Origin: Hydrogenimonas sp.
GTDB lineage: Bacteria > Campylobacterota > Campylobacteria > Campylobacterales > Hydrogenimonadaceae
NCBI GenBank assembly: GCA_015490295.1
Contig: WFYC01000034.1
Coordinates: 1-64,000 of the forward strand
Length of the DNA: 64,000 nt
Reading direction: 5' to 3'
The notes below the pieces were generated by a model. It worked only from the letters and a program-made list of their open reading frames with translations. It did no database searches and was not told where the DNA came from. Below are positions 1-64,000 of the stretch, in pieces; position 1 is the first letter of the stretch, and each line of letters opens with the position of its first letter. Position numbers and translations under genes: made by a program.

Positions 1-1166
1 AGGCTCATCAGGTTGGCGCTTATGCCGTACTCTCTCATGAGCAGAAATGCGATAAGCAGCGAAAGCGGCAGCGAGAGTATGACGATAAAGGCGCTTCTGA
101 GCTCGAAGAGAAAGAGAAATAGTACGATAGCTACTAGAATGGCTCCGCTTAAAAGCGCACTAGTCATCGTGTTTACCGCTTTATGTGTTATTTCGGTACG
201 GTCGTAAACCGTGCCTATCTCCACCCCTTCGGGAAGCGCGGCGTTTACGAGCGGAATCTTCTCTTTTATCCGTTCGACCACCTTCGCGGCGTTTGTCCCG
301 CTGCGCTGCAGAACCATACCGAACATAGCCTCTTCGCCGTCAATCGATACGGCGCCGAAACGCGGTGCTCTGCCCGCTCTCACATCGGCGATGTCGCCTA
401 TCGTGACCGCTTTCGCCTCCTTGGCCCGTACAACCGTGTTTTTTATATCTTCGAGACTCCGGTAGAAGCCGCTGCCGCGAATCAGATACTGTTCACGATT
501 CATCTCCAGATACTGCCCGCCCGCACTTCGGTTGGCCTTTTGGAGCGCTTCGATGATCTCGTCGTAGGTTACATCCACGGCTTGAAGCCTTTTGGGGTCT
601 ATCAGCACTTCGTACTGTTTGTCGAAGCCGCCCCATCCGATCACCTCTTCGACACCGTCTACCGACTTGAGCATCGGTGCCACCACATACTCCTGAAGCT
701 CCCTAAGCCGTGTGAGGCCCCGTTTGCCGGAGTTGTCCTTTAGCTGATACCAGAAGACCTGTCCGAGACCTGTCGTGTTCGGTCCCATGACAGGCTTGCC
801 CCATCCCTGCGGTATATCTACGCTGTTCAGACGTTCGGTGACGAGCTGGCGCAGGAAGTAGGTGTCGTATCTGTCTTCGAAGAAGATCGAGACGTACGAG
901 AGACCGAAAATGGAGTTCGAGAGTATCATCTTGACACCCGGAAGCCCCGCCATCGCCGACTCTATGGGGTATGTAATCAGCTTTTCGATATCCTGTGCCG
1001 AATTGCCCGGACTCTCCGTATATATCACGACCTGTTTTGGTGTGATGTCGGGAAAAGCGTCTACCGGGATCTCTTTGTACGCCTTGTAGCCGAAACCGGC
1101 TATGGCGACGAAGAGCGCTACCACCAGGAATTTGTAACGTATAAGGAGCTTGAAAAAGTTTTCCAT
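1..1166 (-). CDS. CzcA/CusA-type heavy-metal RND efflux pump, N-terminal part (cut by window edge)
   Basis: Inner-membrane proton-driven pump of the heavy-metal efflux (HME) RND family, which expels divalent or monovalent metal ions through a tripartite complex. The 388 visible residues start at an ATG 6 nt after AAGGAG and run off the window, so the C-terminal two thirds are missing. Seen: an N-terminal membrane helix at about residues 8-30, the family motif VDAFPDITPKQV just after it, the first periplasmic pore domain, and the beginning of the second membrane helix cluster near residues 340-370. It is the third gene of a minus-strand operon after the outer-membrane factor and adaptor (gap 10 nt). 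Metal specificity cannot be read from this part; the His-rich adaptor next to it favours zinc, cobalt, cadmium or nickel over copper (inference). Confidence 0.93.
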   Translation of the reverse strand, partial: MENFFKLLIRYKFLVVALFVAIAGFGYKAYKEIPVDAFPDITPKQVVIYTESPGNSAQDIEKLITYPIESAMAGLPGVKMILSNSIFGLSYVSIFFEDRYDTYFLRQLVTERLNSVDIPQGWGKPVMGPNTTGLGQVFWYQLKDNSGKRGLTRLRELQEYVVAPMLKSVDGVEEVIGWGGFDKQYEVLIDPKRLQAVDVTYDEIIEALQKANRSAGGQYLEMNREQYLIRGSGFYRSLEDIKNTVVRAKEAKAVTIGDIADVRAGRAPRFGAVSIDGEEAMFGMVLQRSGTNAAKVVERIKEKIPLVNAALPEGVEIGTVYDRTEITHKAVNTMTSALLSGAILVAIVLFLFLFELRSAFIVILSLPLSLLIAFLLMREYGISANLMS

Positions 1167-1176
1167 TTCGTACTCC

Positions 1177-2331
1177 TTAATGACCGTGTTCGCCGAGCTC
1201 CGACTTGAGCATCAGAGATTTGACGAAATATACCCCGTCCGCGACGTACTCTTCGCCGGGTTCTATTCCCTTTACGGCAACGTATCCGCCGAATCTGCTT
1301 ATAGGCTCTACCACTCTGATCTCATACGGTTTTTTTTCTGTGTGCTCCGCATGCTCATCGTGGTCGGACTCCTCACCGTGCTCGCCGTGTCCCTCGTGCT
1401 TTTCGTGTTCAGCATGTTCCTCGTGTTCGCCATGTTCCTCATGCCCCTCTTCGGCAGGTACAAAAACGACCCATTCGCCTTCGAACATCGTAAGCGCGGT
1501 GCGCTTTACGGCGATATACTTTTTAAAAGGTGGCAGATTTATCTCCATCTCGGCAAATGCGTTCAGAAGAAGCGGCTGTTTTTCACTCTCTATCCAGAAG
1601 AGCATCTGGGCTCTCTGGGTCTCTTCATCCACTTTCGGGAGCAGGTAGAGATAGCGGCATCTGAATCTTTCACCGTCTATATGCAGCTCCCCCTCGACTT
1701 TTTTCGGCATATTGAGCGCCTCGGCAACGCCTATGTATGCGATGGCGTAGTATCCGTTCGAACGTACCAGCGACACAATCGGTGTCTCGGCCGAGAGATT
1801 TGTATGAAGCGGGACCAGAAGGCGGCTCACAAGACCGTCGGCATGGGCCCTTATGATCAGTGTATCGGTCGGTTTTTCAAGCGATGAGGGGTTCACACCC
1901 AAAGAGGCAAGCTGTGAAGCAAGGGCGTTTCTGTCGGCTTCGATCGATGCAAAAGCGATCTGTTCACGGTTTAGATCCTGCTTCGAAGCGAGCCCTTTTC
2001 TGTAGAGACTCTCGGTCGAAGCGAGCCGCGCCTTTGCAGCTTCGAGTTTTTTGCCCAGGGCGATATAGTCGGCACTCATTCTTGAGAGTTCGAGCGACTT
2101 GACCTCTGCGATTCTCTCTCCCTTTTTCACCTTTTTGCCGGGCTCCACATAGTAGCGCTCCAAGTGTCCTCCCAGACGGGAGACTATCTGCTGGCGCTGA
2201 TTGCTCAGCTGTACTATTTTGGCGTTTACATGAAGCTGTTTGCCGAAAGATCTAAACTCGGCTTTCTCGATAACGATGTCGGAGGCCTGCAGCGACAGGG
2301 CTGCAAATAAAATTATAAAAAGTCTGATCAT
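1177..2331 (-). CDS. RND efflux periplasmic adaptor (CzcB-like) with histidine-rich insert
   Basis: Periplasmic membrane-fusion protein linking the RND pump to its outer-membrane channel. 384 aa with a signal peptide (about residues 1-16), a split biotinyl-lipoyl-like domain (YVEPGKKVKKGERIAEV near 61-77 and the ADGLVSRLLVP half near 164-174), a helical hairpin between them, and a C-terminal beta domain. The odd part is residues 297-330, a Glu/His/Gly tract with 11 histidines, nine of them spaced every third residue, plus a terminal HGH. Such tracts bind Zn, Ni or Co in CzcB-like proteins. The start codon overlaps the stop of the upstream outer-membrane factor gene by 4 nt, so translation is probably coupled. 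Family certain; metal inferred. Confidence 0.92.
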   Translation of the reverse strand: MIRLFIILFAALSLQASDIVIEKAEFRSFGKQLHVNAKIVQLSNQRQQIVSRLGGHLERYYVEPGKKVKKGERIAEVKSLELSRMSADYIALGKKLEAAKARLASTESLYRKGLASKQDLNREQIAFASIEADRNALASQLASLGVNPSSLEKPTDTLIIRAHADGLVSRLLVPLHTNLSAETPIVSLVRSNGYYAIAYIGVAEALNMPKKVEGELHIDGERFRCRYLYLLPKVDEETQRAQMLFWIESEKQPLLLNAFAEMEINLPPFKKYIAVKRTALTMFEGEWVVFVPAEEGHEEHGEHEEHAEHEKHEGHGEHGEESDHDEHAEHTEKKPYEIRVVEPISRFGGYVAVKGIEPGEEYVADGVYFVKSLMLKSELGEHGH

Positions 2332-3500
2332 CTCTTTTTCCCTTTCAGATATTCGATTTCAATTTTATATAGATTGGCAAGATAGCGGGTCTCAAGTATA
2401 CTTCTGTTCGTCTCTATAAGAGCGTTTTTGGTGCGTATAAGATCGAGCAGTGAGCTCTGGGCCATTCTGTACCCCTCTTCGAAGAGTGCCAGCAGTTCAC
2501 GCTCTCTGCTCTGCTGCTCTTTTAACGCAGAGTGTCTCTTCTGAAGTATATCGAGCTGTCTTAGAAGCGACTCGAGCCTGATACGCTGAGTCGTTTCGAC
2601 CCTTTTTGCGTGCAAGGCGGCCTGCTTCGCCCTTATTTTGGCAAGTCTGTACTCCTGGTTGGTGCGGTTGAAGAGCGGTACGTCGAGTGCTATACCGACC
2701 CTGCCGATCGACTGGTCCGGTTCGTTCTCTATCTCTGTAAAGAGAGTGTAGCTTTTCAGCCTGCGGCTGTTCGTTTCGGCTTCGGCGGCAAGCATTCTCT
2801 GCCTCTTTTGGGCCAGTGCAAGATCGGGACTTTTTATACCGCTCTCTACCTTCTTGGGTGCACGGATCGAATAAAGAAACTCGGCATCGAGTTCGGGGGT
2901 TTGGGTGACTCCCGCGAATGACAGAAGAGCATAGTAGCGCTCTGTTATCTCTCTATCGGCCTCAATCAGCCTGTTTTTTGCGTCAATCAGCTCCAAAGAC
3001 GCCTGCAGCAGTGCGGCTTTGGTGCCGCCGCCGCTCCTGAAGCGCTCTTTCGCTATCGACTCGAGACGCTTTGAAAGAACGACCTCCTCTTCCAGAAGCC
3101 TTTTGGTCCGTACGGCCATCACATAGTCGATATATCTGCGCCTAAGAGCGGCTTTGAAACCCGCCAGACTCTTTTCGTACTCCGCTTTTGCCAGAATATT
3201 CAGGCTGTCGGCATAACTTTTCAGATCGTCCTGAAGGCCGAAGATCCTGAACGGCTGGGATACACCGAAACGCCAACCCTCTTCTCTGCTTCCGCTCTCC
3301 GGAGAGAAACTGCTTATTTCGGCTTCGATCTCCGGATTCATATATCTCAGGGCTATTTCACCTCTGATTTCGGCTACATCGCTCTGCAGTTTCGCCGACG
3401 CTATTTCGGGTGAGTTTTGTATGGCTTTGAGTTCAAACTCCCTGTAGTCGGCTCCAAATAGCGATATTGCCGTGAGTATTACGATGAACACTCTACTCAT
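2328..3500 (-). CDS. TolC/CzcC-family outer membrane efflux protein
   Basis: Outer-membrane channel of the metal efflux system. I place the start at 3500 (ATG, 390 aa) because GGAGAAATTT lies directly upstream and a classical signal peptide follows (MSRVFIVILTAISLFG); the frame stays open 21 codons further but that extension is not signal-like. The body is two long helical repeats typical of the OEP family, rich in Glu, Arg and Leu, with an internal duplication of the coiled-coil hairpin. First gene of the visible OMF-adaptor-pump triplet, overlapping the adaptor by 4 nt. A 154-bp gap separates it from the small Cys/His protein upstream, so it may also have its own promoter. Confidence 0.9.
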   Translation of the reverse strand: MSRVFIVILTAISLFGADYREFELKAIQNSPEIASAKLQSDVAEIRGEIALRYMNPEIEAEISSFSPESGSREEGWRFGVSQPFRIFGLQDDLKSYADSLNILAKAEYEKSLAGFKAALRRRYIDYVMAVRTKRLLEEEVVLSKRLESIAKERFRSGGGTKAALLQASLELIDAKNRLIEADREITERYYALLSFAGVTQTPELDAEFLYSIRAPKKVESGIKSPDLALAQKRQRMLAAEAETNSRRLKSYTLFTEIENEPDQSIGRVGIALDVPLFNRTNQEYRLAKIRAKQAALHAKRVETTQRIRLESLLRQLDILQKRHSALKEQQSRERELLALFEEGYRMAQSSLLDLIRTKNALIETNRSILETRYLANLYKIEIEYLKGKKR

Positions 3501-3654
3501 AAATTTCTCCTTTTTGTGATGCGTCTCTTTCGTTACGAAGAGATAGATGTAAATCCAAATCAATCACTTCCGATACGGACACATATAGAGCTGTTTTGTT
3601 AAAAAGTGCAGACTTCACTGCATCTGGTTGATGATGTGGCGGTTAATAGAGGTT

Positions 3655-3960
3655 TCAGGATATAGGGGGGCGGTATGCCGGTTTGTCGAGCGGCGGAATG
3701 TACTCTTTGTTGAGGTGCTCTATGACATATTTTTTAGCGAGCGAGGGTATCAACGGTGTGCATGAGGCGGGTATCGCATTTAGATGGAACATATGGTGTT
3801 TATCACATAGATCTCCGCAGTCGCCGCCGAGCTCTATCTCCACCACATATTCACACACCGTTTCGTGGTCGCAGGAGTCGATAGAGTAGATGAACGCCGC
3901 ATGTGCGATGTTTGTAAAGAGCGAAAAAAGCAGAAGAATCGAAATCGCCCTTTTGCGCAT
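3655..3960 (-). CDS. small secreted Cys/His protein, CzcI-like position
   Basis: 101 aa, ATG preceded by AAGGATAACG. Residues 1-21 form a signal peptide ending at AHA. The mature part has six cysteines (DSCDHETVCEY, GGDCGDLCDKHHMFH and one later) and a HHMFH cluster, which together look metal-binding. I do not recognise a named family, but a small Cys/His periplasmic protein directly before czcCBA matches the placement and look of CzcI-type accessory proteins; that is analogy, not homology shown. It is divergent from the FIST-GGDEF-EAL gene, and a Fur-box-like palindrome sits in the shared intergenic region. Probably exported and involved in metal sensing, buffering or efflux control. Confidence 0.7.
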   Translation of the reverse strand: MRKRAISILLLFSLFTNIAHAAFIYSIDSCDHETVCEYVVEIELGGDCGDLCDKHHMFHLNAIPASCTPLIPSLAKKYVIEHLNKEYIPPLDKPAYRPPIS

Positions 3961-4009
3961 CGTTATCCTTTCTATCGTTCTTGCGGTATGGGGCTATTGT
4001 ATCTTAATT

Positions 4010-4024
4010 TGAGAATCGTTGTCA
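4010..4024. promoter_or_regulatory. possible Fur-box-like 7-1-7 palindrome
   Basis: TGAGAATCGTTGTCA matches the 7-1-7 Fur consensus (TGATAAT-N-ATTATCA) at 11 of 14 positions. It lies between the divergent small Cys/His protein (ATG at 3960) and the FIST gene (ATG at 4117). Weaker than the two sites near 11850-11920; it could be a degenerate Fur or other FUR-family (Zur, PerR) site, or chance. Confidence 0.35.
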
Positions 4025-4081
4025 ACTTCAAAGAAAACAAAAAAAACACTCCCGTTTTTTCGAATAGTGCCGATATTGTAC

Positions 4082-4087
4082 TATAAT
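4082..4087 (+). promoter_or_regulatory. putative -10 element of the FIST-GGDEF-EAL gene
   Basis: A perfect TATAAT 29 nt upstream of the ATG at 4117, in an AT-rich stretch without a clear -35 box, as is usual for Campylobacterota sigma-70 promoters. A purine-rich ribosome site (CGGAG) follows closer to the start. Confidence 0.5.
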
Positions 4088-4116
4088 GAAACAAAATATC
4101 GGAGTGTGTAGAGAAG

Positions 4117-6594
4117 ATGGAGAGCAGAACCCTCGTGTTTACCGATGACAGTGTGCCTGTAGAGGGTCATTTCGATATTGGAGGGGGGAGCGATCTCCTC
4201 TTTGTAGTCATAGCGGCTACCGAGCGCATGGGACATCTTCGAAATGTTCTGGATGCGCTGAAGAGGCTCTATCCGAAGGCAAAGACGGTGGGTGCTTCCA
4301 GCGACGAGGTGATCGTACCGGAAGGGATTTTGAAAAACGGAGTTGTAGCCGTAACGGCACTCCTTTTCAAAGAGACCACGGTCGATACTGTCCATGTCTC
4401 ATCCTGCTTCGATGTCACCGAAAAGGTCGAAAAATTCTTAAATACCAAAACAAAGGTGATGATCTCTTTTAGCGAGGCGGCTTCGGTAAACGGCGAACTC
4501 TTTCTGGATGAACTGAGCAAAATTTCAGGCTCCATCCCGATAACCGGCGGTGTGGCCGCGACACCCACGTTTCAAAACACTTTTGTCATAGAAGATGGAA
4601 AGATATACGACAGCGGTGCGGTTATAGCCTTTTTGAATTCCAAAAGCCTCAGAGTCTATGTAGACTACTCTTTCGGATGGCAGGCCGTAGGACGTTCGTT
4701 CAAAATTACCGAAGCGGAAGGAAACAGGGTGGTCTCCGTCTCCGGAGTCTCACCTGCACGGCTTTTCAGAAGATACCTCGGAGATGATGTGGTCGCCGCC
4801 ATGCCGGGAATCGGATCGGCATTTCCGTTTATTGTACGAAGAGACAATATGCTCATAGCGCGGGGAATCATAGGTGTGGAGGGCGAGAGTTTCATAGTTT
4901 CCGGCAATATCCGTGTCGGAGACGAAGTATATATAGGTTACGGAAATCCGTACTCTGTACTTCAGCAAAACGGACTCCACAAGAGGCTCGTACGCAAAAT
5001 TCCCGACCCCGATGCGATCCTTAGCTTCTACTGCGAAGGCAGAAAACACTTTCTTCCAAGAAGTGTGGTCGAGTACGAGGAGAGGGTTTTAAACTCCATA
5101 GCCCCTACCTGCGGAATGTTTACCTTGGGAGAGTTTTACGGAAAAGGGCGTATGGATTTTCTGAACTTCAGCTCCACGGTAGTGGCACTAAAAGAGGGAG
5201 AGCCGGGCGGCGGGAGAGTGTTCGACTTTCCAAAGCCGCCGAAACTCAGGGATCTTGAGCTCGTATCGGAAGGGCTTTTCCATTTTATAGATGTACGTGT
5301 GAAAGAGCTTGAAAATCTGGCTTACTACGATGAGCTCACGGGACTTCCGAACAGAAACCTCTTCAGCGGTATTCTGCAAAAGAGCATTGCCGATGTGTCG
5401 AGTAAAAACAGAAGCGGCGCGCTCTTTTTCATAGATATAGACAACTTCAAAAATATCAATGAAACCGCCGGACACAGTGAGGGGGACGAAGTTTTAAAAG
5501 AGGTCGCGAAACGGCTGAAAGAGGGTTTGGGCAAGAAGCGTACACTCTGCCGTTTAGGCGGAGACGAGTTTGTAATAGTGGCTGAAGATATGGAGGATAG
5601 AGCGGAGACGGCAGATTTTGCGGAGGAGATTCTCCATAGACTTAAAGAGCGAATCGAGTTTGGAGCGCACGGCTACCATCTGACGGCGAGTGTGGGGATT
5701 ACTTTTTTCTCGAAAGAGAACAGCGACGTGGGAGAGATCCTGAAGCAGGCCGACATAGCGATGTACAGGTCAAAAAGGGGCGGAAAAAACAGGTGGAGCA
5801 TCTATCTCGAGAGCATGGGGCAAGACGCGATGGAGCGTTACCGGATAGAGCAGGAGCTTCGAGCGGCGATAAAAAACCGGGAGCTTGTTCTGCACTATCA
5901 GCCGCAGTACGACATTCGGACAGGGCGCATTGTCTCGGTAGAGGCTCTGGTGAGGTGGAACCATCCCGAGCGCGGAATGCTCTTTCCCGACAGCTTCATC
6001 GAAGTTGCCGAGTCGTCCGGCCTCATAGTACCTTTGGGTGAGCTTGTACTGGATATGGCTCTGGAGTTTCTGTCCGGTTGCAGCTGCATAGAGAGAGTCG
6101 CGGTCAATATCTCCTCGAAGCAGTTCAACGATGCCGATTTTTTCTCTATCCTGATGCGTCTTTTGCAAAAACATGCGGTCGATCCGCACAATTTGGAATT
6201 GGAGATGACAGAGTCGGTCGTTATGGATGACGACAGTGAGACAACAGACCTTCTCTTCTCATTGGCCGCCGAGGGCATAAAACTGAGTATAGACGATTTC
6301 GGTACGGGGTACTCCTCTTTGAGTTATCTAAAGCGTATGCCCATAAGCACTCTGAAAATCGACCGTTCATTCGTTATGGATATACCGAAAGACGAGAGCG
6401 ATGTAGCGATAGTCAAGAGTATAGTGGCCATGGCCAGGGCGCTTGGACTCAATCTGATAGCGGAGGGTATAGAGACAAAAGAGCAGGCAGAGTTTTTCAA
6501 AAAAGAGGGCGCGGTTGTCGCTCAGGGCTATTTCTACTCCAAACCTGTCGAGGCACAAAAGGTACTGGAGCTGATCGGAGGATCGGAAAAATAG
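4117..6594 (+). CDS. FIST sensor - GGDEF - EAL cyclic-di-GMP protein
   Basis: 825 aa signalling protein. Residues about 5-200 are a FIST_N domain (GASSDEVIVPEG, ITGGVAATP) and about 210-375 FIST_C, a ligand-sensing module proposed to bind small molecules such as amino acids. A GGDEF domain follows (about 385-555; motif intact at residues 481-485) and an EAL domain (about 565-820; EAL at 609-611, TES, DDFGTGYSS with the Asp pair at 726-727, AEGIE). Both catalytic signatures look complete, so it could make and break c-di-GMP. The residues before GGDEF lack the RxxD inhibitory site, so product inhibition is not expected. No membrane helix: cytoplasmic. Single gene, divergent from the czc-like operon; the ligand is unknown. 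Confidence 0.95.
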   Translation: MESRTLVFTDDSVPVEGHFDIGGGSDLLFVVIAATERMGHLRNVLDALKRLYPKAKTVGASSDEVIVPEGILKNGVVAVTALLFKETTVDTVHVSSCFDVTEKVEKFLNTKTKVMISFSEAASVNGELFLDELSKISGSIPITGGVAATPTFQNTFVIEDGKIYDSGAVIAFLNSKSLRVYVDYSFGWQAVGRSFKITEAEGNRVVSVSGVSPARLFRRYLGDDVVAAMPGIGSAFPFIVRRDNMLIARGIIGVEGESFIVSGNIRVGDEVYIGYGNPYSVLQQNGLHKRLVRKIPDPDAILSFYCEGRKHFLPRSVVEYEERVLNSIAPTCGMFTLGEFYGKGRMDFLNFSSTVVALKEGEPGGGRVFDFPKPPKLRDLELVSEGLFHFIDVRVKELENLAYYDELTGLPNRNLFSGILQKSIADVSSKNRSGALFFIDIDNFKNINETAGHSEGDEVLKEVAKRLKEGLGKKRTLCRLGGDEFVIVAEDMEDRAETADFAEEILHRLKERIEFGAHGYHLTASVGITFFSKENSDVGEILKQADIAMYRSKRGGKNRWSIYLESMGQDAMERYRIEQELRAAIKNRELVLHYQPQYDIRTGRIVSVEALVRWNHPERGMLFPDSFIEVAESSGLIVPLGELVLDMALEFLSGCSCIERVAVNISSKQFNDADFFSILMRLLQKHAVDPHNLELEMTESVVMDDDSETTDLLFSLAAEGIKLSIDDFGTGYSSLSYLKRMPISTLKIDRSFVMDIPKDESDVAIVKSIVAMARALGLNLIAEGIETKEQAEFFKKEGAVVAQGYFYSKPVEAQKVLELIGGSEK

Positions 6595-6627
6595 CGTCTA
6601 TTGCGACTGGCCGCAAAGCGTTCCCTC

Positions 6628-8061
6628 TTATATATACTGAAGATATATATCGTAGAGAGAGTATTTTTTGGTATCGTAGATGGTATGATCTATATTTGTA
6701 TTCATTATACGATACTTGATCGCATAACCGCTGTCTATAACTATCTTTTTTGCTTTGGAAGCGGTCATTTTCGTGAAGATTGAACTCTTTTTCATTTTAT
6801 CGGAGAAGACATCGTATCTACTGTTCTTTGCGAGCGTGGTAGTTTCCGGTGCTATTTCCCTGTTCAGCCCCGATAGTGTATTGGCCTTGCTGCCGTAGTA
6901 GGCCGTTATGGAACTGAGAGTCAGAAACGACTTTGTTTTGTTCATACCGATAGCCGTGATTACCATGTTGCTGTCGGGGTAGAACTCCATTTTGAGACTT
7001 TTACTATCTTCCAGTACGAATTTCGAAGGAATCATACCTTTGAGATCGGCATACTCCACGGTTGCACCGATGGTGAGATTTTTTGCGGTATCAGGCCTGT
7101 ACTCCACCGATTTCGGAATATCTGTTTTGAGATGGTAGGTCACTCTGTCGTTGTGCCTGTAGTCATACTCGCTCGGACCTCGAAGCGCATAGTGGTCGAA
7201 TCCCTCTTTTATATATTTTTCATACTCTTCGTAATCCTTTTTGAAGCGGTTTTCTATCTTCTCTCCCGTTTCGGCCAAAACTTTTTCGATATCTGCCGCC
7301 GATGCTTCGAAGTTTATCTCTTTTTTGTAATCGAAGCTCTTCCTTTCGGGAGCGTCGGGTACGATCTCTACCGGAAGCGTTATCTCTTTGAGCATTGATG
7401 GTGGGACCATCCCGCTGCGGTCCACTATGTTGTACGAAATTCGTATATTGCCTGCCCCTTTTCTATAGTTGTTGTAGGCTTCGCTGTAGAGTCCGTCTAT
7501 GCTTATCTCTTTCGATTCCGCACTTTTGTAGAGCTCCAGCAGCACTTTGCGATATTTCGGCAGGTCGTTCTCTTTTACAATCTCCAAAAACTGCTCACGC
7601 TGAAAGAACTTTGGATCCGATATGGCTCCGCTCGCTACATTCAGACCCACGGTCGTTACCGTAGCGGCCGCATTTACGATGGACGCGATTCCTGTATAGA
7701 GAGCCTGCCGTCCGGTGTAGCGGCTTTCGCAGAACTTTTTGTTTTTATCGTTGTCGTCCATCTTTACGAAACAGCCTGGGCTCTTTTCTCCCTTTTCCAC
7801 CTCTCGGCTCATACCGTAATCGGGATAGAAACCGCCGTAGGTAATGCGTATGATCTCGATGTCGTCGTCTACCTTTCCATCACGTTTGGTAGAGATTTTC
7901 ACCACTTTTTCGCCATCTTTCATATATGCGTAAGCGAGGGTGGTGCCGTTGGAGAGTCTTGCTTCGTTCGCGCCTCTTTGCGTTACAGCCGAATCGGTTG
8001 CGCATCCAGAAAAGAGAAGCAGTCCGGTAGTCACCAAAGCCATAGAGATCTTTTTTGTCAT
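6628..8061 (-). CDS. hypothetical lipoprotein
   Basis: 477 aa, ATG preceded by AAAGGAACAG. The N-terminus is a lipoprotein signal with lipobox LFSG-C at about residue 20, so it should be lipid-anchored, probably in the outer membrane. The rest is mixed charged and aromatic without any motif I recognise: a Gly/Ala segment near residues 125-150 (AAATVTTVGLNVASGA) looks amphipathic or hydrophobic, and the C-terminal half (DIYLQYI end) reads as a beta-rich domain. Converges on the FIST gene with a 33-bp gap and no obvious terminator; divergent from apbE. Function unknown. Confidence 0.75.
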   Translation of the reverse strand: MTKKISMALVTTGLLLFSGCATDSAVTQRGANEARLSNGTTLAYAYMKDGEKVVKISTKRDGKVDDDIEIIRITYGGFYPDYGMSREVEKGEKSPGCFVKMDDNDKNKKFCESRYTGRQALYTGIASIVNAAATVTTVGLNVASGAISDPKFFQREQFLEIVKENDLPKYRKVLLELYKSAESKEISIDGLYSEAYNNYRKGAGNIRISYNIVDRSGMVPPSMLKEITLPVEIVPDAPERKSFDYKKEINFEASAADIEKVLAETGEKIENRFKKDYEEYEKYIKEGFDHYALRGPSEYDYRHNDRVTYHLKTDIPKSVEYRPDTAKNLTIGATVEYADLKGMIPSKFVLEDSKSLKMEFYPDSNMVITAIGMNKTKSFLTLSSITAYYGSKANTLSGLNREIAPETTTLAKNSRYDVFSDKMKKSSIFTKMTASKAKKIVIDSGYAIKYRIMNTNIDHTIYDTKKYSLYDIYLQYI

Positions 8062-8260
8062 TCTGTTCCTTTTTTTATGATTTATTATGTTTTGAATTAT
8101 ACCTTGTTATTTACCCATGTCACGCTTAAAATGGTGCAATTTTCAGCATAATTTGCCTAATTTTTGCAATTATTTCCGCAGTAAAGATCGACACGATCAG
8201 AATTTGTTTAAGAAGCCAAAAAAGTCGTTGCGGATGATTCCGACTATCGCGTTTCTCCGG

Positions 8261-8266
8261 TATACT
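8261..8266 (+). promoter_or_regulatory. putative -10 element placing the apbE start at the ATG (leaderless candidate)
   Basis: TATACT ends 6 nt before the apbE ATG at 8273, and no Shine-Dalgarno sequence lies between. If this is the -10 box, transcription would begin at or next to the A of the ATG. Similar arrangements occur before the response regulator (17763) and a DUF4136 gene (20640). Confidence 0.4.
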
Positions 8267-8272
8267 GACGAT

Positions 8273-9301
8273 ATGAAAATCTTAGTATCAGTCGCCCTTT
8301 GGATATACATTGTACCCGCTCTATTCGCTCAGGAGCCGGTCATACGCGAGCAGGTCATCATGGGTACGTTCGCACACCTGCGTCTGCCCGCCTCCCGTGC
8401 CGAAGATGCCGGGAAAATTTTCGGCGTTATGCGCTCTGCCGAGAGATCGCTCTCATCTTTTCGCGACGACGGCGGGACGGCGCGCCTGAACAGGCTGCGC
8501 CGCATCGAGGCGGACGAGACGCTTCTGCGTGCCATTTCGTACTGCCGCATGCTTTTTAAGTTGAGCGGCGGCTATTTCGACTGCACTATAGGATCGCTTA
8601 CGCGCTCTTTGTACAGGTTTGGAGAGAGGGGCGCCGCCGTCCCTTCCGAAAAGGAGCGAAGGCTTGCGAGGGTCGGTATGGGCGGCGTCAGGGTGCAGGA
8701 CGGCGTCGTGGAGCTGGAGGAGGGGATAGTGCTCGATCTCGGGGGGCTCGGAAAAGGTCAGGGCGTGGATATGGCGGCAGAAGAGGCGAAGAGACTCGGC
8801 ATAAAGAGTGCCGTAATAGGCCTGAGCGGAGATATCCGATGCCTCGGCCCATGTGAGGTGGCCGTACAGAACCCCTTCGGCAGGGGCGTAGTGGGAGCTG
8901 TAGTAAACGAAGAGGGTGAGCTCGGCATCTCCACCAGCGGCATATACAGGCGCTATATAGGCACCGTCCGCAACAACCACCTGATCGATCCGTACAAAAA
9001 AGAGAGTGCCCGGCGTCTCGTTTCGGTAACCCTTGCCGCAGTGGCGTCGAACGCGCTGCTCGACGGTTTGGCCACTGCCGTTGCTCTCATGCCGGTAGGG
9101 TCGGCCATAGAGCTTTTACGCGACAAAAAGATAGACGCGCTGCTCATTGCGCCGGACGGCACGTTTTTGCGTTTGGGAGATAAGACAAGGGTCGATCCAG
9201 ATAGCCTCGGCGGCTCTATTTTGCACCCGTCGCTTTCGCCGCAAGAAGTGTCGCGATACCTGAAAAGGCAGCAAAGGTCAGAACCGCCAAAAGAGTTCTG
9301 A
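8273..9301 (+). CDS. apbE: FAD:protein FMN transferase (ApbE family)
   Basis: Extracytoplasmic Mg-dependent enzyme that transfers FMN from FAD onto a Ser/Thr of target flavoproteins. 342 aa from the ATG at 8273, chosen because a signal peptide follows (MKILVSVALWIYIVPALFA); the open frame extends 52 codons further upstream with no signal. ApbE hallmarks: MGT near residue 27, LGGLGKGQGVD mid-protein, HLIDPYK, and a C-terminal SNALLDGLATAVALM matching the usual aDalaT motif. The last 86 nt overlap, tail to tail, the membrane protein gene on the other strand. Its likely substrate is the FMN-binding protein at 10072-10617. The signal ends in ALFAQ without a lipobox, so it is probably soluble in the periplasm. 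Confidence 0.93.
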   Translation: MKILVSVALWIYIVPALFAQEPVIREQVIMGTFAHLRLPASRAEDAGKIFGVMRSAERSLSSFRDDGGTARLNRLRRIEADETLLRAISYCRMLFKLSGGYFDCTIGSLTRSLYRFGERGAAVPSEKERRLARVGMGGVRVQDGVVELEEGIVLDLGGLGKGQGVDMAAEEAKRLGIKSAVIGLSGDIRCLGPCEVAVQNPFGRGVVGAVVNEEGELGISTSGIYRRYIGTVRNNHLIDPYKKESARRLVSVTLAAVASNALLDGLATAVALMPVGSAIELLRDKKIDALLIAPDGTFLRLGDKTRVDPDSLGGSILHPSLSPQEVSRYLKRQQRSEPPKEF

Positions 9302-9602
9302 AGATATTTTCACCGTATAGAGATGCCGCGATATCTACGGATATGACGGCAAAAAGGGCGACACTCGGCCGAAACGGCTTCCCCGGGCCGCCATCCTCTT
9401 TTGAAACGAGAAGCAGGTGCAGAAGCGTGAAACCGACCGCGCCCATCCCGAGAAGATGAACCGCGGCTATCTCCAGCCAGCCCGTCAATGTGGGAGTCGG
9501 AACACTCCTGAGAAGGTAGAGCCAAAGACCCGTAGCGACGGTGAAGATCGCAACGACTGCGAGAGTCGCGGCGAGCAGGGAGTATAGGGCGCTTCTTTTC
9601 AC
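9216..9602 (-). CDS. small four-helix membrane protein with two histidines, flavin module
   Basis: 128 aa from a GTG at 9602 that overlaps the upstream stop (GTGA); a longer frame from 9665 would run 66 nt into the upstream gene and adds no membrane helix. Four hydrophobic helices at about 7-31, 42-66, 79-95 and 101-123. Helix 2 holds His49 and His62 (VHLLGMGAVGFTLLH), a 13-residue spacing like heme-ligand pairs of b-type cytochromes, but one helix alone cannot complete a bis-His site, so partners would come from the neighbour or the dimer. No family recognised. Last gene of the porin/FMN-binding operon. Role as membrane electron carrier is inference. Confidence 0.7.
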   Translation of the reverse strand: MKRSALYSLLAATLAVVAIFTVATGLWLYLLRSVPTPTLTGWLEIAAVHLLGMGAVGFTLLHLLLVSKEDGGPGKPFRPSVALFAVISVDIAASLYGENIFRTLLAVLTFAAFSGIATLLAAKATGAK

Positions 9603-10072
9603 TTCGAACCTCTTGCGAGAGCCCGAATGCAGAAGAGGGCCGCCGCAAAAGCGGCAAGGTGCCACACGAGGGTAAGTACCAGCCAGAGAGTGGCCGCAAT
9701 ATTCCCGGCGACCGGGACGAGCAGGAAAATGGGCTGCGCCGTGAGCGAAGAGGCGCCCAGAAGGAGGATGAGGGTGCGTGTCGATCGGCGCTCCGCGAAG
9801 AGGCGGATGTAGGTCGCTCCTACGATACCGAGCAGCAAAAATATGAAAAATAGGTTCATGTGCACCTGCAAAAGGAGCTCTTCGAAAGGGAGCGGATCGA
9901 TAAAGAGCTCTTCGTCTCCCGTTACGGCCGAGGTTACCTGCTGCGGTGTTGCTCCGTAGCGCATCGCCTCCAAAACGTAGTGGGAAACTATGAACAGAGA
10001 TACGGCCGACATCAGGAGTATGAGTGCGATTCTCATATTCGGTGAGATCGATGGAGTTGCAAGAAAGCGCAT
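9599..10072 (-). CDS. membrane protein of the flavin module (candidate electron-transfer subunit)
   Basis: 157 aa; ATG shares its A with the stop of the FMN-binding gene (TAATG). Four hydrophobic helices at about 13-37, 65-92, 100-120 and 125-152, with a 25-residue, acidic non-membrane segment between the first two. Histidines lie at His31, His71 and His138, each in or at the edge of a helix, so heme or quinone binding is possible. An internal Met at residue 13 is an alternative start. I do not recognise the family. Overlap with both neighbours (1 and 4 nt) argues for one functional unit with the FMN-binding protein and the 128-aa membrane protein. Confidence 0.7.
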   Translation of the reverse strand: MRFLATPSISPNMRIALILLMSAVSLFIVSHYVLEAMRYGATPQQVTSAVTGDEELFIDPLPFEELLLQVHMNLFFIFLLLGIVGATYIRLFAERRSTRTLILLLGASSLTAQPIFLLVPVAGNIAATLWLVLTLVWHLAAFAAALFCIRALARGSK

Positions 10073-10617
10073 TATCGGTCCCTTTTCAATATATCGAAGA
10101 GTGCGAGTGCGAGCCTGGCGCCGTCGGTTACGTTTCTTGCCGAGAGGGTGGCGCCGGAGATTGTGGGTATGTCGCGTCCGGCTCGAAGAGGCTTTGAGAG
10201 ATCTTTTCCATCCATCAGTTTGAGCCAGCTCTTTGCGGGCTTGTATTCGGGCGGCTCAGCAAAGGCCAAAATCTCTATAGAGACTATTTCTCCGGGCTCT
10301 TTGACGATGTAGAGAACCGCAGCCTTTTTGGTGCGAACCTTCCGGCTGAGGAGAATACCGACGCACTCTGGCCCGCTGCGGCCGGAAGCCGTGTAGTATC
10401 TGACGATCCTTGAATGCAGCTTCGTTCCGGCGACCTTTTGAATATCGGCAGCCTCTTTTTTTGAAAGCAGCCTGCTCCTTTTTTCGACACCGACCGCTTC
10501 AGGACAGCTCTGCTTCATTATCTTTGCGATATCCACCGCCTCTTTCGCGTAGAGCGGGTGGCTAAAATATGAAACCGAGACCAAAAGAGAGAGTATCGAT
10601 TTTCTCGCTGCCGTCAT
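10072..10617 (-). CDS. periplasmic FMN-binding domain protein (ApbE substrate candidate)
   Basis: 181 aa with a signal peptide (cleavage after about residue 24, LYA) and an NqrC/RnfG/NosR-type FMN-binding domain. The covalent flavinylation motif is SGAT at residues 154-157 with Thr157 the expected FMN attachment site, followed by the usual LSARNVTDGAR helix. The Asp usually three residues before the Ser of this motif is Pro here; the nearest Asp is 149. ATG preceded by AAAGGACAG; it starts 56 nt inside the porin gene. Expected to sit in the periplasm as a one- or two-electron carrier between the membrane proteins downstream and an unknown acceptor. Confidence 0.9.
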   Translation of the reverse strand: MTAARKSILSLLVSVSYFSHPLYAKEAVDIAKIMKQSCPEAVGVEKRSRLLSKKEAADIQKVAGTKLHSRIVRYYTASGRSGPECVGILLSRKVRTKKAAVLYIVKEPGEIVSIEILAFAEPPEYKPAKSWLKLMDGKDLSKPLRAGRDIPTISGATLSARNVTDGARLALALFDILKRDR

Positions 10618-11839
10618 TTCTGTCCTTTATAGCGTAGTCCACTTTTAAAACCACCTGTTCATGCGGATAGTAGTTGATACCGAATGTCCAGATATCCATA
10701 TCGTTCATCGCCGCGGCTTCTCCTTCGCGCTCCTTTACCGGGTTGTAGCTCTCGTACCGGATAAAAAGCGGCACCGAAGATGTGTGACCGAGGCCCTGCA
10801 TAATGTCATACTCACCTGTAACATACCAACCCTGCGCCTTTTTGGCGGCGGTTGGAGAGATCTTCTCCGCTCCACTCAGCATGGCCTGCGTGAATAGTCC
10901 CTTCACCTTTATAGATTCGTAACCGTATATGGCGTGAAGGTCGTAAATGAGTATGGAGGTGCCGTCCACATTCGCACTTGTTGAATTGGAAGCGTTTCCC
11001 CAGTAAAACGATACTCCGGCCGTCAGCCCCTCTATTGCGCCGTAATCGAGTCGGCCGGTCAGGGCTACTCTCTGCATGGCGGCTTTGTCGGCCGAACCCT
11101 GCCTGCCGTCTCTGATCCATACGGCTTCACCGTTTTTTGTAGCGTCGCTGTTTAGATTGAGCGAGTTGACGAAACCGAAGTGGTAGTAGAGATCGGCTAC
11201 AGCTGTCTCGCCGTACGCTATCACCCCGGTTTCGTTCCAGGTGCTCGGGATTATGTACTTTTCCGTCTCGGGTCTCTGGACTGTGGGGAAGAGAGTGGGT
11301 TCGTGCTTCATGTTTACAAGCCCTACCGGCACCAGCTGGCTTCCTACACGCAGGTTGAGGTTTCGGCTCAGAAGAAAGTCGAGGTAGAGAAACTCAATGG
11401 CTACTTTGTCGCCTCCGTGCTCGAACTCCAGCTCTGTATTCAAGATGATGTTATCGCTGAATTTATACCCTATGTACGGGACGAACCGGTAGACGTCCGT
11501 TATCGCCACCTGGCCGGAGGAGTCGGCCCAGTACATCTCGCCGTAACCTCCTATGGAGAGCGGGTTTTGGGTGTAGTAGACCTTCGATGCCGCCGATCCC
11601 AGGCCGCTGTGGCTCTTTGTAACGTCCACCGTCTGAAACCACCCCTCGCTCTGAAGTGTGGCCAGCTCATCTATCAGAGCCGATCTCTCCTGCTCGCCTT
11701 TTTTCTGTTTCTGCTCGAGCTCGCTAAGCCTCTTTTGCATCTGCTCCAGCTCTTTTTGAAGATCTGCACCGCTTGCCGCCGATCCGAAGGGGACAACCAT
11801 CATGGCTGCGACCGCAGCCATAAGTTTCTTACTTCTCAT
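10562..11839 (-). CDS. porin, OprO/OprP-like outer membrane barrel
   Basis: 425 aa. Signal peptide (cleavage near residue 24), then a Glu/Gln/Lys coiled coil (about 27-66, LQKELEQMQKRLSELEQKQK), then alternating aromatic beta strands ending in the outer-membrane signature ...GLGFIF. Lengths and strand motifs (YLDFLLSRNLNLRVGSQLVP, DMDIWTFGINYYPHEQVVLKVDY) resemble the phosphate-selective porin O/P family; actual substrate is unknown. First gene of the flavin operon, directly behind two Fur-box-like palindromes, so probably expressed under iron limitation. AT-rich leader, ribosome site AGGAGAG before the ATG. Confidence 0.85.
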   Translation of the reverse strand: MRSKKLMAAVAAMMVVPFGSAASGADLQKELEQMQKRLSELEQKQKKGEQERSALIDELATLQSEGWFQTVDVTKSHSGLGSAASKVYYTQNPLSIGGYGEMYWADSSGQVAITDVYRFVPYIGYKFSDNIILNTELEFEHGGDKVAIEFLYLDFLLSRNLNLRVGSQLVPVGLVNMKHEPTLFPTVQRPETEKYIIPSTWNETGVIAYGETAVADLYYHFGFVNSLNLNSDATKNGEAVWIRDGRQGSADKAAMQRVALTGRLDYGAIEGLTAGVSFYWGNASNSTSANVDGTSILIYDLHAIYGYESIKVKGLFTQAMLSGAEKISPTAAKKAQGWYVTGEYDIMQGLGHTSSVPLFIRYESYNPVKEREGEAAAMNDMDIWTFGINYYPHEQVVLKVDYAIKDRNDGSEKIDTLSFGLGFIF

Positions 11840-11852
11840 AATCTCTCCTAAA

Positions 11853-11867
11853 TGAAAATGAATATCA
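11853..11867. promoter_or_regulatory. Fur-box-like palindrome 1 of the porin/flavin operon
   Basis: TGAAAATGAATATCA fits the Fur 7-1-7 consensus at 12 of 14 positions. It lies 14-28 nt upstream of the porin ATG, where bound Fur would block the transcript start or early elongation. Confidence 0.6.
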
Positions 11868-11902
11868 GAATGATAAAGAAAGAGACCTTTTGATAAGCTT
11901 AA

Positions 11903-11917
11903 TGAGAATCAATATCA
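11903..11917. promoter_or_regulatory. Fur-box-like palindrome 2 of the porin/flavin operon
   Basis: TGAGAATCAATATCA also fits the Fur 7-1-7 consensus at 12 of 14 positions. It lies 64-78 nt before the porin ATG, in the region expected for the promoter. Two equally good sites 50 bp apart (start to start) make chance less likely and iron repression of the operon the simplest reading. Confidence 0.65.
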
Positions 11918-11943
11918 CTATAAAATTTCCAAATAGAGATGAA

Positions 11944-11964
11944 GGGAGGCGAAGAGCCCCTCCC
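11944..11964 (-). terminator. possible hairpin after the Cus operon
   Basis: GGGAGG and CCTCCC, 9 nt apart, follow the end of the cusA-like gene. No T-run follows on the minus strand, so termination is only a guess. Confidence 0.25.
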
Positions 11965-11967
11965 CGA

Positions 11968-14900
11968 TCATTTTTTTATAAGAGTTCTGGATGTATAGAT
12001 CTCGTAGAGTATGGGTATTATGAGAAGACTCAAAACCGCTGAACTCACGACTCCGCCGATCATTGGTGCCGCTATTCGCTGCATCACTTCACTGCCAACG
12101 CCGTGGTGGTACATGATGGGCAGAAGTCCCGCGAGTATCGCGAATACCGTCATCAGTTTCGGCCTTACCCTCTGAACCGCCCCCTCGAATATGGCGGCTC
12201 TGAGCATCTTTTTGTCGAGTGTTCCCTCTCTTTTGAGGGCCTCATGCACACTCTCCTGCAGGTATACGATCATGACTATGGCCGTTTCGGCAGCGACTCC
12301 AAGCAGTGCCAGAAAGCCGACGACCACTGCGACGCTCATGTTGAAATCGAGCCAGTCTATGTATAGAAGCCCGCCCAGAAGCGCGAACGGCAGGGTAAAA
12401 AAGACGATAAGAGTCGGTACCGTCTTTTTCAGTGCGAAGTATATGAGTACGAGAATCACGAGAAGCACCATCGGAGCGATCCACATAATCTTTTTCATGG
12501 CGCTCTGCAGATACTCCGACTGGCCGGCCCATTCGATATAGTAGCCCGAGGGCATTTTGAGCCCGGAGAGCAGCTTCTGTGCCTTGGTTTTGTATTCGGA
12601 AGGGCTGACACCGCTCTTTGGCGTGATATATATGAAAGTTACAGGTTTGGCCATCTCGGTTTTGATGACGGAAGCGCTCTCTTTGTAGTGCACATCGGCC
12701 AGAGAGGAGAGTGGTACGAACCCGAGCGGCGTCTTTACCTGAAGGTTGCGTATCGCCTCTATCGTGCGGCGCTCCTCTTCTTCGAAACGGATCGCCAGAG
12801 GGTACCTCTCGAGCCCTTCTATTATCGTGCCGACCTTCATCCCGCCTATTCCGAGGGATGTGTAGGCGAGTATCTCGTTTTTCGTAATGCCGTAACGTGC
12901 AGCAGCCGCTTCGTCTATGTCGATATCTATGTAGTAGCCCGCATCGGACTGGTCCGCAAAGACAGACATCGTTTCACTCATACCGCGAAGCTTCTGCTCT
13001 ATCTGCGAGCCTATCTTTTGCAGGGTTTTAAGATCGTCACCGTAGAGTTTGATGCCCAAAGGGGTTCTGATGCCCGAAAGAAGCATATCTATACGCCCCC
13101 TGATCGGGTAGGTCCAGGAGTTGACAAGTCCCGGAACCTGGAGCGCATCTTCGAGCTCCTGTTGAAGCTTTTCGTAGGTCATCCCTTCGCGCCATTCGCT
13201 TTTTGGTTTGAAGGTTATGATCGTCTCGAGCATACCGAGCGGAGCCGGGTCGGTCGCGGTATCGGCACGACCACCTTTTCCGAAGACGGTATCGACTTCC
13301 GGAAAGCTTTTGATTATCTTGTCGGTTTTCTGGGTCAGCTCTTTGCTCAGGTCTATACTTATTCCGTAGGGAGTGACGGGCATATACATAAATGTCTGTT
13401 CGTTCAACATCGGCATGAACTCCCACTTCAGCTTCTCGTAGACCGGTACCATCCATACAAGCAGGGCGATTGCCGCGACTATCACCGGATACTTCAGTTT
13501 TATACCTATGGTCAGGATCGGGTTGTAGAGCCATATGAAGAAGCGGTTCAGAGGGTTTCTCTTTTCGCTTTGAATTTTACCCTTTACGAACCATACCATC
13601 AAAACCGGAACCAGCGTGACGGCCAGCAGCGCCCCGGCTGTCATCGCAAACGTTTTCGTAAAGGCCAGCGGTGTAAACAGAAGCCCCTCCTGCCCCGAGA
13701 GTGCGAAGATCGGAAGAAAAGAGACCACTACCAGTGCAAGAGCGAAGAATATGGGGCGGCCTACAGTCTTTGAAGCTTTGACGATAGCCGCGATACGCTC
13801 TTTGTCGGTTACGGCTCCTCTCTTTTCGATTTTATGTATCTCTTTGTGCGCATTTTCGATCATTACGATCGAAGCGTCCACCATCGCGCCGATGGCTATG
13901 GCGATGCCTCCGAGACTCATAATATTGCTTCCGATGCCGAACATCTTCATCAGCAGAAAAGTTATTCCGATAGTAAGGGGAAGTACGATCAGAACTATCA
14001 GGGAGCTTCTGAGATGGACGAGAAAGAGCGCGATGACGATTACGACTATCAGACTCTCTTCGAAGAGTGTCGATTTCAGCGTCTCGACGGCTTTTTCAAT
14101 GAGGCTGCTTCTGTCGTAGGTCTCCACTATCTGCACATCGTCGGTTTTTAGGCTTTGAAGCTTCTTCTTCACATCCTGTATGACACGATAAGCGTCCGAT
14201 CCGTAGCGTATCATGACGATTCCGCCCACCACTTCGCCCTCGCCGTTTAGATCGGCCACGCCGCGCCTTGGAGCGGGTACCTTCTCTACGCGCCCCAGAT
14301 CTCCTATGGTAACGGGGATTCCGCCTCTTTCGGTTACGACTATGCTGCGTATATCGTCGAGGCTGCGTATGTATCCGCGGGCCTGGACCATCCACTCGTA
14401 ACCGTTCTGAATCACTATGCGCCCGCCCGTATCGTTGTTGTTGGCCTTCAGTACGCGCGATATGTCGGTAACGGAGAGGTTGTGTCTTACCAGAGCGTCG
14501 TTGCTGAGCGTCACCTGCCATGTAGGAACGAACCCCCCGACGGAGGCTACATCGCTGACGCCGTCGACTCCCATAAGGGCATACTTGTATGTGTAGTCCT
14601 GCAGTGTGCGAAGCTCCGCAAGGTTTTTCGTTTTACTCACAAGTGCATACTCATATACCCAGCCGACTCCCGAGGCGTCGGGCCCCAAAGAGACCTCGAC
14701 CCCGGGCGGGAGGGAGCTCTGGATGGCGGCCAGCTGTTCGAGCACCCGGCTCCTGCCCCAGTAGAGGTCGGTCCCCTCCTTGAATATGATGTATATGAGG
14801 GCGTTTTCGTAGGTCGAGAAGCCCCGAACCGTCTCTATGTCGGCGATTGCCAGAAATTTGGTGATAAGGGGGTAGGTGACCTGGTCTTCGATGATGTTCG

Positions 14901-15072
14901 GGCTCTGGCCGCCCCACTTCACCTCTACGATCACCTGCGGGGGCGAGAGGTCCGGCAATGCGTCGAGCGGCGTATTTTTTACGGCCCAGAACGACCCCAT
15001 AACGATGAAGAGTGTCGCCATCAGGATCAGAAAGCGGTTTTTGACACTGAAGTCTATGATCTTCTCAATCAT
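11968..15072 (-). CDS. cusA: CusA-family heavy-metal RND efflux pump
   Basis: 1034 aa, normal length for the HME-RND family. It pumps metal ions, probably Cu(I)/Ag(I), from periplasm or cytoplasm to the outside. Seen: N-terminal helix (12-30), PLDALPDLSPPQVIVE, the porter domain, GAMVDASIVMIENAHK with the proton-relay region around Asp399 and Glu406, and a second half repeating helix-porter-helix. EFMPMLNEQTFMYMPVTP (residues 551-568) carries Met553, 555, 562 and 564; the YMP Met fits a methionine of the copper-binding triad of CusA, but I could not align the other two. Third gene after cusC- and cusB-like genes, 8 nt after the adaptor. Copper/silver specificity is inferred from methionines and the Met-rich YtkA-like partner. 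Confidence 0.93.
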   Translation of the reverse strand: MIEKIIDFSVKNRFLILMATLFIVMGSFWAVKNTPLDALPDLSPPQVIVEVKWGGQSPNIIEDQVTYPLITKFLAIADIETVRGFSTYENALIYIIFKEGTDLYWGRSRVLEQLAAIQSSLPPGVEVSLGPDASGVGWVYEYALVSKTKNLAELRTLQDYTYKYALMGVDGVSDVASVGGFVPTWQVTLSNDALVRHNLSVTDISRVLKANNNDTGGRIVIQNGYEWMVQARGYIRSLDDIRSIVVTERGGIPVTIGDLGRVEKVPAPRRGVADLNGEGEVVGGIVMIRYGSDAYRVIQDVKKKLQSLKTDDVQIVETYDRSSLIEKAVETLKSTLFEESLIVVIVIALFLVHLRSSLIVLIVLPLTIGITFLLMKMFGIGSNIMSLGGIAIAIGAMVDASIVMIENAHKEIHKIEKRGAVTDKERIAAIVKASKTVGRPIFFALALVVVSFLPIFALSGQEGLLFTPLAFTKTFAMTAGALLAVTLVPVLMVWFVKGKIQSEKRNPLNRFFIWLYNPILTIGIKLKYPVIVAAIALLVWMVPVYEKLKWEFMPMLNEQTFMYMPVTPYGISIDLSKELTQKTDKIIKSFPEVDTVFGKGGRADTATDPAPLGMLETIITFKPKSEWREGMTYEKLQQELEDALQVPGLVNSWTYPIRGRIDMLLSGIRTPLGIKLYGDDLKTLQKIGSQIEQKLRGMSETMSVFADQSDAGYYIDIDIDEAAAARYGITKNEILAYTSLGIGGMKVGTIIEGLERYPLAIRFEEEERRTIEAIRNLQVKTPLGFVPLSSLADVHYKESASVIKTEMAKPVTFIYITPKSGVSPSEYKTKAQKLLSGLKMPSGYYIEWAGQSEYLQSAMKKIMWIAPMVLLVILVLIYFALKKTVPTLIVFFTLPFALLGGLLYIDWLDFNMSVAVVVGFLALLGVAAETAIVMIVYLQESVHEALKREGTLDKKMLRAAIFEGAVQRVRPKLMTVFAILAGLLPIMYHHGVGSEVMQRIAAPMIGGVVSSAVLSLLIIPILYEIYTSRTLIKK

Positions 15073-15080
15073 GACGACAC

Positions 15081-16085
15081 CTAAAAGAGCCCGTTGATCT
15101 GGGCGTCGCTGTCGATCAAAAAGAGCGCTTTGCTCACCACTTCGTCGCCCTCCGAAAGACCGGAGAGCACCGCATAGTGCTCACTGTCTATCGGTTTTAC
15201 CTCTACCTCGACCGGCTCATACTCCCCTTCGAACTCTCCGGCTCTGAAGGCGTACCACCTTCCCATTTTGCGAATTACGGCCGTACGCGGAAGCATAGGC
15301 ATGGATTCGCTTTTTGATTCTGCCGTAAGGGTCGCGAACATTCCGGGCAGAAGGCGGGCTTTTGGATTCTTTATCTCCAGCCGCAGGGTGGCGAGCCCGT
15401 TTTCCGGGTCGATACTAGGATAGAGAAGCGGTTTGTGCGCCTCGAATCTCTCCGGCAGCGCTTTTGTGCTCACGATAAATTTCGACGCACCCATAAGCGT
15501 CCGGATATCGGGCTCGCTCACTTTCGCCTCCATCCAGATATTGTCGAGCGAAACGATCTTGAAGAGGCTCGACTTTGCGTTGAACGCACTCCCCTCTGAC
15601 AGGTTTTTTTCGAATACAAATCCCGACGAAGGAGCCTTGACGAAGGTGTAAGGGTCGCTCTTTTTGCCTCTTGCAAGCGCTGCTATCTCCTCTTTGCCGA
15701 TGCCAAGAAGCTCGAGTTTGAGCTTAGCGCTTTCGACCATGTTGGAGTTGCCCCGCCTTTTTGCGTAGTTGATGGAGTTTATATACTCCTCTTTCGCCTT
15801 GAAGACTTCCGGCGAATAGACTTTCGCCAGCACCTGACCCTCTTTGACCCTCATATATACTCTGTCGGCGTAGAGTTTCACCACATACCCTCCGTATCTG
15901 GGGACGACCTCGTGTATGAGCGCGTCATCCGTTTTCAGGAGGCCGTAAAATTGCCTCTTAAAAGCGGCAGAAACCTTTTTGACTTTGACGGTCTGCACGT
16001 TGAAGAGCTGCTCCACGGTCGGTTTTTCGGCAGCCGTCACATAGAGTGTCGGCAGTAGCATCAGTATCAGTAAACTTTTTTTCAT
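15081..16085 (-). CDS. cusB: CusB-like RND periplasmic adaptor
   Basis: 334 aa membrane-fusion protein with signal peptide (about 1-18). The lipoyl half-motifs (GGYVVKLYADRVYMRVKEGQVLAKV near residues 65-90, and SSGFVFEKNLSEGSAF near 155-170) flank a short helical hairpin; a beta-barrel and a membrane-proximal domain follow. It lacks the His-rich tract of the first adaptor in this window. It hands metal to, or gates, the pump encoded next door. Starts inside the stop of the outer-membrane factor gene (ATGA, 4 nt). Confidence 0.88.
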   Translation of the reverse strand: MKKSLLILMLLPTLYVTAAEKPTVEQLFNVQTVKVKKVSAAFKRQFYGLLKTDDALIHEVVPRYGGYVVKLYADRVYMRVKEGQVLAKVYSPEVFKAKEEYINSINYAKRRGNSNMVESAKLKLELLGIGKEEIAALARGKKSDPYTFVKAPSSGFVFEKNLSEGSAFNAKSSLFKIVSLDNIWMEAKVSEPDIRTLMGASKFIVSTKALPERFEAHKPLLYPSIDPENGLATLRLEIKNPKARLLPGMFATLTAESKSESMPMLPRTAVIRKMGRWYAFRAGEFEGEYEPVEVEVKPIDSEHYAVLSGLSEGDEVVSKALFLIDSDAQINGLF

Positions 16086-17284
16086 ATCTCTTCTCCCAAA
16101 ACAGCCTCTATTTTTGCCAGAGTGATAAAATATTTCGCGCGTGCGGTTATTGCTTCCGAATCGAGTCTGAGCTTCTGCTCCACAAGGTCTATGAATTTGT
16201 AGAGATCTCCGCCTGCGGCGATCTCGGAGCGGATCAGGTCGAACATATGCTCTATCTGCGGCAGGGACTCTTTCTCTATGATCTCGACTATTTTGCGGCT
16301 GCTCTCGGCTTCCGCATAGAGCCCCCGCAGTCGGGCCGCGACTCTTTTTCGGGAGTCTGCCGCCATCAGTTTGCGCTCCATTAGAAGGACCCTCTGCTCC
16401 TCCTCTTCGCTCTTTTGTGTGCCGTATACGGGAAGGGTAAAACCGACTCCGATAGAGACGTAGTCCTCAAAGGAGCTTCTTTGAAAATAGCCCAGGCGCA
16501 CGACAGGGTCGATTTTGCTTTTGAGTCTGTAGAGTTCGAGGCGCCGTCTCTGCATCTGCTCTTTGGAAACCGCGATCTCGACTTCGGGACTATTCTCTAT
16601 CTTCGAAACGAGCCTTTCGAGCGGCGGCAGCCTCTTTCGTTCCGGCTCTATCTCTACACTCTCGACGTTTGTGAAACTGAGATACCCAAGGAGTGCCAGA
16701 ACTTCTCTCTTTTGGGCCTCAAGGCGTTTCAGAGTGGTCTTGAGCCTCGATTTCACAAGCTCTGCCGACATAATGCCCATATGGGTATTCCCAGATTCAC
16801 CGGATGCGGTGTATGCTTCGAAAAGCTCTATATTCTGTTCTGTCAACGTAATAGTGCGGCGTACCACCTCTATGAGTCTTTCGCTCTCCCACAGGCGGTA
16901 CGCGCTCTGTTTTATCTTTGAAAAGAGCTCCGCTTCTGCCTCTTTCAGCGATGCGAAAAAGAGAGATTTTGCGGAGATCTTCAGAGCCTCTTTAGCATCT
17001 CTTTTTCCAAACCACGGAATCTTTTGCGAAAAGGTGACGGAGTGGGTTTGCATCCTCTCGAGCGAGCGGTCCGCGGGTCTGTCGAGCCTGATATCGTTGA
17101 TTCCCACTCCAAAGAGGGGGTCGTCGAAGTTTTTGGCCCGTTCGACGGCGTATTCCGCAGCCGCGATACGCAGCTTTATCGCTTCGAGGGAAGGGTGTTT
17201 GGTGCGTGCCGATTCGATCAGCTGCGGTATCGTAGCCGCGCTCAGGGATGCGGCGAAAAGGGCTGCAAGAAGCAGGGTGCGCAT
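16082..17284 (-). CDS. TolC/CusC-family outer membrane efflux protein
   Basis: 400 aa, signal peptide (MRTLLLAALFAASLSAA). Two helical OEP repeats with the typical heptad-like pattern (residues about 30-200 and 215-395), no lipobox. Forms the exit duct of the Cus-type system. It begins 9 nt after the YtkA-like gene and overlaps the adaptor by 4 nt. Sequence is clearly different from the other channel protein at 2328-3500, so each pump has its own channel. Confidence 0.9.
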   Translation of the reverse strand: MRTLLLAALFAASLSAATIPQLIESARTKHPSLEAIKLRIAAAEYAVERAKNFDDPLFGVGINDIRLDRPADRSLERMQTHSVTFSQKIPWFGKRDAKEALKISAKSLFFASLKEAEAELFSKIKQSAYRLWESERLIEVVRRTITLTEQNIELFEAYTASGESGNTHMGIMSAELVKSRLKTTLKRLEAQKREVLALLGYLSFTNVESVEIEPERKRLPPLERLVSKIENSPEVEIAVSKEQMQRRRLELYRLKSKIDPVVRLGYFQRSSFEDYVSIGVGFTLPVYGTQKSEEEEQRVLLMERKLMAADSRKRVAARLRGLYAEAESSRKIVEIIEKESLPQIEHMFDLIRSEIAAGGDLYKFIDLVEQKLRLDSEAITARAKYFITLAKIEAVLGEEI

Positions 17285-17293
17285 GCTCCGCTC

Positions 17294-17677
17294 CTAAAGG
17301 TTGAAAGATGTCTTGAAGCGGTACTTTTTACCCTCTTCGGTAGTCACGAAGATGTGTACCTGCCAGGTGCCGCCCATAGCCGCGTTGAAAGAGGCCTCGT
17401 ACGTTCCGTCACCGACCGGCTTCGCTTTCGCTTTGGCTTCCATATAGGGCATTCCGGGCATGGCCGGCATGAAGATTTTGAGTGCCACCTTGGCGTTTTG
17501 CAGCGGTTTGGAAGATTTGAAGAGCTTCACCTTTATATGGTTCATACCGGGTGTCAGAGGTTTTTCAGAGACAAGCTCCACCTTCAGACCCTTCTGTTTA
17601 AGGCTCTTTTGATAAGCCGCGGCATTTAGTGACGTGAATGCGAGGGCTATGCCCAGCATGAGTGTAAACAGTTTCAT
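17294..17677 (-). CDS. YtkA-like (FixH-related) periplasmic protein, Met-rich
   Basis: 127 aa, ATG after CAAGGAGC. Signal peptide (1-20), then a single Ig-like beta domain of the YtkA type, recognisable by ALKIFMPAMPGMPYM and GDGTYEASFNAAMGGTWQV. Methionines 70, 73, 76 and 79 form an every-third-residue cluster suited to Cu(I) or Ag(I). First gene of the Cus operon and divergent from the two-component system. A role as periplasmic copper carrier, like CusF but of another fold, is inference. Confidence 0.8.
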   Translation of the reverse strand: MKLFTLMLGIALAFTSLNAAAYQKSLKQKGLKVELVSEKPLTPGMNHIKVKLFKSSKPLQNAKVALKIFMPAMPGMPYMEAKAKAKPVGDGTYEASFNAAMGGTWQVHIFVTTEEGKKYRFKTSFNL

Positions 17678-17750
17678 TTTTGCTCCTTGAACGTTTTGAT
17701 ACCGCTATTGTAAGAAGAGAGTGTGTAAAGAGTGTGGATTCGGTTTGTGA

Positions 17751-17756
17751 TACAAT
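17751..17756 (+). promoter_or_regulatory. putative -10 of the response regulator gene (leaderless candidate)
   Basis: TACAAT ends 6 nt before the ATG at 17763 and the spacer TTTTCTT-like stretch contains no Shine-Dalgarno purines. Transcription from this box would start at about the A of the ATG. The promoter faces the Cus operon start 85 bp away. Confidence 0.4.
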
Positions 17757-17762
17757 TTTCTT

Positions 17763-18419
17763 ATGAAAATACTGCTGCTTGAAGATGACCCGATGCTTGC
17801 CGAACTCATGGCGGAACACCTTGGTGAAAATGGGTTCGAAGTCGAACACTACCTCGACGGGGAAGAGGCCGAAGATGCAATTTTGTCGAAAAAGTTCGAT
17901 ATTTTGCTGCTTGATGTCAACGTTCCGGGTATAAATGGCTTTAAACTGCTCAAATCGATGCGTGAGCGGAAAGATTTTACGCCTGCTGTAATGATAACTT
18001 CCAGAAATACGAGTACCGATCTGAAAGAGGGTTTCGATATAGGGTGCGACGACTATATAAAAAAGCCGTTCGAATTCGAAGAGCTCGATGCCAGAATTTC
18101 ACATATAGTTCGTGTCTACGGCCTGAAGCGTAGTGAGCCCATAGAGTTGGGAGAGGGGATTCTTTTCGAGCCCGAGCGCCACAGGCTCGTCGTGAACGGG
18201 GAGTATGTGACATTGACTCCGAAGGCGTCGGAGATTCTCCACTATCTCTTCAGAAACAGCGGCAGAATAGTCTCCAGGGAAGAGCTTGTGCAAAACCTAT
18301 GGAGCTATGAAGAGACCCCTACCGACGCAACCTTGCGCAGCTACATAAAGGTGCTTAGAAAACATGTACCGCAGATAGTGACGGAGAGGGGAGTCGGCTA
18401 TGGCTTTGAGCAGCTATGA
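17763..18419 (+). CDS. OmpR/PhoB-family response regulator
   Basis: 218 aa. Receiver domain (1-115) with acidic pocket Glu7-Asp8-Asp9, phospho-acceptor Asp51 (LLLDVNVPG), Thr79 and Lys101 (KKPF). Winged-helix DNA-binding domain follows (about 125-218; LTPKASEILHYLF, DATLRSYIKVLRK, GVGYGF). Divergent from the Cus-type efflux operon and overlapping the kinase gene by 20 nt, so it is probably the operon's activator, in the manner of CusR/CopR (inference). Confidence 0.95.
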   Translation: MKILLLEDDPMLAELMAEHLGENGFEVEHYLDGEEAEDAILSKKFDILLLDVNVPGINGFKLLKSMRERKDFTPAVMITSRNTSTDLKEGFDIGCDDYIKKPFEFEELDARISHIVRVYGLKRSEPIELGEGILFEPERHRLVVNGEYVTLTPKASEILHYLFRNSGRIVSREELVQNLWSYEETPTDATLRSYIKVLRKHVPQIVTERGVGYGFEQL

Positions 18420-19593
18420 GAAGCGCTCGCTGTTTCGTTTCATGGCGATCTACCTGGGGGCTGTACTTGTCGTAGTGCTGGCCTTTTCGGCCCTCTTTTA
18501 CAAGATAGATTCCGAATCTATAAAAGAGCGGATCTTCTCGAACCTGAGAATGGTAGCGATGAAGATCTCCGCTTCCGCGGTGGATGCGCAGATGCAGGGT
18601 AAAAAGTTCGAGATTCCCCCCTCCATAGGGTGCGACTACCTGCTGCTCGACAAAAACAGAAAGGTTTTGCAGGGGTGTATACATGAGTCCGTCGACCTGA
18701 ACAAAGAGGAGTATATCAAAGAGGGGTGCGCATACTATATAGACCGCAGTGCCCGCGGACACCTGGGTATAGACTATATCGTAGTGCGAGACTGCTCTTT
18801 GGAGGAGAAGATCACAGAGTCAGGGCGCAGCGTCGCTCTTGCGGCGGTAGCGGCCTTCGGATTCCTCGTTTTGGTAGGCTGGTACCTTGGGCGGCTATTT
18901 CTCAGGCCGATGCGGGAGAAGATAGAGTCTATGGACCGCTTCATACACGACAGTACCCACGAGCTGAACACCCCGGTCACGACGATGCTGCTCGCTCTTG
19001 AAAAGATCGAAAAAAACGAGTGCAAACCCTCACATCTTCGGGCTCTGCAGATGAGTGGGCGGCTTATTGCCAGGATATATGAGGATCTCACTTTTCTTCT
19101 CGTGAGCGAAAAGCAGAAGGAGAGGAGCAGGCCTGAAAGCGTGGATGTGGCGCAAAAGACAAGGGAGAGCATAGAGTTCTTCTCGATTCTGACCGATCAG
19201 AAGCGCATCGAAGTGACTTCGTCGCTGCAAAGCTGCCTGATCGAAGCGGATCCCCACCATATAGAGATTATGATCAAAAACCTCATAGACAATGCGGTCA
19301 AATATACGCGCCCCAAAGGGAAGATCCACGTTTCGCTGGACTCTTGCAGGCTCACGGTAAAAGATAGCGGAGTGGGTATAGAAAAAGAGAAACTGAAGAG
19401 GATTTTCGAACGTTTCGAGCGCGCCAACACTACAGAGGGCGGGCTCGGAATCGGTCTCGATATAGTCGCCACAATATGCGGTATCTACGGCTTTTCACTC
19501 GATGTCGACTCCAAAGAGGGGGAGGGGAGCGAGTTCAGTGTAGATTTTTCATCCCGCTCTGAGCGGCGGGGAAAGGGGCCAGAATCTTCCTGA
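18400..19593 (+). CDS. membrane sensor histidine kinase
   Basis: 397 aa. Helices at about 11-35 and 145-168 bracket a periplasmic sensor of about 110 residues. Phospho-acceptor His187 in DSTHELNTP; ATPase part with N box (KNLIDNAVKYT, Asn294/298), DSGVGI and GGLGIGL. No HAMP domain is obvious. The periplasmic part has four cysteines (78, 93, 110, 132), unusual for a small sensor and compatible with a metal site or disulfides. Partner of the response regulator just upstream; divergent from the copper efflux genes. Last 59 nt overlap the convergent DUF4136 gene. Confidence 0.93.
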   Translation: MALSSYEKRSLFRFMAIYLGAVLVVVLAFSALFYKIDSESIKERIFSNLRMVAMKISASAVDAQMQGKKFEIPPSIGCDYLLLDKNRKVLQGCIHESVDLNKEEYIKEGCAYYIDRSARGHLGIDYIVVRDCSLEEKITESGRSVALAAVAAFGFLVLVGWYLGRLFLRPMREKIESMDRFIHDSTHELNTPVTTMLLALEKIEKNECKPSHLRALQMSGRLIARIYEDLTFLLVSEKQKERSRPESVDVAQKTRESIEFFSILTDQKRIEVTSSLQSCLIEADPHHIEIMIKNLIDNAVKYTRPKGKIHVSLDSCRLTVKDSGVGIEKEKLKRIFERFERANTTEGGLGIGLDIVATICGIYGFSLDVDSKEGEGSEFSVDFSSRSERRGKGPESS

Positions 19594-20089
19594 CCACATC
19601 TTTTATATAGGCGATCCTCTCTGCAGGTGTGTCAAAATCGCGAAGAAGATCGGTCGCTACGCCTCTGAAAAAGACCTTTTTGTCTGAAGGATCGAGAGCG
19701 TCTATGACGATCTTGGCTTCGTCGTATGTATATTCGTATCTCGACGGTATGTATGCCGGCCCCCAGTATCCGTAGTCGTAAGGGTAGAGCCCCAGGCTCT
19801 CGTAGTCGTTAACGACCTCTTTCATCCGTGTTACATCCGTGTGGAACATTATCCAAAAATCGGCATCATCATTTGGTGAGAGAGTGTAGCCTTTGGCTTT
19901 CAGAGTCTCAATGACGGCGTTTTTCAGACGTTCCTGAGTCAGTGTTATGACCGACCCCTTTTGGGGTGTGAGTACGGCAAAGCTTTTGAGCTTGGAGAAG
20001 TCATACTTCGGGTTGTAGTCGTTTTGCACCTGAAGCGAAGAGCACCCTGCGAAAAATAGCAGCAGTATAAATATTGCGATCTGTCTCAT
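19535..20089 (-). CDS. DUF4136 lipoprotein A
   Basis: 184 aa from the ATG at 20089, chosen because GGAGGTTC precedes it and a lipoprotein signal follows (LLFFAG-C). The body matches the DUF4136 pattern: DYNPKYDFSKLKSFAVL near the start, DADFWIMFHTDVT in the middle, IDALDPSDKKVFFRGVA and a C-terminal VRKILAPFP. These are envelope lipoproteins of unknown function. The 3' end overlaps the sensor kinase gene on the other strand by 59 nt. Start overlaps the stop of lipoprotein B (ATGA). Confidence 0.82.
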   Translation of the reverse strand: MRQIAIFILLLFFAGCSSLQVQNDYNPKYDFSKLKSFAVLTPQKGSVITLTQERLKNAVIETLKAKGYTLSPNDDADFWIMFHTDVTRMKEVVNDYESLGLYPYDYGYWGPAYIPSRYEYTYDEAKIVIDALDPSDKKVFFRGVATDLLRDFDTPAERIAYIKDVVRKILAPFPAAQSGMKNLH

Positions 20090-20640
20090 TGTAGAACCTC
20101 CTTTCGGCCTCTTTTCGGAAAGTATTGCAGCATCTGCCTGACCGCTTCGTCTATGATCTCTTCTCTCTTTGCCGGGTCGGAGCCGTCCCACTTTTTCGTG
20201 ACGCAAGATGACCAGAACACCTTTTTCGTTTTCGGGTCCACCATCCTGATAAAGAGCGATATCTCGTCATGCTTCGGTGTTATCGATGTGGAGACCGACC
20301 CGCCGAAGTTTCCGGAGATCCCTCCAAGGCCTATGCCGAAGGTTATGGGAGAGGGGCGGTTTTTGTAGATTTTCATCCCGTACCTTACGGTAAAATCGCC
20401 CAGTGCCGAGGCCTCTTCGTACCCTTTTTCAAAAAGGCCCCTCTCTATCGCCTCTTTTATCCTCTCGGAGTTGAGAGGGTCAGGCATCGCCTCTTTTTCC
20501 GCTTCAGGAGTAAAGCTGACAAGCTTTTGCGTATCGTATGAGAGATCGTAGTCGAAAGGGAGCTTTTTCGCACTGCACCCGCCGAAAACAACCGCACCCA
20601 GCAACAATAGGGCCGCAATAGATAGGGTTTTCGTTTTCAT
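20086..20640 (-). CDS. DUF4136 lipoprotein B
   Basis: 184 aa, the same length as its downstream neighbour and clearly a distant paralogue (DYDLSYDTQKLVSF, GDFTVRYGMKIYK, RMVDPKTKKVFWSSCV, VRQMLQYFP). Lipobox VFGG-C. Start set at 20640, where the lipoprotein signal begins; nine upstream codons are also open. No Shine-Dalgarno precedes the ATG, but a TATAAT does (see separate entry). Function unknown; the tandem probably forms an envelope complex. Confidence 0.8.
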   Translation of the reverse strand: MKTKTLSIAALLLLGAVVFGGCSAKKLPFDYDLSYDTQKLVSFTPEAEKEAMPDPLNSERIKEAIERGLFEKGYEEASALGDFTVRYGMKIYKNRPSPITFGIGLGGISGNFGGSVSTSITPKHDEISLFIRMVDPKTKKVFWSSCVTKKWDGSDPAKREEIIDEAVRQMLQYFPKRGRKEVLQ

Positions 20641-20647
20641 AACAGAG

Positions 20648-20653
20648 ATTATA
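20648..20653 (-). promoter_or_regulatory. putative -10 of the DUF4136 pair (leaderless candidate)
   Basis: Perfect TATAAT on the minus strand ending 7 nt before the ATG at 20640 with no ribosome-binding purines between. It lies 43 bp from the MITE-like element, so the insertion replaced whatever sequence was upstream. Confidence 0.45.
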
Positions 20654-20689
20654 CCGCTTTTATCCAAACGACTCTGTCGGTAGAGGCTC

Positions 20690-20696
20690 TTAAAGA
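20690..20696. repeat. left target-site duplication, TTAAAGA
   Basis: TTAAAGA directly abuts the left inverted repeat; the same 7 bp follow the right inverted repeat at 20819-20825. Confidence 0.7.
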
Positions 20697-20818
20697 CTGA
20701 TTTTACGCAAAAAGCGTAAAATCATCTCGAAATCCAAGATTTCGAAGCTTCAGGGGGTTGTAGGGCCGGCCAGGCCCTGCCGAATTGCGGGCTTAGCCCG
20801 GAATTTGCGTAACATCAG
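20697..20818. mobile_element. MITE-like non-coding insertion, 122 bp
   Basis: Terminal inverted repeats of 15 bp (left CTGATTTTACGCAAA at 20697-20711; right at 20804-20818 reads CTGATGTTACGCAAA in reverse complement; 14 of 15 match) bound a 122-bp element with no reading frame. Four perfect hairpins fill it: 20699-20723 (10-bp stem, loop AAAAA), 20727-20745 (8 bp), 20762-20778 (6 bp) and 20788-20800 (5 bp, extended). A 7-bp direct repeat flanks it on both sides. This is the structure of a miniature inverted-repeat element moved in trans by a transposase that is not in this window. No second copy seen here. Confidence 0.75.
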
Positions 20819-20825
20819 TTAAAGA
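20819..20825. repeat. right target-site duplication, TTAAAGA
   Basis: Second copy of TTAAAGA. It contains the last codon and the TAA stop of the cupin gene on the minus strand, so the duplication restored the stop. Confidence 0.7.
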
Positions 20826-21160
20826 TTCAAAACGGCGTTCACTCTGCTTACAGAGTCCAGCTTGCTCAGGCTGAGTCTTACCACGGACTCCTCTTCGGCC
20901 TTCAAAGAGTGAACCACGTTCGGCTCCAGCGCTATGAGGTCTCCGCTTTTGAGATGTACGATTTTGTCTTCCACGCCGAAATCTATGGCGCCTTTTAAAA
21001 CCATTACGGTAATAGGATAACCGGTTTTATGGGCTTTCATCACCTGATCTTTTTTGAATGCGATGCGGATCTCTTTTGTAAACCCGCTCTCCAACATAGG
21101 CGTTATTGCGACATGCTCGTCGTTGAATTCCAGGTTGTCGAAAAATGATGCGGTCTTCAT
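20819..21160 (-). CDS. small cupin-domain protein
   Basis: 113 aa single-domain cupin. Motifs: KAHKTGYPITVMVLKGAIDF (first cupin motif, with only one His and no clear Glu ligand) and HLKSGDLIALEPNVVHSL (second motif with His). The metal site is therefore incomplete compared with enzymes, so a binding or regulatory role is as likely as catalysis. No signal peptide: cytoplasmic. Its stop codon coincides with the insertion point of the MITE-like element, apparently without changing the protein. Confidence 0.8.
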   Translation of the reverse strand: MKTASFFDNLEFNDEHVAITPMLESGFTKEIRIAFKKDQVMKAHKTGYPITVMVLKGAIDFGVEDKIVHLKSGDLIALEPNVVHSLKAEEESVVRLSLSKLDSVSRVNAVLNL

Positions 21161-21476
21161 GCTCTCCCCTTTTTGTCTAGATTGCTCTATTTTAGCGTAA
21201 AGTCAAAACTTTTGCAGTGGAATCGAAAAAGGTGAAACAGTGGTTGTAATTATTGAAACGTATGTTAAAGAGAGGATCTATTGGTGTTTAGAGCGATTTC
21301 GGCAATCTTTCTGCTTGGAGTATACCTGAGACATCTGATACCGGGAGGTTACACAATTTTTGATTTTTGCAAAATTTGCGTCGGTTCACTAATATATAAT
21401 ATTGTATCATGAACAGTAAGAAGTGGATGAGGTGCACGAGTGTGGCTGATGCATTAAATGAGAATCAAGGCCAAAT
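21161..21476. other. 316-bp region upstream of the exporter operon
   Basis: Contains the divergent promoter area of the cupin gene (minus) and, in its second half, two short ORFs at 21284 and 21409 that chain into the exporter genes by 4-nt overlaps. A TATAAT at 21395-21400 could be a promoter for the exporter. I see no tRNA, repeat or strong hairpin in it. Confidence 0.5.
21284..21412 (+). CDS. possible 42-aa membrane peptide heading the exporter operon
   Basis: GTG start 7 nt after GAGGA; a TTG one codon earlier is an alternative. The product is one hydrophobic helix (AISAIFLLGVYLRHLIPGG), then a second hydrophobic stretch with a CKIC pair. No known family recognised. Its TGA overlaps the ATG of the next tiny ORF (ATGA), the same junction used by the other genes of this operon. 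An internal TATAAT may mean that the region is promoter, not gene. Confidence 0.35.
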   Translation: MFRAISAIFLLGVYLRHLIPGGYTIFDFCKICVGSLIYNIVS

Positions 21477-21480
21477 ATGA
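21409..21480 (+). CDS. possible 23-aa leader ORF overlapping the exporter ATPase start
   Basis: ATG to TGA, 23 codons, stop overlapping the ATPase ATG at 21477 (ATGA). No Shine-Dalgarno of its own; a TATAAT ends 8 nt before it. Sequence is hydrophilic (starts MNSKKWMRCTS). Could be a translational-coupling leader or chance. Confidence 0.25.
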   Translation: MNSKKWMRCTSVADALNENQGQI

Positions 21481-22160
21481 GTGAGTTGATAGTCTCTTGT
21501 AAAAATATTCAGAAGATTTATGGAAAAGGAAAAACGGAGGTATGTGCATTAAGAGGGGTGGACCTTCAGATTTTTGAAAATGAGCTTTTTATGATAGCGG
21601 GTCCATCAGGAAGCGGAAAAACGACACTTATCTCCATTATATCGACCCTTCTGAGTCCAACAGGTGGAGAATGCACGGTTTTGGGAAATGATATTTCAAA
21701 AATGGATGATTCCCAAAAAGATGAATTTAGACTCAATAATATAGGCTTCGTTTTTCAGGCGTTTAATCTTTTGCCGCCTCTGAGTGCCCAGGAAAATGTA
21801 GCAGTACCTCTTTTGATACAAAAGAGAAAAAGAGAGACGTCTTTAGAAAAGTCCAGGTCGATCCTGAAAGAGGTATATATGGAGAGGTTTCATGCGCTTC
21901 CTTCCGAACTTAGCGGAGGTGAAAAACAGAGGGTGGCTATTGCAAGGGCGCTCATAAATGAACCAAAGCTCATAATCTGTGACGAACCGACAAGCAATTT
22001 CGATTCAAAAACAGGAAAAAAGGTGATAGAGATTTTAAAAGATCTTGCAAAAAGAGAAAAAAGCTGTGTCATTGTGGTTACCCATGACAACAGAATTTTC
22101 GAATATGCAGACAGAATCGCCTACCTGGAAGATGGAGTGGTAAAAAGGGTTGAGAGATGA
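21477..22160 (+). CDS. ABC exporter ATP-binding protein (DevA/MacB-ATPase/LolD type)
   Basis: 227 aa cytoplasmic ATPase. Walker A GPSGSGKTT near residue 42, Q-loop, signature LSGGEKQRVAIARAL near 140, Walker B IICDEPTSNFD and switch His in VVTHD. The family drives export by mechanotransmission through FtsX-type permeases. First of three genes ATPase-adaptor-permease, each joined by a 4-nt overlap. The cluster is visibly richer in A and T and in AAA/AGA codons than its neighbours, which suggests recent acquisition. Confidence 0.92.
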   Translation: MSELIVSCKNIQKIYGKGKTEVCALRGVDLQIFENELFMIAGPSGSGKTTLISIISTLLSPTGGECTVLGNDISKMDDSQKDEFRLNNIGFVFQAFNLLPPLSAQENVAVPLLIQKRKRETSLEKSRSILKEVYMERFHALPSELSGGEKQRVAIARALINEPKLIICDEPTSNFDSKTGKKVIEILKDLAKREKSCVIVVTHDNRIFEYADRIAYLEDGVVKRVER

Positions 22161-23047
22161 AAAAGTTTTTTATTTTGATAGTTGTCTCTTTTATAGGTCT
22201 CGGATACGCAATATATAAAGTGGTGCAGTTTGAAAAACCGGCGAGAGGGAGTGCAAAACCTCTTCCTGCTTTCCAGCCTCCTTTCTCCTCTTACGTGGCG
22301 GCACTTGGTGTTCTGGAGCCATCTTCCAAAGAGATTGTCGTCGGTACAAAAGTCAGCGGTATTGTCAAAGCCGTTTATGTCAAAGAGGGAGATAGAATCA
22401 AACAAGGAGAGCCTCTTTTTTGCCTTGATGACAGTGACTTGAAGCTAAAAATAGATCTTCAAAAAGAGAAAATCGATCTTGCAAAAACAAAAATGCTGAA
22501 ATATAAAGATATCTATGCCATAGTAAAAAAGTTGTGGGAAAGCGCAAGAGGAACGATCAGCAAAAAAGAGTATAAAATAGCTCTCGATGATTACCTTAGT
22601 GCAAAAAAGCTTTTGAAAACGGAAAAGAAAAGATTGGAAATTCTAAAAAAGAGGATTCCGTTTTACACTATCCAATCACCGATAAACGGTATCGTGTTGA
22701 AAAACAGATTGAGTGCTGGGATGTACATGGAGGCCTCTTCCTGTACTCCCTCCTATATGACAATAGGTTCAAACAGCTTCACTCTTATCGCCCAGGTGGA
22801 TGAATTCATGGCTCATAAAATAGAAAAGAGAGCCAAAGCGGTAGCTTTTGTCAGAGGAGACCCAAACAGGAAAATCGCGCTGGAATTTGATTATATAAGA
22901 CCTGTAATAGAAGGAAAAAACATTTTTTTGCATACTCCTCTTGAAAGAGTCGACGCAAAAGTTTTACTGGTTGTCTACAAAGTCAAAAAAAGCGCTTTCC
23001 CGCTATATGTGGGAGAGGTGTTTGATGTTTACATAGAGGCGAAATGA
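22157..23047 (+). CDS. HlyD/DevB-type periplasmic adaptor
   Basis: 296 aa with one N-terminal membrane anchor (about 4-22), lipoyl-type half (GVLEPSSKEIVVGTKVSGIVKAVYV with KEGDRIKQGEPLF), a coiled-coil hairpin (about 95-170), and the second half (IQSPINGIVLKNRLSAGMYM). Links an ABC permease to an outer-membrane channel. No channel gene lies in the cluster, so it may borrow one. The Cys/His content is ordinary. Overlaps both neighbours by 4 nt. Confidence 0.88.
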   Translation: MKKFFILIVVSFIGLGYAIYKVVQFEKPARGSAKPLPAFQPPFSSYVAALGVLEPSSKEIVVGTKVSGIVKAVYVKEGDRIKQGEPLFCLDDSDLKLKIDLQKEKIDLAKTKMLKYKDIYAIVKKLWESARGTISKKEYKIALDDYLSAKKLLKTEKKRLEILKKRIPFYTIQSPINGIVLKNRLSAGMYMEASSCTPSYMTIGSNSFTLIAQVDEFMAHKIEKRAKAVAFVRGDPNRKIALEFDYIRPVIEGKNIFLHTPLERVDAKVLLVVYKVKKSAFPLYVGEVFDVYIEAK

Positions 23048-24237
23048 GATATATCGCCTTAAAGTTGCTATGGGGAGACAAAGCCAAATTTTTGGGGCTG
23101 GTGTTCGGCATAGCATTTACCTCTTTTATGATCACCTTCGCACTCTCCTATCTCGCCGGATTTTTGACAAGAGGGTTTGCACTCATAGATGAAAATCCCA
23201 ATGTAGATATATGGGTGATGGATCCATCTGTAACGTCCACGGAGCTGACGACCCAAATCCCGCTAAGTATGATGTATAGAGTCAAAAGTATCGAAGGTGT
23301 CGCATATGCTGCACCTCTGTTGCTAAAAAATATAGACATTAGATTCGAAAATGGGATGTTTCAAAAGGCCCAGATGATCGCCGCAGATGATGCAACCCTT
23401 GCCGGTGTCCCCAAGCCCGATACAACAAGGGATCTTTTATATATTCCAAACAGTGTAATAGCCGATACGGGAGGCACCTCGGACAAACTGATGACACCGG
23501 ATATTGTAAGCTACGATTTTACGAATAGAACAATAGATTTGAATGAACCGTTAAGAAGAGTAAGGCCCGGTGACCTGATGCTGATAAAAAACAGACTTAT
23601 CAGAGTTGTAGGAATTTCAAAAACCATTGCTAGATTTCCTCCAAGAATACTCATATACACCCGATACAAAACCGCCTCTTATCTTTATCCATCCATAAAA
23701 AACAAAACGACTTTTATACTGGTGAAAGCAAAAAAGGGAGCCAATCTAGAAAAAATTGTTAAAAAGATAGAAAAAGAGACCTCTCTTAGAGCCAGAACAT
23801 CCCAACAGTTTAAAAAAGATACCGTAAGGTGGTATATGATTAACTCGGAAGATGTAGGAGATATGGTATCTATGCTACTGCTTGCGATGATTGTAGGGTT
23901 TGGGGTGACCGGTATAATGATGTATATGTTCACATATGAAAATCTGAAACAGTATGCCATTTTAAAAGCTATTGGAGCTTCCCAAAAACTTTTGGTATCG
24001 ACCGTTTTCTTTCAGGCTTTTGTCAGTGCTGCAATAAGCGTCGGGTTCGGTATAGGTTTTTGTGCACTGTTGGGAGATTTTCTGTTCGTTTCGGAGCTAG
24101 ACTATCCTTTTAGAATGATGTGGTTCGCTCCTGTTATCGGAGTTATCGGGGTCTTTTTTATAAGCTTTGTAGTAGCGCTTGTCAGTATATACCCTGTTTT
24201 GAAGATGGATCCGAGCATCGTTTTTTCAAGAAGATAG
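23044..24237 (+). CDS. DevC/MacB-like FtsX-family ABC permease
   Basis: 397 aa. Helix at about 15-40, a long periplasmic domain (about 45-270), then three helices near 275-300, 320-350 and 365-390: the four-helix FtsX/MacB layout without a fused ATPase. ILKAIGASQKLL is the conserved coupling helix segment, and LKMDPSIVFSRR the usual C-terminal end. With the two upstream genes it forms a DevABC-like exporter; substrate unknown (glycolipids, peptides and siderophores are known for relatives). Confidence 0.9.
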   Translation: MRYIALKLLWGDKAKFLGLVFGIAFTSFMITFALSYLAGFLTRGFALIDENPNVDIWVMDPSVTSTELTTQIPLSMMYRVKSIEGVAYAAPLLLKNIDIRFENGMFQKAQMIAADDATLAGVPKPDTTRDLLYIPNSVIADTGGTSDKLMTPDIVSYDFTNRTIDLNEPLRRVRPGDLMLIKNRLIRVVGISKTIARFPPRILIYTRYKTASYLYPSIKNKTTFILVKAKKGANLEKIVKKIEKETSLRARTSQQFKKDTVRWYMINSEDVGDMVSMLLLAMIVGFGVTGIMMYMFTYENLKQYAILKAIGASQKLLVSTVFFQAFVSAAISVGFGIGFCALLGDFLFVSELDYPFRMMWFAPVIGVIGVFFISFVVALVSIYPVLKMDPSIVFSRR

Positions 24238-24447
24238 AAAATTGTAATCCAGGTCCTATCATGAAATAGTGTTTGTCAAAACATTTACAAATAGTCTCAT
24301 ACGCCACTTCGGTTGTTTTACATGATATGCTCGAAGCACGGTTGTTCATTATCACAAGTGTATGCAATATTCTCTTTCAACCGTAAAACCGTAGGAGATA
24401 CGTTTTTAGAAGTGCTCTTTCTTTTGAAGATGGAGATATAAAAAGAG

Positions 24448-24633
24448 TCAGCCGAAAATCTTTGAAATTCGCTGCCAGACGCTTTTTTGCCGAGGCTCTT
24501 TTGTAATACGCTCATCCACAAAGTCGGGATCGGGCTTCATTAGCTCTTTGTTGAAAGGTATGCTCTTTTTTGTACGCTCTTTTCGTCTGATCCTCGGTTG
24601 GCGTTTTTTTGCCGGGGCCTGAGGTATACACAT
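24448..24633 (-). CDS. small basic hypothetical protein
   Basis: 61 aa from the ATG at 24633, chosen for a near-perfect AAAAGGAG 5 nt upstream; the frame stays open above it but without a start site. Very basic N-terminal half (KKRQPRIRRKERTKK) and an acidic middle (LMKPDPDFVDERI). No signal or helix of membrane type. Divergent from fmt. Not recognised; nucleic-acid or ribosome binding is a guess from charge only. The 210 bp downstream to the exporter gene hold nothing I can assign. Confidence 0.55.
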   Translation of the reverse strand: MCIPQAPAKKRQPRIRRKERTKKSIPFNKELMKPDPDFVDERITKEPRQKSVWQRISKIFG

Positions 24634-24806
24634 CCGGACTCCTTTTGAATTGTTCTGGTACCATTTTACACTCTTTTTGTGTACTCTGTATGCAAGAGGG
24701 TTTATCTGATTCTCAATGATGCGGTGGTAACATCCGTTTTTGGTTTCAGTGTATCGATGTTGCCTAAAAATCGCAATATCGGTCAAAAAATTTTGAGGAG
24801 CCCGGT

Positions 24807-25718
24807 TTGAAGATAGTTTTTATGGGAACGCCCGAGTATGCCGACACTATTTTGAAAAGTTTGATTGCGCAGAGCGGTATGGAGGTGGTATCTGTATATA
24901 CGCAGCCGGACAAACCGGTAGGCAGAAAGAGGGTAATGACGCCTTCTGCGGTAAAGGTTACGGCACTGGAAGAGGGTATTTGCTGCCGTCAGCCCGCTAC
25001 ACTCAAAGATGATGAGGTCGCAAAAGAGATAAGAGAGGATTCTCCCGATTTCATCGTGGTTGCGGCTTACGGACAGATACTTCCGAAAAAGATCCTCGAT
25101 ATCGCACCCTGTATAAATCTTCACGCTTCGCTGCTGCCCAAGTATCGCGGTGCGAGCCCTATACAGCAGGCGCTGCTCAATGGCGACAGAGAGACGGGTG
25201 TGACTGCCATGCTTATGGAGGAGGGTCTAGACAGCGGGCCGGTGCTTGTGTGGAGCGTCACTCCGATCGGGATACGGGATCGTAAAAACGAACTTTTCGA
25301 CCGTCTTGGTACAATGGCGGCCGATCTTACCGTGGAGACACTGGAAAAATACCCATTTTTGGTACCGCTGCCGCAGTGCGATGCAGATGCTACCTATTGC
25401 AAAAAGATATCCAGAAGTGACGGATTGGTGTCGTTCGATATGCCTGCCATACAGATATATAACCGTTTCAGGGCCTACGAGGGGTGGCCCGGTATCTATC
25501 TTGAGAGCGGTCTCAAGCTGATCGATCTCGAACTCGAAGAGGCATCGGAAAAAGGAGGGCCTGGAAAGATATTGGCCGTAGATTCGGATGGTGTAACCGT
25601 TGCCTGTCGTGAAGGTGCGCTAAAGATCAAGAGGGTGCAGCCGGCTTCCAAGAGGAGTATGGACGCTCTGAGTTATATCCGCGGCAAAAGGCTGGATGTT
25701 GAAGATATATTCGTTTGA
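24807..25718 (+). CDS. fmt: methionyl-tRNA formyltransferase
   Basis: Formylates initiator Met-tRNA using 10-formyl-THF. 303 aa with start TTG at 24807 (after GAGGAG). Motifs: VFMGTPEYAD at the N-terminus, INLHASLLPKYRGASPIQ with the catalytic Asn-His, GVTAMLMEEGLDSGPVL with the Asp, and the C-terminal OB-like domain (residues about 205-300). Normal length. Its 3' end overlaps birA by 23 nt; fmt-birA-parA-parB form one run. Confidence 0.95.
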   Translation: MKIVFMGTPEYADTILKSLIAQSGMEVVSVYTQPDKPVGRKRVMTPSAVKVTALEEGICCRQPATLKDDEVAKEIREDSPDFIVVAAYGQILPKKILDIAPCINLHASLLPKYRGASPIQQALLNGDRETGVTAMLMEEGLDSGPVLVWSVTPIGIRDRKNELFDRLGTMAADLTVETLEKYPFLVPLPQCDADATYCKKISRSDGLVSFDMPAIQIYNRFRAYEGWPGIYLESGLKLIDLELEEASEKGGPGKILAVDSDGVTVACREGALKIKRVQPASKRSMDALSYIRGKRLDVEDIFV

Positions 25719-26334
25719 AACTCTCCCCTCTACACAGAGGTGGATCGAAGAGCGGTTGTCGGAAAAAAGAGTCGCTCCGCCGTGTGCCGTAATAGCAAAG
25801 ATGCAAACAGACGGAATCGGCAGCCGTGAAAACAGGTGGATCGGAAAGAGGGGAAACTTTTTCGCTTCCATTCTGCTGGCGCAAGAGTCTCTTCCCGAAG
25901 ATCTTCCGCTTGGAGCCACTTCTATATATTTTGCGTTTTTGATGAAAGATACGTTGAAAAAAATGGGGTCGGAAGTTTGGCTGAAATGGCCCAACGATTT
26001 TTATCTTGAAGGGTCCAAAATAGGGGGCTGTATCACTGCAAAAAAGAGTAAAAACATAATCGTAGGCATTGGTATCAATATAGTCGATGCACCCCACGGT
26101 TTCGGGGTTTTGGATATAAAAACCGAGCCGAAGGAACTTTTGGAAACGTTTTTGAAAAATTTGAAAAAACCGCCTTCATGGAAGCAGATTTTTAGCAACT
26201 ATAGTTTAGAATTTGAAAAGAGTAAAAACTACTGTACCCATGACGGGAGTGAAATAGTGCAATTGAGCAATGCCGTTTTGCAAAGTGACGGATCGCTGAT
26301 GATAGGCAAAAGAAGGGTTGTGAGTTTAAGATGA
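25696..26334 (+). CDS. birA: biotin--protein ligase (BirA catalytic form)
   Basis: Attaches biotin to the biotin carboxyl carrier protein of acetyl-CoA carboxylase. 212 aa, the short form with no N-terminal DNA-binding domain, so it should be a ligase only, not a repressor. Motifs: TLPSTQRW, the biotinyl-AMP loop TDGIGSRENRW (GRGRxxR-like, here reduced), LKWPNDFYLEGSKIGG and IVGIGINI. Starts within fmt and ends 4 nt inside parA. Confidence 0.92.
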   Translation: MLKIYSFETLPSTQRWIEERLSEKRVAPPCAVIAKMQTDGIGSRENRWIGKRGNFFASILLAQESLPEDLPLGATSIYFAFLMKDTLKKMGSEVWLKWPNDFYLEGSKIGGCITAKKSKNIIVGIGINIVDAPHGFGVLDIKTEPKELLETFLKNLKKPPSWKQIFSNYSLEFEKSKNYCTHDGSEIVQLSNAVLQSDGSLMIGKRRVVSLR

Positions 26335-27119
26335 GTGAAATTATTACTATAGCCAACCAAAAAGGCGGGGTGGGAAAGACGACGACGGCTGTTAACCTGG
26401 CGGCCTCTTTGGCGGTTGCCGAAAAGAGAGTTTTGCTGATAGATGCCGATCCTCAGGCTAACGCCACAACCAGTCTCGGTTTTCACCGTAACGACTACGA
26501 ATACAATATCTACCACGTCCTTATCGGGGCGAAAAAGATCTCCGATACCATCTTGAAGACGACACTTCCTACTCTCCATCTGGTTCCTTCGAATATCGGG
26601 CTGGTAGGAGTCGAGAAGGAGTTTTACGACTCGGAAACGAGAAAGGGGCGTGAACTTGTTCTGAAGCGCAAGATCGACGAAGTGAAAAAAGAGTACGACT
26701 TTATCATCATAGACTCTCCTCCGGCTCTCGGACCGATCACAATCAATGCGCTTAGTGCCGCACATTCGGTTATAATACCGATTCAGTGCGAGTTTTTCGC
26801 GCTCGAGGGTCTGGCCCAACTCCTGAACACTATACGCCTTATCAAGAAGACGATCAATCCGAAGCTCAAGATCAAGGGTTTTTTGCCTACAATGTACAGC
26901 GGTCAGAATAATCTATCCAAGCAGGTCTTCGCGGATCTGACGCAACACTTCAAAAGCAAGCTCTTCAAATCTACGGAAGATGACGAGTTCATTGTCATTC
27001 CGCGCAACGTGAAACTGGCAGAGAGTCCAAGCTTCGGCAAGCCCGTAATACTCTACGACATAAAGTCTACAGGTTCGAGGGCTTATCAGCACCTGGCCGA
27101 GGCAATTTTGGCGACATAA
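26331..27119 (+). CDS. parA: ParA/Soj chromosome partitioning ATPase
   Basis: 262 aa. Deviant Walker A KGGVGKTT with Lys11 and Lys16, LLIDADPQANATT, and IDSPPALGPITINAL. It forms dynamic nucleoid-bound dimers that move ParB-bound origins. Normal length. Directly followed by parB (9 nt). Origin-proximal location would be usual, but I see no origin or parS site in this window. Confidence 0.95.
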   Translation: MSEIITIANQKGGVGKTTTAVNLAASLAVAEKRVLLIDADPQANATTSLGFHRNDYEYNIYHVLIGAKKISDTILKTTLPTLHLVPSNIGLVGVEKEFYDSETRKGRELVLKRKIDEVKKEYDFIIIDSPPALGPITINALSAAHSVIIPIQCEFFALEGLAQLLNTIRLIKKTINPKLKIKGFLPTMYSGQNNLSKQVFADLTQHFKSKLFKSTEDDEFIVIPRNVKLAESPSFGKPVILYDIKSTGSRAYQHLAEAILAT

Positions 27120-27128
27120 GAGAAGAGT

Positions 27129-28010
27129 ATGGGAAAAAAAGCGAAAAACAGGTCCCTCGGAAGAGGCCTTGGGGCCATACTCGGCGAAGTTGCCGAAGCG
27201 TATGAAAACGAGTTTCAATCCGGTACAGATACGCACGAGAAGGTAGTCGAGATTCCGCTTTCCGAGATTGTGCCGAATCCATACCAGCCCAGAAAACATT
27301 TCGACGAAGATGCCATAAGAGAGCTTGCCGAGTCTATAAAGCGGCATGGGCTGCTCCAGCCGGTCGTGGTTATCGAGCAGAACGGCGACTATGTACTTAT
27401 TGCCGGGGAGCGTCGTGTACGTGCGAGCAGGGTGGCCGGTCTTGAAACAATACGCGCAATAGTGGCCGATATAGACCGCTCCCGCTTCAGAGAGCTGGCT
27501 CTGATAGAGAATATTCAGCGCGAAGCGCTGAATCCGATAGAGCTTGCCGAGTCGTACAAAGAGCTTATAGAGGAGTACGACATTACACAAGAAGAGCTCG
27601 CCAAAACTATCCACAAAAGCAGATCGCAGATCACAAATACGCTCAGACTCCTGCAGTTGGACGACTATGTCCGGCAAAAGGTAGCCTGTTCGCAGATTTC
27701 TCAGGGGCATGCGAAGGTTCTGGCGGGGCTCGACGGCAAAAATCAGCGTATTGTGTGTGATACGATAACCGGCCAGAAGCTTAGTGTGCGCGAAACGGAG
27801 CAGCTCGTATCAAGGCTCAGGGGTGAATCCGGAAACAAGAGTAGACCGGAGAGTTCCGAAAGAGCAGGCGGGTTCGACCTGGGGCCCTATTCAAAAATTA
27901 TAAAAGAGCATATTCCTTTCAAGGTGAAAGTGAAGAGAGAGAAAGTCGAAATAGAGCTCAAAAATGAAGATGAACTGAAATCTTTTCTGAAAAGGTTTTC
28001 AAAAAAATAG
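27129..28010 (+). CDS. parB: ParB/Spo0J chromosome partitioning protein
   Basis: 293 aa CTP-dependent centromere-binding protein. N-terminal basic segment (KNRSLGRGLGAILGE), CTPase motifs GLLQPVVV and GERRVRAS followed by ENIQREALNPIE, helix-turn-helix DITQEELAKTIHKSRSQITNTLRLL, and a C-terminal dimerisation domain. Ends 132 bp before atpF', the gap probably holding the ATP synthase promoter. Confidence 0.95.
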   Translation: MGKKAKNRSLGRGLGAILGEVAEAYENEFQSGTDTHEKVVEIPLSEIVPNPYQPRKHFDEDAIRELAESIKRHGLLQPVVVIEQNGDYVLIAGERRVRASRVAGLETIRAIVADIDRSRFRELALIENIQREALNPIELAESYKELIEEYDITQEELAKTIHKSRSQITNTLRLLQLDDYVRQKVACSQISQGHAKVLAGLDGKNQRIVCDTITGQKLSVRETEQLVSRLRGESGNKSRPESSERAGGFDLGPYSKIIKEHIPFKVKVKREKVEIELKNEDELKSFLKRFSKK

Positions 28011-28103
28011 AATGAATCTGTTGGGAGAGTCACTCTTTTGATCCATGCTTAACTATGGAAACTGGAGTATTCAGGTTATCCTTAATTTTTAATTTTGGAT
28101 AAA

Positions 28104-28110
28104 TATGATA
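28104..28110 (+). promoter_or_regulatory. putative -10 of the ATP synthase operon
   Basis: TATGATA in an AT-rich region preceded by T-rich runs (TTAATTTTTAATTTT), the promoter style of Campylobacterota; 33 nt before the ATG at 28143. Confidence 0.4.
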
Positions 28111-28142
28111 ACATTGCCCAATTTTTTGAAAGGAGAGTGTGC

Positions 28143-28565
28143 ATGCTGGATATTGTTCCTTCTTTAATGCTGGTTGTGGCAGTTGTCTTTCTTGTGCTGC
28201 TGATACTGCTTAACAGCTGGCTTTATCAACCGCTCTTGGCGTTTATGGATGAGCGCGACAAGAGTATCCGCAAAGACTTGGAAAACATTGACTCTACAGG
28301 TTCCGATGTGGAAGAGCTGAAGGCAAAGACAGAAGCGATCATCACGGAGGCGAAAAACGAAGCCGCAGCATTGAGAGCCAAAACCATCGAAGAGTCGAAG
28401 CTTCTTGCCATGAGTAAAATAGAGGCGAAAAAAGAGGAGCTCGAGAAGAGGTATCAGGAGTTCCTGGTCGAGCTGAAAAAAGAGGAGGAGCAGCTAAAAA
28501 GCGAGCTTCTTTCACAGATGCCGCTCTTCAAAGAGTCTTTGAAAGCCAAGTTTAGTCAAATCTAA
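28143..28565 (+). CDS. atpF': ATP synthase F0 subunit b' (AtpF')
   Basis: 140 aa peripheral-stalk subunit. ATG at 28143 chosen for the GAAAGGAG just upstream; a frame 16 codons longer lacks a site. One N-terminal helix (LMLVVAVVFLVLLILLNSWLYQPLL) then a long charged helix that pairs with subunit b. Having both b' and b is typical of Campylobacterota and phototrophs. First gene of atpF'FHAGDC. Confidence 0.92.
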   Translation: MLDIVPSLMLVVAVVFLVLLILLNSWLYQPLLAFMDERDKSIRKDLENIDSTGSDVEELKAKTEAIITEAKNEAAALRAKTIEESKLLAMSKIEAKKEELEKRYQEFLVELKKEEEQLKSELLSQMPLFKESLKAKFSQI

Positions 28566-28575
28566 AGGAGAAAAC

Positions 28576-29097
28576 GTGCGAAAAATATTGTTGACGGCGG
28601 CACTTTTCCTTCCGGCCATACTGCTCGCTTCGGAAGCTGAAGTTTCGAACGGCGGGACAGATTTCGTTCCCCGTCTCGTAAACTTCATAATTTTCGTAGC
28701 GATACTCTACTATTTTGCAGCCGAACCTGTAAAAAACTTCTTCAAAGGCAGAACTGCCGATATCGCGACGCGTCTTGAAGAGGTGCAAAAGAGGCTGAAG
28801 GCTACGAAACAGGCGAAAGAGGATGCACGTGCGGAGTACGAAGCCGCGCAGACAACAGCCGAAGAGATTATCGAAGCGGCAAAGAAGGAGTCTCAGCTTC
28901 TTGCGAAAAAACTGGACGAACAGCTGCACAACGAGTTGGAAAACCTCGAAAAACTGCAGGAAGAGAAGATGGAAGTGGAAAAGCGTCAGTTGGTAAGAAG
29001 AACGGTGACGGAAGTGCTTTCCGAGCTCTTCAAAGGCGATGCGATCGGTATGGATGAGAAAAAGTTCGTAAATCTCATCATGAAGAAGGTGGCCTGA
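28576..29097 (+). CDS. atpF: ATP synthase F0 subunit b
   Basis: 173 aa stator subunit. A cleavable-looking N-terminal hydrophobic stretch (LLTAALFLPAILLAS) is followed by a second helix (LVNFIIFVAILYYFAAEP) and a long coiled-coil helix (about 55-150). The extra N-terminal segment is common in epsilonproteobacterial b subunits. 10 nt after atpF', 1 nt before atpH. Confidence 0.93.
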   Translation: MRKILLTAALFLPAILLASEAEVSNGGTDFVPRLVNFIIFVAILYYFAAEPVKNFFKGRTADIATRLEEVQKRLKATKQAKEDARAEYEAAQTTAEEIIEAAKKESQLLAKKLDEQLHNELENLEKLQEEKMEVEKRQLVRRTVTEVLSELFKGDAIGMDEKKFVNLIMKKVA

Positions 29098-29098
29098 T

Positions 29099-29632
29099 AT
29101 GGAGATGTTGATAGCGAAGCGTTACGTCAAGGCGCTGATAGAGGCGGTCGGCGATAAAAAAGTGACGGCGGCGACCAAGAGTCTCGAAGCGATCGCAAAA
29201 GCTTTCGAAGATAGAAAGTTTGCGGAACTCATGATCTCTCCCGAGGTTAAAAAGAGCCAAAAAGAGGAGCTGGTTCTGGCGATTGCCGGAGAAAAGTGCG
29301 ATCCCAAAATCGCAAATTTCATCAAAGTTCTCAATCTGCACGGCAGGCTGGGGCTTATTCCGGAAATAGTGCACCTGCTTCAAAAAGAGCTTCAAAGGCG
29401 TGCAAACCGCTATGAAGGGGTAGTGGAAAGCAGTGTCCGGCTCGACAAAAAACAGCTGGGTGAACTCGAAAGCTCGCTCTCGAAATATGTAAACGCCACA
29501 GTCGCGCTGCGCCAGGTCAAGAGCAAGGGTGAAGGTATAAAGGTTGTAATCGAAGATCTGGGGCTGGAGGCGAGTTTTTCGAAAGAGCGCGTCGCTTCGG
29601 ATATGATAAACCACATTTTAAAAGCTTTGTAA
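29099..29632 (+). CDS. atpH: ATP synthase F1 subunit delta
   Basis: 177 aa OSCP/delta subunit connecting F1 to the peripheral stalk. Helical N-terminal domain (IAKRYVKALIEAV) and C-terminal domain with VESSVRLDKKQLGELESSL and GIKVVIEDLGLEASFS (usual form RIDPxLIGGxxI; the Ile-Gly-Gly stretch is degenerate here). Normal length and place. Confidence 0.93.
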   Translation: MEMLIAKRYVKALIEAVGDKKVTAATKSLEAIAKAFEDRKFAELMISPEVKKSQKEELVLAIAGEKCDPKIANFIKVLNLHGRLGLIPEIVHLLQKELQRRANRYEGVVESSVRLDKKQLGELESSLSKYVNATVALRQVKSKGEGIKVVIEDLGLEASFSKERVASDMINHILKAL

Positions 29633-29652
29633 AATAGAAAGGAGAATCGGTA

Positions 29653-31164
29653 GTGTCTAAACTTCAAGCAGATGAAATCAGCTCGATTATCAAAGAGCGT
29701 ATCGAGAATTTTGAGTTGAGTGTCGATATCGATGAGACGGGGAAAGTTGTCAGCATAGCTGACGGAATCGCACAGGTGTTCGGCCTCAACAACGTAATGG
29801 CCGGCGAGATGGTCGAGTTCGAAAATGGCGAGCGTGGAATCGTCTTGAACCTCGAAGAGGCCAGTGTGGGTGTGGTCATCCTCGGAAAAGGGCTCGGTGT
29901 CCGTGAAGGCATGAGTGTTAAGCGCCTCGGAGAGCTTCTCAAAGTTCCGGTAGGACCGGAAATTGTCGGACGTGTCGTCAACGCGCTCGGAGAGCCTGTC
30001 GACGGAAAAGGCCCGATCGAGGCCAAGGAGTATCGCTTCGTTGAAGAGAAGGCACCGGGAATCATGGCCCGAAAATCGGTTCATGAACCGCTGCAGACAG
30101 GTATCAAAGCGATCGACGCGCTTGTTCCTATCGGAAGGGGACAGCGTGAGCTGATCATCGGTGACCGCCAGACCGGTAAAACTACCGTAGCCATCGATTC
30201 GATCATCAATCAGAAGGGCCAGGGAGTCACATGTATCTATGTGGCCATAGGTCAGAAGCAGTCTACTGTAGCGTCGATTGTGCGCAAGCTTGAAGAGCAC
30301 GGTGCGATGGAGTATACCATCGTTGTAAATGCAGGCGCCTCTGAATCTGCCGCTCTGCAGTTCCTTGCTCCGTATGCCGGTGTTACAATGGGAGAGTATT
30401 TCCGTGACAACGGTCAGCATGCCCTTATAATATACGATGACTTGAGTAAGCATGCGGTTGCATACAGGGAGATGTCTCTTATTCTTAGAAGACCTCCGGG
30501 CCGTGAAGCGTTCCCGGGTGACGTTTTCTACCTGCATTCACGTCTTCTCGAGCGAGCCGCCAAGCTGAATGACGAACTGGGTGCCGGTTCTTTGACGGCT
30601 CTGCCTATCATCGAAACACAGGCGGGCGACGTTTCTGCATATATTCCGACAAACGTCATATCTATCACCGACGGCCAGATATTTCTCGAAACCAACCTCT
30701 TCAACTCTGGTATACGACCTGCTATCAATGTCGGTATTTCCGTCTCCAGGGTCGGTGGAGCCGCTCAGATAAAAGCGACAAAACAGGTTTCCGGTACTCT
30801 GCGTCTTGACCTTGCGCAGTATCGTGAACTCGAGGCGTTTGCGCAGTTTGCGAGTGACCTGGACGAAGCGACACGCGCACAGCTCGAGCGCGGTGCGAGA
30901 ATGGTCGAAGTGCTGAAGCAGCCTCCTTATTCACCTCTTCCGATCGAAAAGCAGGTGCTTATTATCTATGCGGGTGCAAACGGCTATCTCGATGACATTC
31001 CGGTCAATGCTGTTACGAAATTCGAAGCGGAGCTCTATCCGTTCGTCGAAGCCAACCATCCGGAAGTCCTCACTCAGATCAGAGAGAAGAAGAAGATCGA
31101 CGAAGAGACTGAAGAGTTGATGAAGAAGGCGCTGGAAGAATTCAAAACTTCATTCAGCGCGTAA
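29653..31164 (+). CDS. atpA: ATP synthase F1 subunit alpha
   Basis: 503 aa, start GTG at 29653 after AAAGGAG. Nucleotide-binding but non-catalytic alpha subunit: [15 protein letters not shown] Walker [38 protein letters not shown] with the arginine finger region [10 protein letters not shown] (here [10 protein letters not shown]). Very well conserved, normal length. Confidence 0.98.
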
Positions 31165-31180
31165 GCGTTAAGGATCAACG

Positions 31181-33504
<2,324 letters not shown>

Positions 33505-33534
33505 TGAGCTTGCTATCCTAAGTAAAGGATACAT

Positions 33535-33927
33535 ATGGATACAATGAAACTGGAAATAGTGACACCTACGGGTCCGATATTTTCAGGCGATGTAAAATCT
33601 GCAACCTTCCCCGGTGCGGAGGGTGAATTCGGAGTTCTTCCCGAGCACGCATCGCTTGTCTCTTTGCTGGATGCCGGTGTTATCGAGATTGAAAAGAGTG
33701 ACGGCACTAAAGAGTCTATCGTAATCGACTCGGGGTATGTAAAGGTCGATGAAGAGAAGACGCTTGTAGTAGTCGAAGGTGCCGTACCGATCATCGGCGA
33801 AACCGAAAGTGAAATCGCCAAAGCTATCGCCGAGGCAAAAGAGCTTGTTGAAAAAGCGGGCAACTCCGACATCGCTATCGCCAATGTCGAAGCGAAAGTC
33901 GAAGCTGCCGCCAAGACCAGATTCTAA
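33535..33927 (+). CDS. atpC: ATP synthase F1 subunit epsilon
   Basis: 130 aa. Beta-sandwich domain (KLEIVTPTGPIFSGDVKSATFPGAEGEFGVLPEHASLVSLL is the conserved stretch, seen in pieces) and a C-terminal helical pair. Regulates ATP hydrolysis and links gamma to the c ring. ATG after AAAGGATAC. Last atp gene; atpB and atpE are absent from the window, as expected for this phylum. Confidence 0.96.
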   Translation: MDTMKLEIVTPTGPIFSGDVKSATFPGAEGEFGVLPEHASLVSLLDAGVIEIEKSDGTKESIVIDSGYVKVDEEKTLVVVEGAVPIIGETESEIAKAIAEAKELVEKAGNSDIAIANVEAKVEAAAKTRF

Positions 33928-33930
33928 ATT

Positions 33931-34506
33931 ATGTTCGAGATTGTAGGCGGATATCTCGACCGCAGTAGCCCGATAACGATCTTCGTTTTGGGAGTGCTCT
34001 CCTTCTATCTGTTTATTACCGTATGGATTTTCGTCTATCGATACCTGGCTCTTGGCCGGTGGCTCTCGAGAGAGAGCGACTCGCTGGAGCAGATGCACAT
34101 GGGGTCCGCCTCCGTATCACCGAAGTCGATTTTGAAAAGCTGCCTGAAAAAGAGCCTGACTCCCAATTCGAGACTTTTGCAGATGTGTGAATATGCGGCA
34201 ACCAAAGAGGCTACCAAGGGGCTGACGACCCTCTCCCTTATTGCCAGTACATCCCCTTTTATCGGCCTTTTCGGTACCGTTATCTCCATTCTTGAAGCTT
34301 TTGCGGGGCTCGGGACACAAAAGAGTGCCACACTCAGCGTTGTGGCTCCTGCGATCAGTGAAGCTCTTGTCGCGACCGCTGCGGGTATTTTCGTCGCGAT
34401 ATTCGCATACAGCTTCCACCTGCTTCTAAAGAGAAAAGCATACGAACTTACTACAACCATATCGATGCAGGCCGATCTGCTCTTATCGGGCAAAAACGGA
34501 AAGTAG
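33931..34506 (+). CDS. tolQ: TolQ/ExbB-type proton-channel subunit
   Basis: 191 aa inner-membrane protein with three helices (about 14-38, 105-130, 145-168). GLTTLSLIASTSPFIGLFGTVISILEAF and SEALVATAAGIFVAIFAYSF are the conserved pore-lining segments. Together with TolR it uses the proton gradient to energise TolA. TolQ is preferred over ExbB because tolB, pal and cpoB follow. Only 3 nt after atpC. Confidence 0.9.
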   Translation: MFEIVGGYLDRSSPITIFVLGVLSFYLFITVWIFVYRYLALGRWLSRESDSLEQMHMGSASVSPKSILKSCLKKSLTPNSRLLQMCEYAATKEATKGLTTLSLIASTSPFIGLFGTVISILEAFAGLGTQKSATLSVVAPAISEALVATAAGIFVAIFAYSFHLLLKRKAYELTTTISMQADLLLSGKNGK

Positions 34507-34510
34507 TCAA

Positions 34511-34903
34511 ATGCAGTACGAGTGGGATGAGAATCCGGACCTGAATATCACTCCGCTGGTAGACATTATGCTTGTCTTAATGGCCATTTTGATGGTAACT
34601 GCCCCTACTATTATCTATCAGGAGAAGATAACACTGCCCAAAGGGAGCAAAACGCAGACGCTTCAAAAGGTCAAATCACTCGAGATCAGAATGGATAAAA
34701 AAGGGGTTATCTATTTTTTGAAAGATAGGTACAAAGCGATATCCTTTCCCGACAGCTTCCTGCTTAAAACGGAGAATATGGATAAAAATATTCCCGTTTA
34801 TATACGCGCTGATAGGATGCTTAGATACAAAGATGTCATGTTTTTGCTAAAAACGGTAAAAGAGGCCGGCTTTTCGAAAGTCTCCCTGGTGACAGATGGG
34901 TAG
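34511..34903 (+). CDS. tolR: TolR/ExbD-type proton-channel subunit
   Basis: 130 aa. One helix near the N-terminus with the essential Asp18 in LNITPLVDIMLVLMAILMV, then a periplasmic domain ending in KEAGFSKVSLVTDG. Partner of the TolQ-like protein. Overlaps the next gene by 8 nt. Confidence 0.9.
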   Translation: MQYEWDENPDLNITPLVDIMLVLMAILMVTAPTIIYQEKITLPKGSKTQTLQKVKSLEIRMDKKGVIYFLKDRYKAISFPDSFLLKTENMDKNIPVYIRADRMLRYKDVMFLLKTVKEAGFSKVSLVTDG

Positions 34904-35657
34904 CGACAAGAGACTCTTTTTCATCGGCGGCATAGCGGCCTCGCTCTTCTATCTCCTTCTCGTCTTTGTATTGATTTACTTTTTTAACGAATATAAACGC
35001 TCAAAAAGGTATGTTCCTGCAAAATCTGAGAGTATAGAGGTGTCGATACTGCAGCAATCTTCGAAAAAACCGAAACCGGAGCCGAAACCCGCCGTAAAGA
35101 GAGAGCAGAAACAGCAGGTAAAACTGCCGGCGGAAAAGAAGGTTTCCGCAACTGCTCCAAAGAGTGCAGCTCCGAAGCCCAAAGCCATCTCGTCTCTTTT
35201 TGAAGGGATAAAAGCGAGTGCCCCCGTTGAAAGCGGCAGTGCGGCACGACTTGCGAACGCTCCAAAGATAAAATATAAAGCGGCATCTTCACAGGAGCAG
35301 AAGGTCACCCGGAAGGCGAGTCAACTGATAAAAGATATAAATCTCAGCAAGCCCGAGATTGAGATCACATCCAAAAGTTCCGGTATCGGCGAAGTCAACG
35401 AGTATATGAGCAGACTTTACGATAAAATCTACAGATCTTGGCAGCCGGAAGCCGTTTATGCGGGAGAGCAGGCGAAAGTACGCTTGAGGATCGCTCCGGA
35501 TGGAAGCTTCGAATACAGTTTACTATATCCTTCGGATAATCAAGGTTTCAATCAGAGCCTGATAGAATATCTCGATCGGCTAAAGAGAGAGAAGCTGCCT
35601 CCAAGAAAAGAGAGCGGTATATTGGATGTCGACGTAGAATTTAAAGCCAAGGAGTAG
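34896..35657 (+). CDS. tolA: TolA/TonB-like envelope-spanning protein
   Basis: 253 aa. One N-terminal helix (FFIGGIAASLFYLLLVFVLIYFF), a Pro/Lys-rich extended stretch (KPKPEPKPAVKREQKQQ and onwards, about 55-100), a linker and a C-terminal TonB_C/TolA-III-like domain (IYRSWQPEAVYAGEQAKVRLRIAPDGSFEYSLLYPS, in pieces). It transmits force from TolQR to Pal. TolA by gene order; sequence alone would not exclude TonB. Confidence 0.85.
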   Translation: MGSDKRLFFIGGIAASLFYLLLVFVLIYFFNEYKRSKRYVPAKSESIEVSILQQSSKKPKPEPKPAVKREQKQQVKLPAEKKVSATAPKSAAPKPKAISSLFEGIKASAPVESGSAARLANAPKIKYKAASSQEQKVTRKASQLIKDINLSKPEIEITSKSSGIGEVNEYMSRLYDKIYRSWQPEAVYAGEQAKVRLRIAPDGSFEYSLLYPSDNQGFNQSLIEYLDRLKREKLPPRKESGILDVDVEFKAKE

Positions 35658-35659
35658 CA

Positions 35660-36910
35660 GTGCGCTATTTGATAATAGTTTTGACAGGGATGATGCTTAT
35701 GGCATCGGATGCGACCTTGGAGATTGTGAAAAGTACAGACAATAGACCTTCCGTCGTTATACAGGATTCATCCGAATTTGGAGATATGCGCATAAGAGGA
35801 AAGTTTTTTCGTCTTGTCATAGGAGACTTGAAAGTTACTGCCCATTTCAAAGTTGACGATACATACAGAAGCTGCAGCTACGACTCCATGATAGATCCTC
35901 TGCTTAAAAAGAGTGACTATCTCTTCAGGTATCGTTTCAGGGAGGGTGACGGACAGAGGCTCTATCTGGATGTAAGAGCTTACGACTTAAGATCGAAAAG
36001 TGCGGTATACGAGAGAAGTTATCGTGTGGCCAATCGGGGCAGATACCCCTTCTTGATACATCAGGCTGTAATCGACTTCAATGACTACCTCCAGATGCCT
36101 AGTGTCGATTGGATGAAGCGTTATGTAGTGTTTTCACAATATACAAAACCCAAACAGGCGGATATTGTCGTTGCCGACTACACGTTGACATACAGGAAAA
36201 AGATAATCAGCGGCGGTTTGAATATCTTCCCTAAATGGGCCGATCGCGACCAGAAAGGGATCTATTTCACCAAACTCGGGATTAGGCCGGTTCTCTATTA
36301 TTTTAATATCTATACCGGTAAGCAGAGAAGAGTGATTTCGTCAGACGGTATGCTTGTCTGTTCGGATGTAAGCAGAGACGGGAAAAGACTGCTATTGACC
36401 ATGGCTCCGGAAGGACAGCCCGATATCTATATGTACAATATAGAGAGCGGAATGAAAGAGCGGTTGACATTCTATTCAGGTATAGATGTTTCGGCACAGT
36501 ATACCGGTTCAGAGAGGAAGATAATTTTCGTATCGGACAGGCTGGGATACCCCAATATTTTCATAAAAAGAGTTGGGGAAAGGGCTGTACAGCAGCTGGT
36601 CTATCACGGAAAGAACAACAATGCCTGCAGTGCACACGGAAAGTATGTCGTCTATACGAGCAGAGAGAGCGACAATGCGTTCAGTGCCAACACTTTCAAC
36701 CTCTATCTTGTCTCCACCGAAAGCGACTATATCAGGAGACTCACTGCAAGCGGTGTCAACCAGTTTCCCAAATTCTCTCGTGATGGAGAGAGTGTCATGT
36801 ATATCAAGCACTACGCGTCACAGAGTGCACTGGGAGTAATCAGGCTAAATTACAATGAAGGATTTCTTTTCCCTTTGAAAGGGCATAAAATACAATCGAT
36901 CGACTGGTAG
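35660..36910 (+). CDS. tolB: TolB periplasmic beta-propeller
   Basis: 416 aa, GTG start at 35660 after AAGGAG. Signal peptide (about 1-17), N-terminal alpha/beta domain, then WD40-like PD40 repeats (GLNIFPKWADRD, DVSRDGKRLLLTMAPEGQPDIYMYNIESG, GVNQFPKFSRDGESVMYIKH). Binds Pal and outer-membrane proteins in the Tol-Pal system. Two nt after tolA. Confidence 0.93.
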   Translation: MRYLIIVLTGMMLMASDATLEIVKSTDNRPSVVIQDSSEFGDMRIRGKFFRLVIGDLKVTAHFKVDDTYRSCSYDSMIDPLLKKSDYLFRYRFREGDGQRLYLDVRAYDLRSKSAVYERSYRVANRGRYPFLIHQAVIDFNDYLQMPSVDWMKRYVVFSQYTKPKQADIVVADYTLTYRKKIISGGLNIFPKWADRDQKGIYFTKLGIRPVLYYFNIYTGKQRRVISSDGMLVCSDVSRDGKRLLLTMAPEGQPDIYMYNIESGMKERLTFYSGIDVSAQYTGSERKIIFVSDRLGYPNIFIKRVGERAVQQLVYHGKNNNACSAHGKYVVYTSRESDNAFSANTFNLYLVSTESDYIRRLTASGVNQFPKFSRDGESVMYIKHYASQSALGVIRLNYNEGFLFPLKGHKIQSIDW

Positions 36911-37027
36911 CCTCATAGTTCACCATCCGGTAAACGGATATGAACAGAGACAGCCTTGTCGGGGTCTTTAACGGTAAAGTAAGAAAAAGCGTGCTAAAAT
37001 CCTCTAAATTCCGAAGGAGATGAATCG

Positions 37028-37594
37028 ATGAAAAAGAGTCTTATACTTGCTGCGGCGGCTGCCGCACTGCTGATGAGCGGCTGTTCTCAGAAAAAGCCGG
37101 AAGTCGATATGACTAAGCAGGAGACGACAGAGAAGAGGGAACCTGCAGTGACTGAAGCCGACAGCGGTATCAGCACCGTTGTAGGGAGTGAAGAGAGCGG
37201 AGAGCTCACAACACTTCCGGAAAACAGCCGTATGGAAAAGATAAAAGAGCTTGAGGCGAGTGCAAAAAAGATCTACTTCGACTTCGACAAATACAATATC
37301 CGACCCGACCAGGAGCCTCGCGTTGATGAGGATGCACAGCTTTTCTCTTCGGACGCGGCGAAAGATCTTACTATCAAAATAGAGGGCAACTGCGATGAGT
37401 GGGGAACGGATGAGTACAATTACGCACTGGGGCTCAGACGTGCCAAAACCGTTCGGGACGCTTTTGCTATAAAAGGGATCGACGAAAGCCGCATGGTAAT
37501 GGTCAGCTACGGCGAGAGCAACCCCGTATGTACGGAACATACAAAAGAGTGCTGGGCCAAAAACAGACGCGTAGAGTTTGAACTCCTCCCCTAA
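37028..37594 (+). CDS. pal: Pal peptidoglycan-associated lipoprotein
   Basis: 188 aa lipoprotein with lipobox LLMSG-C (Cys19). OmpA-like C-terminal domain from about residue 80: YFDFDKYNIRPDQ, IEGNCDEWGTDEYNYALGLRRA and NRRVEF bind peptidoglycan. Three cysteines lie in the domain (GNCDEW, NPVCTEHTKECW), the last two common in Pal. Own ribosome site (GAAGGAGATG). Preceded by a 117-bp gap after tolB that may hold a promoter. Confidence 0.96.
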   Translation: MKKSLILAAAAAALLMSGCSQKKPEVDMTKQETTEKREPAVTEADSGISTVVGSEESGELTTLPENSRMEKIKELEASAKKIYFDFDKYNIRPDQEPRVDEDAQLFSSDAAKDLTIKIEGNCDEWGTDEYNYALGLRRAKTVRDAFAIKGIDESRMVMVSYGESNPVCTEHTKECWAKNRRVEFELLP

Positions 37595-38479
37595 ATGAGA
37601 AAACTTCCGTTATCTCTTCTACTGCTTCTGGGTGTCTCTTTTGCGGGCACACAGGAGCCTTCTGCATTCGGAGCCGGAAACCTCGACTCTCCCGAACCGT
37701 ACGGGCTGAGCGAAGACGAGCGGCACATTCTTAAAAACAGGCGTGCCATAGAGGCGCTTCAAAAGGCGCTTTTGAAGCAGCAGCAGACGGTTCAGCAGAA
37801 TCGTGAGCACATCGATGGCCTGCAGAGCATCATAGAAGGCTGGAACAGCAGAATAAGGGAATTCGAAAGATCTATCACGCAGATAGATGATTTGAACCGC
37901 TCCGTAGCTGATCTTCAGGCAAAGACTGAGATTCTTTCCAAAACCCAGAATGAAAACTTCGAGCAGATACGTACCGTTTTGCAGGAGCTGGGGACCCTTA
38001 TCGACTCTATCAACGAAAAGTATGTCGACAAAGAGCGCTTCAATCGTCTCGAAAGTGCGTTTTTGGAGTTCAAAGAGGCATACGAATCTTTTGTGAAAAG
38101 AGCCGATCTCAGCAGCAAGTCGAACGCTGAAATATTCAAAGAGGCCAAAAAACTCTTTCGTAAAAAGAGCTATTCAGAGGCGAAGAGGTACTTCTCGTAC
38201 CTGATCAAAAACCACTATAAACCGGCTACATCAAACTACTATCTCGGTGAGATCTCTTACTTGAGCGGACGTTACAAGGATGCTATAGCATACTATAAAA
38301 GGAGTGCTTCACTTTACGACAAGAGCAGTTTTATGCCCACTCTGCTTCTGCACACAGCCATATCTCTTCAGCGCATAGGAGACAAAGAACAGGCGAAGCA
38401 GTTTTACAACTCTTTGATAAGCCTCTATCCGAAAAGCAAAGCCGCTGCAGTTGCCAAAAAGAATCTCTCCAAACTTTGA
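37595..38479 (+). CDS. cpoB: CpoB/YbgF coordinator of Tol and cell-wall synthesis
   Basis: 294 aa periplasmic protein, signal peptide 1-17, N-terminal coiled coil for trimerisation (about 40-160) and C-terminal TPR repeats (FKEAKKLFRKKSYSEAKRYFSYLI, ATSNYYLGEISYLSGRYKDAIAYY, QRIGDKEQAKQFYNSLISLYP). Immediately follows the pal stop codon. Family typical in length and place. Confidence 0.9.
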   Translation: MRKLPLSLLLLLGVSFAGTQEPSAFGAGNLDSPEPYGLSEDERHILKNRRAIEALQKALLKQQQTVQQNREHIDGLQSIIEGWNSRIREFERSITQIDDLNRSVADLQAKTEILSKTQNENFEQIRTVLQELGTLIDSINEKYVDKERFNRLESAFLEFKEAYESFVKRADLSSKSNAEIFKEAKKLFRKKSYSEAKRYFSYLIKNHYKPATSNYYLGEISYLSGRYKDAIAYYKRSASLYDKSSFMPTLLLHTAISLQRIGDKEQAKQFYNSLISLYPKSKAAAVAKKNLSKL

Positions 38480-38559
38480 GGTAGTACCCCTCTTCCTTAA
38501 GATTCCATGAAAGAACAGTATGATAGAATCTGCTACTTTTTAAAGGAGAACCGACAATT

Positions 38560-39072
38560 ATGAAGATTGAAGACAATAATGTAGTCTCTTTCAACTACGA
38601 AGTTAAAGATGCTAAAACCGGAGAGGTTGTGGATTCCAATATGGGACAGGCGCCTCTCTCTTTCATTACCGGAAAGCAGCAGATTATTCCGGGGCTTGAA
38701 AACCAGATGAAGGGCATGCAAACCGGCGAGAGCGCGGAGATTCTCGTGAGTGCTGCCGAAGCGTACGGCGAATACAACCCCGAAGCTGTTCAAAACATGC
38801 CGCGCGAACAGTTCGCAGGAATCGAACTTCAAGAGGGTATGACTCTCTATGGACAGAGCGAAGACGGTGGTACCGTTCAGGTAACCGTCAAGAGTTTCGA
38901 TGACAACGATGTAGTGATAGATTTCAACCATCCACTGGCAGGAAAGGATCTCCTTTTCAACGTCACGGTAGCGGAGGTTCGCGAACCGACGGTAAACGAG
39001 TCTCTCAGCGGACAGGTTGAACAGCCAGGCGCTGAAGGTTGCGGTTGCGGCACAGGATGTGGAAACCATTAA
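38560..39072 (+). CDS. slyD: SlyD-like FKBP peptidyl-prolyl isomerase
   Basis: 170 aa. FKBP domain split by an insert-in-flap (chaperone) domain: YEVKDAKTGEVVDSN, ITGKQQIIPGLENQMKGMQTGES, then the IF domain, then VIDFNHPLAGKDLLFNVTVAEV. The tail ends in GCGCGTGCG-NH, a short cysteine-rich metal-binding tail like that of E. coli SlyD but without its many histidines. Nickel insertion or folding help is likely. Last 14-56 nt overlap the next gene. Confidence 0.92.
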   Translation: MKIEDNNVVSFNYEVKDAKTGEVVDSNMGQAPLSFITGKQQIIPGLENQMKGMQTGESAEILVSAAEAYGEYNPEAVQNMPREQFAGIELQEGMTLYGQSEDGGTVQVTVKSFDDNDVVIDFNHPLAGKDLLFNVTVAEVREPTVNESLSGQVEQPGAEGCGCGTGCGNH

Positions 39073-39820
39073 TTTTATCGCGGAGTCGAAGCCTCTCAAG
39101 GAGGCTTTGAAGTCCGCCAACCTTCTAAAATCTCTTCAGTTCAATACCATCATTAGCGGGGAAGCCGGAACAGGCCGCCATACCCTTGCTGCCTATATGA
39201 TGCCCGATGCCCCCCTCGTGCATGGAGACGACCCAGAACTATACACTCGCATTGAAAACAGTCCCCAGTTTATAATAGACAGACTGGAGAAAGCCGACTC
39301 TCTCAGCAGAATTTCACAAACAGTACAAAAACATGGAACGAAAGTGATAGCTATCGTAGAAGATACTTCGACTCTTGTCTCGATAGATTCGCTTTTCAGC
39401 GTAAGAATAGCCCTTCCGCCCCTGCAGCAGAGAATCGAAGACGTTCCACCGCTGGCGAAGAAGTTTGCCGATGAGGCCGGAATCATGTTCGCTCAAGGCG
39501 GTGATGAAGAACCTTTCGAGCCGGATCTACGAAATGTCGATCTTTCGGCAAACGCATTCTCTCTTAGAAGATCGGTATTTTTGCAATATTTTGCCGCCAG
39601 GATGGAGAAAGATGAGCTCATGCTTCTGAACGAAGCCTATCTACTCTCACGTATGGCGGAAGGTGAAGATATCTACAGAAGAGAGCTCTTTTTATATGAA
39701 GTCCCACTTATCAGAGCAGGTATCAAGGTGTTTAAAAGCCAACTAAAGATGTCAAATGCATTCGGACTCAACCGCAATACACTCAGAAAAAAAATTACAG
39801 AATGGAAGGAATATCTATGA
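39059..39820 (+). CDS. degenerate NtrC-type AAA+ protein with Fis-type HTH
   Basis: 253 aa if started at the GTG at 39059, or 267 aa from the TTG at 39017; neither has a good ribosome site, so the start is uncertain. Walker A is altered (GEAGTGRHTLA, Arg for Lys), the segments IALPPLQQRIEDVPPLAKKF match the late AAA+ region of sigma-54 activators, and the C-terminus is a Fis-like helix-turn-helix (MSNAFGLNRNTLRKKITEW). The GAFTGA loop is missing and the middle is shortened. Likely a DNA-binding regulator that no longer hydrolyses ATP. Lies between slyD and fabD with overlaps on both sides. Confidence 0.75.
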   Translation: METINFIAESKPLKEALKSANLLKSLQFNTIISGEAGTGRHTLAAYMMPDAPLVHGDDPELYTRIENSPQFIIDRLEKADSLSRISQTVQKHGTKVIAIVEDTSTLVSIDSLFSVRIALPPLQQRIEDVPPLAKKFADEAGIMFAQGGDEEPFEPDLRNVDLSANAFSLRRSVFLQYFAARMEKDELMLLNEAYLLSRMAEGEDIYRRELFLYEVPLIRAGIKVFKSQLKMSNAFGLNRNTLRKKITEWKEYL

Positions 39821-40755
39821 CAAAAACAGCTTTTCTTTATCCCGGACAGGGATCCCAGGCCGTCGGTATGGGGAAGTCGTTCGTAGAGCACTCTCAGGAA
39901 GCTGCCAGGATGCTCGAGGCCGCTTCGGAACGGTTGAAAACGGATATGGCCCATCTGCTCTTCGAGCCCAATGATCTCTTGGAGCAGACGAAATACACTC
40001 AGCCGGCAATACTCCTCGTTTCGATTATGGGATACAGACTCTTCGCGAAAGAGATTCCGCAAGCGCCGGCGTTCGCTCTTGGACATTCGCTGGGAGAGTT
40101 TTCGGCTCTATCTGCTGTAGGTGCCATAGATTGGCTCGATGCGGTCGAGCTTGTACACCTTCGAGGAAGCCTTATGCAAAAAGCGTGCGAAGGGATCGAA
40201 GCCGGAATGATGGTAGTGCTTGGAGTTGCGGATGAGGATGTCGAAGCGATATGCCACGACGCCCGACAGGATGGTAAAAAGGTGTGGCCGGCCAATTACA
40301 ATGCGGAGGGTCAGATAGTCATTGCGGGAATTAAAAGTGATCTTCAGAGTCTGGAAGAGCCTCTGAAAGCCGCGAAAGCCCGCCGCGTTATGCTTCTGAA
40401 TATGTCGGTAGCCAGCCACTGCCCACTTCTTGAGCCTGCGGTTGAACCGCTGGTAGAGGCTCTAAAAGGCGTGCTGTGTGACGAGTTTGCCGCACCGGTC
40501 ATCTCCAATGTCACCGCAAAAGCCTACAATACCAAAACGGAAGCACTCGATCTGCTTGGACGCCAGCTGGTTTCGCCGGTTCTCTACAAGCAATCTATCC
40601 GTGACAATGACGACCTTGTAGACAGATATATAGAGTTCGGGCACGGAGGAGTTTTGAAGGGGCTTAACAGGCGCACAACCAAAAAACCGACACTCGTGGT
40701 AAGCGACTACGACTCTCTGTGTGCGGTTATCGAAACAGTGGCGCAGGAGCGCTGA
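39817..40755 (+). CDS. fabD: malonyl-CoA:ACP transacylase
   Basis: 312 aa from the ATG at 39817 (GGAAGGAATATCT before it; overlaps the previous TGA). Loads malonate onto acyl carrier protein for fatty acid synthesis. YPGQGSQAVGMGKSF at the N-terminus, GHSLGEFSAL with catalytic Ser91, and His201 in VASHCPLLEP. Normal length. Stop overlaps the mtnN start. Confidence 0.96.
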   Translation: MTKTAFLYPGQGSQAVGMGKSFVEHSQEAARMLEAASERLKTDMAHLLFEPNDLLEQTKYTQPAILLVSIMGYRLFAKEIPQAPAFALGHSLGEFSALSAVGAIDWLDAVELVHLRGSLMQKACEGIEAGMMVVLGVADEDVEAICHDARQDGKKVWPANYNAEGQIVIAGIKSDLQSLEEPLKAAKARRVMLLNMSVASHCPLLEPAVEPLVEALKGVLCDEFAAPVISNVTAKAYNTKTEALDLLGRQLVSPVLYKQSIRDNDDLVDRYIEFGHGGVLKGLNRRTTKKPTLVVSDYDSLCAVIETVAQER

Positions 40756-41453
40756 TGATTGTAGGAGTAATGGGTGCTATGCCCGAAGAGATCGAACCGA
40801 TTCTCGATAAGCTCGATAATGTAAAACGTCACGAGGTGGCCGACAATATCTACTATACGGCTCTTTACGGCTCTTTGGACCTAGTGATTGCCTACAGCAA
40901 GATAGGCAAGGTCTTTTCGGCGCTTACAGCCGCTACCATGATAGAACGCTTCGGTGTAAGAAAGATGCTCTTTTCTGGAGTTGCCGGCGCCATCAACCCG
41001 GAACTTCGCATCGGAGACCTGATAGCCGCCACGAAGCTCTGCCAGCACGATCTTGAGATCACCGCATTCGGCCATCCGTACGGATATGTCCCGGAGGGAA
41101 AAGTTTTCGTAGAAGCCGATGCGAGGATGCTGGAGATAGCGGCCTCGGCCGCACATAAAACCGGCATAAAGCTAAAAAGGGGAGTAATAGCCACCGGAGA
41201 CCAGTTCGTAGCCGATACCCGGAGAAAAGAGTGGATAGGCGAAACCTTCGGTGCCGATGCACTTGAGATGGAGGGTGCGTCGGTCGCGGTTGTCTGTGAT
41301 GCGTGGGATGTACCGTTTTTCGTGTTGCGCGCCATAAGCGATGCGGCGGATATGGATGCGGGATTTGATTTCGACACTTTTTTAAAAAGCTCCGCAAAAA
41401 AGAGTGCGGATTTTCTCTTTGCAATCTTAGATGAACTCGATCAAGCTAAGTAA
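40755..41453 (+). CDS. mtnN: 5'-methylthioadenosine/S-adenosylhomocysteine nucleosidase
   Basis: 232 aa. Start at 40755 by the TGATG overlap with fabD. Hydrolyses MTA, SAH and, in this phylum, aminodeoxyfutalosine of menaquinone synthesis. IVGVMGAMPEEIEPI, LFSGVAGAINPELRIGDL, LEMEGASVAVVCD with the catalytic Glu and ISDAAD with the Asp. Overlaps the next gene by 23 nt. Confidence 0.95.
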   Translation: MIVGVMGAMPEEIEPILDKLDNVKRHEVADNIYYTALYGSLDLVIAYSKIGKVFSALTAATMIERFGVRKMLFSGVAGAINPELRIGDLIAATKLCQHDLEITAFGHPYGYVPEGKVFVEADARMLEIAASAAHKTGIKLKRGVIATGDQFVADTRRKEWIGETFGADALEMEGASVAVVCDAWDVPFFVLRAISDAADMDAGFDFDTFLKSSAKKSADFLFAILDELDQAK

Positions 41454-42195
41454 GAAGATACTGCGTGCCGCAGGCAGGGCCAACGCAACCTACGGGCTCA
41501 TAGGCGAAGGAGACCGTGTTCTGGTGGGGTTGAGCGGGGGTAAAGACTCTCTAACTCTTGTCCATCTGCTCAAACATATGCAGCGACATGCACCTTTCGA
41601 TTTCGAATTCAAAGCGGTGACGATCCGCTACGGAATGCCTGGCGAGAGTTACAATGCTCTTGCCGAGCATTGTAAAAGGTATGAAATACCGCATGAGGTA
41701 TACGATACGAACATATTCGAAGTAGCGCAGGATACTATTCGTGAAAACAGCTCTTTTTGCAGCTACTTTTCGAGAATGCGCCGGGGAGCCCTCTATACGA
41801 AGGCGGAGGAGGGGAGCTACAACAAGGTCGCCTTGGGCCACCACCTCGATGATGCCGCCGAGAGCTTTTTCATGAATATGCTCTACAACGGTACGCTGCG
41901 ATCTATGGCCCCCATCTACAAAAGCAGCCGCGGATTTCATGTAATCAGGCCGCTGCTTTGGGTAAGAGAGCGCCAGACACGTGCATTTGTGCAGGAGAAT
42001 GGAATAGCCGCTATAGGGGACGAAGCGTGCCCGGCGATGCGGATGAAGGTGAAGATGCCCCATGCAAGAGAGAGCACCAAGCTGATGCTGGAAGAGTGGG
42101 AGGAGCGCTTTCCGGATCTGTTCAAACGCTTCAAGGCGGCATTCAGCCACCTGCAGCCCGATTCGTTCATGGACAAGAGGTATCTCGACATCTGA
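41431..42195 (+). CDS. TtcA-family PP-loop tRNA-modification ATPase
   Basis: 254 aa. LVGLSGGKDSLTLVHLL is the PP-loop; GHHLDDAAESFFMNM and IRPLLWVRERQTRAFV fit TtcA (tRNA 2-thiocytidine-32 synthesis). E. coli TtcA binds a [4Fe-4S] cluster with Cys-x2-Cys and a later Cys; here the first pair reads CSYF (SFCSYFSRMRRG), so one ligand is Phe. Only the first cysteine and CPAM near the C-terminus remain. Either a lineage variant, or a relative with changed cofactor use. Overlaps mtnN. Confidence 0.82.
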   Translation: MNSIKLSKKILRAAGRANATYGLIGEGDRVLVGLSGGKDSLTLVHLLKHMQRHAPFDFEFKAVTIRYGMPGESYNALAEHCKRYEIPHEVYDTNIFEVAQDTIRENSSFCSYFSRMRRGALYTKAEEGSYNKVALGHHLDDAAESFFMNMLYNGTLRSMAPIYKSSRGFHVIRPLLWVRERQTRAFVQENGIAAIGDEACPAMRMKVKMPHARESTKLMLEEWEERFPDLFKRFKAAFSHLQPDSFMDKRYLDI

Positions 42196-42321
42196 CGTTA
42201 CAGGTTGTACCGACTCGCTAAAAAATCGGAGGCCGCGATAGAGCGGCGGGCCTGCTGCCGAAGCAAACCCAGTGTTAACGAAGCCGTTCGGGCTTTGCCC
42301 GTGCGGTGTATAAGGAATAAA
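42196..42321. other. GC-rich structured intergenic segment
   Basis: Holds imperfect hairpins, CCGC/GCGG near 42232-42246 and CGGGC-TTT-GCCCG at 42289-42301. The second resembles one hairpin in the MITE-like element but no inverted termini or flanking duplication are seen. Probably 5' region of the NYN gene. Confidence 0.35.
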
Positions 42322-43062
42322 ATGGAACAGACACAAAAACTCGCGGTCCTCATAGATGCCGACAACGCCCAGCCATCGATTATCGACGCCCTGCTTGCGG
42401 AGATAGCCAAATACGGCACCGCGAGTGTAAAGCGTATATACGGAGACTGGACTATGCCGCAGCTAAAGGGGTGGAAAGAGGTTCTGCTGACACACTCCAT
42501 ACAACCTATTCAGCAGTTTGGATACACCAGCGGCAAGAACGCCACGGACAGCGCGATGATAATAGATGCGATGGATCTGCTCTATACCGGTAACTTCGAC
42601 GGTTTCTGCATCGTCAGCAGCGACAGTGACTTCACCAAACTTGCCGCACGGATCAGGGAGTCGGGGCTCACGGTCTACGGTTTCGGTGAGAAGAAGACTC
42701 CAACTCCTTTCGTATCGGCCTGCGACAAGTTTATATATACCGAAGTTCTGAGAGCCGAAGAGGCCGGTGAAGAGACGGCGGCACCCATAAAAAGGCTTAC
42801 GGCGGCTGAACTCAAGCGCGACCGCAAACTGATACGCCTCCTGAAAGATGCCGCTGATGCGGCTAGCGACGAGAGCGGGTGGGCTCACCTCGGAGCCATG
42901 GGAAATATCATAGCGAAACAGTCGCCGGAGTTCGACCCCCGCAACTACGGATACAAAAAGCTCGGCGAACTTGTCAAAGCCACGGGACTCTTCGATATCG
43001 AGGAACAGGTTACGCATCGCGGTGCAAAAGCTATTTACGTAAGAAACAGAAAAAGAAGATAG
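42322..43062 (+). CDS. NYN-domain (PIN-like) protein with OST-HTH/LOTUS domain
   Basis: 246 aa from the ATG at 42322 (AAGGAATAAA). NYN nuclease-fold domain (residues 1-145): LAVLIDADNAQPS, DSAMIIDAMDLLYTG and CIVSSDSDFTKLAARIR supply the acidic residues of a metal-dependent RNase site. The C-terminal OST-HTH (about 165-246; GWAHLGAMGNIIAKQSPEFDPRNYGYKKLGELV in pieces) binds RNA in other proteins. Probably an RNA-processing or decay enzyme (inference); substrates unknown. Confidence 0.88.
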   Translation: MEQTQKLAVLIDADNAQPSIIDALLAEIAKYGTASVKRIYGDWTMPQLKGWKEVLLTHSIQPIQQFGYTSGKNATDSAMIIDAMDLLYTGNFDGFCIVSSDSDFTKLAARIRESGLTVYGFGEKKTPTPFVSACDKFIYTEVLRAEEAGEETAAPIKRLTAAELKRDRKLIRLLKDAADAASDESGWAHLGAMGNIIAKQSPEFDPRNYGYKKLGELVKATGLFDIEEQVTHRGAKAIYVRNRKRR

Positions 43063-43065
43063 AGG

Positions 43066-43683
43066 CTACAGCCCTTCGCACATAGTGAGCCAGAGCATCT
43101 CTACTTCGTCGTCTTCAAGATCGATTGTCGAGAGAGCCTCGAACGCCTCTCTTATCTTTTCTGTCCGAAACTTCGGTGCTATAACACAGTGAGGATGTGC
43201 GGGCAGAAAAGCCCTTATCAGTGAGCATCGATCGTCCAGCCCGCCGCCGCAGGCAAAGCAGTCGTCTGGCAGATGGAGCCGCCCTTCATGCCTCAATAGT
43301 TCCAGGTATGCCTCTACAGCGGCCCTTTTCGGGTTTTGAAGATGCCATATGGAGGCGTATCTCTCCAGCAGGTCGAAGTAAAAAGGGCCCGGCAAATCGA
43401 TATCTTTGAGATGTCTGTAGAGAAGAGTGACAAGGTTCTGCCATACTCTCATGCGGTCAAGATCGGCAAGCCAGGGGTGTCCAAGGTGGGTTATGTTGCG
43501 AAGTTTGGGCATGAACTGGACAGAGTCGTTCTCTACCTCGAAGTCTATCTTGTAGCCGGTTGTCACAATGGGGTGGCGAGCGCCGTAGAAGCGGTATAGG
43601 ATTCTGATTTTTTCTGTCGTCAGCAGAGATACCACGCAATCCTCGTTCTTCGCTTTCTTGACGTCCAGAATATATCCTTGCAC
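43066..43683 (-). CDS. recO: RecO-like recombination mediator, short epsilonproteobacterial form
   Basis: 205 aa, GTG start at 43683 after AAGGACGGG. N-terminal OB-like domain (MQGYILDVKKAKNEDCVVSLL, KIRILYRFYGARHPI) and a helical domain with a Cys pattern CFACGGGLDDRCS and HPHC that could hold zinc. RecO loads RecA with RecR; shorter than the 240-aa E. coli form, as usual in this phylum. Divergent from gltB. Confidence 0.82.
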   Translation of the reverse strand: MQGYILDVKKAKNEDCVVSLLTTEKIRILYRFYGARHPIVTTGYKIDFEVENDSVQFMPKLRNITHLGHPWLADLDRMRVWQNLVTLLYRHLKDIDLPGPFYFDLLERYASIWHLQNPKRAAVEAYLELLRHEGRLHLPDDCFACGGGLDDRCSLIRAFLPAHPHCVIAPKFRTEKIREAFEALSTIDLEDDEVEMLWLTMCEGL

Positions 43684-43785
43684 GTTGAAATCCCGTCCTT
43701 CAGGTAGTTGTAACCACTTTTTTTGTAAAATCGCTTAATTTTGGAATATTGTACCAAACAGAACTGCGATAGAAAAGGGTTTGGA

Positions 43786-46700
43786 ATGGATTTATTGACA
43801 GGTTTTAAAGATAACTGCGGATTCGGCCTGGTTGCCAATATAGATAACCGGCCCAGCCACGCACTGCTGGAAGATGCGATTCATGCACTCGAGAGAATGA
43901 TGCATCGCGGTGCGATCGCCGCGGACGGCAAGAGCGGGGACGGAAGCGGCCTGCTTCTTTCGATGCCGCGGAAGTTTATGGCGAAGATAGCCAAAAAAGA
44001 GGAGGTCGCCCTTCCAAAACAGTACGCGATCGCCCAGATATTCTACAAAAAGAGCGAGCATCTGAAGCTCTTTGAAGAGTACTGCACAAGGAACGATCTA
44101 CGGGTACTCTTTATGCGTGAAGTCCCTGTTAATACCGACGCTCTCGGCGAGCAGGCGCTGCAGACGCTTCCTTCTATGATGCAGGTTTTCGTCACTCCGA
44201 ACTCTTTGATGGCCACTAAGCGTTTCGAAGCGCTTATCTATCTTACACGCAGAGAGGTGGAAAACTCTCTGAAAGATGATCCCGATTTCTATATTCCAAG
44301 CTTTTCCGACCGTGTAATCAGCTACAAAGGGCTGGTTATGCCGACCCATATAAAAGAGTTCTACCCCGATCTGAACGACCCCGATTTCGAGATAAGCTTT
44401 TCGCTTTTTCACCAGCGCTTTTCCACCAACACGCTGCCCCAGTGGAGGCTGGCCCAGCCGTTCAGGATGATAGCCCACAACGGTGAGATTAATTCCGTGG
44501 AGGCCAACAGGTTCAACGTCATCGCCAAATGCGAATCGATACGTTCGGAAGTATTCAGCGACGAAGAGATGAAGAGGCTCCTTCCGCTTCTTCAGGAGGG
44601 TTCCAGCGACAGCGCCAGCCTCGACAACTTCTTCGAATTTCTGCGTATAAACGGAATGGATATATTCAAGGCCGTAAGGGCGGTCATTCCTGCACCATGG
44701 CAGAACGCTCCGCATATGGACGCCAACTTGAGAGCTTTCTACGAGTATATGAGTACATGTTTCGAAGCGTGGGACGGGCCTGCGGCGGTAAGCTATACCG
44801 ACGGCCGATATATAGGATGTGTACTCGACAGAAACGGGCTGAGGCCGGCAAAATATATCGTTACGAAGGATCGACGTCTGATAATCTCGAGCGAATATGG
44901 CGTAATTGACCTTGAAGACGACAACGTCATAGAGAGGGGAAGGCTGCAGTCTGGAGAGATGATCGGGCTCGATCTCAAATACGGGACGATCCTTAAAAAC
45001 GATCAGATCAACGAGTATCTCAAAAACGCCAACCCGTATGCCGAGTGGCTAAACGATCAGATGGTCTATCTCCAGGAGTATGTCGAGAAACCTTTCGACA
45101 ACCTTGAAAGATACAACCTCGACCAGATGATAGAGAAGCAGCGCTATTTCAATATCACTCAGGAGGTTATAGATCAGATCATCGAGCCTATGGTGAAAGA
45201 CGGCAAAGAGCCGACCGGCTCGATGGGTGACGATACACCGATGGCTGCGTTTTCGAACGTCCAGAGAAACTTTACCGACTTTTTCAAACAGAAGTTCGCA
45301 CAGGTTACAAACCCTCCGATCGACCCGATAAGAGAGAAGGTCGTCATGAGTATAAATACGGGGTTCGGTGAGATACACAATATTCTCGACGAAGATCCGG
45401 ACCACGCACAGCGGCTTAAAACCACATCCCCGATCCTCACTTTCGAAAAGTTCGAGGTTCTCAGAAGTTTCGGCGATGACAACCACCCCCGCTTCAAACC
45501 CTACTATAAAAACCGTACATACTCCACGGTTTACGAGGAGAATCTCAAAGGGAGTCTCGAAGATCTGGTCTACGACATCATAGAAGATGTAAAAAAAGAT
45601 GGTGTAAGGATCGTTATACTCGACGATAGAGGAGTCGATGAGAGTCACAAGACCATTCCGATGGTGATGGCGGTAGGGCGCCTCAACTACGCTCTTTTGG
45701 ATGAAGGGGTGAGGCATCTTGTAAGCATCGTAACCGTTACCGGCGAAGTCATAGACTCCCACTCTACCGCATGTCTGCTCGCATATGGAGCTTCGGCGGT
45801 CTATCCATATATGCTTTATGCCACCGTATACAGACTGCTCTCGAAAAAGTCTCTGACAGATTACGAGATGAGAAACGAATTCAAAAAGGTCCATGGTGCT
45901 CTAGGTGCCGGAATTTTGAAGATCATGTCGAAAATGGGAATCTCGACCGTGGCTTCATACCGCAACTCTGCACTTTTCGATGTTTTGGGGCTCTCTACGG
46001 AGATTGTGGAAGACTGCTTCAGAAACTCTCACGCACTCGTACCGGGACTCGGCTACAGCGATATCGAAGAGAGGATCGAGAAGTATCATAAAGATGCTTT
46101 CGAGCACGAGCATCTGCGCAAACTATTCCCGCTAAACATCGGCGGTTTCTACAAATATGTGGACAGAGGGGAGTACCACGACTTCGCGCCCAATACCATG
46201 AAGGCGATACGCCAGGCATCCATAACGGGGCGCCGTGAAGATTTCATGGAGCTCAAAAATATTGTCGAAAAGCGTGGCAAGAAGATGATTCGCGACTTCT
46301 TCGAGCTCAAAAGCGACCGCAAACCGATACCTGTAGAGAAGGTGGAGCCTGTAGAGTCGATATTCAAGCGGTTCGCGAGTGCGGCGATGAGTCTTGGCTC
46401 CATATCTCCCGAAGCGCACGAAAGCATAGCGGAAGCGATGAACCGCATAGGCGCCCAGTCCAACAGCGGCGAGGGGGGTGAAGACGCTTCGAGGTTCGGA
46501 ACCATCAAAAACTCAAAAATAAAGCAGATCGCGTCGGGTCGTTTTGGTGTGACCCCGGCCTATCTGCGCAGTGCCGAGGAGATTCAGATAAAGGTTGCGC
46601 AGGGAGCCAAACCCGGAGAGGGGGGACAGCTTCCGGGCCATAAGGTGACGGCTCTTATCGCGCGGCTTCGCCACACAATGCCGGGTGTTACCCTCATTTC

Positions 46701-48210
46701 TCCGCCGCCGCATCACGACATATACTCCATCGAGGATCTGGCCCAACTCATTTTCGACCTCAAACAGGTCAATCCGGATGCCGTTATCACGGTAAAGCTG
46801 GTATCTACTGCCGGGGTCGGAACGATTGCCGCCGGTGTCGCCAAAGCGTATGCGGACAAGATAATAATATCCGGCGGAGACGGCGGAACGGGAGCCGCCG
46901 CGCTGGGTTCCATCAAGTTCGCCGGAAATCCGTGGGAGCTTGGACTTTCAGAAGCGCACAACGCACTAAAGGCCAACCACCTCAGGCAGAATGTGCACCT
47001 TCAGACGGACGGAGGGCTCAAGACCGGTCTGGATATAGTGAAAGCGGCGCTTCTGGGCGCGGAGAGTTACGCATTCGGTACCGGTGCACTGGCGATGGTG
47101 GGCTGTAAGATGCTGCGAATCTGCCACCTTAACCGCTGCAGCGTAGGTATCGCGACACAAGAACCGGTACTTAGAGAGCACTATGAGGGTAACGTAGAGA
47201 GGCTCGTGAACTACTTTACGCTTCTGGCCGAGGATGTACGTGAGATAATGGCCTCTTTGGGGTACGAGAGGTTGGAAGATATAATCGGAAGGAGCGATCT
47301 GCTTCAGGTGATCGACGACGACTTTGCCGCCAAGTTCGACTTCAGCTCCATACTGATGCGTCTTGACGGGCCGGATACCTGCCAGGTAGAGTCCAATGAG
47401 CCGTTTGATAAAAACGAATTTGAAAATGATCTTCTCAAAGAGATATCGCCGGCGATTCAGAATCCTAAAAACAGGGTCGTCGTAAAGCGTGAAATATGCA
47501 ATCTCAACAGAAGTTTCGGTGCGAGAATAAGTGGAGAGATAGCTAAATATTACGGTGATGCAGGACTTCCTGAAGATACAATCGACATTCGCCTCAAAGG
47601 GATAACGGGACAGTCGCTTGGAGCATTCCTGATCGAAGGTGTGAGCCTGCGTGTGGATGGCGTAGCCAACGACTATGTCGGTAAAGGTATGAACGGAGGA
47701 AAGATCATAGTCTCTCCGAGGACACAGGGCATGCAGTTCTCCGCCGCCGGAAACACATGCCTCTACGGCGCTACCGGCGGCAAACTGTTCGTCGCGGGAA
47801 GCGTTGGTGAGAGATTCGCCGTAAGGAACTCCGGTGCGCTTGCGGTCGTGGAGGGAACCGGAGATCACGCCTGCGAATATATGACCGGCGGAGTCGTCGT
47901 GATACTCGGCAGCACCGGTGTCAACTTCGGTGCGGGCATGACCGGGGGACTGGCATTCGTATACGATACCGAACACACTTTCGTAGAGAACATAAACCAG
48001 GAGCTGGTAGAGGCGCACAGGATAGATACCGACGATACCGACGAGGCGCGCCACTATCTGAAGAAGCTTCTCAAGGAGTACTACAACGAAACGGGAAGTG
48101 AAAAGGCCAGGAAGATACTCGATAGTTTCCGAATGGAGATACGCAACTTCTGGATGGTCAGACCCAAAGAGTTGCGGAAAGTACCGTTGAATCTGGATGA
48201 GGGAGAGTAA
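43786..48210 (+). CDS. gltB: glutamate synthase (NADPH) large subunit
   Basis: 1474 aa. Start set at 43786 so that the catalytic Cys11 (DNCGFGLV) follows a 10-residue propeptide; a frame 15 codons longer has no family support. Domains: N-terminal class-II amidotransferase (about 11-400), central region, FMN-binding synthase domain (about 780-1180; GEGGEDASRFG, GQLPGHKV, ISGGDGGTGAA) with 3Fe-4S cysteines CKMLRICHLNRC, and the C-terminal GXGXG beta-helix (GKGMNGGKIIV, GATGGKLFVAG). Converts glutamine and 2-oxoglutarate to two glutamates. Followed by gltD. Confidence 0.97.
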   Translation: MDLLTGFKDNCGFGLVANIDNRPSHALLEDAIHALERMMHRGAIAADGKSGDGSGLLLSMPRKFMAKIAKKEEVALPKQYAIAQIFYKKSEHLKLFEEYCTRNDLRVLFMREVPVNTDALGEQALQTLPSMMQVFVTPNSLMATKRFEALIYLTRREVENSLKDDPDFYIPSFSDRVISYKGLVMPTHIKEFYPDLNDPDFEISFSLFHQRFSTNTLPQWRLAQPFRMIAHNGEINSVEANRFNVIAKCESIRSEVFSDEEMKRLLPLLQEGSSDSASLDNFFEFLRINGMDIFKAVRAVIPAPWQNAPHMDANLRAFYEYMSTCFEAWDGPAAVSYTDGRYIGCVLDRNGLRPAKYIVTKDRRLIISSEYGVIDLEDDNVIERGRLQSGEMIGLDLKYGTILKNDQINEYLKNANPYAEWLNDQMVYLQEYVEKPFDNLERYNLDQMIEKQRYFNITQEVIDQIIEPMVKDGKEPTGSMGDDTPMAAFSNVQRNFTDFFKQKFAQVTNPPIDPIREKVVMSINTGFGEIHNILDEDPDHAQRLKTTSPILTFEKFEVLRSFGDDNHPRFKPYYKNRTYSTVYEENLKGSLEDLVYDIIEDVKKDGVRIVILDDRGVDESHKTIPMVMAVGRLNYALLDEGVRHLVSIVTVTGEVIDSHSTACLLAYGASAVYPYMLYATVYRLLSKKSLTDYEMRNEFKKVHGALGAGILKIMSKMGISTVASYRNSALFDVLGLSTEIVEDCFRNSHALVPGLGYSDIEERIEKYHKDAFEHEHLRKLFPLNIGGFYKYVDRGEYHDFAPNTMKAIRQASITGRREDFMELKNIVEKRGKKMIRDFFELKSDRKPIPVEKVEPVESIFKRFASAAMSLGSISPEAHESIAEAMNRIGAQSNSGEGGEDASRFGTIKNSKIKQIASGRFGVTPAYLRSAEEIQIKVAQGAKPGEGGQLPGHKVTALIARLRHTMPGVTLISPPPHHDIYSIEDLAQLIFDLKQVNPDAVITVKLVSTAGVGTIAAGVAKAYADKIIISGGDGGTGAAALGSIKFAGNPWELGLSEAHNALKANHLRQNVHLQTDGGLKTGLDIVKAALLGAESYAFGTGALAMVGCKMLRICHLNRCSVGIATQEPVLREHYEGNVERLVNYFTLLAEDVREIMASLGYERLEDIIGRSDLLQVIDDDFAAKFDFSSILMRLDGPDTCQVESNEPFDKNEFENDLLKEISPAIQNPKNRVVVKREICNLNRSFGARISGEIAKYYGDAGLPEDTIDIRLKGITGQSLGAFLIEGVSLRVDGVANDYVGKGMNGGKIIVSPRTQGMQFSAAGNTCLYGATGGKLFVAGSVGERFAVRNSGALAVVEGTGDHACEYMTGGVVVILGSTGVNFGAGMTGGLAFVYDTEHTFVENINQELVEAHRIDTDDTDEARHYLKKLLKEYYNETGSEKARKILDSFRMEIRNFWMVRPKELRKVPLNLDEGE

Positions 48211-48211
48211 G

Positions 48212-49594
48212 ATGCAGAATTTTATTTTTGTCGAGAGAATCGACCCGAAAAAACGCAACGTCGTAGAGCGCATAAAGGATTTTCGGGAGATTTATGAGAT
48301 ATACAACCCAAGTGAAGCATCTTCTCAGTCGGAGCGCTGCATACAGTGCGGTGATCCATACTGTCTAAACAAGTGCCCTCTGCACAACTTCATTCCACAC
48401 TGGTTGAAAGCGGTGGCGGACAAAGATCTGGAGCTGGCGTTCAACCTTTCGAACGAGCCCTCTCCGTTTCCGGAGATAATGGGGCGCATATGTCCACACG
48501 ACAGGCTTTGCGAAGGTGACTGTACACTAAATGACGGATATGGCGCCGTCACTATAGGCCCTATCGAAACGTTTATAAGCGAAACAGGTTTTAAAGCGGG
48601 TCTGACTCCGAAGTTCGCCGAAGAGAAGGTAGGTAAAAAGGTGGCTGTCATAGGCTCCGGTCCGGCCGGTCTCTCTGCGGCCACCTTCCTGCTTCGTGCC
48701 GGAATCGATGTGGAGATCTTCGAGCGTGCGGATCGACCGGGCGGTCTTTTGACATACGGAATCCCCGGATTCAAACTCGACAAAAGCGTACTTTTCAGGC
48801 GTGTCAAGTGGATGGAAGAGGCTGGTTTGAAGATCCACTACAACGTAGAGGTCGGAAAAGATATGCCTTTTGACAGGCTTACAGAGAATTTCGATGCCGT
48901 TTTCATCGGCATAGGGGCCACAAAACAGCGGAAAGCGGGCATACCGAACGACAATGCCGAAGGGTGTATGCTTGCTATGGATCTTCTGGTGAACATCCAG
49001 AAGAAGAATTTCGGCGATCCCTATGACAAACGCGTGGAGGTCAAAGATAAAAGAGTGGTAGTCATCGGCGGAGGAGATACTGCGATGGACTGTGTACGCA
49101 CCTCACTTCGTGAAGGAGCCAGAAGCGTACAGTGTCTATATAGGCGGGATGCAAGAAACATGCCCGGATCGCGAAAAGAGTACAATAATGCCAAAGAGGA
49201 GGGTGTGGAGTTCATATTCAACGCCTCTCCGAAGCAGGTCATCGTCAACGACGAGGGCCGCGTCGTAGGTATAGAGATGCTAAAAACAGCTCTCGGCGAG
49301 CCTGACGAGAGCGGTAGACAGAGACTGAAAGAGATAGAGGGAAGCGAATTCAGGGTCGATGCGGATGTCATAATATTCGCTCTGGGTTTTTCACCTGTTC
49401 CGTACGAGTTCCTTTCGGCGAACGGAATAGAGACCAACGAGTGGGGCGGCATCGTCATAGACGAAAACTTCGAAACGACAACCAAAGGGGTCTATGCCGG
49501 AGGCGACTGCCAAAGAGGTGCCGACCTTGTCGTAACGGCTGTATATGACGGGCGCGAGGCGGCGAAAGCGATCATAAAGAGACTTCTGGATTAG
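48212..49594 (+). CDS. gltD: glutamate synthase small subunit
   Basis: 460 aa. Start at 48212 one base after the gltB stop. N-terminal CIQCGDPYCLNKCPLHNFIPHW (4Fe-4S cysteines) and ICPHDRLCEGDC, then two dinucleotide-binding folds (VAVIGSGPAGLSAATFLL for FAD, VVVIGGGDTAMDC for NADPH). Passes electrons from NADPH to GltB. Normal length. Confidence 0.97.
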   Translation: MQNFIFVERIDPKKRNVVERIKDFREIYEIYNPSEASSQSERCIQCGDPYCLNKCPLHNFIPHWLKAVADKDLELAFNLSNEPSPFPEIMGRICPHDRLCEGDCTLNDGYGAVTIGPIETFISETGFKAGLTPKFAEEKVGKKVAVIGSGPAGLSAATFLLRAGIDVEIFERADRPGGLLTYGIPGFKLDKSVLFRRVKWMEEAGLKIHYNVEVGKDMPFDRLTENFDAVFIGIGATKQRKAGIPNDNAEGCMLAMDLLVNIQKKNFGDPYDKRVEVKDKRVVVIGGGDTAMDCVRTSLREGARSVQCLYRRDARNMPGSRKEYNNAKEEGVEFIFNASPKQVIVNDEGRVVGIEMLKTALGEPDESGRQRLKEIEGSEFRVDADVIIFALGFSPVPYEFLSANGIETNEWGGIVIDENFETTTKGVYAGGDCQRGADLVVTAVYDGREAAKAIIKRLLD

Positions 49595-49596
49595 CG

Positions 49597-50316
49597 TTGA
49601 CACCTTTTGTCGAGGCGGCAGCGAAGGCCGCCGAAGAGATTTCAGGCCGCTTGCTTGAAGGGTGGCGGCCGCAATATGCGAGACATTTCGACATAGGGGC
49701 TGGAGGCGACCGGACTGCCGGTATAGACCGGATGGCCGAGTCGATCTATGTCGAAGCTCTCGGCTCTTTCGGTACCATCGATTCGGAAGAGTCTGGTATA
49801 ATCGGTTCAGGAGATGCCAAAATTGTGCTCGATCCTATCGACGGAAGCGACAACGCTCTATCCGGCCTGCCATATTTCGGGTCCTCCATAGCTCTCGAGC
49901 GTAACGGCAGGGTTGAAGAGGCTGTCATCGTGAACCTCGCCAACGGCGATCTCTTTTACAGGAGCGGCGGGCAGTTGATGACGGGAAAGATATCGGGTGG
50001 TGAGTTCACTCCCGTCACGATACGTGAAGATTCGACTGTCGGGGTTTTTGAAAAGGCGTATGCATATTCCGCTCTTGCCGAGCGTCTGCATGAGCGAAAG
50101 ATGAAGTTCCGCTCTCCGGGAGCGGTCGCTCTCTCGCTCGCCTATGCCCACTATGTCGAATTCGTTATCTTCGCAGGTCCGAGGCGCCGCTACGATTTCG
50201 CCGCTGCGCTTTGGATGTGTGAAGAGCTTAATATCATAGAGACAGAGAGCCTGCTGATAGTTGCAAAAGATAGAGAGAAAGCCGAGCTTTTGCATCGTCT
50301 GACACTGCAAGATTAA
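49597..50316 (+). CDS. inositol-monophosphatase-fold phosphatase
   Basis: 239 aa, TTG start 2 nt after gltD. IMPase-family motifs: GIDRMAESIYVEALG, DSEESGIIG (first metal site) and LDPIDGSDNALSG (second). The last WDxAA motif is reduced to YDFAAALWM, and the metal-binding Glu-Glu before it is complete. Homologues act on inositol phosphate, PAP or fructose-1,6-bisphosphate; I cannot tell which. Runs in the gltBD-accD operon. Confidence 0.85.
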   Translation: MTPFVEAAAKAAEEISGRLLEGWRPQYARHFDIGAGGDRTAGIDRMAESIYVEALGSFGTIDSEESGIIGSGDAKIVLDPIDGSDNALSGLPYFGSSIALERNGRVEEAVIVNLANGDLFYRSGGQLMTGKISGGEFTPVTIREDSTVGVFEKAYAYSALAERLHERKMKFRSPGAVALSLAYAHYVEFVIFAGPRRRYDFAAALWMCEELNIIETESLLIVAKDREKAELLHRLTLQD

Positions 50317-50325
50317 GGATAGAGA

Positions 50326-51177
50326 ATGAATTTCGGAAACATTTTCAAGAGTATTCGCAAAGAGCACCCGAAACCGGCAGAGGCGCCGGCCCACTGGATA
50401 AAGTGTCCCAAGTGCAACGCGCTGATGTACTACAAAGAGATTGAAGCGAATCATCATGTCTGCCCGAAGTGCGGATACCATATGCGGCTCTCTGCGGACC
50501 AGCGTATAAAACTACTGGCTGACGAGGGGAGCTTCACGGAACATGACAGCGGACTCGAACCGGTAGATCCCCTTAAGTTCGTAGACAAGAAGAGTTACAA
50601 AAAGAGGCTCGAAGAGGCAAAAAAGAAGACGGGCCGTACATCATCCGTAGTGAGCGGTTCGTGCACTATCGATTCGGAACCGGTCGAGCTCGTAGTATTC
50701 GATTTTGCCTTTATGGGGGGAAGTCTCGGTTCGGTAGAGGGTGAGAAGATTGTCAGGGCGGTGAACAGGGCACTCGAAAAGCGGTGCGGAGTCGTCATAG
50801 TCAGTGCCAGTGGCGGCGCGCGTATGCAGGAGAGTACCTACTCTCTTATGCAGATGGCCAAAACCAGTGCGGCCCTGGCAAAGCTCGATGAGGCTGGACT
50901 CCCTTTTATATCGATTCTGACTGACCCTACGATGGGGGGAGTGAGCGCCTCTTTCGCGATGCTCGGAGATATAATAGTGGCCGAACCGGATGCTCTGATA
51001 GGCTTTGCGGGACAGCGCGTGATCAAGCAGACGATAGGCGCAGACCTGCCGGAGGGCTTTCAGCGATCCGAGTTTCTGCTCGAACATGGACTTATAGACA
51101 AGGTGGTTCCCAGGCGCAAGCTCAAAGAGAGTGTCGCTATATTGCTCAAGCTCTTCAACAATAAAGGGAGAGAGTGA
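50326..51177 (+). CDS. accD: acetyl-CoA carboxylase carboxyltransferase beta subunit
   Basis: 283 aa. N-terminal zinc ribbon with Cys27, Cys30, Cys46 and Cys49 ([21 protein letters not shown]), then the carboxyltransferase fold with [26 protein letters not shown] and [14 protein letters not shown]. Makes malonyl-CoA with AccA, BirA-modified AccB and AccC. Normal length. Confidence 0.97.
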
Positions 51178-51740
51178 AGCTCTACGCTCTTCTGGATGAA
51201 GAGTCCATGATCCGCTACGGGTGGAGTCTGGAGCGTTTCGTGCGTCGCGCATCCGCGCTCGGTGCCGAGATAATTCAGTACAGAAACAAGAGCGGCGACA
51301 TGGAGCTTGCGGCAAGCAGGCTCGAAGAGCTCGTTTCGAGGTTTTCAGGAAGAGTAATGGTCAACGACTATGTCGAGCTCGCCCGTATGTGCGGCGGTGT
51401 GCATGTGGGTCAGGAGGATCTGTCGTGCTATGGAGAGACCCCTCGGGAGGCGGTAGAGAAGATCCGTACAATGCTTGGCGATAGCGGATGGATAGGGGTT
51501 TCTACCCATAACGAGACGGAGATATCGGAGGCCAACACCCTCGAAATTGACTACATAGGGCTCGGTGCCTGCAGGAGTACCGGTACAAAGAGCGATGCGA
51601 ACGTTTTGGGAATAGAGAGGGTCTCCGCCCTGGCTTCGCTATCTACACATCCTGTAGCTGCCATAGGCGGTGTCAGACTCGACGATGCGATTCCGAATAT
51701 AACTTATCATGTAATCGGAAGCGGACTCTATGAAGATTAA
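51174..51740 (+). CDS. thiamine phosphate synthase-like protein
   Basis: 188 aa, GTG start overlapping the accD stop. ThiE/TenI barrel: [42 protein letters not shown], and [10 protein letters not shown] (phosphate-loop region usually GPxxxTxTK). It is shorter than usual (about 210) and its C-terminal glycine motif AIGGV is present. ThiE activity is likely; a TenI-type regulatory role cannot be excluded. Confidence 0.8.
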
Positions 51741-52185
51741 CGTGGCGGCCATCGCGAAGCCGGAGAGAGACGCCTACGCTCAAATATGCGATCGTTTCGC
51801 GAAGATGTCCGGCAGGTACGCTTCCGTAGTCTCAAACGATATTTTCAGTTCGAAAGTAACCCGTGCCCAGGAGAGCGGCGCCCTACAGGCGAAAAAACTC
51901 TACTCCCAGCTTTTTGAACCGTGGATGAGAGGGTACAAGATAGCTCTAGATCCAGCCGGCAGGAGGGTCGATACGGAAAAGTTCTGCCGCCTTCTTGAAG
52001 ATAGGAGTGAAGTCACCTTTTTTTTGGGGGGAGCCTATGGCCACGGAAGCGATTTCCTGAAGCGCTGCGACGAGGTGATCTCTCTCTCCGAACTGACTAT
52101 GAGCCACAAGGTTGCGAAAGTGGTCCTGTTCGAACAGATATACCGTGCACTTACGATTTTACACAAACATCCTTATCATAAATAG
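51730..52185 (+). CDS. rlmH: 23S rRNA pseudouridine1915 N3-methyltransferase RlmH
   Basis: 151 aa SPOUT methyltransferase that modifies pseudouridine 1915 of 23S rRNA. FFLGGAYGHGSDFLKRCDEVISLSELTMSHKVAKVVLFEQIYRA in pieces is the conserved SAM-binding C-terminus. Normal length. Overlaps the preceding gene by 11 nt. Confidence 0.95.
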   Translation: MKINVAAIAKPERDAYAQICDRFAKMSGRYASVVSNDIFSSKVTRAQESGALQAKKLYSQLFEPWMRGYKIALDPAGRRVDTEKFCRLLEDRSEVTFFLGGAYGHGSDFLKRCDEVISLSELTMSHKVAKVVLFEQIYRALTILHKHPYHK

Positions 52186-52292
52186 ATAGATGTCGATATT
52201 TGCAGGAATATGAATAATATTGAGATTACTCTGATTTTGTAATTTAAGGGTATTTCGATAGAATTCAATAATTTTTATGTAAGGAGCAGGTA

Positions 52293-52649
52293 TTGAGAGA
52301 CAACGATATCGAGTATTTTAAACAGATGCTTGAAACAAGACGCGAGCAGATATTGAAAAATATCATGGGAAGCTCGAAAGAGCTTGATGAACTGCACCAG
52401 AATCATGAAGTGATGGATGAAGGAGATTTTGCATCCGTCTCTACGGACAATATGATCAATGAAGAGATTCTGTCGTCTCAGCAAAGAGAGTTGAATGAGA
52501 TCGACGAAGCGCTCGCCAAAATAAGAGACGGATCATACGGAATCTGTGAAATGTGCGAGGAGCCGATAGGTATGCAGCGTCTCAAAGTCAAACCTTTCGC
52601 GAAATATTGTATTACCTGCAGGCAGATCGCCGAAAAGAGCCCAGCATAA
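52293..52649 (+). CDS. dksA: DksA-type zinc-finger transcription factor
   Basis: 118 aa, TTG start after AAGGAGCAGG. Coiled-coil hairpin (about 10-70) then zinc finger CEMCEEPIGMQRLKVKPFAKYCITC. The hairpin tip reads DEGDFASVS (canonical DxxDxA; the first Asp is at MDEGDFAS). DksA binds RNA polymerase with ppGpp to control stringent-response promoters. Its own promoter is probably in the 107-bp AT-rich gap before it. Confidence 0.93.
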   Translation: MRDNDIEYFKQMLETRREQILKNIMGSSKELDELHQNHEVMDEGDFASVSTDNMINEEILSSQQRELNEIDEALAKIRDGSYGICEMCEEPIGMQRLKVKPFAKYCITCRQIAEKSPA

Positions 52650-52664
52650 TCAGGAGGGTTTCCA

Positions 52665-53684
52665 ATGCATTTTAAACGTTACACTCTGGCTTCGATACTA
52701 CTGATCGCCGCTACAGGCGGTTATGTCTACTATATGATCACAAAAGACACCTATACGATCGAACTGCTGGGTGTCAACGTAACTCTTCCTATTGCCGTCT
52801 GGATTGTGGTGCCTATGGTTGCTCTATACCTGGCGTCGCTTTTTCATATGCTCTATTACGGCTTCAAAGGGTATTTGCAAAAACGACGAATCGAGCGGGA
52901 TATCGCAAAACTTTCCGATGCTCTTTACTGGGATATCCTTAAATCTCCAAGGCAGCACGCCTATGACGACAAAGAGATAAGAAAAATCGGCGTTGTTCTA
53001 GATCAGGGGTTCGACGATCTTACCGGTGTCGACAAGAGCAAGTGCGATGAACGGGTGAAGGATGCCCTGGAGATGGTCGAGGCGATAGGTCGGGGTGAAT
53101 CTGTCGATATGAAAAAGGTCTCTCTGGATAAAACGAACCCCTATGTCGTGAAGAACTGGCTAAACTTTCTCGATTCCGAGCCGGAGCGCGCCGAAGAGAT
53201 TCTGCGAAAGGCTGAAGCGTACGACGAGTCGGTTGTTCATGCCGCTATGAAGAGATTTGTAGAAAACGCTTCCCAGCAGCAGATCGAGAAGTACAAAGAG
53301 AAGGTCGATATAGATATAGTGATCCACCTTCTTGACTCCATGCAGAGTGGAGGCGATGAGAAGCCGCGAATAGCTCTCGACTTCATAGATAGTCTGCTCG
53401 AATCGCTTAAGCCGTCGGAAAAGGATTACCTGCAGATTGCGCAAAGACTCTCCAAGCTCTATACACCCGATGAGGTTCTGAGATTTTTTGAAAAGGTTGT
53501 CGCTCGTGACGATAAGGCGTTCAAAGCGTATATTTTTGTTCTGATCGAATTTGAGATGCTCGATAAAGCCAATGAACTGCTTCAGGATACCGCACGCGGG
53601 GAGTACCTCGATTTCAAAGCCTTCCTCGATCTTAGAAAAGCGGGCAAGCACTACCCTATGAATCTACTTCTGCCGAGGTGCTGA
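52665..53684 (+). CDS. conserved-type membrane protein with cytoplasmic helical domain
   Basis: 339 aa, ATG after AGGAGGG. Two helices at about 8-26 and 38-65 with a short loop, then a long, charged, all-helical domain (about 80-335) with repeat-like segments (SEPERAEEILRKAEAYDES, NASQQQIEKYKEK) that look TPR-like but are not canonical. No family recognised. 15 nt after dksA and 7 nt before dus, so part of the operon. Confidence 0.78.
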   Translation: MHFKRYTLASILLIAATGGYVYYMITKDTYTIELLGVNVTLPIAVWIVVPMVALYLASLFHMLYYGFKGYLQKRRIERDIAKLSDALYWDILKSPRQHAYDDKEIRKIGVVLDQGFDDLTGVDKSKCDERVKDALEMVEAIGRGESVDMKKVSLDKTNPYVVKNWLNFLDSEPERAEEILRKAEAYDESVVHAAMKRFVENASQQQIEKYKEKVDIDIVIHLLDSMQSGGDEKPRIALDFIDSLLESLKPSEKDYLQIAQRLSKLYTPDEVLRFFEKVVARDDKAFKAYIFVLIEFEMLDKANELLQDTARGEYLDFKAFLDLRKAGKHYPMNLLLPRC

Positions 53685-53691
53685 TATACGG

Positions 53692-54663
53692 ATGAAGAGC
53701 GGAATTTTAGATTTCTCCTCACCCCTTTTCGTACTGGCCCCTCTTGCGGGTCTGACCGATCTTCCTTTTAGAAGTGTGGTAAAAAAGTTCGGTGCAGATC
53801 TTACCGTCAGTGAAATGATAAGCTCCAACGCACTTGTCCACAAGAGCAAAAAGAGTATGAAGATGCTCGAAAAGAGTCCGTTGGAGAATCCTTACTCGGT
53901 TCAGATAGCCGGTGCCGACGAAGATATCGTAAGAAGAGCCGTCGAGATTTTGAACGGGGTGGAGGGCATAGATATAATAGATCTCAACTGCGGCTGCCCC
54001 GTGCCCAAAATCGTATCTCACGGTTCGGGAAGCTCACTGCTAAAAGATCTCGAAAAGATGGGCCGCATAATAGGGACCATAAAGAGCAGTTCCGATAAAC
54101 CGATGACAAGCGTCAAGATACGCATAGGCTTTAATGAAAAGAGGCCTGTGGAGATAGCGAAAGTGTGCGAAGCGAACGGCGCCGATTTCATCGCGGTACA
54201 CGGCCGTACTAGGGCCGGAAAGTTCAAGAGCGAAGTCGACTACGACGCGATCAGAAAGATAAAAGAGTCTGTATCGATTCCGGTTATCGCCAACGGAGAC
54301 ATAACGAGCTACGAGAAAGCGAAACAGGTACTGGAGTTTACGGGTGCGGACGGCGTGATGATAGGGCGCGGTGCAGTTGGAAATCCATGGATATTCTACC
54401 AGCTTAGGCACGGAGCGGACGAGATAGACCCCACCCTGAAGAGGAGCATCATTCTCGAACATTTCGATCAGATGATAACTTTTTATGGCGACTACGGCGC
54501 CACACTTTTCAGAAAACACCTTCATACATACTCAAAAGCCGGTTACGCGGGTGCATCGGCTTTCAGAGACAGAGTCAACCGCACCTCCGACCCGATGCTG
54601 ATGAGAGAGATTATAGAGAGCTTTTTCGATCCTTCGAATCTGCTTGCGGCAAAAGCATCCTAA
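53692..54663 (+). CDS. dus: tRNA-dihydrouridine synthase (Dus family)
   Basis: 323 aa FMN enzyme reducing uridines in tRNA. LAPLAGLTDLPFRSVVKKFGADLTVSEMI (FMN site, in pieces), DLNCGCPVPKIVSHGSGSSLLK with the catalytic Cys, HGRTRAGKFKSEVDYDAI, GDITSYEKAKQVLEFTGADGVMIGRGA. DusB-like by motifs. Ends 4 nt inside the convergent fliO-like gene. Confidence 0.94.
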   Translation: MKSGILDFSSPLFVLAPLAGLTDLPFRSVVKKFGADLTVSEMISSNALVHKSKKSMKMLEKSPLENPYSVQIAGADEDIVRRAVEILNGVEGIDIIDLNCGCPVPKIVSHGSGSSLLKDLEKMGRIIGTIKSSSDKPMTSVKIRIGFNEKRPVEIAKVCEANGADFIAVHGRTRAGKFKSEVDYDAIRKIKESVSIPVIANGDITSYEKAKQVLEFTGADGVMIGRGAVGNPWIFYQLRHGADEIDPTLKRSIILEHFDQMITFYGDYGATLFRKHLHTYSKAGYAGASAFRDRVNRTSDPMLMREIIESFFDPSNLLAAKAS

Positions 54664-55511
54664 GCGTGGTTATCCTTGCTGGCGTTGGCTTTGAAAGCTT
54701 CGTAGGCGTCGGGGTGGTTCTCTTTTAGAAAGTGGTCGAGCTGCTTTTTATTGGCTTCGAAAAGCGAGGTGAAGCTCTCCGGATCATCCACTCTCTCTTC
54801 CGAAAAGGTATCGAGCAGAAGATTGCTGCTTCCTACGACCATCAGGTACTGCTTTTCGTTGAACTCCAGCAGTAGAAGCCTGTTTTGTTGATCCAGCGCC
54901 TTTTGGTACCGGATAACCGCACCCTCTGGAGCGATCTTCGGACCGACACCTTTGGGCATGAGCCAGCCTCCGCTTCCGACACCCGATTTTTTACGTTTTA
55001 CCAGCCAAAGGATCAGGAGCAGAAGAACCATGATGCCGAGTACACTCCAGTAGCGCCAGCTCGGCAGAGTCTCTTCTGTTTTAACTCCTGCAAGCGGCTT
55101 ATTCTCTCTACGCAGTTCAGAGGAGAAGGCCGAAGTTTTTGAAGCGGCTGCCGGCAGAATTCTTAGGCGCAGGCCGAAACCGTCTATGGTTTTGGAGGCT
55201 TCGACATTTATGGCCTTTTTTGCAGGCACTATCTTGATGAGTGCGGAATTTTCCGCCGATCCCGTAACGGCTATCGATTCGACTATTTCGTTTTGGAGCT
55301 CTTTTGCGAAGGGCTTGAGAATCTGGACATTGGAGAGTCTGATATTGATACTGCCATCACCCGCCTTGCTCTTTTTTATTGAACCGTCGAAGGGTGCATC
55401 GAAGGAGAGCATCAGGTCTACCCGGTTGTCTCTTTCGTAGATATTCCGGTTTAAAAGGGTGGCTGCAAAGAGTACCGGAGCGAGCAGGAAAAGTGCGAAA
55501 ACGGCTCTCAT
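54660..55511 (-). CDS. fliO: FliO-like flagellar export protein with long periplasmic domain
   Basis: 283 aa, third gene after cheX-like and fliN. Signal sequence (MRAVFALFLLAPVLF), a periplasmic AMIN-like stretch (about 30-150: DLMLSFDAPFDGSIKKS, RLSNVQILKPFAKELQNEIV), one helix (about 163-183: VLGIMVLLLLILWLVKRKKSG), then a cytoplasmic part with YLMVVGSSNLLLDTF, which matches FliO's LLVVxxxNxLLG region. Unlike the short FliO of E. coli, the periplasmic part is large. FliO helps assemble the FliPQR gate. Gene name is tentative. Confidence 0.7.
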   Translation of the reverse strand: MRAVFALFLLAPVLFAATLLNRNIYERDNRVDLMLSFDAPFDGSIKKSKAGDGSINIRLSNVQILKPFAKELQNEIVESIAVTGSAENSALIKIVPAKKAINVEASKTIDGFGLRLRILPAAASKTSAFSSELRRENKPLAGVKTEETLPSWRYWSVLGIMVLLLLILWLVKRKKSGVGSGGWLMPKGVGPKIAPEGAVIRYQKALDQQNRLLLLEFNEKQYLMVVGSSNLLLDTFSEERVDDPESFTSLFEANKKQLDHFLKENHPDAYEAFKANASKDNHA

Positions 55512-55518
55512 TCAGCGG

Positions 55519-55830
55519 TTACCTCTCTTTCGACAGATAGTATAGTACTGCGTCGGCGTCGAGTATCTCGTTTATGCGGATAGCAAGATTTTGCTCGTAT
55601 ACCATTACTTCGCCGCGTCCGATGATGCGGCCGTTTACATACGTCTCCACACTCTCTCCGGCAGGTTTTTGCAGATCTATTACGGATCCGACTCCAAGAT
55701 GGAGTATCTCGTCGAGTGTCAACTCCGTTTCACCCAAAAAAGATGTTATCTTCACTTCGATGTCCAAAAGACGGTCGAAATCGAAAGGTTCAATCTCTTT
55801 TTTTTCTCTATTTTCACTGCTCTGAGGCAT
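55519..55830 (-). CDS. fliN: flagellar motor switch protein FliN
   Basis: 103 aa SpoA/surface-presentation domain (FDFDRLLDIEVKITSFLGETELTLDEILHLGVGSVIDLQK, in pieces; NGRIIGRGEVMVYEQNLAIRINEI). Forms the C-ring with FliM, binds CheY-P. Starts 17 nt inside the CheX-like gene (out of frame), ends 7 nt before the FliO-like start. Confidence 0.94.
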   Translation of the reverse strand: MPQSSENREKKEIEPFDFDRLLDIEVKITSFLGETELTLDEILHLGVGSVIDLQKPAGESVETYVNGRIIGRGEVMVYEQNLAIRINEILDADAVLYYLSKER

Positions 55831-56245
55831 CTATTCCCTTTATCTGCAAGGCTATGCATCGGTTTTCGGTTTTAAACAGAAGAGTTTCACATCCACTCTG
55901 AAGGGGGCCGATACCGGCGAACTCCGGTGTGGCGATGGTGCACGGTATACTGCGGTCGCTTGCAAGCATTTTAGCATGACCCACGATAAAATTGGCGAGT
56001 TCGGATGCAAGATCTTCAAGAGTCTCTTCATCCGGATCATTTTCGAAAAGCAAGAGAGCGGAGACTTTTTTGAGAGTCGGTTTTTGCAGCCATAGTGTAG
56101 CTACCCTGTGGCCCTCTTTATCGCATGAAAACGGTATTTCGGCCCTATACCCGCTACGGGTGGGACGACTTTTGCACGGTACAAGTTTCATTCCGAAGTG
56201 CTGTTCGAACACTTCACTCATCGAAGTCTGCAACAGATTGGTCAC
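55814..56245 (-). CDS. CheX-like CheY-P phosphatase
   Basis: 143 aa, GTG start after GGAGGGTGGAG. CheC/CheX/FliY-type fold with the phosphatase motif ELANFIVGHAK, Glu82 and Asn85 in the E-x2-N site that attacks CheY-P. One site, so it resembles CheX more than CheC. Placed directly before fliN, so a FliY-like switch-associated role is also possible. Confidence 0.75.
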   Translation of the reverse strand: MTNLLQTSMSEVFEQHFGMKLVPCKSRPTRSGYRAEIPFSCDKEGHRVATLWLQKPTLKKVSALLLFENDPDEETLEDLASELANFIVGHAKMLASDRSIPCTIATPEFAGIGPLQSGCETLLFKTENRCIALQIKGIDASEQ

Positions 56246-56379
56246 TCTCCACCCTCCATTACGGTATAAGCTGCTCTCTATGCGCTTTCGGCATCCCGGT
56301 ACTTGAATTTTGCTTGATTATAGGATAAAAATTTTAAATTATGCATTAATGGTATATCGGCTATTTATGGATAATGCTG

Positions 56380-56385
56380 TATAAT
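56380..56385 (+). promoter_or_regulatory. putative -10 of the TauE-like gene
   Basis: Perfect TATAAT 47 nt before the ATG at 56433 in an AT-rich divergent region (56246-56432) shared with cheX-fliN-fliO. Confidence 0.45.
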
Positions 56386-56432
56386 TGCAGGTTTTTCGCC
56401 CCGTGCCGGACGAAAATAACAGGATGGAATCG

Positions 56433-57176
56433 ATGGAAATTCAACTGCTGCTTACCGGTATGGCGATAGGTATGCTTTCGGGCTTTTTCGGTATCGGAGG
56501 CGGTACTATACTCGTCCCTCTGTTGATGATGATGGGCTACGATATAAAAAGCGCCGTCGGAATATCGGTAATGCAGATGGTATTCAGCTCGTTTTACGGT
56601 TCATGGATAAATCATAAAAAGGGCTTTTTGAACCTCAAAGAGGGTGCTGTAACTGGTATCGGCGGTTTCGTAGGGGCTCTGGGGAGCGGCTGGCTGGTTT
56701 CGGCAGTTCCGGAGATCGTGCTCGAGACCATGTTTCTTGCCGTGATAGGATTCGCACTATACCGCTTTTTCAGAGCTCCCGAATATTCTGAACAAGAGAG
56801 CGGGCACGACCTATCCCCGTTCGTACTTGCGGGAGCGGGAGCGGTGATCGGCCTCTTTTCCATCTCTATGGGAATCGGCGGTTCGATACTTCTGACTCCG
56901 ATTCTGGTGGGCTTGCTGCACTACCCGCTGAAAAAGGCGGTATCGGCCGGACTCTTTTTCGTCGTATTCTCTTCCGTATCCGGCTTCATAAGTCTCTCTT
57001 TGGCGGGACATATAGACTATCTACACGGATTTTTGGTCGGGGCAGCCTCTTTGATCGGCGTATATGCGGGAATCCATCTTGCGGCGATTACGGTCCATAG
57101 AAAGTATAAAAAGGCACTTATCGTGCTATATATCATCATTCTCGGAATGATGCTGAAGAAAGTTATAGGAGTCTGA
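56433..57176 (+). CDS. TauE/SafE-family sulfite/anion exporter-like permease
   Basis: 247 aa. Start at 56433 (ATG with AGGATGGA before it); an ATG three codons earlier is possible. Eight or so helices with the family repeats LSGFFGIGGGTILVPLL and ISMGIGGSILLTPIL, halves of an internal duplication. The family moves organosulfur or sulfite compounds or acts unspecified. Divergent from the flagellar genes, 4 nt before uvrA. Confidence 0.87.
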   Translation: MEIQLLLTGMAIGMLSGFFGIGGGTILVPLLMMMGYDIKSAVGISVMQMVFSSFYGSWINHKKGFLNLKEGAVTGIGGFVGALGSGWLVSAVPEIVLETMFLAVIGFALYRFFRAPEYSEQESGHDLSPFVLAGAGAVIGLFSISMGIGGSILLTPILVGLLHYPLKKAVSAGLFFVVFSSVSGFISLSLAGHIDYLHGFLVGAASLIGVYAGIHLAAITVHRKYKKALIVLYIIILGMMLKKVIGV

Positions 57177-57180
57177 ATTT

Positions 57181-59991
57181 TTGGAAACTATCAAAATTTT
57201 CGGTGCACGAGAAAACAATCTCAAATCGGTCAACCTGGAGATACCGAAAAACAAGCTTATCGTATTGACAGGACTGAGCGGAAGCGGAAAGAGCACATTG
57301 GCGTTCGATACGCTCTATGCGGAGGGGCAGCGGCGATATATAGAGTCTCTCTCATCCTACGCGAGGCAGTTTCTCGACCGTGTGGGCAAACCGGATGTGG
57401 ACAAGATAGAGGGGCTCACCCCCGCAATCGCGATAGATCAGAAGACCACTTCCAAAAACCCGCGCTCGACAGTGGGAACCATAACCGAGATATACGACTA
57501 TCTGCGGCTCCTTTTCGCCAGGGTCGGCAGGCAGTACTGTCACCTCTGCGGCCGCCCGGTTTCGCAGATGAGCGCAAGCGACATAATAGAGCAGGTGCAG
57601 AAGCTGCCCGAAGGCGCGAAGCTGGTAATCATGGCCCCCCTGGTGCGGGAGAAGAAGGGGAGCTTCACCGATCTGCTGGAGTCGCTGCGCCACAAAGGGT
57701 ATGTGCGTGCGCATATAGACGGCGTAACTGTGCGGCTGGACGAGGATATAGAGCTCTCAAAGACAAAAAAACATACGATCAAAGCGGTCATAGACCGAGT
57801 CGCGGTAAAAGAGGGGAGCCGCGAGCGGATAGCGCAGGATATCGAAAAGGCGCTTGCCGAGAGTTACGGAGAGGTCGAGGTGGAGGTGCTCAACCACGAA
57901 GAGATGAATATTCAGCCGCTTATACACTACAGTGAACACTTGGCCTGTTTCCACTGCAAGGTGAGTTTCGATCCGCTGGAGCCGCTGAGCTTTTCGTTCA
58001 ACTCTCCAAAAGGGGCATGTCCCACCTGCGACGGTCTGGGAATGCGCTATACGCTAGACCTGAGCCGTGTCATAGACCCGCACCTGAGCATTTCTCAGGG
58101 GGCTATCAAAACCATGTACGGCTTCAACAGGGGCTACTACTTCGGATTTCTGAAAGCTTTTTGCGAAAATTCGGGCATAGATATAGAGAAACCGTACGAG
58201 GAGCTCGAGTCCTTTCAGCAGAAGCAGATCCTCTACGGAACTCCCGACAAGATAAAGTTTACATGGAAAAGGCACCGCCTGGAGCGTGTCTGGCCCGGTG
58301 TCGTGAAGATCTCTTACGATATGCTCAAAGATGAGAAGGAGTTCGGAGAGTATATGACCGAAAAGGTGTGCGACACCTGCGGAGGCCACAGGCTGAAGCC
58401 CGAATCTCTTGCCGTGAAGGTTGGAGGCAAAACGATCGCCGAGATTATCGATATGCCGATAGAGGAGTGCTACTCCTTTTTCCATGACGAGAGCAATTTC
58501 GAAGCTCTGACGAAACAGCAAAAGACGATTGCCGCACCGATTTTGAAAGAGATTCAGGAGAGGCTCTTTTTCCTCTACGATGTCGGTTTGGGGTATCTGA
58601 CGCTCGGCAGGGACGCCAGAACCATAAGCGGGGGAGAGGCGCAGCGTATTCGTATCGCAAGCCAGATAGGGAGCGGCCTGACGGGAGTGATGTATGTTCT
58701 GGACGAGCCGAGCATCGGCCTGCACGAGCGCGATACCCAAAAGCTTATCCGCACCCTGAAGTCTCTGCAGCAAAAAGGCAACAGTGTCATAGTCGTCGAA
58801 CACGACAAAGAGACGATAGAGGCGGCCGATTTCATCGTCGATATAGGCCCGGGTGCGGGACGATTCGGCGGTGAGGTCGTCTTTGCCGGAACTCTTGAGG
58901 ATCTGAAAAAATCTGATACGTTGACGGCCGACTACCTGACCGGGCGGAAAAAGATCGAATATTTTCATGGACGGCCCCAAAGCGAATGGCTCGAGATAAA
59001 AAATGTCAACATAAATAACATACGGGGACTGAACGCGAAAATACCTCTTCGAAACTTCGTCTGTATCACCGGAGTCAGCGGCAGCGGAAAGAGTTCGCTT
59101 ATTCTGCAGACACTGCTGCCTACCGCAAAAGAGATGCTGAACCGCGCGAAAAAGGTGCACAAGGTCGACGGTGTGGAGATATCGGGCCTGGAGAATCTGG
59201 ACAAGGTGATCTATCTGGATCAGAGTCCGATAGGCCGAACGCCCAGGTCCAATCCCGCTACATATACCGGAGTCATGGACGAAATAAGAGCGCTCTTCGT
59301 GAAGACGAAGGAGGCGCAGATACGGGGCTACAAACCTGGCCGTTTCAGTTTCAACGTCAAAGGAGGACGCTGCGAAAAGTGCCAGGGCGAGGGGGAGATA
59401 AAGATAGAGATGCACTTTCTGCCCGACATCATGGTCAAGTGCGACTCCTGCAGGGGTAAACGGTACAATCCGCAGACTCTTGAGATTCACTACAAAGGCA
59501 AAAACATTGCGGATGTGCTTGCAATGAGCGTAGATGAGGCGCTGCGCTTTTTCGAACATATTCCGAAAATATTTTCGAAGCTCAAAACCCTTCACGATGT
59601 GGGGCTTGGCTACATAACACTTGGTCAGAATGCCGTTACCCTCTCCGGAGGCGAAGCGCAGCGGATCAAGCTTGCAAAAGAGCTCAGCCGAAAGGATACG
59701 GGAAACACTCTCTACATTCTGGACGAGCCTACTACGGGGCTCCACTTCGCGGATGTGGATCGACTGACTAAAGTTCTTCACCATTTGACCGATTTGGGTA
59801 ATAGTGTACTTGTGATAGAACACAACCTCGATATGATCAAGAACGCCGACTATATCATAGACATGGGTCCTGAAGGAGGCGACAAAGGTGGTCGGATCAT
59901 TGCCGAAGGAACACCGAAAGAGGTTGCGTCGGATCACGAAAAGACGGGGAGCTACACGGGTGAGTTTCTGAAAAGGGAGTTGAAACTCTGA
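57181..59991 (+). CDS. uvrA: excinuclease ABC subunit A
   Basis: 936 aa, TTG start at 57181 after AGGAG. DNA damage recognition ATPase. First ATPase: GLSGSGKSTLAF, UvrB-binding and insertion domains, signature TISGGEAQRIRIASQIG. Zinc modules CHLCG...CDTCGG and CEKCQGEG...CDSCRGK. Second ATPase: GVSGSGKSSLILQ, LSGGEAQRIKLAKEL. Normal length. Codon use ordinary. Confidence 0.98.
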   Translation: METIKIFGARENNLKSVNLEIPKNKLIVLTGLSGSGKSTLAFDTLYAEGQRRYIESLSSYARQFLDRVGKPDVDKIEGLTPAIAIDQKTTSKNPRSTVGTITEIYDYLRLLFARVGRQYCHLCGRPVSQMSASDIIEQVQKLPEGAKLVIMAPLVREKKGSFTDLLESLRHKGYVRAHIDGVTVRLDEDIELSKTKKHTIKAVIDRVAVKEGSRERIAQDIEKALAESYGEVEVEVLNHEEMNIQPLIHYSEHLACFHCKVSFDPLEPLSFSFNSPKGACPTCDGLGMRYTLDLSRVIDPHLSISQGAIKTMYGFNRGYYFGFLKAFCENSGIDIEKPYEELESFQQKQILYGTPDKIKFTWKRHRLERVWPGVVKISYDMLKDEKEFGEYMTEKVCDTCGGHRLKPESLAVKVGGKTIAEIIDMPIEECYSFFHDESNFEALTKQQKTIAAPILKEIQERLFFLYDVGLGYLTLGRDARTISGGEAQRIRIASQIGSGLTGVMYVLDEPSIGLHERDTQKLIRTLKSLQQKGNSVIVVEHDKETIEAADFIVDIGPGAGRFGGEVVFAGTLEDLKKSDTLTADYLTGRKKIEYFHGRPQSEWLEIKNVNINNIRGLNAKIPLRNFVCITGVSGSGKSSLILQTLLPTAKEMLNRAKKVHKVDGVEISGLENLDKVIYLDQSPIGRTPRSNPATYTGVMDEIRALFVKTKEAQIRGYKPGRFSFNVKGGRCEKCQGEGEIKIEMHFLPDIMVKCDSCRGKRYNPQTLEIHYKGKNIADVLAMSVDEALRFFEHIPKIFSKLKTLHDVGLGYITLGQNAVTLSGGEAQRIKLAKELSRKDTGNTLYILDEPTTGLHFADVDRLTKVLHHLTDLGNSVLVIEHNLDMIKNADYIIDMGPEGGDKGGRIIAEGTPKEVASDHEKTGSYTGEFLKRELKL

Positions 59992-60042
59992 ACCGGCCCC
60001 CGTACTGTACACAGAAGTAAAGAGATAAGGAGAAACGGGGGG

Positions 60043-60549
60043 ATGAGAAGGCCGAAGCCTATAGATAGGGAAAAGTTTCTAAAAGATGACGAAATTCTGG
60101 TATCCAAAACCGATACCAGGGGGAAGATAACCTACGGAAACGAGAGATTCATAGATATAAGCGGATACAGTGAAGAAGAGCTTCTTGGAGCTCCTCACAG
60201 TATCATCAGACATCCGGATATGCCCAAAGCTGTTTTCAAAATATTGTGGGACGGCATACAGGCGGGGGAAGAGGTCAACGCATATGTCAAGAATCTGGCA
60301 AAAGACGGTTCCTTCTACTGGGTTCTTGCAACCGTAACGCCGTCGTTTGACTCTGTAAACGGTAAAATAGTCGGATACTTCTCCGTCAGAAGGTCACCGG
60401 ATAGGTCCAAACTTCAAAAGGTGGAGCCGCTGTACAGGGAGCTTTTGGAGATAGAGCGCCGCAGCGGAATGGATGCTTCGAAAAAGAGGATAGACGAGAT
60501 GTTGAAAAGTGAGGGTACGACTTATGACGAATTTATCCACTCTATCTAA
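60043..60549 (+). CDS. cetB: PAS-domain energy-taxis protein (CetB/Aer-type)
   Basis: 168 aa. Aer-type PAS fold (about 15-125): [41 protein letters not shown] in pieces, then [17 protein letters not shown] and [12 protein letters not shown]. The pattern fits FAD-binding PAS domains that read cell redox state. No helix of its own; it overlaps by 26 nt a chemoreceptor gene, matching the split CetB (PAS) and CetA (signal) receptor of Campylobacter. Name by analogy. Confidence 0.8.
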
Positions 60550-61999
60550 ACTAAGATATCTCATTTTAGCATTCGCACCTGTTGCCGTTGCGGCTTTGGC
60601 AGTATCGATAGCCATTTGCGGCGTAAAGCTGCCTCTACTGATTCTGTTGGTCTCGCTTCTGCTCTTATGCGGCTGGGCATACCACTGCACTGTTCGGATA
60701 CAACACGAAATAGAGCGGATCGAAGGGGTTTTGAAAGATGCTCTCGACGGAAACTTTGAAAGCAGACTGACACATATCAGGGAAAAGGGTGAGCTTGGGC
60801 GTATGGCATGGAACCTGAACAACCTGTTCGATCAGATGGAGACGTTCGTACGTGAACTCAATACCTCCATAGAGTATGCTGGAGAGAACAGATTCTACAG
60901 AAGGGTGAATCCTGCAGGGCTCAATCTCTCGTTCAAGAGGTCGTCGAAGCTTATCAACAAGGCTATAGACTCTATGCATGAGAACTACAAGAAGGCTGAA
61001 AGAGACAGCTATACTAGAAGGCTCGGGCAGACCGGAAAGCAGCTGCAGGAGAGTTTCGCCTTTATACAGAATGAGCTCGCCAAGGCTTCGGAAGAGCTGA
61101 AGAGAACAAGCGAAAAGGCGGCAAGTACCGCCGATCTTTCGAACAAGAGTATGGAAGAGGTCAAAGATGTGGTCATGAAGCTTGAAGAGCTAAGGGAGCA
61201 TATTGCAGGAAACGATTCGGCCGTCGATCTTCTCAACGAAAGAGCGCAGGAGATCACCGCCATAGTCACACTGATAAAAGATATTGCCGAGCAGACGAAC
61301 CTGCTTGCGCTCAACGCGGCAGTTGAAGCCGCCAGAGCAGGAGAGCACGGTAGGGGGTTCGCGGTAGTAGCGGACGAGGTGCGAAAACTGGCAGAGCGTA
61401 CCCAAAAGGCTACGCAGGAGATAGCGATCTCCATTCAGACGCTTCAACAGGAGAGCGGGGGTATAAAAGAGCAGGCGATGCTTATGAATGAGATAGCCAA
61501 AGACTCCATGAAGTCGATGGAGCGTTTCCGACAGACCCTGGAGCTTTTCAACAAAGAGTCGAACGAAGTGAGCCTGATAACAAAAGAGAAAGAGGACCTT
61601 ATGACGGTCATACTGATACAGATAGACCATATTCTCTTCAAATCGCGCGCATTCAGGGAGGTTCTGCGCCAGAGCGGCGAAGTTTTGGGCGGATCGGACC
61701 GGTGCCGCCTGGGGCGATGGTACATCGAAGATGCGAAAGAGCGTTTCGGGGATACCAAGGCGTATGCAGAGGTCGTAAAGCCGCATGAGGAGGTGCATAG
61801 AAACGCCAACGAGTCGATTCTGCTCGCACACGAGTCGCTTGATCGGCGTAACCAGCAGATTATAATAGATAAGTTCGAAGCTATGGAGGCCGCGAGCGAA
61901 AAGCTGTTCGAAGTTCTGGCTTCCATGCTTTCACAGAAGAAGAGAAAGCTGTTTCAGTCGAAAAATACCGAATCTTCCAAGATCGGCAAATGTGCATAG
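60524..61999 (+). CDS. CetA-like methyl-accepting chemotaxis protein with C-terminal CZB zinc domain
   Basis: 491 aa from ATG at 60524. Two adjoining helices (about 14-32 and 36-58) with almost no periplasmic part, HAMP-like linker, signalling hairpin [25 protein letters not shown] with [13 protein letters not shown], then a CZB domain. The zinc ligands are visible: His369, Cys394, His421, His425 (spacing 25-27-4; CRLGRWY and HEEVH are typical). CZB domains sense zinc or hypochlorous acid. It probably relays signals from the PAS protein upstream to the flagellar motor. Confidence 0.85.
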
Positions 62000-62110
62000 A
62001 AGCGGCTAGTGGAAATAATATTGAATGGGATGCACAATATTTTATGATACAATATGTGATCATTCGGATATGATGAATAGCATAAACAAGAGTAGTTGAA
62101 CAGGAATGAC

Positions 62111-62521
62111 ATGGCTGTAAAAAAGACAAAATTTTATAAATCGATGCCCAAATATAAAGAGGTGTTGTACGAGAATCACGGCGATTTTCTGCATCAGCAG
62201 ATGACAGTCGCCGACCTTGTCGGAGGTGATCCGAAATATGCGTACATCAAAGCCGCTCTCTATTTCATTTTCGCTCCCTACATTACCGGTACACTCGTTA
62301 TGCTGGTAATTTCCGCGAAAGGGAGCATAAGCGATCTTTTCACGGTGATTATAAACGGCGATTTCATAAGCTTTTTCATGCTATGGGCTATAGGCTATGA
62401 AATACTGGCATCGATGTTTCTGGCATGGGCTATATACAGTATTTTCTCGTTCAATCGTGAAGCCGCTAGAAAGAAAGCGAGACGCCGCGACTCTCCGGGC
62501 AATGTCAAGTTCGGTTCATAA
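62111..62521 (+). CDS. small two-helix membrane protein
   Basis: 136 aa from the ATG at 62111 (AGGAATGAC before). Charged N-terminus (KKTKFYKSMPKYKEVLYENHGDFL), helices at about 50-75 and 88-118, basic tail (REAARKKARRRDS). No family recognised. A promoter-like region (TATGATACAAT at about 62043-62053) precedes it. Confidence 0.65.
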   Translation: MAVKKTKFYKSMPKYKEVLYENHGDFLHQQMTVADLVGGDPKYAYIKAALYFIFAPYITGTLVMLVISAKGSISDLFTVIINGDFISFFMLWAIGYEILASMFLAWAIYSIFSFNREAARKKARRRDSPGNVKFGS

Positions 62522-62551
62522 TCGGATTATACGCTTCGAATTTCCTTTTTT

Positions 62552-62568
62552 AACGGTGCCATACCGTT
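62552..62568 (+). terminator. possible terminator after the two-helix protein
   Basis: AACGGT-GCCAT-ACCGTT, a 6-bp stem with TTTTCTT-type tail, 31 nt after the stop at 62521. Weak but suitably placed. Confidence 0.4.
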
Positions 62569-62611
62569 TTCTTATCACATCACTTAATAAAAAATTTTCA
62601 AAGGTTGGAGA

Positions 62612-63430
62612 ATGATGAACTCAAAACTGGTCGAACGGATCAGCTCACTGCCGCCTCTTCCCCAAACGGTAGCAGAGATAGAAAAGGCTTATGCCGATGC
62701 CGATGTCAACGTCAAAGTGGTCGCCGCTATAGTCGAGAAAGACCCGATGGTCGTTGCAGATCTTCTGAAGCTTCTCAACTCCGCGTTTTACGGTCTTAGA
62801 AAAGAGATCACAAGTGTCGAGCAGGCGATATCTCTGCTTGGATTGAAGAGCGTGAAGGATCTGGTGGTAAACCTATCGGTTCGAAACATGCTTCGTACGA
62901 ACCTTTCGCCGTACGGAATCTCCAGCGAAGCGTTCGCGAAGGTTTCACAGTTTCAGAGCATGCTGGCGCAGGAGTGGATGAGAAAGATCGATACTTCGAA
63001 AGCCGAGAGGATAAGGCTGCTAGCTCTTTTGCAGGAGATCGGAAAGATAGTCATCGCCGACGAACTGTTGAGAGAGGGTGAAGATGCGACCTTCAAAGCG
63101 GAGCTCGATGCCGGGTGGGAGATAAGAGAGACCGAGCGTAACTACCTCGATACCACGACCGCCGAGGTCAGCGCCGCTATGCTCGCCCACTGGGAGTTCG
63201 ATTCGACGACGTGCGACATAATACGCTGGTCGGACCTGCCCACCCAGGCGGATGTTAATGTCAGAGATGACGCCTGGGCACTCAGAATCGCCGCGGAGGC
63301 CGTGAATGTAAGAGACTCGCTAAGTGAAAAGAGCTGCAAGCGTGCATTGAATCTGGCGCTCAAAGCGGGCTATGAGCAGGAGGGTTTGGCCGAAATTCTG
63401 GACGATCTGGTTCAACGATGGAACAGTTAG
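62612..63430 (+). CDS. HDOD-domain protein
   Basis: 272 aa single-domain HDOD (about 10-210), a signalling fold related to HD phosphohydrolases but usually without catalytic residues: ISSLPPLPQTVAEI, IVEKDPMVVADLLKLLNSAFYGL, VEQAISLLGLKSVKDLV and LLALLQEIGKIVIADEL. Such proteins take part in motility or DNA-repair signalling in this phylum. Ends 4 nt before polA; an ATG one codon later (62615) is also possible. Confidence 0.88.
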   Translation: MMNSKLVERISSLPPLPQTVAEIEKAYADADVNVKVVAAIVEKDPMVVADLLKLLNSAFYGLRKEITSVEQAISLLGLKSVKDLVVNLSVRNMLRTNLSPYGISSEAFAKVSQFQSMLAQEWMRKIDTSKAERIRLLALLQEIGKIVIADELLREGEDATFKAELDAGWEIRETERNYLDTTTAEVSAAMLAHWEFDSTTCDIIRWSDLPTQADVNVRDDAWALRIAAEAVNVRDSLSEKSCKRALNLALKAGYEQEGLAEILDDLVQRWNS

Positions 63431-63434
63431 GCGA

Positions 63435-64000
63435 ATGAAGATACTTACTGTAATAGATACGTTCGGCTTTTTTTTCAGAAGTTTCTACGCCCTTCCTCCT
63501 CTAAAAAACTCCGAAGGGTTCCCTACAGGTCTACTGACAGGATTTGCGAACCTGATCCACAACCTCGAAAAGGAGTACCCGACCGACTATCTGCTCTTTG
63601 CGCTCGATGCACCTGGACCCAGTTTCAGGCAGAAGATAGACCCCAACTACAAAGCGCAGCGCCCTGAAGCCCCGCCGGAGCTCAAGGCCCAGCTTCCGGT
63701 CGCGATAGAGTGGATAGAGAAGATGGGGCTTTCGAAACTGAGCCTCGAAAACTACGAAGCGGATGATGTCATAGCCTCCATGGTGAAGTGTGCCAAAGAG
63801 CAGGGCATAAAGGTGCGCATCGTAAGCCACGACAAGGACCTTTACCAGCTTATAGACGATAGAAACGTCGTTCTTTTCGACCCGATAAAAAAGATAGAGA
63901 TAGACGAAAAGGCGTGTGAAGATAAGTACGGTATCCATCCATGTCAGTTTACCGACTATCAGGCGCTCATCGGCGACAGCTCCGACAACGTTCCGGGAGT
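63435..64000 (+). CDS. polA: DNA polymerase I, N-terminal part (cut by window edge)
   Basis: 188 codons visible of a protein that is normally about 900 aa. The part shown is the 5' nuclease domain: ILTVIDTFGFFFRSFYALPPL, FALDAPGPSFRQ, the metal-binding acids of NYEADDVIASMV and VSHDKDLYQLIDD, and GDSSDNVPGV near the right edge. The polymerase domain is outside the window. A standalone 5' nuclease is less likely from context. Confidence 0.9.
   Translation, partial: MKILTVIDTFGFFFRSFYALPPLKNSEGFPTGLLTGFANLIHNLEKEYPTDYLLFALDAPGPSFRQKIDPNYKAQRPEAPPELKAQLPVAIEWIEKMGLSKLSLENYEADDVIASMVKCAKEQGIKVRIVSHDKDLYQLIDDRNVVLFDPIKKIEIDEKACEDKYGIHPCQFTDYQALIGDSSDNVPG

Follow-up and report, generated by a model that had tools for sequence, protein, structure and literature searches.

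Several flavin-based electron transfer systems are tied to iron. Transmembrane flavinylation systems (NapH-, MsrQ-, PepSY-, DsbD- and NQR/RNF-like) combine apbE with a secreted substrate and a membrane protein (Meheust et al. 2021, PMC8238504). Among them, PepSY clusters are reported to be Fur-repressed and linked to iron; flavinylation genes also lie next to iron transporters, and in the P19/FTR1-associated systems FMN_bind is tied to iron uptake (PMC8238504). Membrane partners of flavinylated carriers include PepSY-, MsrQ- and DUF4405-type proteins, some under Fur control (PMC8238504, PMC10979944). The DUF4405/FezC cytochromes, linked to apbE or to ferrosomes, are membrane proteins with histidines, and in models of FezC it is dimerisation that completes the heme sites (Huang et al. 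2024, PMC10979944 / PMC11334425).

Here we describe an operon, conserved within its bacterial order, that works like the MsrQ, PepSY and DUF4405 flavinylation systems, yet whose two small membrane proteins, M157 and M128, match none of those families. It shares the iron tie of the PepSY members and, unlike the transmembrane systems above, adds a dedicated porin; in contrast to the P19/FTR1 systems, its main cluster contains neither P19 nor FTR1. Literature searches of an open-access library turned up no account of this operon. It is probably an iron-starvation-induced, flavin-based extracytosolic reductase module that sends electrons outward to ferric iron, employs a dedicated porin and feeds Fe(II) import. 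A preliminary description of this DNA had read the genes as an electron-transfer set tied to iron, a reading that the conserved neighbourhood and conserved histidines reported below support.

Gene order and conservation of the locus

The locus comprises four overlapping minus-strand genes and a convergent apbE. Its features in the window, the 64-kb stretch of DNA analysed here, are as follows.

8273-9301, plus strand: apbE, FAD:protein FMN transferase (PF02424, 164.7 bits) with a signal-like N-terminus, convergent with the operon
9216-9602, minus strand: M128, GTG start, a 128-aa membrane protein with four predicted helices, His49 and His62 in TM2
9599-10072, minus strand: M157, a 157-aa membrane protein with four predicted helices, His71 in TM2 and His138 in TM4
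10072-10617, minus strand: FMN_bind carrier (PF04205, 27.8 bits, cut-off 22) with a signal-like N-terminus and SGAT at residues 154-157
10562-11839, minus strand: porin, first gene of the operon (PF07396, Porin_O_P, 30.5 bits, cut-off 20.9), with a coiled-coil-like N-terminal stretch
11853-11867, no strand assigned: Fur-type palindrome TGAAAATGAATATCA, 12/14
11903-11917, no strand assigned: Fur-type palindrome TGAGAATCAATATCA, 12/14

Every element named in the preliminary description is present, with Pfam matches above cut-off for ApbE, FMN_bind and Porin_O_P, and the coordinates bear out the gene overlap and the convergence with apbE that it had claimed. Between successive minus-strand genes the overlaps are 56, 1 and 4 nt, and apbE and M128 share 86 nt at their 3′ ends. 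Elsewhere in the window, positions 4117-6594 encode an 825-aa protein that reads as a putative GGDEF-EAL regulator; an open reading frame of equal length adjoins apbE in the closest relative, L006.

The enzyme and its predicted substrate lie side by side, as in ApbE flavinylation systems in general, where apbE accompanies an [S/T]GA[S/T] protein. ApbE carries the motifs GGLGKG (at 157), GDIR (at 186) and HLIDP (at 236). By its motif, the FMN attachment residue of the carrier is predicted to be Thr157, the last residue of SGAT, and the longer motif [ST]GAT[LM]SA is kept in all 38 carrier orthologues. A profile search of the carrier against the PDB gave chance matches only. The window's assembly, 82% complete, holds one ApbE match and one FMN_bind match, and the window apbE therefore most likely serves the window carrier. 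Among the phylum's remaining apbE genes, many sit in clusters with a thioredoxin, a small lipoprotein and a 370-aa outer-membrane-like protein, which from their sequence context look like published DUF3570 systems.

The gene neighbourhood, which the preliminary description had proposed to check, holds across the phylum. M157 occurs in 38 of 397 genomes, in 8 genera, and we compared the 38 corresponding loci (the window and 37 fetched). The FMN_bind-M157-M128 core is together in all of them, with M128 directly downstream of M157 each time. apbE lies beside the core in 36 loci, and the two remaining genomes carry it at a separate position; it is usually convergent with the operon and diverges from the porin in L048, L050 and L060. 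A porin at the head of such an operon, which the preliminary description had called unusual, is instead the rule: it stands beside the core in 34 of 38 loci, divergent in one (L038).

The gene apbE is present in 38/38 genomes with the cluster and in 18/359 others (Fisher p ~1e-39); the genomes are related rather than independent samples, which inflates all p-values. Within the window's own family, five of 18 genomes carry apbE: four with the cluster, and G012, whose contig stops just past the gene. The porin subclass is similarly restricted, with 26 of the 27 genomes that match it carrying the cluster; in the exception, G210, it belongs to an iron locus. Between the five proteins, distance matrices show correlations of 0.82-0.91.

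Some neighbours point to other metals. Directly upstream of the operon and on the same strand, window positions 11968-17284 encode a CusA/CzcA-family RND pump, a CusB-like adaptor and an outer-membrane channel (CusCBA), and in L036 (9887-12705) genes for a multicopper oxidase, CopB and a YtfJ-like protein lie beyond apbE. Such company would suit a system for copper, or for general metal or redox stress, instead of iron. We regard this as most improbable: the conserved box described below is of the Fur type, and RND genes are adjacent neither in L006 nor in most loci, which led us to reject CusCBA as a member of the system.

M157 and M128, a pair of membrane protein families

M157 and M128 stand outside the recognised families. 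Family and PDB profile searches returned no Pfam, NCBIfam or PDB match for either, confirming an earlier claim that both were unrecognised. Down to E<=1 in Pfam, neither matched NapH, MsrQ (PF01794), PepSY (PF03929/PF16357), DsbD (PF02683), NqrB/RnfD (PF03116) or DUF4405/FezC (PF14358), and the sole match for M157 was DUF3860 (E 0.33). M157 had no match among plasmids. A scan of genome contigs with M157 alone found nothing, and one with alignment A5 found a single locus, L070.

The two proteins are related to each other. A profile of M157 recovers some M128 proteins with E down to 4e-11, and profile-profile comparison (hhalign) gives a probability of 96.8; by these measures the two are paralogous families. 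The hhalign alignment offsets their TM2 histidines by about 2 residues, so these histidines are not strictly equivalent.

Conserved histidines within the membrane are a feature shared with the DUF4405/FezC cytochromes. Across 29 M157 sequences the invariant residues are M, F, G, G, H, F, R and H, the histidines being H71 and H138 of the window protein. M157 also has an acidic loop of the form G(N/D)EExFxDP. Across 26 M128 sequences the invariant histidines are H49 and H62, 13 apart in TM2. Loss of histidines in homologues, named in the preliminary description as evidence against its reading, was confined to the divergent M157 of L070, which lacks the TM4 histidine; the four histidines are therefore not strictly required. 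Judged by hydropathy and charge, each protein would have four helices and both termini in the cytosol; H71 and H49 would then sit towards the periplasmic ends of TM2, H62 towards its cytosolic end and H138 within TM4. AlphaFold runs on the single window sequences gave poor models (pLDDT 59 and 65). The conserved histidines make M157 and M128 candidate heme binders; unlike the FezC homodimer or a single six-helix protein, they would form two different, paralogous subunits.

Proteobacteria offer an analogue of the pair. An operon on an Ideonella dechloratans plasmid (NZ_CP088082) encodes a barrel protein homologous to the window porin (6e-33), an FMN_bind protein homologous to the window carrier (3e-16) and ApbE, together with a small membrane protein rich in histidines. 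In contrast to the window operon, such proteobacterial operons have one membrane protein, with no detectable homology to M157 or M128, and no Fur-type box. A proposed homology of M157/M128 to the 155-aa Ideonella protein was unsupported by comparison. Where proteobacterial operons hold a related carrier, another small membrane protein takes the place of the pair; two of these proteins show weak similarity to DUF4405 or cytochrome b561, below cut-off, and we found no Fur-type box upstream. The proteobacterial proteins in the M157/M128 position are a case of analogy, not homology.

Fur-type boxes and iron-related loci

A Fur-type box is a conserved feature of the operon. We defined the box as a 7-1-7 palindrome scoring at least 12/14. 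The porin start codon is preceded, at distances of about 14 and 64 bases, by two such palindromes of 12/14, noted in the preliminary description and confirmed here; the 64 kb hold no others of that quality. The whole 1.77-Mb assembly holds 9 sites of at least 12/14, against 4 for a reversed control pattern, and single sites are therefore weak evidence. Conservation is more telling: a box of at least 12/14 precedes 33 of 34 orthologous porins, against 0 of 168 control upstream regions, as would suit members of a Fur regulon. A further 12/14 box precedes apbE in L050 and L060. At the level of sequence, this conserved box is the strongest regulatory evidence for the link to iron, and the five-gene set is very probably induced by iron scarcity. 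The genome encodes two FUR-family proteins and has two 13/14 sites, one before feoA-feoB and the other flanked by genes for an OprD-family porin and a P-type cation ATPase (L120; G000, contig C73, ~81406), the latter porin being the genome's second near a box.

Relatives of the parts recur in iron loci, giving an iron context independent of the box. In L112 (6291-12405), genes for an OprD porin, ApbE, an FMN_bind protein and a DUF6662 protein diverge from feoA-feoB, with a 12/14 box between. Four loci from the window's bacterial order (L111, L134, L135 and L136) hold imelysin, DHOR, imelysin and fatty acid hydroxylase genes with a paralogue of the window porin; apbE lies beside them in L111 and L136 and FMN_bind in L134, and unlike the window cluster they lack M157 and M128. 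In L137 the order is FTR1-porin-DHOR-imelysin-ferritin-Fur. L070 (20-8940), from a Campylobacterales MAG, encodes Fur, HMA_2, a MamC-like protein, a P1B-type ATPase, a short DUF4405-like protein, DUF4198, FMN_bind, M157 and M128, and has a 13/14 box. The MamC-like match (E 3e-6) and the DUF4405-like protein are below cut-off; in domain content the cluster resembles a ferrosome cluster.

The flow of electrons could in principle run the other way. The module would then oxidise Fe(II) and carry electrons inward, within an import route that accepts Fe(III) or depends on redox cycling, an idea raised for FTR1-type systems; the relative of the porin beside FTR1, DHOR and imelysin in L137 and the multicopper oxidase beside the cluster in L036 would fit this. 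Yet the main cluster has no adjacent FTR1, and characterised flavinylation systems run mostly outward (PMC8238504). The Fe(II) importer FeoB, moreover, is encoded in all 38 cluster genomes, a count that expresses compatibility with Fe(II) import and not enrichment. We hold inward flow to be very improbable.

A proposed path for electrons and iron

Outward flow to ferric iron gives the most economical chain: donor, M157/M128, FMN on Thr157, ferric iron, FeoB. Under iron limitation, Fur would leave the two boxes and the porin-FMN_bind-M157-M128 operon would be expressed. In the periplasm, the carrier would receive its FMN on Thr157 from ApbE, and M157 and M128, acting together as a small b-type cytochrome, would supply the flavin with electrons from quinol or a cytosolic donor. 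Ferric iron, or a ferric complex, admitted by the dedicated porin would be reduced by the flavin, and the resulting Fe(II) may be taken up by FeoB.

The same parts could instead serve respiration that spares iron. A flavin carrier would replace a c-type cytochrome and feed a non-iron periplasmic oxidoreductase or an outer-membrane acceptor, with the porin admitting the acceptor. Flavin and cytochrome carriers are seemingly interchangeable (PMC8238504), and among known Pfam families the operon encodes no ferric reductase. It also encodes no multiheme c cytochrome, in which it differs from MtrCAB-type porin-cytochrome conduits; in four related loci (L045, L063, L064 and L066) the gene directly after M128 encodes a penta-heme c cytochrome, recognised by its five CxxCH motifs, as such respiration might employ. 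Against this, the parts of the system accompany iron transport and storage genes, not respiratory reductases, and making a b-type cytochrome would itself use up iron as heme. Iron-sparing respiration thus seems unlikely.

A more specific form of the ferric-reductase reading can be offered tentatively. M157 and M128 might constitute a new family of split, heterodimeric b-type cytochrome that, with the flavinylated carrier and the porin, drives TonB-independent, porin-fed reductive iron uptake. H71 of M157 and H49 of M128, near the periplasm, and H138 of M157 and H62 of M128, nearer the cytosol, would then share heme sites.

Flavinylation systems are widespread, and many of their clusters have no recognised membrane electron-transfer part. 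M157 and M128 add two unrecognised families for that part, and a conserved regulatory site ties both to iron. The operon also gives an iron-redox system a porin of its own, suggesting that iron can cross the outer membrane independently of TonB.
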